Shown piece after piece: positions 1 to 36,794 of a DNA stretch of 36,794 bases (the stretch's first letter is position 1; every line of letters starts with the position of its first letter). The DNA is from Isosphaeraceae bacterium (GTDB lineage: Bacteria > Planctomycetota > Planctomycetia > Isosphaerales > Isosphaeraceae): positions 1-36,794 of the forward strand of contig JANXSX010000089.1 of the NCBI GenBank assembly GCA_025356475.1, read 5' to 3'. The position numbers and the translations under genes were made by a program. The notes beneath the pieces were generated by a model that had not been told where the DNA came from, made no database searches, and was given only the letters and a program-made list of their open reading frames with translations.

Positions 1-3
1 GGC

Positions 4-729
4 TCAACCCTTGGCGATCTCGTACCGCTTTTCGACTTCAGCCCAGTTCACCACGTTCCAGAACGCGGCGATATAGTCGGGGCGACGGTTCTGGTACTTG
101 AGGTAGTAGGCATGTTCCCACACGTCGAGTGCCAGGATCGGCGCGATGCCGTCGAAGATGGGGCTATCCTGATTGGCGGTCGACGAGACGGCGAGTTTGC
201 CATCCTTACCCACGGTCAGCCAGGCCCAACCCGAGCCGAACCGCGTGGTCGCGGCCTTACCGAACGCTTCCTTGAACGCCGCAAAACCGCCCAGATCGGA
301 GGCGATGGCCTTCGCGACCTTACCGGTCGGCTCTCCGCCGCCGCTGGGGATCAGGAGTTGCCAGAACAGGCTGTGGTTATAGTGGCCACCGCCGTTGTTT
401 CGCACGACGGTCCGAATCGCTTCAGGAACGGCTGACAGGTCGCCAATCAACTTTTCGATCGGCATCCCCTGAAGTTTGGGTTGATCCTTGAGTGCGTTGT
501 TCAGGTTGGTGATGTACGCCTGATGATGCTTGTCGTGGTGGATCTCCATCGTACGAGCATCGATGTGAGGTTCCAGGGCATTGAAGGCGTAGGGCAACGG
601 GGGCAGAGTGTAGCCATCGGCCAGCGCGGCGGTCGCCGGCCGGGGATTTAACAGGCTCAGCCCGGCGGTCGCGCCGAGCATCCCGAGGCCGTTCGCCATC
701 AGACTGCGGCGGGTCAGATTCTGGCTCAT
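4..729 (-). CDS. Exported superoxide dismutase (Fe/Mn family)
   Basis: Dismutates superoxide to oxygen and hydrogen peroxide, here probably outside the cytoplasm. The 241-residue product opens with a twin-arginine signal (RR at residues 7-8, then a hydrophobic stretch and an Ala-rich cleavage region near residue 35). The mature part has the family pattern [12 protein letters not shown] with ligand His near residue 64, NHSLFW with the second His, and DVWEHAYY with the last Asp and His ligands. Length fits the family plus a leader. The ATG at 729 is preceded by a GGGAGAGA ribosome site; an upstream in-frame start would put extra residues before the Tat signal. Metal (Fe or Mn) is not decided here; the GGGHYNHS context leans to Mn. 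Stop is at 4-6, so the gene is complete. Confidence 0.95.
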
Positions 730-831
730 CGTGATTCTCTCCCAGGTGCGAGGTCTTGCGAGCACATGCGGTCCCTTCGCGGTTTACCACAAGCGACGGA
801 GATCGGCAAGGAGGCGAGTCTCCCTGTCAGG

Positions 832-1191
832 TCATTGAGCACCGAACGGTCCCTGCTTCGAGTCAAGCCAAGACCATGCACGTTTCAGGCCTGCGATCAG
901 CCAGTCGAACACCGTGAAGAGGAAAAACCCGAGAAAGCCGAACCAAAACAGCGAGGTGACCAACATCACCACCATAAAGAGGCTGACACCCATCACGATC
1001 CATACCGTCTCCATGTCCAGGTCACGTAACAGCGTCAGGAAGATCGCTGCAACAACGACCCAAAGCATCAACGTCCTGATCCGCATCGGATTCGCCGAAT
1101 GCACCCGCCCAACTGATCGAGGCTCGGCGGCGGGAGGGTCTCGACGTTCGGCGACGTTCGGTGTCACAGGAAGTTCCGAAATCGTGATCAA
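832..1191 (-). CDS. Small membrane protein of unknown function
   Basis: I do not recognise a family. The product has two to three hydrophobic segments (about residues 40-57 and 63-93, counted from the TTG start) with charged ends and a short tail rich in Trp and Lys, so it probably sits in the inner membrane. The start is uncertain: a TTG at 1191 overlaps the TGA of the upstream epimerase gene (TTGA), which would couple translation, while an ATG at 1086 lies just before the first membrane segment. Neither has a convincing ribosome site. Same strand and no gap to the epimerase gene suggest one transcript. Confidence 0.6.
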   Translation of the reverse strand: MITISELPVTPNVAERRDPPAAEPRSVGRVHSANPMRIRTLMLWVVVAAIFLTLLRDLDMETVWIVMGVSLFMVVMLVTSLFWFGFLGFFLFTVFDWLIAGLKRAWSWLDSKQGPFGAQ

Positions 1192-1754
1192 TCCATTGGG
1201 TAAGGATTGGGATCGGCGTCCTCATGACGGATCTCATCGACAGATTCGCTCTTCCCCCAGCCAGCGTAGAGCCGGTTCGGCGCATTGAAGACCAGACCAG
1301 AGATCTCGCCAATGTTCCGATAGGCGTGAACGACACCGGGTGGAACCCAGATCGCGGTTGGGTTTTCTTGGCCAACAATCAGAGTTGTCCGGTAGCCGAA
1401 GGTCGGACTCTCGCGCCGGGCGTCCCACGCGTAAAACTTGAAATCCGATGGCCCGAAGAACGCAAAACCATCGGTCTGGTCCACGTGCTCATGAGGTCCA
1501 CGCGCGACGCCTGGCAGAGTCATCGACGCATATGACATGACCGGCTGGACGTCCGCTGGCATCTCGTCGTGCCGAAAGAGCTCGACAAGCCAGCCCCGAG
1601 GGTCGGCGAATCGACGGAGTGACTTGATCACCAGGCCCTCAATCTGGTCGTCCTGGCAAATTGGGGTGATTCTGCTGAGCGGGCCGCGACCGATTCGAGG
1701 TCCCTCAGCGCGGCTATTTGAGTGGACTACAGACTTTGGGTGTTCCAGAGACAT
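1188..1754 (-). CDS. dTDP-4-dehydrorhamnose 3,5-epimerase family protein (RmlC-like cupin)
   Basis: Probably epimerises a nucleotide-linked 4-keto sugar for surface polysaccharide synthesis. The 188-residue protein shows the RmlC-type cupin order: an LRRFADPRGWLVELFR opening, a GVARGPHEH segment equivalent to the catalytic RGxHxQ region, and IWVPPGVVHAYRN, the usual PPGxxH strand. The C-terminal part is less canonical (a WGKSESVDEIRHEDADP tail), so the substrate is open. The ATG at 1754 has AAGGAG nine bases upstream and is preferred to a GTG at 1778. An rmlA-type nucleotidyltransferase lies about 20 kb away, so the sugar pathway is not clustered here. Confidence 0.85.
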   Translation of the reverse strand: MSLEHPKSVVHSNSRAEGPRIGRGPLSRITPICQDDQIEGLVIKSLRRFADPRGWLVELFRHDEMPADVQPVMSYASMTLPGVARGPHEHVDQTDGFAFFGPSDFKFYAWDARRESPTFGYRTTLIVGQENPTAIWVPPGVVHAYRNIGEISGLVFNAPNRLYAGWGKSESVDEIRHEDADPNPYPMD

Positions 1755-2048
1755 CGCGCAGGGCTCCTTCCCGGACACGATACAGGCTGCTCGCGGCCGA
1801 CCGTCGGCCTGTCGAGCGTTCCAATCATAGAAGATTTGTACGCGACTCCGCCATTGAGGCCAACCCGAACGTCAGGATAAGGTAGCGGGATTGGATCGCA
1901 ACTCAGCGTCGTTGTATATCGTAGATTCATACGGATGCATGAAATGCATCGAATCCGCGTGGCGATAGCGGAGTTGACGACGGATCCTCTCTGTTCCGTT
2001 CCAGCGAGGATGTCCGCAGCCTGATACCCTGACAAGGAATCGCGTCCA
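1755..2048. other. Gap of about 300 bases between divergent genes, with a short palindrome
   Basis: No convincing gene on either strand. It separates the minus-strand epimerase from the plus-strand nuclease-like pseudogene, so promoters for both should be here. The clearest structure is a perfect 7-bp inverted repeat, GATGCAT-GAA-ATGCATC at 1934-1950, which could be an operator or a small hairpin. Confidence 0.5.
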
Positions 2049-2510
2049 ATGTCCAGACAGCCACCCGAACCATTAGGATTTGGCGGCATAGACGACTTCG
2101 CGACCTATCAGGCTCATTTCGACCAACTCTACAGTCAGAGACCGATCATTGACTGTCGGGGTCGATCGGTGACCTTTGACGCAGACCGCTGTCGACATGT
2201 CTGCTTCAAGGAAGATCCACTAACTAAGGATCACCCTACGTGACGATACGACCGGATGATATGGATGCAAGAGAGAGCCGATCTTATTCATTGGATTGAA
2301 CTGGCGCTGACGGATCCCGACGAAATTCGGAAAACCCCCATTGTACGCCACCATGAGGCATATTTTATAGCATTTCCTTCGATCGACATACGTATTCCCC
2401 AGAAACGTTACTATGTTTCTGTTGAGTTAACCCGTGATCCCAATTGGGTTAAATTTGAAACCGCCTTTTTCACCAAATGCCCAGTATTGGGTCGCGGCAC
2501 GGCGAAGTAA
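2049..2510 (+). pseudogene. Nuclease-like (PBECR-type?) protein interrupted by an in-frame TGA
   Basis: Two open stretches in the same frame (2049-2240 and 2244-2507) are separated by a single TGA at 2241-2243 and read as one protein of about 153 residues. The first half contains RPIIDCRGRSVTFD and HVCFKED, the second MQERADLIHWIELALTDPDEIR. From memory this resembles small planctomycete and cyanobacterial proteins of the phage Barnase/EndoU/colicin-E5/RelE-like nuclease group (PBECR). The residue at the stop is probably Trp (TGG to TGA), since charged sequence continues on both sides. AAGGA lies 11 bases before the ATG at 2049. It could be a real nonsense mutation, readthrough or a sequencing error; the family label is tentative. 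Confidence 0.55.
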
Positions 2511-2559
2511 GGTGGGAGAAAAGGCGATTTACAAGAAGCAAAGTCGTCGATATAAAATC

Positions 2560-2589
2560 GAGAGGGCCGGATTTCCATCTGGCCCTCTC
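2560..2589 (+). terminator. Strong hairpin downstream of the broken nuclease-like gene
   Basis: GAGAGGGCC (2560-2568) pairs perfectly with GGCCCTCTC (2581-2589) across a 12-base loop. There is no T-run after it, so it is either a weak terminator or another RNA structure. It sits 50 bases after the stop of the nuclease-like gene. Confidence 0.5.
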
Positions 2590-2678
2590 GCATCCAAGCG
2601 AATTCATCGCGGCAACAACTCGGCGGCACTGATCTTTTCGTGACTCGATGACCGAGAAACGTGTCCGACTCTCAGGCG

Positions 2679-2735
2679 GCCACACAGTTGAAGGTGTGGC
2701 CCGAGTTCCCCGTTTGCCGCACTCTTATAGTGCGG
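2679..2735 (+). other. Two tandem hairpins in the argH upstream region
   Basis: GCCACAC (2679-2685) pairs with GTGTGGC (2694-2700) over an 8-base loop. Sixteen bases later CCGCACT (2717-2723) pairs with AGTGCGG (2729-2735) over a 5-base loop. If transcribed they would form two compact stem-loops about 250 bases before argH. No known riboswitch consensus is visible. Confidence 0.4.
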
Positions 2736-2986
2736 GGTCTCCGCGTGTGGGATGGCTCCATGGCTCGCACCAGGTCCATTTGTATAGTACGACCGTTGGT
2801 CACATTTACTAGAGGTATTTTTTCAGGAGAAGGGAATTTTCTACCGATCGAGCACGACACGAATCGTAGGTGAAGACATTCCCGACGGTTTTCACCCAAT
2901 TGACAGCCCCGAGTCTCACCGCCTAAACTTAGGCAGGTCGTGCCAAAGGCTTGCGCACATTGTCTCTCCCTCTGGAGCGCTCCCCT

Positions 2987-4366
2987 GTGGCCGAGAAACC
3001 TTGGGGTGGACGGTTCGGTGAACGGACCGACCGCAAAGTCGAAGAATTTACCGAATCAATCTCGTTTGACCGTCGGCTTTTCGAGCATGACGTTCGGGGG
3101 TCGATCGCGCATGTTCAGATGCTTGCCAAGGTCGGGCTGGTGACTTCGGATGAGTGCGCGCAAATTGTGCGTGGACTGACTGATATCAAGGCCGAGATCA
3201 CCGCTGGCAACTTCCCGTTCGTGCTCGAGCGGGAAGATATCCACATGCACATTGAGGCCGCGCTGATCGATCGGCTCGGCGATGTTGGTCGGAAACTCCA
3301 CACCGCTCGAAGCCGGAATGACCAGGTCGCGACCGATGTCAAGCTCTGGACACGAGATGCGCTCGACCGCACCGATCTCGGCTTGATCGCCCTACAGAAG
3401 GCGTTTGTCGCGGCCGCCGAGCGGCATCGTGACCTCATCTTGCCGGGCTACACCCATTTGCAGCGCGCCCAGCCGGTGCTGGCCCCACACTACTTCCTGG
3501 CCTACGTTGAGAAGCTCGCCCGTGACCGTTCCCGGCTGGCGGATTGTCGCAAGCGGTTAAATGTCTTGCCTTTAGGCGCAGCGGCGATGGCGGGAACGAC
3601 CTTGCCGATCGATCGCCACCACGTTGCCTCCGCATTGGGCTTCGAAGGGGTTGCGGCCAATAGCATGGATGTCTCAAGCGATCGCGACTTCGCGGTCGAG
3701 AGTGTCTTCGTGCTCACGATGATTGCAGAGCACCTGGCAGGGTGGGCGGAGGAATGGGTCTTGTGGAGCACTCAGGAGTTCTCGTTCCTGGCACTACCGG
3801 ACAAGCTCTGCACCGGCAGTAGCATCATGCCTCAGAAGAAGAACCCCGATGTCCTGGAACTGATTCGAGGTCGATCGGCCCGAGTCATCGGCGCGCTCAC
3901 GACGTTTCTCGTTCTCCTTAAGGGACTTCCGCTCGCCTACAACCGCGACCTTCAAGAAGACAAAGAGCCCCTCTTCGACGCCTTCGACACCGTGGAAGCC
4001 TGTCTCGACCTGGCTTCGCTGGTGGTTGACGGGGCGACCTTGCGAGCCGACCGCATTGCCGCCCGTCTCGATGAAGGGTTCCTCGACGCCACGACTTTGA
4101 TGGAGCACCTGATTGGTCAGGGCATCCCCCAGCGTACCGCTCATGAGGTGATTGGCCACCTAGTTGCCTTATGCGTTCAACAGAACATCCACCGACTTGC
4201 CGATCTACCTGATGCCGATTTCGTGAAGGCTCATCCCAAGTTGGGTCCGGGAACTAAGGATCTGCTCGGGGTTGAGAATGCTGTGAAGGCGTTCAAGTCG
4301 TATGGGTCAACGGCTCCTAAGGAAGTTGAGGCACAGTTGAAAGGGTGGAAGGAACGGCTTTCGTAA
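2987..4366 (+). CDS. argH: Argininosuccinate lyase
   Basis: Cleaves argininosuccinate to arginine and fumarate, the last step of arginine synthesis, in the cytoplasm as a tetramer. The 459-residue product begins with the typical (M)AEKPWGGRFGE, contains TARSRNDQVATD and HTHLQRAQP-like (YTHLQRAQP) segments, and carries the superfamily signature GSSIMPQKKNPD with the catalytic loop Ser. Length matches bacterial ArgH. I chose the GTG at 2987 because GGAG lies nine bases upstream and the protein then begins where the family does; a TTG at 2951 would add 12 unconserved residues. No other arginine genes are nearby except carB 10 kb downstream. Confidence 0.96.
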   Translation: MAEKPWGGRFGERTDRKVEEFTESISFDRRLFEHDVRGSIAHVQMLAKVGLVTSDECAQIVRGLTDIKAEITAGNFPFVLEREDIHMHIEAALIDRLGDVGRKLHTARSRNDQVATDVKLWTRDALDRTDLGLIALQKAFVAAAERHRDLILPGYTHLQRAQPVLAPHYFLAYVEKLARDRSRLADCRKRLNVLPLGAAAMAGTTLPIDRHHVASALGFEGVAANSMDVSSDRDFAVESVFVLTMIAEHLAGWAEEWVLWSTQEFSFLALPDKLCTGSSIMPQKKNPDVLELIRGRSARVIGALTTFLVLLKGLPLAYNRDLQEDKEPLFDAFDTVEACLDLASLVVDGATLRADRIAARLDEGFLDATTLMEHLIGQGIPQRTAHEVIGHLVALCVQQNIHRLADLPDADFVKAHPKLGPGTKDLLGVENAVKAFKSYGSTAPKEVEAQLKGWKERLS

Positions 4367-4593
4367 AGGTGAGGCCATCACGTTCAAGATCGAACCGGTC
4401 CAGATTCGTCCCAATCTGATGGGGTGTCTTGATCAGAGGTCGAATCTGGGGCCAGGCTGCATCCATGAACGATAGGGAAGACGTGATCACTCTTACTACG
4501 CTTGGTGCCACTGCTAGGATTGGATTGTTGACACGCTCAAGGTTTGCTCTGAAACCATCGCGGTATCGACCCTGCCAGCCCATGGAGCTTCTA

Positions 4594-4911
4594 ATGGCGA
4601 CAACTGAAGCGAGTCAGCCAATCCAGCCAGTGGTTACCGACGAGGTATTCAGCGCGAATGAACAAGCTCGTGACGCGATCGAGAGAGAGGTCGGCGGACT
4701 TCCCGCACTCACCCGGCTTGTTGAGCAAGCCCGACGATTCGCACATCAAGAACTGCCGGCCCAAGAGTTTGAGAAATCAGTTCGGGAGATCTTTGCCGCA
4801 GCTCAGTACACGGATCGCCTCGAGCGTTTGCGGCGCGTTCGTGGAATGTGGAAAGATCGTGATGACCTTATCCCGATCGAACAGCTACGCCAAGAATCGA
4901 ATCGTTACTGA
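4594..4911 (+). CDS. Probable VapB-type antitoxin
   Basis: A 105-residue, charged, mostly helical protein. The tail (LRRVRGMWKDRDDLIPIEQLR) resembles the toxin-wrapping end of VapB-like antitoxins, in which a GxWK...D segment precedes an acidic LxxxR helix (family knowledge, tentative). The ATG at 4594 has GGAG six bases upstream; longer in-frame extensions have low-complexity, non-conserved sequence. A PIN-domain start, MADPYLIDTDVLIDYLR, begins 16 bases after its stop, the normal antitoxin-toxin order. The toxin is truncated, so this is an orphan or decaying antitoxin. Confidence 0.6.
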   Translation: MATTEASQPIQPVVTDEVFSANEQARDAIEREVGGLPALTRLVEQARRFAHQELPAQEFEKSVREIFAAAQYTDRLERLRRVRGMWKDRDDLIPIEQLRQESNRY

Positions 4912-4926
4912 GATATGATACAGGCA

Positions 4927-5052
4927 ATGGCTGATCCCTACCTCATCGATACGGACGTTCTGATTGACTACTTGAGAGTGGTATTAGTGTGTGTTGATTA
5001 CGGTGGAAGGAACGGCTGGAGGCGACAAAATGAAACCCTATATCTCACATGA
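4927..5052 (+). pseudogene. Truncated PIN-domain toxin (VapC N-terminus only)
   Basis: The frame starts with MADPYLIDTDVLIDYLR, the classical first strand of VapC-type PIN ribonucleases with the first metal-binding Asp pair. After about 17 residues (near 4978) homology ends abruptly, and the frame runs on through unrelated sequence to a TGA at 5050-5052. The other acidic residues of the PIN active site are missing, so no nuclease can be made. An alternative start at 4915 adds four residues. The break marks a recombination or deletion junction with the next module. Confidence 0.65.
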
Positions 5053-5236
5053 TTGGAATGAAGAGACGATCGAGTCGAAAGCGCGTTGGTTCCAGTCGCT
5101 GACCGATGAACAGCGGATGGACTATCTCTGTGAATTCACGGATTTCGTCCTCGATTTCAACCCTAAGCTTCTGGAACGTCGTGATGCTGAATCGACTCGG
5201 CGAGGTCTTCTCGTGCTTAGAAAAGAGAAAGGTTAA
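5030..5236 (+). CDS. Small hypothetical protein upstream of a nucleotidyltransferase
   Basis: A 68-residue acidic protein starting MKPYISHDWNEETIESKA, with no domain I can name. GGAGG at 5017-5021 lies nine bases before its ATG. Its 3' end overlaps the start of the nucleotidyltransferase frame by about 50 bases, a layout typical of two-gene toxin-antitoxin-like modules of nucleotidyltransferase plus small partner (inference). Because the partner is broken, this gene may also be a relic. Its start lies inside the out-of-frame tail of the truncated PIN gene. Confidence 0.5.
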   Translation: MKPYISHDWNEETIESKARWFQSLTDEQRMDYLCEFTDFVLDFNPKLLERRDAESTRRGLLVLRKEKG

Positions 5237-5637
5237 ATATCTCGTGATCGGAGGTGTTGCAGCATCCGTTCATGGGGTGCCTCGTCCCACATACGACCTC
5301 GATATCTTGATCGAGGCCACCCTGACAAATGTCAAGAAGATGCTCGCCGCATTTCTAGACGCGGGCTTGGGTACTGCCGATATGATTACACCCGAGCACT
5401 TATTGACCCAAGAGATTACGGTTTTTAGCGATCGTGTACGTATTGATGTCTAGACTTTGACTCCCGGTTTAGTTTTCAAGGAGGCGTGGAAGCGACGGGT
5501 AAAAAAACTATCGCGGGCAAATCTTTCTGGTCGTCAGCCGTGAAGACTTGATCGCGTCGAAGCGAGCATCTGGCCGACCTGTCGATATGCAGGATATCAA
5601 GGCTCTGGAGGTTAACGAAAACGATGGAGAACACTGA
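5184..5637 (+). pseudogene. Decayed AbiEii/MNT-like nucleotidyltransferase
   Basis: The product starts MLNRLGEVFSCLEKRKVKYL and continues with IGGVAASVHGVPRPTYDLDI, the nucleotidyltransferase-fold pattern GG...DxD that binds metal and nucleotide. The frame is cut by TAG at 5451-5453 where homologues would read a Gln (DV-Q-T-x-TPGL). After about 70 bases, including a run of seven A at 5501-5507, a +1 frame change is needed to reach VVSREDLIASKRASGRPVDM, the usual C-terminal motif of this group. The restored frame ends at TGA 5635-5637. Two independent lesions make this a pseudogene rather than one sequencing error. Confidence 0.75.
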
Positions 5638-5908
5638 GAAGTCGAGCCCGAATAATCTAAGGTATGGTTCTTATCACCGAATTTCATATTCAAAACACTG
5701 TATCTATAATTTACAGGAAGATGCAAATATTGCGATTAGTGTTAATTGAATGTGATAGTTGATTAATAAAGATATCTATTCCTGATAAGTACGAGAGAGT
5801 ATTTTAATAGTTTACCTTGAATCTTTGCGAGATCCTCAAGTTCCTCGGCGAGCCGTTTCGACAAAGTAGCGTGTCAGAGACTATTCCCAATCGCGTTTCG
5901 AGACCCCA
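5638..5908. other. AT-rich spacer before lysA
   Basis: Markedly richer in A and T than its surroundings, with no supportable gene. It joins the decayed toxin-antitoxin zone to lysA and must contain the lysA promoter, though several -10-like strings make a single choice unsafe. The composition suggests it belongs to the foreign segment. Confidence 0.45.
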
Positions 5909-7216
5909 ATGGACCACTTCCGCTACCACGACAACCAGCTCTTTTGCGAAGACATTCCCGTGGCGGAGCTTGCCGAGAAGTTCGGCACTCCGCTGTATGT
6001 CTACAGCGCAACGACGATCCTCGATCAGTTGAAGGCGCTTCAGACGGCATTCGCGGAGGTTGAGCCGCTCATCTGTTACTCGGTCAAGGCGAACTCGAAC
6101 CTGGGGATTTTGAAACTCCTAGCCGAGCATGGCAGCGCCTTCGATGTGGTGTCGGGGGGGGAACTGCACCGGGTCGTTGTCGCAGGGGGTAAGGCGAACC
6201 AGACGGTGTTCGCCGGGGTCGGCAAGACCGACCAAGAGATTTCCGAGGCGCTGCATGCTGGTGTCTTGATGTTTAATGTCGAGAGCGAAGCGGAACTTGA
6301 TGCTGTGGCCCGCGTGGCCGCCAAAGAGGGGAAAGTCGCCCCGATCGCCCTGCGCGTTAATCCTGATGTGGACCCGAAAACCCACCGATACATCTCAACC
6401 GGTAAGAAAGAGTCGAAATTCGGCATGGACATCGATCGGTCACTCAAGTTGGCCGAGCGAGTGAAGTCGATCGGGTCGGTCACGATGATTGGCATGCACA
6501 TGCACATCGGGTCGCAGATCACCACGGTCGAGCCCCATGCAGGGGCTGCGGCTAAGGCTGTCGAGATCATTGCCCAGCTCAGAGCGATGGGGCATCCAAT
6601 TTCCTGGTACAATATGGGCGGCGGTTTCGGAATCAATTACAAGGGTCACGAAGCCAAGGCGATCGCCGAATTTGCTTCGGTGGTCGTGCCTTACGTCAAG
6701 GCCACGGGGTGCCGCCTGGCGATGGAACCCGGTCGGGTCGTCGTGGGTAATGCAGGCATCCTGGTCAGTCGTGTGTTATATACGAAGCAGTCAGGTGAAA
6801 AGCGGTTCCTGATTCAGGACGCCGCTATGAACGACTTGATCCGACCGGCTCTGTACGAGAGCTTCCATCGGATCTGGCCTGTCGTTGTCCCGCCTGGTCT
6901 ACCTGCACCTCCTGACGATTACGAAGCTGCGATCCCGGGCACTGCCCCTTGGGATGTCGTCGGCCCGATCTGCGAGAGTGGCGACTTCCTCGCGAAGGAT
7001 CGGTCGCTTCCTCCGCTCGATCGTGGCGACCTACTCGCGGTGTTCTCAGCGGGAGCGTACGGTATGGTCATGGCCTCGAACTACAACACACGACCACGGG
7101 CCGCCGAGATTTTGGTCTCCGGTCGCGAGGTCCATGTTGTACGACGTCGTGAGACGTATGACGATCTGCTGGGGCCCGAGCTTGTCGCTCTGGAACCAGC
7201 GCCTGCTAGTCACTGA
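5909..7216 (+). CDS. lysA: Diaminopimelate decarboxylase
   Basis: Decarboxylates meso-diaminopimelate to L-lysine with pyridoxal phosphate, the last step of lysine synthesis. The 435-residue product is an alanine-racemase-fold type III PLP enzyme: PLP-binding Lys60 in CYSVKANSN, the FDVVSGGEL segment, the MHIGSQ strand, the Gly-rich phosphate loop GGGFGI, EPGR, and the substrate-binding CESGD with the catalytic Cys contributed to the partner subunit. Length fits LysA. The ATG at 5909 opens directly into the conserved MDHFxYxxxxLxCEDIP start. The ribosome site is weak. It stands alone upstream of the HEAT-protein gene. Confidence 0.95.
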   Translation: MDHFRYHDNQLFCEDIPVAELAEKFGTPLYVYSATTILDQLKALQTAFAEVEPLICYSVKANSNLGILKLLAEHGSAFDVVSGGELHRVVVAGGKANQTVFAGVGKTDQEISEALHAGVLMFNVESEAELDAVARVAAKEGKVAPIALRVNPDVDPKTHRYISTGKKESKFGMDIDRSLKLAERVKSIGSVTMIGMHMHIGSQITTVEPHAGAAAKAVEIIAQLRAMGHPISWYNMGGGFGINYKGHEAKAIAEFASVVVPYVKATGCRLAMEPGRVVVGNAGILVSRVLYTKQSGEKRFLIQDAAMNDLIRPALYESFHRIWPVVVPPGLPAPPDDYEAAIPGTAPWDVVGPICESGDFLAKDRSLPPLDRGDLLAVFSAGAYGMVMASNYNTRPRAAEILVSGREVHVVRRRETYDDLLGPELVALEPAPASH

Positions 7217-7324
7217 GATTTTGTGTAGACCTCGGGAATCGAGTCGCATCTGTTCTTGGAATGGATCGACGCGAACCGTTCAGAACCCGTCCTTGTCGGC
7301 CCGAGCCAGGCGGAAGTTGAGCCC

Positions 7325-9547
7325 ATGCGACGAACTCAGCGACGCGACTCTTCGATCTTCCTGGCTCTGGCGATCTCCGCCGGCCTGGTCGTGGTTATGG
7401 TTCCAGGTCGTGCTGCTGCCCAGCCTCCCGGGCCAGAACGGTTCGCCGTTCCGCCCGCAACCCCCATCGACCTCTGGGGAGCGATTGACTATCTCATGAA
7501 GACAGGTCAATCGGGGCAGGCTGCCGGCTATCTCAAGAAGTTCGTCGAGACCAACCCCACCGACGATGACCTGCTCGCCATTCGCGACCGTTATGGCATT
7601 CGCTCGATGCTTCGGCTTGCGGACTTCCCCGCGACCAAGGCTCAGGCACAGACTCTGATCGCTCGGATGACCGAGGCTGCGAGACGCAACACGGGGAATC
7701 CAGAACGGCTGGCTCAGGCCGTCGACTCGATCCCGAAGAGTCGCGAGGAACAATCGCAAGCCCTCGAACTCCTCAGGGAGGCTGGGCCGTTCGCGGTTCC
7801 GGTTCTGGTTGATGCCCTTCGCCAGCCAGGTCGTTCCTCGGAAGAGCGGAACATGCTGGCCGAGAGTCTGGGGATGCTCGACGCCAGTGCGGTTGCCCCT
7901 CTGGTTGCCTTGCTCGACACAAAGGATGGAGCGACTCTGATCGATACGATCCACGCACTTGGACGGATCGGCGATAAGCGAGCGATTCCTGGACTTCGCT
8001 ACGTGGCAGTCCGAAATGACGAGAACCCCACCGTTCGCGATGCGGCGCTCAAGGCAATCGGTCGACTCAGCGGGCGGCCTGGCGACTTGGGAACGAAAGC
8101 CGCAGCTCGCATCCTGACCGACGAGGCTCGGGCATATCATCTCCATACGACCAGGATCGACACTCCCCCGATCATTTGGTCATGGAATGAGGAGGATGGG
8201 AAGCTTAGCTCTCGTCCTACTTCAGTCTCCGAAGCTGAGGAATATCACGGACTTCGGGCAGCAAGGCAGGCATTGACCCTCGCTCCGGCGGACCTTGACG
8301 CCCAGTCGACCCTAGTCGCGATCGCAGTCGACAAGGCTGTGGGTCGAGTCGGGCTGACGACCTATCCCAAGGGAGAGGAAGCTGCCGCGAACCTAGCTTT
8401 GATGTCGGGGCCAGCGGTTCTCTCCCGCACGTTAAGTCAGTCACTCGTCGACGGGAAATTTGATCTTGCCGCCGCCTCGGCGGCCGCGCTTGGGCAAGTG
8501 ACTGACCGTGACGCTTTGGCTTCGAACGGCAAAGCCCATGCGTTGGTCCAAGCCCTCTCGGCCCCGGATCGGAGAGCCCAGTTCGCTGCCGCAAAGGCGT
8601 TGACAGGTCTCCAGCCTCGTAAGCCTTTCCAGGGGTCGAGCCGGGTTGTGCCGGTCCTCGCTCGATTCCTGACCATTGGTCAGAATCCTCGAGCTGTGGT
8701 GATTGATGGGAACCTTTCCCGAGGAGCCCAACTCGCCGCCCAGTTGAAGACCCTTGGCTATGAGGTGGACCTTGCGGCGAGTGGTGACCAAGGGTTCCGG
8801 TTTGCATCGGATTCGGCGGATGTCGAGCTTGTGATCATGGAGCCTTACCTACATCAAGGGGCATGGCGACTTGAAGACGTTTTGGGCAATCTCCGGCTCG
8901 ACCCTCGCACAGCCGGCCTGCCCATCTTTGTCATCGGGGCACTCGCGACTGAGGATAAGCTGAGCAGTCGGCTCCGAGAGTATCCTGGCGTCGCTTACCT
9001 GGTAGGGACGATCGAGGCGTCTACCCTCAAGAGACAACTCGATCGGCAGTTCGTCCGCATGGGGGCGAGAACACTCTCAGCGGCGGAGCGGACCGACTAC
9101 GCCGTTAACGCGGCCAAATTGCTTGGTCAGATCACTCAGGTGGAGGGTAGTCCGTTCGAGCCCGACCTTCAGCGCGCAGGAGCCGCACTCGCCGTCGCTT
9201 TGAAGAGGTCGAATACGAGTGAGGCCGCTCTCACCGCGCTCGGGAACATCCCAGGTGTTGGGGCGCAACGAGGACTTGCCGACGCACTCCTCGACTCTTC
9301 TCAACCAATGCCGATCCGGATCGGGGCCGCGACTCAACTGAGCCGAAGTCTCCAGAGGTTCGGACCACTCGTGACGGCTGAGCAGGAGCGATTGCTCGTT
9401 GCGGCACTCGACGCGTCCGGTGACGATCCTGCTCTGAAGACAGCGATCTCGGGTGTGATCGGTGCGTTGAGGCCCAAGTCGGAGCAGGTTGGCCGACGGC
9501 TTCAGGCCTATCAAACTCCTCCCCCTGCCCCGGCTGATATCCCTTGA
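7325..9547 (+). CDS. Exported HEAT-repeat protein with a degenerate receiver-like domain
   Basis: A 740-residue protein of unknown role. It starts with a signal peptide (MRRTQRRDSSIF, hydrophobic core, GRAAAQ cleavage region), so the rest should be outside the cytoplasm. Residues about 100-430 contain HEAT/PBS-lyase-type helical repeats (for example AVAPLVALLDTKD, LGRIGDKRAIPGLRYVAVR). Residues about 455-575 look like a response-regulator receiver fold: an AVVIDGN first strand, LGYEVDLAASGDQGFRFA, VELVIMEPYL, LPIFVIGALA and VAYLVGTIE. The phospho-acceptor Asp is Glu, and the conserved Thr/Ser and Lys positions are not kept, so it should not be phosphorylated normally. More helical repeats follow. 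The ATG at 7325 (GGAAG upstream) is preferred to an earlier ATG because it starts the signal peptide. Confidence 0.75.
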   Translation: MRRTQRRDSSIFLALAISAGLVVVMVPGRAAAQPPGPERFAVPPATPIDLWGAIDYLMKTGQSGQAAGYLKKFVETNPTDDDLLAIRDRYGIRSMLRLADFPATKAQAQTLIARMTEAARRNTGNPERLAQAVDSIPKSREEQSQALELLREAGPFAVPVLVDALRQPGRSSEERNMLAESLGMLDASAVAPLVALLDTKDGATLIDTIHALGRIGDKRAIPGLRYVAVRNDENPTVRDAALKAIGRLSGRPGDLGTKAAARILTDEARAYHLHTTRIDTPPIIWSWNEEDGKLSSRPTSVSEAEEYHGLRAARQALTLAPADLDAQSTLVAIAVDKAVGRVGLTTYPKGEEAAANLALMSGPAVLSRTLSQSLVDGKFDLAAASAAALGQVTDRDALASNGKAHALVQALSAPDRRAQFAAAKALTGLQPRKPFQGSSRVVPVLARFLTIGQNPRAVVIDGNLSRGAQLAAQLKTLGYEVDLAASGDQGFRFASDSADVELVIMEPYLHQGAWRLEDVLGNLRLDPRTAGLPIFVIGALATEDKLSSRLREYPGVAYLVGTIEASTLKRQLDRQFVRMGARTLSAAERTDYAVNAAKLLGQITQVEGSPFEPDLQRAGAALAVALKRSNTSEAALTALGNIPGVGAQRGLADALLDSSQPMPIRIGAATQLSRSLQRFGPLVTAEQERLLVAALDASGDDPALKTAISGVIGALRPKSEQVGRRLQAYQTPPPAPADIP

Positions 9548-9555
9548 TCCAGTTC

Positions 9556-9571
9556 ATTGATTGATTGATTG
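9556..9571. repeat. Tetranucleotide repeat (ATTG)4
   Basis: Four tandem ATTG units lie in the short gap between the HEAT-protein gene and the sigma-54 activator gene. Such tracts can slip; here it is noncoding and about 100 bases upstream of the activator start. Confidence 0.6.
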
Positions 9572-9668
9572 ACGGACAAACTGACGTACACGCTTTGTTG
9601 TTGCACCTTGGTTTCTCGGACAGGACGTATCGAGATACCAGTGGAGTGGGTTTGAAGGATGCGCATTG

Positions 9669-10778
9669 ATGGCGATTTCCACCGAACGGTACGCCCCGCG
9701 ACTGAACGCCTCCATTCCCGGTGACGATGTGAGTCTACCGGGTGTGATTGGTCAGGGTTCCGCGATGCGCGAGGTTTCACGGATAACTCGGCGAGTTGCT
9801 GTGTCACGCGCCTGCGTGCTGATCGTGGGTGAAACCGGTACTGGCAAGGAGTTGATTGCGCGCGCGATCCACGACTTGAGCCCTCGCCACTCGGGTCCAT
9901 ACATTCGAGTCAACTGTGGCGCTCTGACCGAGAGCCTGCTCGAAAGCGAACTGTTCGGCCACGTCAAAGGTTCGTTCACAGGTGCGGTCGATAATCGTAC
10001 AGGACGTTTCGAGGCAGCCCACACCGGCAGTATCTTCCTCGACGAGATCAACAGCACCTCGCCCAAACTCCAAGTGAAACTTCTGCGTGTTTTGCAAGAG
10101 GGGGAGTTCGAACGGGTCGGCGATACCCGCACCGTGAAGGTCGACACCCGGATTGTGGCCGCGACAAATCGAGACCTACTCGACGAGATTGATGCCGGCC
10201 GATTCCGTGAAGACTTATACTATCGCTTGAATGTGGTTCCTATCTATTTGCCTGCTCTTCGCGAACGTCGCGATGACATTCCGCACTTAGTGGAGTTCTT
10301 CCTGAAGCGATATGGGGACCAGAATCGCCGCGAGGTCCGAAGTGTCCATCCCGAAGCGATGCGGCTCCTGCGGGAGCACGATTGGCCGGGCAATGTTCGC
10401 GAGCTCCAAAACTACATTGAGCACGCCGTCGTCCTTGGTGAAGGCATCGAGATGTTGCCCGCCCACCTGCCCGCCCAGCTTCGCGGAGAGGCTCCCCCCC
10501 GCCCGATTCGTGGTCGAGTGGGAGACCTACCCGGCCTGACCGCCGAGCTGGTTCGCCAAGGCTTACGAGCCGCAGGACCACAGGCGAACGATCTTCACGA
10601 TAGGATTGTTGGCCAGGTCGAACGTGAGCTGATTCAACAAGTTCTCACTGCTTGCGAACGTGTTCAGATCAAAGCCGCCGCCCGGTTAGGGATCAACCGC
10701 AACACACTTCACAAGAAGCTCGCAGAGTTCAAAATCGATAGCGTCAATGAGTCGCTACCGCCCGTTGATGATGAATAA
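9669..10778 (+). CDS. Sigma-54-dependent activator without a receiver domain
   Basis: An AAA+ enhancer-binding protein that would remodel sigma-54 RNA polymerase. The 369-residue product goes almost straight into the AAA+ domain: Walker A GETGTGKE near residue 55, ELFGHVKGSFTGAV (the GAFTGA loop as GSFTGA, a common variant), Walker B GSIFLDEI, sensor and arginine-finger region AATNRDL...RFREDLYYRLN, and DWPGNVRELQNYIEHAV. The C-terminus carries a Fis-type helix-turn-helix (IKAAARLGINRNTLHKKL). There is no N-terminal receiver or GAF domain, as in PspF, so control must come from a partner or from expression. AAGGA lies nine bases before the ATG at 9669. The ATPase of the next cassette begins 45 bases after its stop, without a visible terminator. 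Confidence 0.9.
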   Translation: MAISTERYAPRLNASIPGDDVSLPGVIGQGSAMREVSRITRRVAVSRACVLIVGETGTGKELIARAIHDLSPRHSGPYIRVNCGALTESLLESELFGHVKGSFTGAVDNRTGRFEAAHTGSIFLDEINSTSPKLQVKLLRVLQEGEFERVGDTRTVKVDTRIVAATNRDLLDEIDAGRFREDLYYRLNVVPIYLPALRERRDDIPHLVEFFLKRYGDQNRREVRSVHPEAMRLLREHDWPGNVRELQNYIEHAVVLGEGIEMLPAHLPAQLRGEAPPRPIRGRVGDLPGLTAELVRQGLRAAGPQANDLHDRIVGQVERELIQQVLTACERVQIKAAARLGINRNTLHKKLAEFKIDSVNESLPPVDDE

Positions 10779-10823
10779 GCCGTCTAAAGATATCGTTGAA
10801 TTCGTCAGTCGAGAGGATTCTTA

Positions 10824-11876
10824 ATGTTGAAGTCCCTCGAAATCAAAAATCTGACAGTCTTTGCAGATGGAAACCTGCAATTTGGTCGTCACTTGAATGT
10901 CTTCGTGGGTGAGAATGGAACAGGGAAATCCCACCTGCTTAAGGTCACCTATGCGGTACTCGCCACGATCGCAGAAAAGCGACAAAAACTGGAGATTGGG
11001 GTTCCAACAAAGAAAAGCCTTCAACAGAAGCTTGCGGAGAAATTGGTCACTGTTCTTCGCCCCGAGAGTCTCGGAAGGTTGGCACGTCGTCAGGTGGGAA
11101 TGAATCGATGTCAAGTTCAATGCCATTTTGAGGATCGCAAGCACGACGTCGACTTCCACTTTACAACCAAGAGCCAATCCGAAGTGATTATTGACAAGTT
11201 GCCGACCAGTTGGCTCAAGAAACCACCCGTGTTTCTACCTACACGCGAGTTGTTGACGATCTATCCCGGGTTTGTTTCATTTTACGACAATCATTATCTG
11301 GAGTTTGAGGAAACGTGGCGTGATACCTGTACTCTGCTTGGGGCAGCGCTTGTTCGAGGTCTGAAGGAAGAAGAGGTTCGCAAGCTATTGGGTCCTCTCG
11401 AAGAAGCAATGGGTGGCAAAGTCGAATACGACCAGAATGGTCGATTTTACTTGAAGATCCCGCAAGAAGGCCGCATGGAAATGCCGCTTATTGCGGAGGG
11501 CCTGCGCAAGTTGGCGATGTTGGCCCGTTTGATTGCGACAGGATCCTTGTTGGGCACGGGAGCGTTGTTCTGGGACGAGCCGGAGACAAATCTCAATCCC
11601 AGACTTATCAAGGAGGTAGCCCGGGTTGTGCTGCATCTCTGTCAGAATGGGGTCCAGGTCTTCATCGCAACGCATAGCCTTTTTCTAATGAGAGAACTGG
11701 ATATCCTGCTAAGAAACGAACTTTGGCAAAGTCTTGATGCACGATTCTTTGGATTGCAGCGGGAGAAAGACGGAGTTGAGATCGAACAAGGCGATAGCAT
11801 CGACGATATCGGCGCGATCGCCGCACTCGATGAAGAGTTGAGTCAATCCGATCGGTATCTCCAAACGGAACTCTAA
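10824..11876 (+). CDS. ABC/AAA-type ATPase of a probable defence cassette
   Basis: A 350-residue SMC/OLD-like P-loop ATPase. Walker A is GENGTGKSH near residue 31. A signature-like segment [20 protein letters not shown] precedes Walker [13 protein letters not shown], and the switch His is in [13 protein letters not shown]. This is the AAA_15/AAA_21 architecture found as the motor in many anti-phage and OLD-family systems, but no Toprim domain is fused. GAGAGG lies seven bases before the ATG. The nuclease gene starts four bases after its stop, so the two are almost certainly cotranscribed. Base composition is more AT-rich than the flanking core genes, suggesting transfer. Role in phage defence is inference from architecture and pairing. 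Confidence 0.8.
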
Positions 11877-11880
11877 TTCA

Positions 11881-12477
11881 ATGCCAACCTTGACCGAAGC
11901 CGAGCTGACCTTCACGTTTCCCGAGGGTTGGAGAGCGACGAAATTGGACGAGTGGAGTTTCTATAAAGACCAATTTATGAAACTCTGTTCAGGATTACAG
12001 TCTACTTGTGCGAAGTGTGATGCAAACTTGCATTGTCAGAACTGTGGAACATCAAAGAATGTCGGAATTAAAGCGGTCGACTTTGTCGCAATCGACACCC
12101 AAGATACGACATGGTTGATCGAGGTCAAGGACTACCGAAGGCACCGTCGCACAAAAGCTATCGATATAGGTAGCGAGATCGCTTTGAAAGTGCGAGACAC
12201 CCTGGCTACAATAGCGGCGGCTTCACGCAATGCCAATAATCCTACGGAAAAGGCTCTCGCGTTAGCGGCGTTGGCATCTTCACACTTCCGCATCGTGCTT
12301 CACCTGGAGCAGCCGAAGACTTCAGCAAAGCTATTTCCTCACGCGAAAGATCGTGCCGATTTTGTTCAGAAGCTCAAGCAACTCTTGAGATCGGTTGACC
12401 CACGTCCTCGAGTCGTTGGGATGGGAAGTCTCATTGACGGCACGTGGAAGGTGTCGTCTCAAAAGAGGCATAAATAG
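11881..12477 (+). CDS. PD-(D/E)XK-like nuclease with a zinc ribbon, partner of the ATPase
   Basis: A 198-residue protein beginning MPTLTEAELTFTFPEGW. A CxxC-x5-CxxC zinc-ribbon-like cluster (Cys43, 46, 52, 55) is followed by AVDFVAI (Asp67) and WLIEVKDYR (Glu81, Lys83), which fit the D...ExK active site of PD-(D/E)XK nucleases. A helical region (LKVRDTLATIAAA) follows. From memory, short proteins with the same TEAELxFxF start, EVKD motif and VRDT helix are found next to AAA ATPases in cyanobacteria and others; the Cys cluster seems an addition here. It is four bases downstream of the ATPase gene. Cutting activity and target are not shown by sequence. Confidence 0.65.
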   Translation: MPTLTEAELTFTFPEGWRATKLDEWSFYKDQFMKLCSGLQSTCAKCDANLHCQNCGTSKNVGIKAVDFVAIDTQDTTWLIEVKDYRRHRRTKAIDIGSEIALKVRDTLATIAAASRNANNPTEKALALAALASSHFRIVLHLEQPKTSAKLFPHAKDRADFVQKLKQLLRSVDPRPRVVGMGSLIDGTWKVSSQKRHK

Positions 12478-12550
12478 CAAGAAATTGATTGAAAGTCACT
12501 ACCAGAGCGTCAAGCCTCTCACCGCCCTCTTGCGCTTGTGGAGGAGCGGA

Positions 12551-12579
12551 TTGCGCAGGGTCTTCCAATAGGCTATACT
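12551..12579 (+). promoter_or_regulatory. Sigma-70-type promoter for the methyltransferase gene
   Basis: TTGCGC (12551-12556) and TATACT (12574-12579) are separated by 17 bases, a near-ideal match, 46 bases before the methyltransferase ATG. It suggests the methyltransferase is transcribed independently of the upstream ATPase/nuclease cassette. Confidence 0.6.
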
Positions 12580-12625
12580 AGTGGGCTCACACCTTCGATT
12601 GACCAACTTGTGAAGGTTTTGGATC

Positions 12626-13519
12626 ATGACGTTGCATCTTGAGTTCGACCAGCTTCATCAGGGCGATTGCCTGGATTTGTTGAAGAGGCTCCCAGATGGT
12701 ACGGTCGACCTTGCCTTCGCCGACCCTCCGTTCAATATTGGCTACGATTACGACGTCTATGACGACAAGCAAGACGCGAACGACTACCTGGACTGGAGCA
12801 GGAAGTGGATTGCTGAGGTTGCGCGAGTCCTGAAGCCCACCGGTTCGTTCTGGCTGGCGATCGGGGATGAATATGCCGCCGAACTGAAGGTGATGGCCCA
12901 TCGTGAACTCGGCCTGTTCCCGCGAAGCTGGGTGATCTGGTACTACACTTTCGGTGTTAATTGCGCCAATAAGTTTAGTCGTAGCCATGCGCACTTGCTC
13001 TACTTTACCAAAGATCCAAAAACATTCACATTTAATGTCGAAGAGATCCGAGTCCCCTCGGCGCGGCAACTCGTCTATGCCGATAAGCGAGCGAATCCCA
13101 AGGGCCGCTTGCCCGACGATACCTGGATCTTACGCCCACAAGATCTTCCGGAGGATGGGTTCGACCCGACAAGTGATACCTGGTACGTCTCTCGGGTCTG
13201 TGGGACCTTTAAGGAACGTAAGGGGTGGCATGGTTGTCAAATGCCGGAGCAGGTTCTCGGTCGGATCATCAGGGCTTGTTCAGCCCCCGGAGATCTTGTG
13301 CTCGACCCGTTCGCTGGTAGTGGAACGACGCTTGCAGTCGCCAAGAAGCTTGATCGCCGATTCCTTGGGTTTGAACTTTCGAGTGAATACGCGGCCCGGG
13401 TCCAGAGTCGACTTGAGTTTATCGAACCAGGCCAACCGCTCGACGGCGTTGAAGAACCCTATGTCAAGACGGTCCGCACCCGTAAGGTCCAAGCGAACAT
13501 GATCCCGGGGCTCGAATGA
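12626..13519 (+). CDS. Beta-class DNA methyltransferase (N6-adenine or N4-cytosine)
   Basis: Transfers a methyl group from S-adenosylmethionine to an exocyclic amino group in DNA. The 297-residue protein has catalytic DPPF (near residue 34) before the AdoMet-binding DPFAGSGTT (near residue 230), the beta-class order. The opening [27 protein letters not shown] is typical of this group. No C-terminal RAMA-like domain as in CcrM is present. The target is unknown. It could be a solitary regulatory methylase or the protective partner of the nuclease gene just upstream; the dedicated promoter and ordinary GC content favour the former. Its stop overlaps the GH18 start (ATGA at 13516-13519). Confidence 0.9.
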
Positions 13520-14445
13520 AAACCGATCGACGATGGGTGGCTTGGGTTCTCCTTCTGTTCCCGATGTTGGGGGCATCGCCCACCGAAATGCCCTTTCGTG
13601 TCGTCGGCTATCTCCCCGATTACCGAATGGCGCAGCTCGACCAGAGCCTTGGCCAGCATCTCACCGACCTGATCTACTTCTCGGTCGAGCCTGATGCGAA
13701 GGGCGGTCTTGATCGAAAGAGGCTGAAGCCGGAATACCTGGTTACGCTCAAAAGGATCAAGGATCAGCATAAGATCAAACTTCATCTCAGCGTGGGCGGT
13801 TGGGGACGTTCCGCAGGGTTCCCGCGTCTCGCTGCCTCCGCCGAGCTTCGCACCAAGTTTGCTTCCGAGTTGGTCCGCTTCTGTCAGGAGAACGGTTTCG
13901 ATGGTGTCGATCTCGATTGGGAGCATCCCAAAGGGTCAGACCAAGTACGTGACCACGGGCTGTTGCTCACTGAGGTCCGCAGGCAATTCCGTCCCCATGG
14001 TTACCAGTTGACGATCGCCGTCGCCGGCTGGCAAACGATGAGTGGCGAGGCGATTGCTGCTGTCGATTGGTTCAACCTAATGGCCTACGATGGTGAGGGA
14101 AAGCACTCGACCTTCGAGTTTGCCCAGGCCGATGTCGCCCGACTCTTGAAACAGGGTATACCGGCATCGAAGATTTGCTTGGGACTTCCGTTCTATGGTC
14201 GCGACATCAAGAACCATAATCGCGAACGTACTTATGCCGATCTTGTGCAGAAGTCTCAATCCGATGCCATTGACGAAATTGATGGCTATTATTTCAACAG
14301 TGTCGCTACGATCGAGAAGAAGGCAAGGTTTGCGCTGGAATCAAAGTTAGCTGGGGTGATGATTTGGGAGGTCGGGCAGGATACTCATGATGAGCGGTCA
14401 CTATTGAAGGCGATTGGTCGCATCAGCTCAATCCCCAAGCCCTAA
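13516..14445 (+). CDS. Glycoside hydrolase family 18 (chitinase-like) exported protein
   Basis: Probably hydrolyses or binds a beta-1,4-linked amino sugar polymer outside the cytoplasm. The 309-residue product starts with a signal peptide ([19 protein letters not shown]). It then follows the GH18 barrel: [19 protein letters not shown], catalytic DGVDLDWE around residues 129-136 (DxxDxDxE with the acid/base Glu), FNLMAYD and [10 protein letters not shown] near the end. The active-site acids are intact. It contains only the catalytic domain. Its ATG overlaps the methyltransferase stop by four bases, so the two are translationally coupled although functionally unrelated. Confidence 0.92.
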
Positions 14446-14534
14446 GCCGATCGTGTTGGTGAGAGGACTCTCAGAGTTCGTCGCAAGAGTGGACGCCAAC
14501 GGCCTCGATTCTGAGGTTTAGGTCCACTAGAGGC

Positions 14535-14564
14535 TTGCCACCGACCTCAGAAACAGGCTAGAAT
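14535..14564 (+). promoter_or_regulatory. Candidate promoter for carB
   Basis: TTGCCA (14535-14540) and TAGAAT (14559-14564) are 18 bases apart, about 120 bases before the chosen carB start. This leaves a leader that contains the 14577-14614 hairpin. Confidence 0.45.
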
Positions 14565-14576
14565 CGTGAAATTTTG

Positions 14577-14614
14577 CGGGCCGCTCCTCCCTGCCTTAGG
14601 GTGAGTGCGGCCCG
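14577..14614 (+). promoter_or_regulatory. Hairpin in the carB leader
   Basis: CGGGCCGC (14577-14584) pairs with GCGGCCCG (14607-14614), a perfect 8-bp GC-rich stem with a 22-base loop. It lies immediately downstream of the candidate promoter, within the expected untranslated leader. No T-run follows, so it is not an obvious attenuator terminator. Confidence 0.4.
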
Positions 14615-14686
14615 AGCCGCGTCGTGCTGGGCCAGCCCCCCTGCCTTGCGCATCTTCCCTGGTCGTGCCAAGACGAGAGACCCGCC

Positions 14687-17600
14687 GTGCCCAAGCGTAC
14701 CGACATCCACAAGATTCTGATCATTGGTGCTGGCCCTATCGTTATCGGCCAGGCGTGCGAGTTCGACTACTCGGGCACTCAGGCGTGCAAAGCCCTCCGC
14801 GAGGAGGGCTACGAGGTCGTCCTGGTGAACTCGAACCCAGCCACGATCATGACCGACCCGGAGATGGCCGACCGAACCTACATTGAGCCGATCAACCCCG
14901 AGGTTGTCGAACAGATCCTGGCCAAGGAAAAGCCCGATGCCCTGTTACCCACCCTCGGCGGGCAGACGGGTCTCAATGTCGGGCTCGCCTTGGCCGAGAA
15001 CGGGGCGCTCGCGCGACATGGGTGCCAACTAATCGGTGCGAGTTCGTTGGCAATTCGCACTGCGGAAGACCGCGAACTCTTCAAGTTCGCGATGGAAGAG
15101 ATTGGTCTGGAAAGTGCCCGAAGCGGTGTCGCTCGTAACCTTGATGAAGCCAGGGCGTTACGCGACGTGATCGGCCTGCCCTGCGTCTTGCGACCGAGCT
15201 TCACCATGGGTGGTAGCGGTGGCGGCATCGCCTATAACCGCGAAGAGTTCGACCGGATGGTCACCTATGGCCTCGAGCTCAGCCCTGTGAAGTCGATCCT
15301 GGTCGAGGAGTCGGTCATTGGTTGGAAAGAGTTCGAGATGGAGGTGATGCGCGACTGTGCCGATAACGCCGTCATCGTCTGCTCGATCGAGAATTTCGAC
15401 CCGATGGGCGTCCATACCGGGGATAGCATCACGGTCGCCCCCGCCCAAACCTTGACCGACAAAGAATACCAGCGGATGCGCGACGCATCACTGGCGATCC
15501 TCCGCAAGATCGGCGTGGAAACCGGTGGCTCGAACGTCCAGTTCGCCATTGATCCCAAGACGGGTCGGATGCTCGTCATCGAGATGAATCCACGTGTCAG
15601 CCGTTCGAGCGCATTAGCATCGAAGGCGACCGGGTTCCCGATCGCCAAGATCGCGGCCAAGCTTGCGGTTGGCTTTCGCCTTGATGAGATCCGCAACGAT
15701 ATCACGCGTGAGACCCCAGCGTGCTTCGAGCCGAGTATTGACTACGTCGTGACCAAGATCCCTCGCTGGGCGTTCGAGAAGTTCCCCGAAGCCGACCCAG
15801 TTCTGACCACCCAGATGAAGTCGGTCGGCGAGGTCATGGCGATCGGCCGCACGTTCCGCGAAAGCTTCCAGAAGGCGCTTCGTGGCCTGGAAGTCGGTCG
15901 GTTTGGGTTCGGCTGCGACCCTAAAGATCTTTGGGGGACCCCCGATCAACCTGCAGAAGAGGTCATCAAGGCCAAGCTTGCCACCCCGAATGCGGAAAGG
16001 GTCTGGTACCTGCGCTATGCGTTCCTCGCCGGCCTGTCTGCGGAGCAAATTCACACGCTTACGAATATTGACCCTTGGTTTATTGATCACCTATCGATAC
16101 TTATTGATCATGAGCGATCACTGCGTGCGATCGGCAGTTTAGAAGCGGCCAGCGACGATGTGATCCTCGCCGCCAAGCGTGATGGCTTTTCCGACCGCCA
16201 GCTTGGCCATCTCTGGGGTGTCGACGAGCGTGAGGTTCGTCGCGACCGGATTCGTCGCGGAATCAAGCCCGTCTACAAGCTGGTTGACACCTGCGCGGCC
16301 GAGTTCGAGGCGGTCACGCCTTACTATTATTCGACCTACGAGGTCGAAGATGAGGCCCGAGTCTCCGATAAGCAACGAATTATTATACTGGGGGGTGGCC
16401 CGAACCGGATTGGCCAGGGGATCGAGTTCGACTATTGTTGCTGTCAGGCTGCGTTTGCGCTTCGAGCTGACGGTTATGAAGTGGTGATGGTAAATTCAAA
16501 TCCTGAAACGGTCAGTACCGATTACGACACCTCAGACAGCCTCTTCTTCGAGCCATTGACAGTTGAAGATGTGCTAAATATTTGTGACCGCGTTCAGCCG
16601 ATGGGCGTGATTGTTCAGTTCGGCGGTCAGACTCCGCTCAACCTGGCCCGGGCGCTCGAAGCGGCTGGGGTCCCGATTCTGGGGACCAGTCCTGAGAGCA
16701 TCGACCTGGCTGAAGATCGCGAGCGGTTCCGCGTTGTGATCGATCGGCTTGGCCTGAAACAGACGCCAAACGGTTCCGCGCTCAAGTATGAGGAAGCCCG
16801 GCGGATCGCTGAGCGAATCGGCTATCCTGTGCTCGTCCGCCCCAGCTTTGTCTTGGGCGGTCGCGCGATGGAAATCGTCTATGACGAGTCCTCGCTGGCG
16901 AAGTTCGTGGCCGAGGCCTTTGATGCCAGCCCCGACCACCCGGTCTTGATCGACAAGTTCCTCGAAGATGCCACCGAAGTCGATGTGGATGCTGTTTGCG
17001 ACGGTGAACGCACCATCGTTGGTGGCGTGATGGAACACATCGAAGAGGCTGGCATTCACTCGGGGGACTCCGCCTGCTCGATCCCTCCCTATAGCCTATC
17101 GCCCGAGACAATTGCCGAGCTGAAGCAGCAGACCTACAAACTCGCTGAAGCACTGACCGTTCGCGGTCTGATGAACATTCAGTTTGCTGTCAAAGATGGA
17201 GAGATCTACGTCCTTGAAGTCAATCCTCGGGCTTCGCGAACTGTCCCCTTTGTCTCAAAAGCGACCGGGTTGAACCTGGCGAAGGCAGCCGCTCGCGTGA
17301 TGGCTGGTATGTCGTTGGAGCAGCAAGGGATTACAACGGAGCCGGTGCCAACCTATGTCTCGGTCAAGGAGAGTGTGTTCCCGTTCGCCAAGTTCCCAGG
17401 CGTGGACATCGTACTTGGCCCTGAGATGCGTTCGACCGGTGAAGTGATGGGTATCGCCAAAGACTTTGCGGCCGCCTTTGCCAAGAGCCAGATGGCGGCC
17501 TCGACCTTCTTGCCCAAGTCAGGGACGGTCTTCGTCAGCGTCGCTGCACGGGACCGCAAGGCGGTGCTACCGATCGCCGAGAAGCTTGCGTCACTTGGTT

Positions 17601-17923
17601 ATACACTCATGTGTACGGGTGGCACTGCTGTAGCTCTGGTCCAGCATGGTTTGAAGGTGACACCGGTCCGAAAGATTCATGAAGGTCGGCCCAACCTGCT
17701 AGATCACCTTGCCAACAAGAGTATTGCTCTGATCGTCAACACTCCCAGCGGCAAAGGTGCTCGCACCGACGAAGGACGCATCCGCGCCGCTGCGGTGAGT
17801 CATGGGGTCCCGTGCATCACAACTCTCGCCGGAGCCAAGGCCGCCGTTGCCGCGATCGAACGCTTGCGAGATGGGGTGTTGGAGGTTTACGCGTTGCAGG
17901 ATTTGCTCGCTTCGCGACCTTAA
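14687..17923 (+). CDS. carB: Carbamoyl-phosphate synthase large subunit
   Basis: Makes carbamoyl phosphate from bicarbonate, ATP and ammonia supplied by CarA, feeding arginine and pyrimidine synthesis. The 1078-residue protein shows the duplicated ATP-grasp layout: an opening [20 protein letters not shown], the first carboxyphosphate half with [11 protein letters not shown], the second half restarting at [20 protein letters not shown] with [11 protein letters not shown], and a C-terminal MGS-like allosteric domain ([20 protein letters not shown] onward). Length matches bacterial CarB. I chose the GTG at 14687 because the conserved [13 protein letters not shown] start follows it; the 21 codons before it are not conserved. 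carA is not in the window. Its 3' end is nine bases from the convergent restriction gene. Confidence 0.97.
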
Positions 17924-17932
17924 TCACTCGTT

Positions 17933-18961
17933 TCACGGTTTTGGATGACGACCTTGGATCGTCTTTTTGGTCGCCGACCGAAACCATGCAACGCAGGTTT
18001 CGAAATCGTCGGTCCAATCTTCATTCTCACATTGTGGAATCGGTTGGTAGGTTTCGAGGAGCGAGTTGTCAGTCTGTTTGGGTATGAGCCAATCGGCGAC
18101 CGTATAACGAAAAGTCGTCCACTTATTGGAGGATGGATAAAGTGCGACCGCGAGAATGTCAAACTCTCCGAACCGGTAAGGACGGGTCGATTCCCCTGTA
18201 ACCGAGTTTCCACCCGAGCGCGTTTGTTGGGTTTCAACAATGAACATTCCGGGTAAAAAGCCCAATCTTCGTGAGACTTCCTCTGAGAGATAGGGACGAC
18301 CCTGTTTGCTTCGCTGAAGTTTGACCTGAACCTTGAGCTCTGAAACACCGGTCTTTAGCAGGAAATCGTAAGAAACGTCGCCGCCAATGGGTAAGGATTG
18401 CCAAGCATCCGGCAGATTTTTGACGACATAAATGTCGAAAGCAGCTTCAGCGATCACGCCACGTATCATCCTTAGGGTCAGCTTTCCTGATCTATGAATC
18501 GCCTCAAGGATCACTTCGGCAGAGATTCCGAGGTTTTCCTCAAGTGGATGAATTGGGAATTCTTTCCTCAGATGATTTAGAATCTCTCGTTTCGTCTCTG
18601 TACTTGAACTATGGAGAAGTTGATGAATACGATCGACTTCCCGAGATTCCACGGACTTTGGCCGTCCCGAGGCCTGCGGTCGAAACGCCTCGAGATCACT
18701 TCGACTCACAAGTGTATGCCCACCGATCACTGTGCTCTTGATGCGACGGTTCTGTACCAACTTGTGAATCGCTTGTCGCGAAACGCCATGGAGACGGGCA
18801 GCCTCTGCCTGGGAGATCCAGTCCGAAAGACTTTGATCTTCATTCTCGAAATTGGTTGACAATGTCAACTCGTGGGCTAGGATATTGTTGGGTAGTATCG
18901 AACGATAGTGACTGCCGAATGTTCGTAGCAATCGTGAAAACTGAGGAACTGGGATGTCCAC
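17933..18961 (-). CDS. Putative restriction endonuclease with N-terminal helix-turn-helix
   Basis: A protein of 309-342 residues depending on start. Near the N-terminus is an excisionase/MerR-type DNA-binding domain ([21 protein letters not shown], then [11 protein letters not shown]). After a helical linker, [20 protein letters not shown] fits a PD-(D/E)XK nuclease core of the QxK kind (Asp199, Gln212, Lys214, counted from the GTG). It is divergent from, and overlaps the 5' end of, an M.PvuII-like methyltransferase, which strongly suggests the endonuclease of a type II system. No ATG lies in the first part: GTG 18961 is the longest option, and TTG codons at 18868 or 18862, inside a palindrome, are likelier. 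Base composition is AT-rich compared with carB. No similarity to R.PvuII itself is evident. Confidence 0.65.
18855..18869. promoter_or_regulatory. 15-bp perfect palindrome between restriction and methyltransferase genes
   Basis: GTTGACAATGTCAAC reads the same on both strands apart from its central base. It contains a consensus -35 TTGACA on each strand and overlaps the likely TTG starts of the restriction gene. It lies 85 bases before the methyltransferase ATG, so a protein binding here could control both genes. Confidence 0.5.
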
Positions 18962-19925
18962 ATCGCGAAGCTCGAGTGCTCGACAGCCTAGCCTGGTCTT
19001 TCACAGAGAGACGAAGCTTGAGATACCGAACTTCACCCCTTATTTCAGCACTACCCAGGGTGATGCCTACCTCGCAGACTCACTCGACATTCTCAAAGCA
19101 TTGCCTGATAATTCGCTAAATGTGGTTGTCACATCACCTCCGTACGCCCTGCACTTTAAAAAGGAATACGGTAACGCGGAAAAGGTCGACTACATCGCGT
19201 GGTTTCTCCCGTTTGCACGCGAAATCTTTCGTACCTTGGCCGATGACGGCAGTTTTGTTCTGAATATCGGGGGAAGCTATAACAAGGGAACTCCCACTCG
19301 TTCACTCTACCACTTCAAACTGCTTATCGAGCTGGTTGAAACTGTAGGATTCTACCTTGCACAGGAGTGCTTCTGGTACAACCCTGCCAAGATGCCGGTA
19401 CCTGCGGAGTGGGTGACGGTACGTCGGATGCGTATCCGCGACTCGGTTGAGTATGTTTGGTGGCTCTCGAAGACTCCTTGGCCAAAAGCCAACAATCGTG
19501 GAGTTCTCAAACCCTACAGTAAAGACATGGAACGACTCAATCGGAAGGGTATTGAAGCGACTTTACGTCCTTCTGGACACCATATTCGGTCCAGTTTCAG
19601 TGGGATTGAGGCGGGTGGATCAATTCCACCGAATGTGATCGATGAAGAGTTACCAGATGACCTGCTGCGATTCGGGAACAACGCAGCAAATGATCCTTAT
19701 ACAAAACGTTGTAAAGAAGCCGGCCTAAAAATCCATCCCGCTCGTTTTCCTGCGGCACTACCCGAGTTTTTCCTGAAGCTACTGACGGGTGCAGGTGATT
19801 TGGTATTAGATCCATTCGCCGGTTCGAATACCACTGGCGCAGTCGCTCAAGCACTCGACCTTCGCTGGATTGCAGTCGAATCTGTGGAGTCATATCTTGA
19901 AGCAAGTCGTTTTCGTTTTGAATGA
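18954..19925 (+). CDS. M.PvuII-like DNA methyltransferase (probably N4-cytosine)
   Basis: The 323-residue protein is a beta-class amino-methyltransferase with catalytic TSPPY near residue 60 and AdoMet-binding [10 protein letters not shown] near residue 285. Segments such as [17 protein letters not shown]...SFS, GGSIPPN and [18 protein letters not shown] closely resemble what I recall of M.PvuII, which methylates N4 of cytosine in CAGCTG. The target here need not be the same. GAGG lies upstream of the ATG at 18954. It is divergent from the HTH-nuclease gene with an 8-base overlap of maximal frames. Together they form a compact type II restriction-modification unit without a separate controller gene. 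Confidence 0.9.
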
Positions 19926-20045
19926 TCCAACCTCATGAATGCGCATCGCGGGATAAACCATGGGATCAAATGGTTCAGCGGATCTTCACATGAGATTCGA
20001 TGAGCATCGTATCGCGTTACTGACCCAGGCCGAAGACGATTCCAG

Positions 20046-20795
20046 ATGATGATCCGGCTCGAACCGTCCCTCACTCGCAGGTTGCTGACAGGTCGCGAAG
20101 GACCGCGACGGCGGATCGCCTTGGAACATGCTGTACTTTGGGGTCGGCCGGGATTTTGGGGAGATCATCCGACGGAACCTCAATCGGTCGTTTGGGTTCG
20201 CCAAGGAGAGGGACAACTGGATGTCTTCGCCTTGGGTGAGCCCGATCAGGCCGTCGGCTGGTTGGCGGGATTGGAGCAGCCGATCTCTCTGCTTGCCCCT
20301 CCTTGGTGGGAGCCGATCGTCCGCGACCAATTCGTGCATGTCACGCGATCGCACCTCGAAACCTGGGCTCTTGATCACGACCTCGCCTGGCCTGGGGTCG
20401 GTCGGGTTCCTTTGAAGCGGTTAGAGCTTCATGACGAGTCAGGGTTTCGAGCGGTTGCTCCCGGTTGGGCGTTGCGAGCCTGGCCATCGTTCACGGGGAT
20501 GCTCACTCACGGCGCTTCCTTTGGCGTGCTACATCACGCCGAGTGGGTGGCTGTCGCTTGGGTGGTCGAACGGTCGCCGACCAGTGCTTCGATCGGTGTC
20601 TACGTCCGAGAAGACCTGCGCCGCCTCGGGCTTGGCCGATCGGTGGCTTCAGCCCTGGGAACGCACCTCGTCGAGATCGGGGCGACCCCAATTTGGGTGA
20701 GCCACTTGTCGAATGAGGGGTCGCGCAGGCTTGCGAAGTCACTTGGGTTACGCCCGATCATGGCCGAGCCCTTATTGAGGGCATCTCATTTCTAG
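20046..20795 (+). CDS. GNAT-family N-acetyltransferase
   Basis: A 249-residue protein whose C-terminal half has the GNAT fold: VAVAWVVERSPTSASIGVYV as strands 3-4, then REDLRRLGLGRSVASALG with the R-x-x-G-x-G/A acetyl-CoA pyrophosphate loop, and LSNEGSRRLAKSLGLRP as the final helix and strand. The N-terminal half is divergent, so the acceptor is unknown. Two adjacent ATG codons (20046, 20049) could start it; no strong ribosome site is present. The gene converges on the thioredoxin-like gene: their stop codons share one CTAG at 20792-20795. Confidence 0.8.
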   Translation: MMIRLEPSLTRRLLTGREGPRRRIALEHAVLWGRPGFWGDHPTEPQSVVWVRQGEGQLDVFALGEPDQAVGWLAGLEQPISLLAPPWWEPIVRDQFVHVTRSHLETWALDHDLAWPGVGRVPLKRLELHDESGFRAVAPGWALRAWPSFTGMLTHGASFGVLHHAEWVAVAWVVERSPTSASIGVYVREDLRRLGLGRSVASALGTHLVEIGATPIWVSHLSNEGSRRLAKSLGLRPIMAEPLLRASHF

Positions 20796-21361
20796 TCGTT
20801 GTATCGCTCTCGAAGCCGGGGTGATAGTCGCAAGATGAGCTGGGCACGCTCGAACTGCCCCAGCCACTCGGCGGCGACCTCGTTGGTCAACGCCGCATCG
20901 GGGGGGACGAAGCCGGTCGGACATGAGGGACCGAGCTGATCGGCCGCGAGTTTGCGGTAAGCTGCCAGGGTTCGTTCCCCGTAGCGTGCGACCTCCTGGA
21001 AGTCCTCGCTGAGGAAGAGGACCGAGGGGACGCGATGGCCACCGTTGATCGCAAGTTTGTCGGCCACATCGGGCTGAGCGTCACGGTCGATGAACCGAAG
21101 TTCAATCTTTGATGAAGCTGCGGCGAAGTGGTCGAAGATCGGGCATTGATTGACGCAATCGCCGCACCAAGTTCCTGCAAGACAGAGAACAGGCAGCTTG
21201 CGAGCGAAGCCGTTCAGAAGCCAAGTTTGATCGGAATCGAGCTGGAAACGCGCGTAGCTGGCGTTCCACCGATCGCGCTGGGGGGGCGTAGCATATCGAT
21301 CGAGAAAGCCTCTATAGGTCAGTGCGTCACTGAAGACACTCGACCAGTCAATCGTGGCCAT
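20792..21361 (-). CDS. Thioredoxin-like protein
   Basis: A 189-residue cytoplasmic protein (no signal peptide) with a thioredoxin fold. LPVLCLAGTWCGDCVNQCPIF carries a CxxC-type redox pair in the WCGDC arrangement, and GHRVPSVLFLSEDFQEVARYGE provides the cis-Pro (VPS) strand. This resembles the thioredoxin family proteins that act as small disulfide reductases or bacillithiol-type oxidoreductases; the partner is unknown. ATG at 21361, with only a weak ribosome site. Confidence 0.85.
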   Translation of the reverse strand: MATIDWSSVFSDALTYRGFLDRYATPPQRDRWNASYARFQLDSDQTWLLNGFARKLPVLCLAGTWCGDCVNQCPIFDHFAAASSKIELRFIDRDAQPDVADKLAINGGHRVPSVLFLSEDFQEVARYGERTLAAYRKLAADQLGPSCPTGFVPPDAALTNEVAAEWLGQFERAQLILRLSPRLRERYND

Positions 21362-21472
21362 GACAAGGCTCGTTGAGTTCCGTGAATCGACCCTACTCTA
21401 ATGATCTGGTGAGCATTCTAGACCATCGATCATTCGAAGGCGAGTCTACCACGCCCCACATCGCTCCAAACG

Positions 21473-21504
21473 ACGCCCAGGGTACGCTTCTCGACCCTGG
21501 GCGT
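21473..21504 (-). terminator. Terminator hairpin downstream of rmlA
   Basis: ACGCCCAGGGT (21473-21483) pairs perfectly with ACCCTGGGCGT (21494-21504) over a 10-base loop. It lies 16 bases past the rmlA stop. On the minus strand only a short T-rich stretch follows, so termination strength is uncertain. Confidence 0.65.
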
Positions 21505-21519
21505 TATCGACGTTCTAGT

Positions 21520-22269
21520 TTATGGGTGTTCTGAGATCGTGGGTTTCACGCCTTGGAGGCTTGCGGCCATCATGTTGGCCTTGAGATACATCGGGAAGCT
21601 TTCCCCAGCGTCGGCCCACCAGCCTTCGACCCGATGATAGCGCATTTGACCCTGATTGACGTAAAGGTTGTTCACGTCGGTGATCTCAAGCTCACCTCGG
21701 GCGGAGGGCTCGACCTGGCGAATCAGATCGAAGACTGTGTTATCGTACATGTAAACACCAATCGCCACGAGTTTCGATCGTGGCTCTTTGGGTTTCTCAA
21801 CGATCCGGGCGACCTTCTCGCCTTCGAGTTCGACGACTCCGTACCACTCAGGATGCTCGACCTCGGTCACGAGAATCTTGGCCCCAGTGGGATTCGCATG
21901 GAACTCATCGACGGCCTCGGTGATTGGGTTCTGGAGGATGTTGTCGCCGAGCATGACCAGGATGGGGTCCTTGCCGGCAAAGTGCTCGGCCAGCCGCAAG
22001 GCGTCGGCAATCCCGCCCTCACCTTGCTGGAACGTGTAGTTCAGGTGCTTCAGACCAAACTCGGACCCGTTGCCGAGCAGGCGGAGGAAGTCGCCTGAAG
22101 AGGTGCCGCCGGTCACGAGCAAAATGTCGGTGATGCCCGAGTCGACCAGGGTTTTCAAGGGATAATAGATCATCGGCCGGTCATAGACCGGTAACAAATG
22201 CTTGTTAGTAACTTTGGTCAGCGGGAACAACCGTGTTCCCAGGCCTCCGGCCAGGATGACGCCTTTCAT
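21520..22269 (-). CDS. rmlA: Glucose-1-phosphate thymidylyltransferase family protein
   Basis: Couples a sugar-1-phosphate to an NTP (classically glucose-1-phosphate and dTTP), the entry step for dTDP-rhamnose and related sugars. The 249-residue protein starts MKGVILAGGLGTRLFPLT, the G-x-G-T-R nucleotide-binding loop, followed by NKHLLPVYDRPMIYYPL with the catalytic Lys region, LGDNIL with a metal-binding Asp, and a GWWADAGE end. It is of the short form lacking the C-terminal regulatory extension of enterobacterial RmlA. I chose the ATG at 22269 because GGAG lies nine bases upstream; the ATG at 22284 has no ribosome site. The sugar-epimerase-like gene at 1.2-1.8 kb could act in the same pathway. 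Confidence 0.88.
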   Translation of the reverse strand: MKGVILAGGLGTRLFPLTKVTNKHLLPVYDRPMIYYPLKTLVDSGITDILLVTGGTSSGDFLRLLGNGSEFGLKHLNYTFQQGEGGIADALRLAEHFAGKDPILVMLGDNILQNPITEAVDEFHANPTGAKILVTEVEHPEWYGVVELEGEKVARIVEKPKEPRSKLVAIGVYMYDNTVFDLIRQVEPSARGELEITDVNNLYVNQGQMRYHRVEGWWADAGESFPMYLKANMMAASLQGVKPTISEHP

Positions 22270-22338
22270 CTTCGCGGGCTCCATGACTTAAAGGGCAGGA
22301 ATCTTACGGTAAACATGTAGGCATGCGAGTGATTGAAG

Positions 22339-24210
22339 CTATTTGAGACTGACGGGCTTGCCCGAGGTTCGAGGGGTGGCAAATGCTTCGAGCATCGCGG
22401 ATCCTTCCGGGTGCAAGGCCTCAAGGCCGAGCTGGGCTTGCAAGGCGTAACTCAGTCGTCGATCGCCGCCGACGAGGATCACCAGCCGGCGGCTTGCAGG
22501 TAAGGCCAGCAAGTCTTGAGGGCTGCCGACCTCGAGTCGCTTGACCTCGGGAATCGTGGTCTCGATCAGGAACGGAAGCCTTCCCCCTGGTGTCGCATCC
22601 TCAGCCCCTACGACTGCGAGCGTCTCGAACGGTTCAAGACGATGCCGGTTGAGGATGATCGACCTTAAGGCCAGCAGTTCGCGATGCTCCTTATGGCGGA
22701 AGTGGGCTTCACCGAACCCTGCCGCTAGGATTGTCGCCAGTACCGTGATCAAGAAGCCCGAGAGGACCCATCGCTGGCGATCATCGCGACGCCGGGCCCA
22801 GCCATCAAGACCTCGCGTCAGGACCACGCAGGCGATCAGCAGGTCGAGAGCAAGATGCAACCCTAACGCTGTCCCCGAACTGGCATGCCCCTGTGCAAGT
22901 TCAGCCACTGCCCCACGCAAGTTTGCGCTGGCCCACCAGGCGATCGATACGGCCGTCGCGGGCGCAAGCCAGGTTAAGGTTCGGACCGGAACCCGTCGGC
23001 TCGCCAGGTCGAGGATACTCTGAGCGGCGAGCAGGTTGAGCGGGATCAAAAGAAAGAGGTCGAAGGCGGTATGTGGCCCATTCGGCCAGAAGGTCGGAAA
23101 AACGGCGGCGACCGCTAGCCAAAGTACCCAAAAGGTTCCCCCCACCGTCCCTCGATCTTCGGTCTCGGCGGTGAGTGCCATGCGGATCGCGCGGGTCACT
23201 CCAAAGAGGCCGAGCGGAAGTGTTGCTGGTGCCAAGTCGATTAACCGAGCGATCATCCCGGGCGGATCGCCGGCAGTCAGCGCATCGGGTGGGTTCAGAA
23301 TCGCGTTCACGAAGTCGAACCCATAGGTTCGGAGCATGTGGAGATACCAAGGCGCGGCGATGGCCAGGCCGAGGATCATCACAAGGATGCCCCCCACAAC
23401 ACTGGGATTGAACCGCCAAGCCAACCACCAGCGCCCAGAACGCTCCGCCGGTAACGAGGCCGCCCAGAGATAACTCTGATGAAGCAGAACAATCGGCAGG
23501 CAAACCAGTGCGAACCAACCGAGGCTCAAGAGCGAAGCCCCAAAGGCTAGACCCCCCACCACTGCCCAGACCACACCCCCATCGAGACCCCACGACCACG
23601 CGGGCCCGGAGCCCACTCGCAAAACTCGGCCGTAGGCAAACAAGGCGAGCGTCACCCCCGCGAGTGCCAATGTGGTCGGCGTGGCCGCTTGCATCTGGTC
23701 GAGCAACAAGCAGTTGAAACCGGTGAGTACCCCAGCCACAAGCCCATGCCCTGAGCCTCGCCAGAGCCGACCGTGGAAATAGGTCATACCGACCAGGAAC
23801 GAGCCTGCCAAATAGCTTGGCAAGACCGCTGCCCAGGGGTCAAGATTGGGAACAAGCTTCAGGGCGATCGCGGCGAGCCAGGCATACAGCGGCGGCTGAA
23901 GCGACACGACGCGATAAGCCCCGGCATCGGTCCCAGATCCCAGATTTAGCGCAGCGCCGGACCCAACTTGGTCGAGTACATGCCCATCAAGGACCGCCAG
24001 GGCCCTCAAGCCCCACCACGGTCCGGGAGGGTTCATATCCCACGAATTGAGTGCGTAGAGTCCCGGCAACACCGCCACAAGAACGACCAGCGGAAAGAAC
24101 ATCGCCGACCGGGGCGCAGGAGGAACTAGCGGTCGTGCTGAGGTCAGCATCCCCTCCGCACGTGCCCGCGTTTCAATCCGATGCCGCATCGTCGACACGA
24201 GCGACTCCAT
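22339..24210 (-). CDS. GT-C glycosyltransferase family (ArnT/PMT-like) membrane protein
   Basis: Likely transfers a sugar from a lipid carrier to an acceptor at the outer face of the inner membrane. The 623-residue product has a hydrophobic first segment (MFFPLVVLVAVLPGLYAL), an early WDMNPPGPWW loop where GT-C enzymes place a catalytic acid, a QPPLYAWLAAI motif typical of family 39/ArnT-like proteins, and about ten membrane helices in all. A soluble C-terminal region follows (VVGAEDATPGGRLPFLIE, LVILVGGD). The ATG at 24210 is preferred to a TTG at 24291. It sits downstream of the EANRRNA protein gene and upstream of rmlA on the same strand, consistent with surface polysaccharide work. Confidence 0.75.
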   Translation of the reverse strand: MESLVSTMRHRIETRARAEGMLTSARPLVPPAPRSAMFFPLVVLVAVLPGLYALNSWDMNPPGPWWGLRALAVLDGHVLDQVGSGAALNLGSGTDAGAYRVVSLQPPLYAWLAAIALKLVPNLDPWAAVLPSYLAGSFLVGMTYFHGRLWRGSGHGLVAGVLTGFNCLLLDQMQAATPTTLALAGVTLALFAYGRVLRVGSGPAWSWGLDGGVVWAVVGGLAFGASLLSLGWFALVCLPIVLLHQSYLWAASLPAERSGRWWLAWRFNPSVVGGILVMILGLAIAAPWYLHMLRTYGFDFVNAILNPPDALTAGDPPGMIARLIDLAPATLPLGLFGVTRAIRMALTAETEDRGTVGGTFWVLWLAVAAVFPTFWPNGPHTAFDLFLLIPLNLLAAQSILDLASRRVPVRTLTWLAPATAVSIAWWASANLRGAVAELAQGHASSGTALGLHLALDLLIACVVLTRGLDGWARRRDDRQRWVLSGFLITVLATILAAGFGEAHFRHKEHRELLALRSIILNRHRLEPFETLAVVGAEDATPGGRLPFLIETTIPEVKRLEVGSPQDLLALPASRRLVILVGGDRRLSYALQAQLGLEALHPEGSAMLEAFATPRTSGKPVSLK

Positions 24211-24294
24211 CCTCGATCGATCTTCCCTGATCGTTACCTCATCCTCACGGATAACTTGTTTTACCAGAACCCAGGGAGGGCGCGTAGCCAAACC

Positions 24295-25263
24295 TCAGGC
24301 AGAAGTCCGGCTCAGGTATTCCTGATGTCGCATGGCTTTTTGCTGTTTGCGCCGGTAAAGCCGATTGCCCGACTGCGTCGGCTCGACGTTACTGACCGCA
24401 ACCACAGGGACCGCGACAACCGGAATTGGCTTCGTTTCGGTAACCGCAGGAGCCGGAGTTGCGACCGGCTTGGGCTTGGCCTTCTCTAATGCCTTGAGGG
24501 CGCGCTCGAACGAGCGGATCGACTCGCGTTCGTAACGTCGGATCAGCTTGAGACTTGCGTCTTCAAGATGGATCGACCCCTGGATATGCATCTTGCGGAG
24601 CTTGGCGTTCTGAGCATCCGACTTCGACTGCTCGACTTCGAGCTTGGCGATCTCGCCCAGGATTAGCGCCATCGAAGATTCCTTCGCGGCGAACGTGTTC
24701 TGGAGGTCGGTTCTCGCGTCTCGCAATGTCTTCGGCACACCCAGCAAGTCGAGGGCCACGTGGTACTCAGTGTCGGTCCACTTCGGCACGCCGTCGCCTA
24801 CGAAGGCGACCAATAGTTGTTTCCACTGCAAGATCAACCAATCTCGTCCTGCGGGAGTCAGTCGGAGCTTGAGCAGCACGAGTGCGGGATTGCGTTTGAG
24901 GGAGTCGCCCAACTTATAGGCTTCGATCAATCGATGCGTATCCCAATCGGCGCTCATCGCGAGTTCGGCAATCTCGGCTCTTCGTTCGGACTCGCTGGTC
25001 TGGCAAAGTTCGATCCGTAGCGATGCGGCAACCGCAAGGTTCACCTGGAAGACTTCCACGCAAGACTCAGGCTTGAGAGCCTCGCTCCAGGTCTGGAATC
25101 GCGCCCTTTGTGCACTTTCCTGCGTCGGGGGCGTCACAATCGTTGCGGTCATCCCATGCTGGAGCGAGTTCTGCCGCGACGCCGCCTTGCCCTCTTCCGT
25201 TCGAGGACCCGTGCTGAGTGCTGCGTTCCGCCGGTTGGCCTCAATTTGCTTCTGGGACGACAT
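24295..25263 (-). CDS. Planctomycete EANRRNA-motif hypothetical protein
   Basis: A 322-residue protein starting MSSQKQIEANRRNAALSTGP, then RTEEGKAASRQNSLQHGM. This N-terminal pattern (QxxANRxNAxxSTGPxTxxGKxxxxxNxxxHG) recurs in many paralogues in Planctomycetota and Acidobacteriota (from memory); its function is not established. The middle is helical and charged. Near the end comes a Pro/Val/Ala-rich low-complexity linker (KPKPVATPAPAVTETKPIP) and a basic tail (RLYRRKQQKAMRHQEYL), suggesting nucleic-acid binding. The ATG at 25263 has AAGGAA upstream and begins exactly at the family motif. Confidence 0.7.
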   Translation of the reverse strand: MSSQKQIEANRRNAALSTGPRTEEGKAASRQNSLQHGMTATIVTPPTQESAQRARFQTWSEALKPESCVEVFQVNLAVAASLRIELCQTSESERRAEIAELAMSADWDTHRLIEAYKLGDSLKRNPALVLLKLRLTPAGRDWLILQWKQLLVAFVGDGVPKWTDTEYHVALDLLGVPKTLRDARTDLQNTFAAKESSMALILGEIAKLEVEQSKSDAQNAKLRKMHIQGSIHLEDASLKLIRRYERESIRSFERALKALEKAKPKPVATPAPAVTETKPIPVVAVPVVAVSNVEPTQSGNRLYRRKQQKAMRHQEYLSRTSA

Positions 25264-25630
25264 GGGAGGTTCCTTCCGTAAGGGTTGTGCCAATAAGTCC
25301 AGCAACCTCGCTGGGCCGCATACGCAACTATTGCGTGAAAGATACCACATTATTGACGACAAGGGTTCCGTAGTCGGAATACTTTTCGTGGGCCGCCCAG
25401 ATCACGTACAGCGGAGAGAGAGGCGAATACTCGATGCCATGCAGGTTGGGAAAATGTTCGGAGGGCTGCAATGCAACGTTGGGTCTCGAGCTGCTCCGGC
25501 GGGGGAAGCGTTAGACTTCGCAATCCTCGCTGGGCCAAATCTCACCTTGATCCTCTTCTCTACGACGCTTGTCCCAGGTAGCATGAAACGATTCTTACAA
25601 TCGATTTGGGGTGCGATAGGAGATCACTCG
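25264..25630. other. Gap between divergent genes with a small inverted repeat
   Basis: About 370 bases between the EANRRNA gene (minus) and the solute-binding lipoprotein gene (plus), which must hold both promoters. ACGCAA-CTA-TTGCGT at 25322-25336 is a perfect 6-bp inverted repeat that could be an operator for the minus-strand gene. An open plus-strand frame extends through here into the lipoprotein gene but lacks a start with a ribosome site and reads as unconserved sequence. Confidence 0.45.
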
Positions 25631-26647
25631 ATGCCGACACGACGCTCGTTCCTCGCAACCTCGGCCTCGATCCTTGCGTTGCAGGGCTGTTCGAGTTCGG
25701 CCGATGAGGTCATCGTTTATTCGGCTCTCGACCAGGAGTTCTCCGAACCTCTTTTGACCGCCTATGCCCTGAAAACGGGGGTCAATGTCCGACCTAAGTT
25801 CGATGTCGAGAGTACGAAAACGGTTGGACTCTTCCAGATGATTGCCGCAGAGGCGGGCCGTCCTCGATGCGACCTGTTCTGGAACAACGAGATTCTCAAC
25901 ACCTTGAGGCTCAAGCGAAAAGGCTTGCTCGCCCCGTTCGCTCCGGCTGGAACCGCCGATTGGCCTGCTGCCTTTACGGGCAAGGATCGTGATTGGTACG
26001 GCTTTGCCGCTCGTGCCAGGGTTTTATTAGTGAATACGAAGCTGGTCCCTGAGCGTGAGCATCCCACGGGCTTGAACGACTTGATTGCACCGAGGTGGAA
26101 AGACCAGATTGGGCTGGCGAAGCCTTTGTTCGGGACGACCGCAACCCATGCCACGTGCCTATTCGCAACCTGGGGAGACTCGAAGGCGAAGGATTTCTTC
26201 GGAGCTTTGCGTGCCAATGGGGCCAAGATTTACGCTGGGAATCGACCGGTCGCCGCTGCGGTGGCAACAGGCGAGATCGCGTTTGCGTTGACCGACACCG
26301 ATGACGCCATGCTCGAAGCGGCTTCTGGGGCTCCTGTCCGGATCATCTACCCCGACCGAACGCCTGACGCCCTCGGCACCTTGTTCATCCCCAACACGCT
26401 CGCCATGATCAAGAATGCTCGGCATCGTGAACTGGCTGAAGCCCTCGCAGCCTATATCTTGAGCCCTGAAGTCGAAACCGCCCTCGCCAAAGGTCCAAGC
26501 GCCCAGATCCCGCTGAACCCTCGCGTCAGTGAGCCTGCTCGAGTCGAGACCCCCAAGACCGTCAAGCCGATGGCCGCCGACTTCGAGAAGGTCGTCGACC
26601 TCTGGGATGACGTGGCCTCGTATCTAGCCAAGGAGTTCGCGGGCTGA
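25631..26647 (+). CDS. Tat-exported lipoprotein, iron-type ABC solute-binding protein
   Basis: A 338-residue periplasmic-binding-type protein of the Fe(III)/thiamine (family 1-like) group: VIVYSALDQEFSEPLLTAY is the usual first strand and helix, RCDLFWNNEILN, GLNDLIAPRWKDQIGLAKPL and GEIAFALTDTDDAM follow in order. The N-terminus combines a twin-arginine motif (TRRSFLATSA) with a lipobox ending at Cys (LALQGC), so it is probably exported folded and anchored by lipid. AGGAG lies upstream of the ATG at 25631, which outranks an earlier in-frame ATG at 25583. No permease or ATPase gene adjoins it, so its transporter is elsewhere or it has another role. Confidence 0.88.
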   Translation: MPTRRSFLATSASILALQGCSSSADEVIVYSALDQEFSEPLLTAYALKTGVNVRPKFDVESTKTVGLFQMIAAEAGRPRCDLFWNNEILNTLRLKRKGLLAPFAPAGTADWPAAFTGKDRDWYGFAARARVLLVNTKLVPEREHPTGLNDLIAPRWKDQIGLAKPLFGTTATHATCLFATWGDSKAKDFFGALRANGAKIYAGNRPVAAAVATGEIAFALTDTDDAMLEAASGAPVRIIYPDRTPDALGTLFIPNTLAMIKNARHRELAEALAAYILSPEVETALAKGPSAQIPLNPRVSEPARVETPKTVKPMAADFEKVVDLWDDVASYLAKEFAG

Positions 26648-26830
26648 GAGCGTTGTCGAGACCTTCATCACGTTGGAAATTGAAGGGAATTCCCGAAAAT
26701 CCTGCCATTGCCGCTTAGGAGGGCTACATTGGTCATGCTTAAGTGAGCGAAAGCTTCTGGGTGTAGGCGAATTTGACTAACAGCAAGTCCGAGCTTATTG
26801 TTCCGTAGGAAGCAGAAATGGTAGACGCGG

Positions 26831-27172
26831 ATGAGCAAACTCGTTGTCGCAGCTCTTCATCAAGGGCTCAGTGGAGCGGTCGAGTGGCGTAATGATCGGG
26901 TCATTCGTGATAACTCCCGTAATCGTGATCTGCAAGGTTGGACTGCGTTTGCAATCAAGGCCGAACTGATCAATTTCGTCCGGCTCGGCGGACTGGTAGA
27001 ACAAGTTCTTGAAACACGTCCGGAGTGGCGGGATCAGTATCGTTTTTATGACTAAGCGATCTTACCGATCGATTCTTTTCGGTACGGTTTATTTGTCGAA
27101 ATCGTCCTTGAAGATGATGATGGGGATTGCCCGTCCGTCCTCCTGGTGAACGCCCATCCACAAAGTCGATGA
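26831..27172 (+). pseudogene. Toxin-like gene broken by an in-frame TAA, partner of the MqsA-like gene
   Basis: The frame reads 74 residues to a TAA at 27053-27055, then continues open in the same frame for 38 codons to TGA 27170-27172. The readthrough part (LPIDSFRYGLFVEIVLEDDD, then CPSVLLVNAHPQSR) looks like real protein, and its stop is only two bases before the antitoxin ATG, the spacing expected of a toxin-antitoxin operon. I therefore take it as one gene of about 113 residues with a nonsense codon (perhaps GAA to TAA). The small domain is not firmly recognised, but position and size suggest the toxin of the pair. Confidence 0.6.
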
Positions 27173-27174
27173 TC

Positions 27175-27660
27175 ATGAAGCCTTTCCCTTGGAAATGTGG
27201 CCAATGTCACCAGAAACAAGTGATAGGGACGACCCTCGCGTCGTACGAGACAGACCTTGATCACGATGGGAGAAACTATCCTCTCACGATGATCAATTTT
27301 CGAGTCGCTCGCTGCGAGAATTGTGGAAACATCATACTGGACGATCAGGCCAATCGCGAGTTGATTGATGCTCTACGGGTAGCTGCTGGCCTTTTGCATC
27401 CCACAACGATTCGTGAACGTCGTGAGGCACTCGGCCTGACGCAGAAAACGCTGGCAAGCCAGCTTCGAGTGTCCGAATCAACGCTTTCGCGATGGGAGAG
27501 TGGGGCTCAAATTCAACAGCGAGCCATGGATCTGCTGCTGAGAGGCTACTTCTACGTCGACGAGTTCCGGTTCTTTGCCTCCCAAGGTGCTGCACTTCCA
27601 GAACCAGAGAAATTGGGATCGTGGTTGGGGACGTTCAAATCCGTGGAATCAACAGCCTAA
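27175..27660 (+). CDS. MqsA-like zinc-ribbon/HTH antitoxin
   Basis: A 161-residue protein with an N-terminal zinc ribbon (CGQC near residue 9, CENC near residue 48) and a C-terminal HTH_3 domain (LGLTQKTLASQLRVSESTLSRWESG). This is the architecture of MqsA/HigA2-type antitoxins, which bind the toxin through the zinc domain and their own promoter through the HTH. ATG at 27175, two bases after the end of the restored toxin frame. With the toxin broken it may persist only as a regulator. Confidence 0.8.
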   Translation: MKPFPWKCGQCHQKQVIGTTLASYETDLDHDGRNYPLTMINFRVARCENCGNIILDDQANRELIDALRVAAGLLHPTTIRERREALGLTQKTLASQLRVSESTLSRWESGAQIQQRAMDLLLRGYFYVDEFRFFASQGAALPEPEKLGSWLGTFKSVESTA

Positions 27661-28187
27661 CTCTGCCGGTGTGGCCTGCTCCCCATTTCTTGGTCCAGAG
27701 GTAGATTAAGGGATTGATGGGTACAGTTGTTCAGTGAGTGCTGGCTCGGTTGAGAGCTGCTCGTCGAATTCGTTACGAGGATGGGGCGCGATCTAGCATC
27801 TTGACTTGGACACTTGGTTTGCGGGACACTGGATCACCTGATTGTGAGGATCTGGATAAGATTTCGGTTCATCCATGCCGCAGGAACGGCACGAAACGAA
27901 AAGTCAATGGCCTAGAGGGGGTTGAGGGGACAGGAAAGCGGTCGGATAGCCGGTTTGAAGGGGTACAATTTCTCTAAATACGAAGTTGGTGCCAGGTTAG
28001 TGATCGTCGGCCCTGTGGAGAATCGGGCTGAAAAACTTGACCGAATTCCATGGCGGGTTATAATTTTCTCTGTACTGCTCACGAAAGGGCACGATGTTCC
28101 GTCCCTCTGAACTCGATGTAGTGTCCGGTTCCTTCAGGGTTGGTTCATCATGGACCCGGGCCTGTGACTTGCTTCCAGGAGCCCCCG
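27661..28187. other. Noncoding region upstream of dnaG
   Basis: About 525 bases without a supportable gene; several small open frames exist but have no ribosome site or recognisable content. Its main feature is the strong promoter at 28037-28064. The first part after the antitoxin gene shows no terminator. Confidence 0.5.
28037..28064 (+). promoter_or_regulatory. Strong sigma-70-type promoter of the dnaG-rpoD operon
   Basis: TTGACC (28037-28042) and a perfect TATAAT (28059-28064) lie 16 bases apart, about 120 bases before the dnaG GTG. It is one of the best promoter matches in the window and fits constitutive expression of primase and the primary sigma factor. Confidence 0.7.
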
Positions 28188-30146
28188 GTGCCCCGTCACT
28201 CCGAAGCCACGCTGGCGACCATCAAGAACACCGTTGACATCGTCACACTTGTGGGCGACTACCTCCCTCTTCATCGTGCAGGATCGAAGTATAAGTGCCT
28301 TTGCCCCTTCCACGACGATCATAACCCGTCAATGGAAGTGAACCCCGATCGCCAGCAGTTTAAGTGTTGGCCTTGTGGAGCAGGCGGAGACATTTTCGAC
28401 TTTGTCCAGATGATCGAGCGAGTGGAGTTTCCCGAGGCCCTCCGCATGCTCGCCGAGCGGGCGGGGGTTTCGCTCGACGCTCCGAAAGGGGCTTCATCGG
28501 GCGCTGGGGTCGGTCGCGCTGAGATTTTGGCCGCTTTGATGTGGGCTGAGGAGCAGTTTGTCGAGGCGCTCGAAGGGTCATTGGAATCAAAAAACTATTT
28601 GACTTCGCGTGGAATTTCAGAGTCGTCCGCCGCTCGGTTTCGCTTAGGGTATGCTCCTGAAGGGCGTGATTGGTTGACCACAAAAGCGAAGCGACAAGGG
28701 CTCTCACAAGAGGTCCTCGAACGTGCTGGGCTCGTGGTTAAGCAGACTGAGCCCCCCCACTCGGTCCACGAACGCTTTCGCGGTCGCCTGATGTTCCCAA
28801 TCCGTGATCCTAGGGGTCGCGTGCTAGGCTTCGGTGGGCGAGTTTTGCCTTCCGTCGAGAAATCGATGGCCGAACGGGGCATGAATGTCGCCAAGTATTT
28901 AAACTCGCCGGAAACCGCTGTCTTTCAGAAACGCCGTCTTGTCTATGCGGCCGATCTGGCCCGGGCCTCGGCCCGTGAAGCGAAATGGGTCGCGGTTGTT
29001 GAGGGCTACACCGACGTGATTGCAGCGCACCAGGTCGGACTCACCAACGTCGTCGGTACCTTGGGCACCGCCCTGGGCGACGATCACGTGGTCGCCCTAC
29101 GTCGGATGGCTGATCGCGTGGTCCTGGTCTTCGACGGTGATACCGCAGGACAAAATGCAACCGACAAGGCGCTGGAACTCTTTTTGGGGCATGAGGTCGA
29201 TGTTCGAGTGCTGGCCCTGCCCGGCGGTCTCGATCCTTGCGACTACCTGCTTGATCGTGGGGCCGAGCCGTTCCGTGAACTGGTTCACTCAGCCTCCGAC
29301 CCCTTGGAATTCGCCGTCCGTCGGGCGGAAGCGCGGTATGATCTTAACTCTCTGGAAGGTTCGCGACAGGCTGCGGAATGGGTCTTGTCGATTCTGGGCC
29401 GCGTTCCGGTGCAAAATCGCGCCGGCCTTGATGTGAAGCTTGCCAAGGCGCTCGATAGCCTGTCACACCGCCTCGGCGTTCCCGTCGCAGACTTGAAGCG
29501 TCGCTTGCGGCAGGTCCGCCGCGAGGTCGCCCAGCCTGCCCGAGTCGTTCCCATCGAGATCGCGACTACCGAAACTTCAGCCCTCGGCTCGACCGATCCC
29601 CTTGATGCGACTGCGACCACGGCTCCCCCGGTCGAGTTCGTTCATGTCGGCGATCTTGACCCCCTCGAACGCGAGTTGGTTGAGATTGCGTTGGCTGATC
29701 CGACAGCAGTCGATGCGATGTCCTCTCGGGTGCCGGCCTGGTCTCTGAATCATCCCGCGCTGAAGGCAATCCTTCAGGCTTGCTACGACCTGAAACGCGA
29801 AGGGATTACCCCGAGCTTTGATCGAGTTTCGTTGCGGCTTGATGAGAATATCGCCGCCAAGACCTTGGCCGCCGAGCTGGTAATGCCCGGCGACCCTGGC
29901 CCCTTGACGTCCGATCCTGCCCCGTGGCCTTTGCGGCTCACTGGGGCCTTGAAATCCTTGGAAACCCGCGAGCGAAAGGCTCGTCTCAAAGACGTGTTCG
30001 CTGCGGTCTTGAATCACGATGGGAAGTCGGAGCCATCCGACAATCGATCCCTCTACGCCGAAGCCATGCGACTCAAAAGCCAGCAGTTTCGACCCTCTGG
30101 GCCGATACCTTCCCCCACTGGCCCCGCCCCGTTCTCGCAACCCTGA
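28188..30146 (+). CDS. dnaG: DNA primase
   Basis: Synthesises RNA primers at the replication fork. The 652-residue protein has the N-terminal CHC2 zinc domain (KYKCLCPFHDDHNPS ... FKCWPCGAGGD), the catalytic core, and a Toprim domain with VVEGYTDVIAAH (metal-binding Glu) and DGDTAGQNA (DxD equivalent). The C-terminal part, which in other bacteria binds the DnaB helicase, is poorly conserved and ends in a Pro-rich tail. I chose the GTG at 28188 because AGGAG lies just upstream and the conserved start (P-R-H-S-E-A-T-L) follows it. rpoD starts about 210 bases after its stop. Confidence 0.96.
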   Translation: MPRHSEATLATIKNTVDIVTLVGDYLPLHRAGSKYKCLCPFHDDHNPSMEVNPDRQQFKCWPCGAGGDIFDFVQMIERVEFPEALRMLAERAGVSLDAPKGASSGAGVGRAEILAALMWAEEQFVEALEGSLESKNYLTSRGISESSAARFRLGYAPEGRDWLTTKAKRQGLSQEVLERAGLVVKQTEPPHSVHERFRGRLMFPIRDPRGRVLGFGGRVLPSVEKSMAERGMNVAKYLNSPETAVFQKRRLVYAADLARASAREAKWVAVVEGYTDVIAAHQVGLTNVVGTLGTALGDDHVVALRRMADRVVLVFDGDTAGQNATDKALELFLGHEVDVRVLALPGGLDPCDYLLDRGAEPFRELVHSASDPLEFAVRRAEARYDLNSLEGSRQAAEWVLSILGRVPVQNRAGLDVKLAKALDSLSHRLGVPVADLKRRLRQVRREVAQPARVVPIEIATTETSALGSTDPLDATATTAPPVEFVHVGDLDPLERELVEIALADPTAVDAMSSRVPAWSLNHPALKAILQACYDLKREGITPSFDRVSLRLDENIAAKTLAAELVMPGDPGPLTSDPAPWPLRLTGALKSLETRERKARLKDVFAAVLNHDGKSEPSDNRSLYAEAMRLKSQQFRPSGPIPSPTGPAPFSQP

Positions 30147-30354
30147 GTGTCTTGTACTGTTTGATCAGACCGATCCGTTCGCCGACCGAGACGACGGAAC
30201 TTCCCGTTGTGGTGGGGTTTAACCCTCTCTCGACTTGAAGAACTGTTACCGATTGCCGTGCCTGTGGACGTGAATTAACAACTGAATGAGCGAACCCGCC
30301 GTCACCGCGTGATTGAAATCTCGAACGTCGAACGATTCGTAGGGAGGTTTGTGG

Positions 30355-32028
30355 ATGGACAAAATGGACGAGGGCCTCAAAGTGCTCCTCGAGCTGGGCA
30401 AGCGTCGAGGATTTTTGACCTATGACCAGGTCAACGACGTCGTGCCCGACGAGCCCAATGGCCCGGATAAGATCCACGGCCTGCTCGAAACACTCGACGA
30501 GATGGGCATCGAGCTTGTCAGCGAGGACGATGCCGAAGCGCGCATGCTCGCCTCGGGCGACACCGACGATGATCCCGATGACCTCGTCGACGAAGCCCTT
30601 GATGACGATGAAGTCGAGCTGACCCCCGAAGATCTCGACGAAATCTCTCGCAGGATCGACGATCCGGTGCGGATGTATCTCACCCAGATGGGCGAGATCC
30701 CGCTCTTGACTCGTGATCAAGAAATCGGCCTGGCCAAGAAGATCGAAATCACCCGCAAGCGGTTCCGCGGCAAGGTGCTTGAGTGCGACTACGCCCTCCG
30801 CCTGGTGGTCGACGTCCTCAAGAAGGTTAACGATGGCGAGCTGCCGTTCGACCGGACGGTCAAGGTCTCGGTCACTGAGAATCTGGAGAAAGACCAGATC
30901 CTGGGCCGGATGCCGCACAACCTTGTGACGCTCGCCCACTTGATGGACTGCAATGCTCGCGACTTCAAGGCCTATGTCCGGGCTCGCGACGATAAGCCAG
31001 GTCGCCGGGTCTTGAAACTCGACCTAAGGAACCGGCGTCGCAAGGCGGTCAAGCTCGTTGAGGAACTCTCGATCCGCACCCAGAAGGTCCAACCGCTGAT
31101 GAAGCGGCTGGAACAAGTTTCGAGCCGGATGTGCGAGATCCTCACCTTGCTGGGCGACTACAAGGCGGGCCGTGGGGGCAAGGAAGAAAAGTCGAACCTG
31201 GAGAAAGAACTCCGCGACTTGATGGGCATGACCCTGGAGACCCCCGAGAGTCTTCGCAATCGGGTCGAGCTGATGAACTCGCGTTATCGCGAGTACGAGC
31301 AGGCCAAGCGCGAACTCTCCGGCGGTAACCTTCGGCTCGTCGTTTCGATCGCCAAGAAGTACCGCAACCGCGGTCTCTCGTTCCTGGACCTGATCCAGGA
31401 AGGGAACACCGGCCTGATGCGGGCGGTCGATAAGTATGAGTACCGCCGGGGCTACAAGTTCAGCACCTACGCGACGTGGTGGATTCGTCAGGCGATCACC
31501 CGCGCCATCGCTGACCAGGCCCGGACGATCCGCATCCCGGTCCACATGATCGAGACGATGTCTAAGCTTCGCAATGTGTCAAAGAAGCTGCTCCAAGAAA
31601 AGGGCCGCGAACCGACCATTGAGGAGACAGCGAAGGCTGCCAACATCTCCGTCGAGGAAACGCGACGGGTGATGAAAATCAGTCGTCATCCGATCAGTCT
31701 CGACCGCCCCGTGGGGGAAAGCGAAGACAGCTACTTCGGCGACTTCATCGAAGATGAGGCCGCAGAGAGCCCGATCAACGCTGCGACCCAGGAGATGCTC
31801 AAGGAAAAAATCGATAGTGTGCTCAAGACGCTAACCTATCGTGAGCGTGAAATTATCAAGTTGAGGTACGGCCTGGGTGATGGGTATACCTACACCTTGG
31901 AAGAGGTTGGCCGGATCTTCAAGGTGACTCGCGAGCGAGTCCGGCAGATCGAGGCCAAGGCCGTCCGGAAGCTGCAACATCCGGTGCGAAGCAGGCAGCT
32001 TGAAGGCTTCCTGGAAAGCACAGGTTGA
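30355..32028 (+). CDS. rpoD: Primary RNA polymerase sigma-70 factor
   Basis: Directs RNA polymerase to housekeeping promoters. The 557-residue protein has region 1.1 ([18 protein letters not shown]), a very acidic linker ([16 protein letters not shown]), region 1.2 ([18 protein letters not shown]), a non-conserved region, then region 2 ([39 protein letters not shown]), region 3 and region 4 ([20 protein letters not shown]). The presence of 1.1 and the full 2.4/4.2 motifs mark it as the essential group 1 factor. GGGAGG lies seven bases before the ATG at 30355, excluding the upstream TTG. It follows dnaG as in the macromolecular-synthesis operon, without rpsU in view. Confidence 0.97.
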
Positions 32029-32042
32029 ACTTGAATCCCACG

Positions 32043-32079
32043 ACCGCCGGTCGCCTTCCAAGCGACCGGCGGTTTTTTT
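32043..32079 (+). terminator. Rho-independent terminator after rpoD
   Basis: A perfect 12-bp GC-rich stem (ACCGCCGGTCGC at 32043-32054 with GCGACCGGCGGT at 32062-32073) and a 7-base loop, followed directly by seven T. It begins 14 bases after the rpoD stop. Confidence 0.93.
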
Positions 32080-32186
32080 GTTAGTATTTTGTGCTTCAAT
32101 CCGTAACAATGTCCTGATCAGATCGCTCGCGGCGACGATGCGGTCGCTCAGTGATATTTCCTTTCGCAAGGAGCCTTGCCAAACCT

Positions 32187-32924
32187 ATGGCCGCGACCGC
32201 CTCGAACCTCCGCGAACTGCACGAGATGCACCAGCGAGCCAAGGCCCTGCGCGACCGCCTCGGCTCAGGACCTAGGACCCTCGCGACCCGGCAGACTGCT
32301 CTTGCCGCTAAGCAGGCCGCGCTGATTGACGCTCGCAAAGCCTTGCAAGACGCCAAGGCCAGGCTCAAGAACAAGGAAGTCCAGCTTCAGGGGCAGCAGG
32401 CCAAGGTCGATGACCTCAACGTGAAGCTCAACGCCGTCAAGAAAAACGAAGAATACAAGGCGATCCAGAACCAGATCGCCCACGACAAGCTCTCGATGGG
32501 CAAGGTCGAGGATGAGATTCTCGAAACCATGACCAGCATTGAGGGCCAGATCGCCGCGATTGCAATCCTTGAATCCGAGGCGAAAGCCTTCGAAGTCGAG
32601 GTCGCCACGATGAAGGCTCAGATCGACTCTCAGGCCGGTGCTCAGAAGACCCAACTCGACGAACTCGACCGTGGAATCGCGGCTGCCGAAGGGATCATTC
32701 CCGACGACGAACGCGAACGCTACCGTCGTACGGTCAAGCAACGTGGAGCAGATGCTCTCGCTGAAGTCGATGGCAACGCTTGCAGCGGCTGCTACGTCTC
32801 AGTCACCTCTCAGATGGTGAATGAGCTGATCAACGGCGGGGGACTAACCTTCTGCAAGACGTGCGGACGGATTCTCTACCTCTCTGAGGATTCGTTAGCC
32901 GCGTCAGGTCGAGGCCGCAACTAA
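32187..32924 (+). CDS. Coiled-coil protein with C4 zinc ribbon (CT398/zf-RING_7 type)
   Basis: A 245-residue protein. Residues about 10-170 form a long heptad-rich coiled coil (NLRELHEMHQRAKALRDRLG onward). The C-terminus has a four-Cys ribbon (CSGCYVSV ... CKTCGRILYL) of the type seen in Chlamydia CT398 and its relatives. CT398-type proteins have been reported to bind sigma-54 and secretion components; whether that holds here is unknown. The ATG at 32187 lies about 13 bases after AAGGAG, a rather long spacing; an earlier start at 32151 is possible. It has its own position after the rpoD terminator and is followed by another hairpin terminator. Confidence 0.85.
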   Translation: MAATASNLRELHEMHQRAKALRDRLGSGPRTLATRQTALAAKQAALIDARKALQDAKARLKNKEVQLQGQQAKVDDLNVKLNAVKKNEEYKAIQNQIAHDKLSMGKVEDEILETMTSIEGQIAAIAILESEAKAFEVEVATMKAQIDSQAGAQKTQLDELDRGIAAAEGIIPDDERERYRRTVKQRGADALAEVDGNACSGCYVSVTSQMVNELINGGGLTFCKTCGRILYLSEDSLAASGRGRN

Positions 32925-32962
32925 ACAGTCGGTCCTGCTGTTGATCATGGTCGTTATAAAAT

Positions 32963-32999
32963 AGGACCGGCTGCGATGCTTCCATCACAAACCGGTCCT
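32963..32999. terminator. Bidirectional terminator between convergent genes
   Basis: AGGACCGG (32963-32970) pairs with CCGGTCCT (32992-32999) over a 21-base loop. TTATTTT follows on the plus strand and TATTTTAT on the minus strand, so it can serve both the zinc-ribbon gene and the converging DUF2325 gene. Confidence 0.75.
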
Positions 33000-33043
33000 T
33001 ATTTTACATGATCACCGAGGATTCAGCTTCCGACCGCCCTTCC

Positions 33044-34573
33044 TCAAGCGACGATCGCAGTCCCCGTCGATGAGGCGGGTGGAGTCCGGTCGAGCCCTTT
33101 CCGCAAGGTCTCGGCGAATTGGGTCACGCTGTAGCTCCGCGTCATGAAGTAATCGACGTGGTGAAGTTCACAGACGGGCTTGAGCCGTTCGGTGACATGG
33201 TGACCGACATATTTAAGGATGATCACAAAATCCATTGCGCGATTGGCGATCTTCTGCTCCACCGAGTCGAGAGCTGCAGGCCGATTGGTCTCGTAGGCGA
33301 TCCATTCGAGTTCTTCGAAGCCGAACAGCTTTTCGAGCTTGCGACGGCTATCCTCGCGGACGGCTCCGCCGATCATGTAGACTCGTTTGCCCTTGGTCAA
33401 CTCAAGGACGTCGCTATAGCGATCGGGTAAGGTCTGGGCAGCTTTCTCTTCGTCCTCAACCATCCGGTCGAGATTCCTGCGAAGGGCCCGGAGGTCCCCT
33501 CCCTGGATAAATTCGCGATAGGGCATCACGAGTTCGTTCACTTCTGGATCCGAGGTGCCGAAGCCACTCACGACATTTGCGAGTACCTTGAGAAACTCCT
33601 CGGTCTCTTCGGTGGTTGGGGTCTCCAGCAGGTGGCCCCGCGTCGTTAACCGTGTGAGTTCTTCGAGAGCCCCTCGGGCGTTGTCCCGATTGCGGCGGAC
33701 CCGATCTTCTTGGGCGACCGCAGCATCACGCTGGTGGCTCTCGAGCTGCTTGTACCGGCTTGATTCATCGAGTGCGTCTTGAAGTTCGACCTTGGCGTCG
33801 GCGATATAGGTGAGCCAATCGGCTGTGAAGTTCTGCTGGAAGGCTTCAATATAGCCGGGCTTATACCGCTTTGAGATCCCAACGAGTTCCGGGAAAATCT
33901 GGCGAAGACGCACATTTTGCTCTTCGTTGAATTCCGAGAGATCGGATTCCTGGAGCAAGCGGTACCGACCGATCCAGATCTTGAGCTGGGCGACCTGTTG
34001 TTTCGAGTCGATCATCCCGAAGTAGTTGGCACTATCGGCGATCTCACGCGCCAACGCGGCTAACTGCCCGGCGGGGAGGAATGTCGACGACTCGATAACA
34101 AGTTTATCCTCGTTGACGAAATCGGCCGCGAGATGAGGCTGCAACCGGTCGAGTTCTTTGCGTGTATGCTGATATGATTCTACGGATGTCGCTAGATCCC
34201 GACGCGCTTCGGTGGCATCTCGATTGATCTCAGCGAGTTCTGCCTGGATCGTTGAGCGACGCTCTTTGAGCTCGCGTTCGGACTGCGCGAACAGAGTCTC
34301 TGCTTCGCGGACTTGCTCGGGCTCGAGATAAGAGCGGAACTTGGCACTTTTCATCGCCAATTCGCGGAGCGTAATTTCGTCGAGTTCGAGCTGTTCGAGT
34401 TCGCGCGTAAGAGGAGGCCGCTCTTCGCGCACACGCTGCTCGGCAAGCCGATTCCGCTCTTGAGCTGAGCGGAGTCGCTCGGCAGAGAGCTGGATCTCAG
34501 AGTTGAGCCGCTTGGCACTGGCCTTGGCTTCGGCCTGTTGAACCATTGCAGCGAGCCGTTCAATCGCAGACAT
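33044..34573 (-). CDS. Large coiled-coil protein with C-terminal DUF2325 domain
   Basis: A 509-residue protein without signal or membrane segments. About residues 1-330 are dominated by charged heptads (AMVQQAEAKASAKRLNSEI, RERSTIQAE-like stretches). The last hundred residues (KRVYMIGGAVREDSRRKLEK, then DFVIILKYVGHHVTERLKPV and YFMTRSYSVTQF) match the DUF2325 pattern: a Rossmann-like strand, a Gly-Gly turn and a later HH. DUF2325 is usually a stand-alone protein of about 100 residues; its biochemical function is unknown. The ATG at 34573 begins the coiled coil; an upstream extension to 34684 is unconserved. No strong ribosome site is visible. A promoter and leader hairpins lie upstream. Confidence 0.75.
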   Translation of the reverse strand: MSAIERLAAMVQQAEAKASAKRLNSEIQLSAERLRSAQERNRLAEQRVREERPPLTRELEQLELDEITLRELAMKSAKFRSYLEPEQVREAETLFAQSERELKERRSTIQAELAEINRDATEARRDLATSVESYQHTRKELDRLQPHLAADFVNEDKLVIESSTFLPAGQLAALAREIADSANYFGMIDSKQQVAQLKIWIGRYRLLQESDLSEFNEEQNVRLRQIFPELVGISKRYKPGYIEAFQQNFTADWLTYIADAKVELQDALDESSRYKQLESHQRDAAVAQEDRVRRNRDNARGALEELTRLTTRGHLLETPTTEETEEFLKVLANVVSGFGTSDPEVNELVMPYREFIQGGDLRALRRNLDRMVEDEEKAAQTLPDRYSDVLELTKGKRVYMIGGAVREDSRRKLEKLFGFEELEWIAYETNRPAALDSVEQKIANRAMDFVIILKYVGHHVTERLKPVCELHHVDYFMTRSYSVTQFAETLRKGLDRTPPASSTGTAIVA

Positions 34574-34617
34574 CGTTACACATTCTATGCGGTAGGACCC
34601 ACCAAGACCGGTGAACA

Positions 34618-34718
34618 ACCCGCCCGGGGGACTGAGATGGCGGGTGATCGGACTTGAAAGGTGTAAGACAACGAAGAGCGACAAACGGTCGCGAGCGTTA
34701 CACCATTAGGCTATTATA
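34618..34718 (-). promoter_or_regulatory. Promoter element and structured leader of the DUF2325 gene
   Basis: On the minus strand a perfect TATAAT (34713-34718) predicts a start near 34706. The leader of about 130 bases would then fold into two stems: GGTGTAA/TTACACC (34698-34704 with 34660-34666) and ACCCGCC/GGCGGGT (34639-34645 with 34618-34624). The -35 is poor, which fits a regulated promoter. Confidence 0.45.
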
Positions 34719-34955
34719 CACCTCAAGTTCGACAATCGGAAGACGAATGCCCATTTCGTTGCGACAATCTCAAACAGAAATCGGATCGTCAGCAATTGAG
34801 GTCGAGAGTGAGTGGATCAATCGCCGCAATGATTGGTCCATCCGCCTATCAATTCATCGAGAATCATCCTGTGGTCCGACACAGCTCCGGCGAATATCAA
34901 ATTGCAATCATGACCTGATCGACGTTTCAAGCCTGCAGGTCACGACTTCTTCCGT

Positions 34956-35318
34956 CTACATGATCATCGGTACAGGTAAGCGGCTTATCTTTGGCAGGGC
35001 CTCGAGTGTCTTGGATTCGAACAGCCACCGCCCGTCCGGCATCCAATGCAATCGAATCCTGATGTCTATGTTCTCACCGATCTCGCAATCCGTACCCTCG
35101 GTTAGATCGGTAATAAGTGTCGTAGAGATGTTGGTCGACCGGAGGACAAACTCAAGCTGGAACGCGAACCGACCCCCCCGACGCCGCTCGGGGGAGATTC
35201 CCGAGAGGTCGAAGCAGGCGATCGCCTCGTCGAGCCGGTGAGGGTCGTCTTCAGACGCGTTCATCGCAATGAGAAACGTCCGGACCGTTGCCCGTGGAGA
35301 ATGGAACCGAGGATCCAA
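34956..35318 (-). pseudogene. Fragment of a planctomycete MscS-associated N-terminal domain
   Basis: About 120 residues reading SPRATVRTFLIAMNASEDD, ACFDLSGISPERR, FQLEFVLRSTNI and MPDGRWLFESKTLEALPKI. From memory this pattern occurs as the N-terminal domain of large planctomycete mechanosensitive-channel-like proteins (SPRATxxTFLxAM ... MPDGRWLF). Here it ends with TAG at 34956-34958 right after that domain; no channel helices follow and there is no proper start (TTG at 35318 only). I take it as a remnant; an independent small protein is possible. The 34574-34955 stretch beyond it shows only the DUF2325 leader and nothing else I can support. Confidence 0.5.
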
Positions 35319-35732
35319 CGATCCAACTCGGGGTCGGGAGACCGGAACAGATCTCTCCCCAATGCTCGCGGTTGAGCGTCATCGACCGATGGGTGGCGGG
35401 TGGCACAGATAGCTACGTTTGGTGCCACTGGGTCGTACTCGACCAGTGTTCTTTGCTTTAACAGGACACTGGTCGAGTACGATCCAGTGGTACCAAGAGA
35501 TGTTCACTAGTATCACCTGACGCTCGGTTACAAAACGCCGAAGGAGTTCAGTGCCCTATGTGACGGAAATGAAGAGGAGAAGCAACCCTCGGAAATTACA
35601 AGCACGCATGCGAACAAACGTTGATGAGTGTTCCATATGGGGTGGACCAGAAATCGGGGAGCAGGTCAAGTCACAACCATCCTGATTGACCAAACCGTCC
35701 CTATCTCCGACAATACCCCTATGGAGACAACT
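35319..35732. other. Noncoding stretch with a large nested palindrome
   Basis: About 410 bases without a supportable gene between the MscS-like fragment and the antitoxin/PIN pair. Its main content is the 31-bp inverted repeat at 35419-35496. A longer open frame running into the antitoxin gene from 35628 has no ribosome site before its early start codons. Confidence 0.5.
35419..35496. repeat. 31-bp inverted repeat whose arms are themselves palindromic
   Basis: The arms 35419-35449 and 35466-35496 are reverse complements over 31 bases with two G/A differences, both G-U pairs in plus-strand RNA, around a 16-base spacer. Each arm also folds on itself: CACTGGGTCG-TACT-CGACCAGTG in the left (35426-35448) and the matching form in the right. 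It has no terminator T-run and resembles a small palindromic mobile element or cruciform-forming site. Confidence 0.75.
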
Positions 35733-35942
35733 ATGAAAACGCTCGAATCGGCCATTGATCAAGAGCAAGCAGACCGTCAAGAGATTATGCGTCTGGTCTC
35801 CGAAGGCAAACGGGTAACAGATCCCGAACTTCGGCGACGTGTGACGGAGCGGGCTGATGCTGTACGGCGGGTGATGCTCGAACGCCACGGCGTGATAAAC
35901 ATCGCCGTCGATCTGCTCCGCGAATGCCGTGATGAAGACTGA
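35733..35942 (+). CDS. Antitoxin of an antitoxin/PIN-toxin pair
   Basis: A 69-residue, highly charged helical protein (MKTLESAIDQEQADRQEIMR, then ELRRRVTERADAVRRVMLER). No DNA-binding domain is obvious, but size, charge and a one-base overlap with the PIN gene downstream (TGATG) identify it as the likely antitoxin. GGAG lies six bases before the ATG at 35733; the ATG at 35721 is less well placed. Confidence 0.7.
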   Translation: MKTLESAIDQEQADRQEIMRLVSEGKRVTDPELRRRVTERADAVRRVMLERHGVINIAVDLLRECRDED

Positions 35943-36355
35943 TGGAAGTTCTTGATGCCAGTGTCGGCCTAAAATGGGTGCTCGACGAAGACGATTCCGA
36001 CAAGGCTCGCAATCTCCGCGACGAATTCCGCTCGGCTCTCCGGGATTTCATCGCCCCGGATATCTTCGCTGTTGAATGTGCTCACGCCCTGACGAAAGGG
36101 GAGCGGAAAGGGACCGTCGTCGATCCTGATTTACTCTACGATGAGATCATGCTGGATGTCCCTCACCTCTTCTCGTCGATCCCGCTCATGGCTCGGGCAG
36201 TTACCATCTCACGTATGGCTCGCATTGCCGTTTACGATTGCGTCTATGTCGCTCTCGCGGAACGGGAAGGGTGCGAACTGATCACAGCCGATCAAAAACT
36301 GATCAATGCACTCGGAGCAAAGATGAAATTCATCATCCCGCTCTCCACGCTCTAG
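35942..36355 (+). CDS. PIN-domain toxin (VapC-like ribonuclease)
   Basis: A 137-residue PIN protein that would cut RNA with a metal-dependent active site. Acidic positions are all present: EVLDASVGLKWVL (Asp5), DIFAVECAHAL (Glu), AVYDCVYVALAE (Asp) and ELITADQKL (Asp), in the usual order. Length matches VapC. It overlaps its antitoxin by one base. Unlike the other toxin loci in this window, both partners are intact, so this is probably a live module. Confidence 0.85.
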   Translation: MEVLDASVGLKWVLDEDDSDKARNLRDEFRSALRDFIAPDIFAVECAHALTKGERKGTVVDPDLLYDEIMLDVPHLFSSIPLMARAVTISRMARIAVYDCVYVALAEREGCELITADQKLINALGAKMKFIIPLSTL

Positions 36356-36452
36356 ACCTGAGCAAAGTTTATGCACGCATGTATCCTCCGGCCAGTCTCA
36401 CGACTGATCCCTCACTTTGGAGGCACCAGGCGGCTCAAGGCTGCAGACCTGT

Positions 36453-36794
36453 GAAGCGGACGCTCGCCGAGTGCTGGCGGTTCTTCCCAAGCGGTTCGCG
36501 AAGTACGGTTTGACGATCCATCCTGAGAAGACGCGATTGGTGCCGTTCGAGCGGCCCGATCGCGTCGCCCAGCAATCCGGGACCGATGAGCCTCACTCCA
36601 GCGGGACTTTTGACCTGTTGGGGGTTCACGCACTTCTGGTCGCGTTCGCTGCGAGGCAACTGGGTGGTGAAGCGCAAGACGTCGCGGAGTCGATTCACTC
36701 GGGGGCTGCATTCGATTTCGGAGTGGTGTCGAACCAATCGCCACCTTCCGAAGCTGGAGCAGCACCAGACATTGAGCCAGAAGTTGATGGGTCA
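36453..36794 (+). pseudogene. Group II intron reverse transcriptase/maturase fragment, frameshifted, runs off the end
   Basis: Reads EADARRVLAVLPKRFAKYGL, then HPEKTRLVPFERP, and TFDLLG, the C-terminal part of the RT palm and thumb of group II intron-encoded proteins. At a run of five G (36620-36624) the frame must shift by one to continue as FTHFWSRSLRGNWVVKRKTS and the EWCRTNRH-type maturase region to the window edge. The catalytic YADD region and everything N-terminal to it are missing at the left boundary, which abuts the PIN operon. It is therefore a 5'-truncated, frameshifted relic. Confidence 0.75.

Follow-up and report, generated by a model that had tools for sequence, protein, structure and literature searches.

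In the Septu system, a complex of an ATPase and a nuclease degrades phage DNA (PMC12948488). In Lamassu, an SMC-like sensor activates an effector, which can be a PD-(D/E)XK nuclease; LmuA consists of an effector domain and a docking domain, and the SMC-like LmuB is putatively defective in ATP hydrolysis (PMC10586767). A further group, the Hma-embedded candidates (HEC), was found through 'guilt-by-embedding' (PMC10855318; PMC12988326; PMC11411939), and several of these, HEC-06 among them, were active in assays according to a review-type analysis in which HEC-02 is not named (PMC12988326). No mention of HEC-02 by name was found in the defence literature searched, and no report of an activity test of HEC-02 was found in the accessible literature, the HEC source preprint (10.1101/2024.01.29.577857) lying outside that scope. 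HEC-02 is listed in PADLOC-DB 2.0.0 (Payne et al., 2024 preprint). It is a catalogued candidate, and its mechanism has been little studied.

The locus described here lies in a window of 36,794 nucleotides, which is the whole stretch of DNA that was analysed. It consists of two genes on the same strand, separated by 4 bp according to the ORF calls, between two flanking genes that are not part of it. The features referred to below are the following.

9666..10778, plus strand: sigma-54-type activator, flank, not part of the pair (Pfam Sigma54_activat; matched in 36/36 genomes searched)
10824..11876, plus strand: HEC-02 ATPase, 350 aa, ABC/SMC-type head without TOPRIM, ATG start (PADLOC, Pfam, AlphaFold2, VIA)
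10908..10934, plus strand: Walker A motif GENGTGKSH, ATPase residues 29-37 (G29, G34 and K35 invariant in 78 sequences)
11495..11512, plus strand: ABC signature-like motif AEGLRK, residues 224-229 (E225, G226 and K229 invariant in 78 sequences)
11562..11600, plus strand: Walker B and D-loop, residues 247-259 (W250, D251, E252, P253 and N256 invariant in 78 sequences)
11673..11675, plus strand: H-loop His284 of ATHS (invariant in 78 sequences)
11881..12477, plus strand: HEC-02 nuclease, 198 aa, predicted PD-(D/E)XK fold, ATG start (PADLOC, AlphaFold2, VIA)
11995..12063, plus strand: insert of about 24 residues near nuclease residues 39-61, C43-x2-C46-x5-C52-x2-C55, putative zinc ribbon (5/87 homologues)
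12079..12081, plus strand: predicted catalytic Asp67 (kept in 82/83 sequences)
12121..12129, plus strand: predicted catalytic E81-V82-K83 (E81 and K83 invariant in 83 sequences)
12626..13519, plus strand: N6/N4 DNA methyltransferase, flank, not part of the pair (Pfam N6_N4_Mtase; conserved in the lineage)

An earlier note on this DNA had described an SMC/OLD-like ATPase followed after four bases by a small protein with D...EVK residues, and this was confirmed, every motif that it quoted being found. It had further taken the pair for a defence unit of a type that could not be named. A name does exist, since both proteins matched HEC-02 in PADLOC-DB. The HEC-02 profile PDLC04146 matched residues 1-348 of the ATPase with 537.9 bits (E 2.2e-162; profile positions 1-342 of 344), while the next model outside HEC-02, AriA, reached 64 bits (E 4e-18). 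The nuclease matched the HEC-02 profile PDLC04145 with an E-value of 9e-61, the best stretch being residues 43-191 (profile positions 20-168 of 170), and this match was broken in two stretches by the insert. The ATPase profile, the nuclease profile, the arrangement as two adjacent genes on one strand and the presence of relatives embedded in Hma all agreed with membership. Judged by these matches, the pair is the already catalogued candidate system HEC-02, and only its free-standing position and its cysteine insert are unusual in the window copy. The A/B labels of HEC-02 in PADLOC-DB 2.0.0 were found to be inconsistent: the ATPase models are PDLC04146 (labelled HEC-02B) and PDLC04213/04214 (HEC-02A), and the nuclease models are PDLC04145 (HEC-02A) and PDLC04220-04229 (HEC-02B). 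With labels swapped in this way, automated annotation might divide a system or overlook it.

The ATPase matched the Pfam families AAA_21/AAA_15, and an alignment of 78 ATPases showed that the residues of ATP binding and hydrolysis are all retained in the window protein, DEPETNLNP occupying residues 251-259 and ATHS residues 282-285. A stretch at the C-terminus, LDEELxQSDR, is conserved as well. Its AlphaFold2 model (pLDDT 91.4) matched the heads of SMC, Rad50 and Septu PtuA in Foldseek with E-values down to 3e-15. VIA gave Z scores of 18-21 to the same heads over 250-300 residues, the heads covering residues 1-341 of 350. These comparisons support a head of the SMC/Rad50/PtuA type, with a fold predicted at high confidence. 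A TOPRIM domain was not found in the 350-aa protein by Pfam search, and any nuclease activity must therefore come from the partner protein.

Residues D23, E81, K83 and D84 of the partner were invariant among the 83 aligned nucleases. Searches with its sequence against Pfam, NCBIfam and PDB gave no useful match, and none at all in Pfam. Its AlphaFold2 model had a pLDDT of 89.6, and since Foldseek returned zero matches at E < 0.001, the fold class rests on the motifs and on VIA Z scores of 5-7. The second look with VIA gave Z scores of up to 7.2, in a range (below 8) that can reflect a mere common arrangement, and the list consisted mostly of PD-(D/E)XK enzymes, with FokI, BstEII, NucS/EndoMS, Card1, Can2, McrC, HamA, LmuA and Shedu, and also Holliday-junction resolvases. 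Together with the invariant D and ExK residues and the way in which helices and strands follow one another, these scores make the predicted assignment to the PD-(D/E)XK class well supported. A small protein predicted to lack this fold had been named beforehand as a finding against the defence reading; model and VIA list instead gave PD-(D/E)XK, and the reading of the pair as an ATPase plus a nuclease was supported by models and families alike.

The cysteine insert is located in the loop between the first helix and the catalytic D67. A pattern of the C-x2-C-x5-C-x2-C kind was obtained in 0.027% of shuffles of the window nuclease. The segment from the first helix to D67 comprised about 7 residues in most homologues and 30-32 residues in the five carriers of the insert (the window copy, L002, L133, L134 and L135), in all of which the four cysteines were conserved and in register, with a spacing of C-x2-C-x5-C-x2-C or C-x4-C-x5-C-x2-C. 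All carriers came from Planctomycetia (class assigned by inference), and two of the five insert copies (L143, L145) were embedded in Hma. In neither tree, both with low branch support, did the five nucleases group as a single clade, and the insert region was poorly modelled by AlphaFold2 (pLDDT about 58). The likely ligand is zinc, with an iron-sulphur cluster as a possible alternative. The putative zinc ribbon that the earlier note had ascribed to the small protein is a rare insert and no regular component of the cassette: 82 of the 87 nucleases lacked it. It might be suggested, very tentatively and with more doubt than confidence, that a planctomycete HEC-02 lineage has acquired a zinc-binding module beside the catalytic aspartate which alters what the nuclease recognizes (a form of DNA, RNA or a phage protein), and that this lineage represents a distinct subtype also working outside Hma.

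Among 84,980 species genomes scanned, 148 relatives were found, and the best 80 of them were retrieved. According to the record titles, which can be wrong for MAGs, these best 80 of 148 came from about 12 phyla, including Pseudomonadota, Planctomycetota, Cyanobacteriota, Chlorobiota, Chloroflexota, Desulfobacterota, Bacillota, Spirochaetota, Synergistota, Acidobacteriota, Binatota and Myxococcota. The nuclease gene was found directly 3' of the ATPase gene and on the same strand in every homologous locus whose ATPase gene was full-length (77/77), most frequently with a 4-base overlap at the junction, and the trees of the two proteins agreed (rho 0.51 versus a maximum of 0.26 in 300 permutations). 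One locus (L065:1368-2135) showed a 256-aa frame in which the N-terminal part of the ATPase was fused to the nuclease domain, apparently via an internal deletion; this frame reflects either decay of the copy or a mistake in assembly.

Profile matches of the neighbouring genes revealed HmaB upstream of the pair in 13 of 70 loci and HmaC downstream in 11 of 67; among the Planctomycetota loci these neighbours were present in 8/15 and 7/15, respectively. The control, 70 genes taken from the genome of the window only, gave scattered cross-matches of generic ATPase models and nothing else. At loci without Hma, the downstream neighbours were unrelated housekeeping or mixed genes. Homologues found mainly in conserved housekeeping contexts had been named in advance as evidence against defence; the homologues observed did not share one such context. 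Neither HmaB nor HmaC was found in the window's own genome, and no recognised defence gene directly adjoined the pair. Such neighbourhoods are those of an autonomous module for which Hma loci are one of several places of residence. The distribution was patchy: the pair was present in 8 of the 45 genomes from the order and 15 of the 397 from the class. Homologues were found in none of 50,697 phage records and in 2 of 72,556 plasmid records, and there was one hit among viral contigs. In the own-genome sample (L113-L132), one of the 70 genes matched HEC-01A models (2.8e-39) and others matched AriA or mad3 ATPase models, so that this genome may hold more defence candidates of the OLD/AAA_15 type.

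The composition of the pair was compared with 138 ORFs from 20 contig stretches of its own genome and from the window. Both genes had a GC content of 49.7%, versus 58.1 +/- 3.2% in the background (2nd percentile), which confirmed that the pair is AT-richer than the genome. GC3 was 54-55% versus 66 +/- 6% (4th percentile), and synonymous codon choice was within the normal spread (28th and 9th percentile). Promoter and terminator scans of the pair gave slightly more than shuffled sequences, too little to interpret, and a scan of the cassette edges for direct or inverted repeats revealed short, unconvincing ones only. Two other regions of the window attracted attention. At 17936-19922, a second low-GC stretch contained a divergently oriented pair, a 342-aa HTH_17 protein on the minus strand and an N6/N4 methyltransferase on the plus strand, the latter matching a PADLOC Type II methyltransferase model (2.6e-107); these two could be a restriction-modification system with an unrecognised restriction partner. 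At 22342-25362, two large minus-strand frames of 650 and 355 aa were without Pfam or PADLOC match; they may be spurious frames or genes that evolve fast.

Seven genomes of the same family (L100-L106) showed the HEAT-repeat, sigma-54 and methyltransferase genes in the order of the window, with no pair between them. The spacing from the sigma-54 stop codon to the first aligned methyltransferase codon was 8 to 275 bp in these genomes; in the window the same interval measured 1,847 bp and contained exactly two genes. One of the seven (G016) carried a HEC-02 pair on another contig. Since the sigma-54 and methyltransferase genes were adjacent without the pair in seven relatives, the simplest and most likely reading is that both genes of the pair were gained together, and the methyltransferase does not belong to the pair; repeated loss is possible instead. 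The horizontal acquisition proposed in the earlier note is thus supported by the empty site. The same note had read the AT-rich composition as fitting a recent transfer; the low GC content stands, but recency is not borne out, because codon choice was not unusual and the nearest homologues found were distant, with about 54% identity for the nuclease and about 68% for the ATPase.

The locus is likely to be HEC-02, a candidate anti-phage system, in free-standing form; its two genes would have arrived together, between a sigma-54 activator gene and a methyltransferase gene, and would serve as an ATP-gated nuclease in defence against phages or other mobile elements. Speaking against this reading are the near-absence of copies from phage, plasmid and viral records and the lack of a recognised defence gene directly beside the window copy. 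Like the heads of SMC, Rad50 and PtuA, the ATPase would form an ATP-dependent dimer; by analogy with Septu and Lamassu, it would sense foreign DNA or a state of the DNA linked to infection. It might hold the PD-(D/E)XK nuclease in a complex and, on sensing, release or position it, whereupon the nuclease would cut DNA using D67, E81, K83 and a metal ion. This would end in the destruction of the invading DNA, or in that of the host's own DNA and of the cell itself. The four-cysteine insert probably binds zinc and may offer a surface for binding DNA or a partner.

Another reading takes the pair for an optional add-on to Hma (helicase, methylase, ATPase) and the window copy for a stranded remnant. 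HmaB or HmaC do flank part of the loci, including 8 of 15 Planctomycetota loci and two of the five copies with the zinc insert. Most copies, however, were without an Hma neighbour, and in the window genome, which lacks HmaB and HmaC, both genes are nevertheless intact with all active-site residues kept, so that this explanation appears unlikely. A role in host DNA repair or recombination, as a module resembling Rad50-Mre11 and not a defence system, would agree with the ATPase model, whose matches include SMC and Rad50 heads besides PtuA, and with the occurrence of NucS/EndoMS and Holliday-junction resolvases in the fold list of the nuclease. The patchiness within the order, the embedding in Hma, the unrelated neighbours and the empty site do not fit a housekeeping function, and we regard such a role as improbable. 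The adjoining methyltransferase gene, 148 bp downstream on the same strand and matching PADLOC Type II methyltransferase models, might suggest a system like restriction-modification in which the host is protected by methylation. It is a core gene of the lineage, however, with best matches of 57-75% identity in most of the 36 genomes whether the pair was present or not; it adjoins the sigma-54 gene in the seven genomes without the pair, and homologous pairs elsewhere are as a rule without a methyltransferase neighbour. A Type II restriction-modification system with the downstream methyltransferase was rejected on the evidence of the empty site, which settles that this gene is no partner, and a restriction-modification-like function of the pair is very improbable. 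Defence by a free-standing HEC-02 pair is the reading retained here. The window copy represents a compact natural test case, with two genes, no Hma partner, intact catalytic residues and a variable cysteine insert; it bears on whether HEC-02 works without Hma, and on whether the gating of an HNH nuclease by PtuA has a parallel in a small ABC ATPase that controls a PD-(D/E)XK nuclease.

The likeness to pairs of the Septu type, suggested earlier, was supported by models and families. Septu (PtuA-PtuB) and the retron-Septu systems (Ec78, Ec83) share with the locus an ABC-type ATPase and a separate small nuclease, and PtuA was among the closest folds of the ATPase; PtuB, however, is an HNH nuclease, whereas the partner in the window is a predicted PD-(D/E)XK enzyme. 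As an identity for the locus, Septu was rejected: the NCBIfam PtuA model NF041760 gave 35.3 bits against a cut-off of 500, the PADLOC PtuA model 1e-10 against 2e-162 for HEC-02, and the partner showed no HNH or PtuB profile match and had D67, ExK and a predicted PD-(D/E)XK fold instead. Lamassu (LmuA-LmuB, in some cases with LmuC) resembles the locus in its SMC-like sensor and in its type of effector nuclease. Unlike LmuB, the window ATPase is compact (350 aa) and keeps the catalytic glutamate and hydrolysis residues; LmuB did not appear among the 25 PADLOC families that matched the ATPase best, and LmuA structures reached Z scores of only 3.9-4.4 with the nuclease. OLD, Gabija GajA and PARIS AriA belong to the same ATPase superfamily, AAA_15/AAA_21 (AriA 4e-18, Old 7.5e-11, GajA 1.7e-9), but in OLD and GajA a TOPRIM nuclease is part of the ATPase chain itself, whereas the window nuclease is a separate predicted PD-(D/E)XK protein. 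Gabija was rejected, as the ATPase is without TOPRIM and no helicase (GajB) adjoins the pair, which has a sigma-54 activator on one side and a methyltransferase on the other; an OLD nuclease was rejected, as there was no C-terminal TOPRIM hit in Pfam and the ATPase heads fill residues 1-341 of 350. The window copy differs from HEC-02 as catalogued in lying outside Hma, in a genome without HmaB and HmaC, and in the four-cysteine insert of its nuclease (absent in 82/87), and agrees with it in the near full-length matches of both proteins, in the same two-gene order and in having homologues inside Hma loci.
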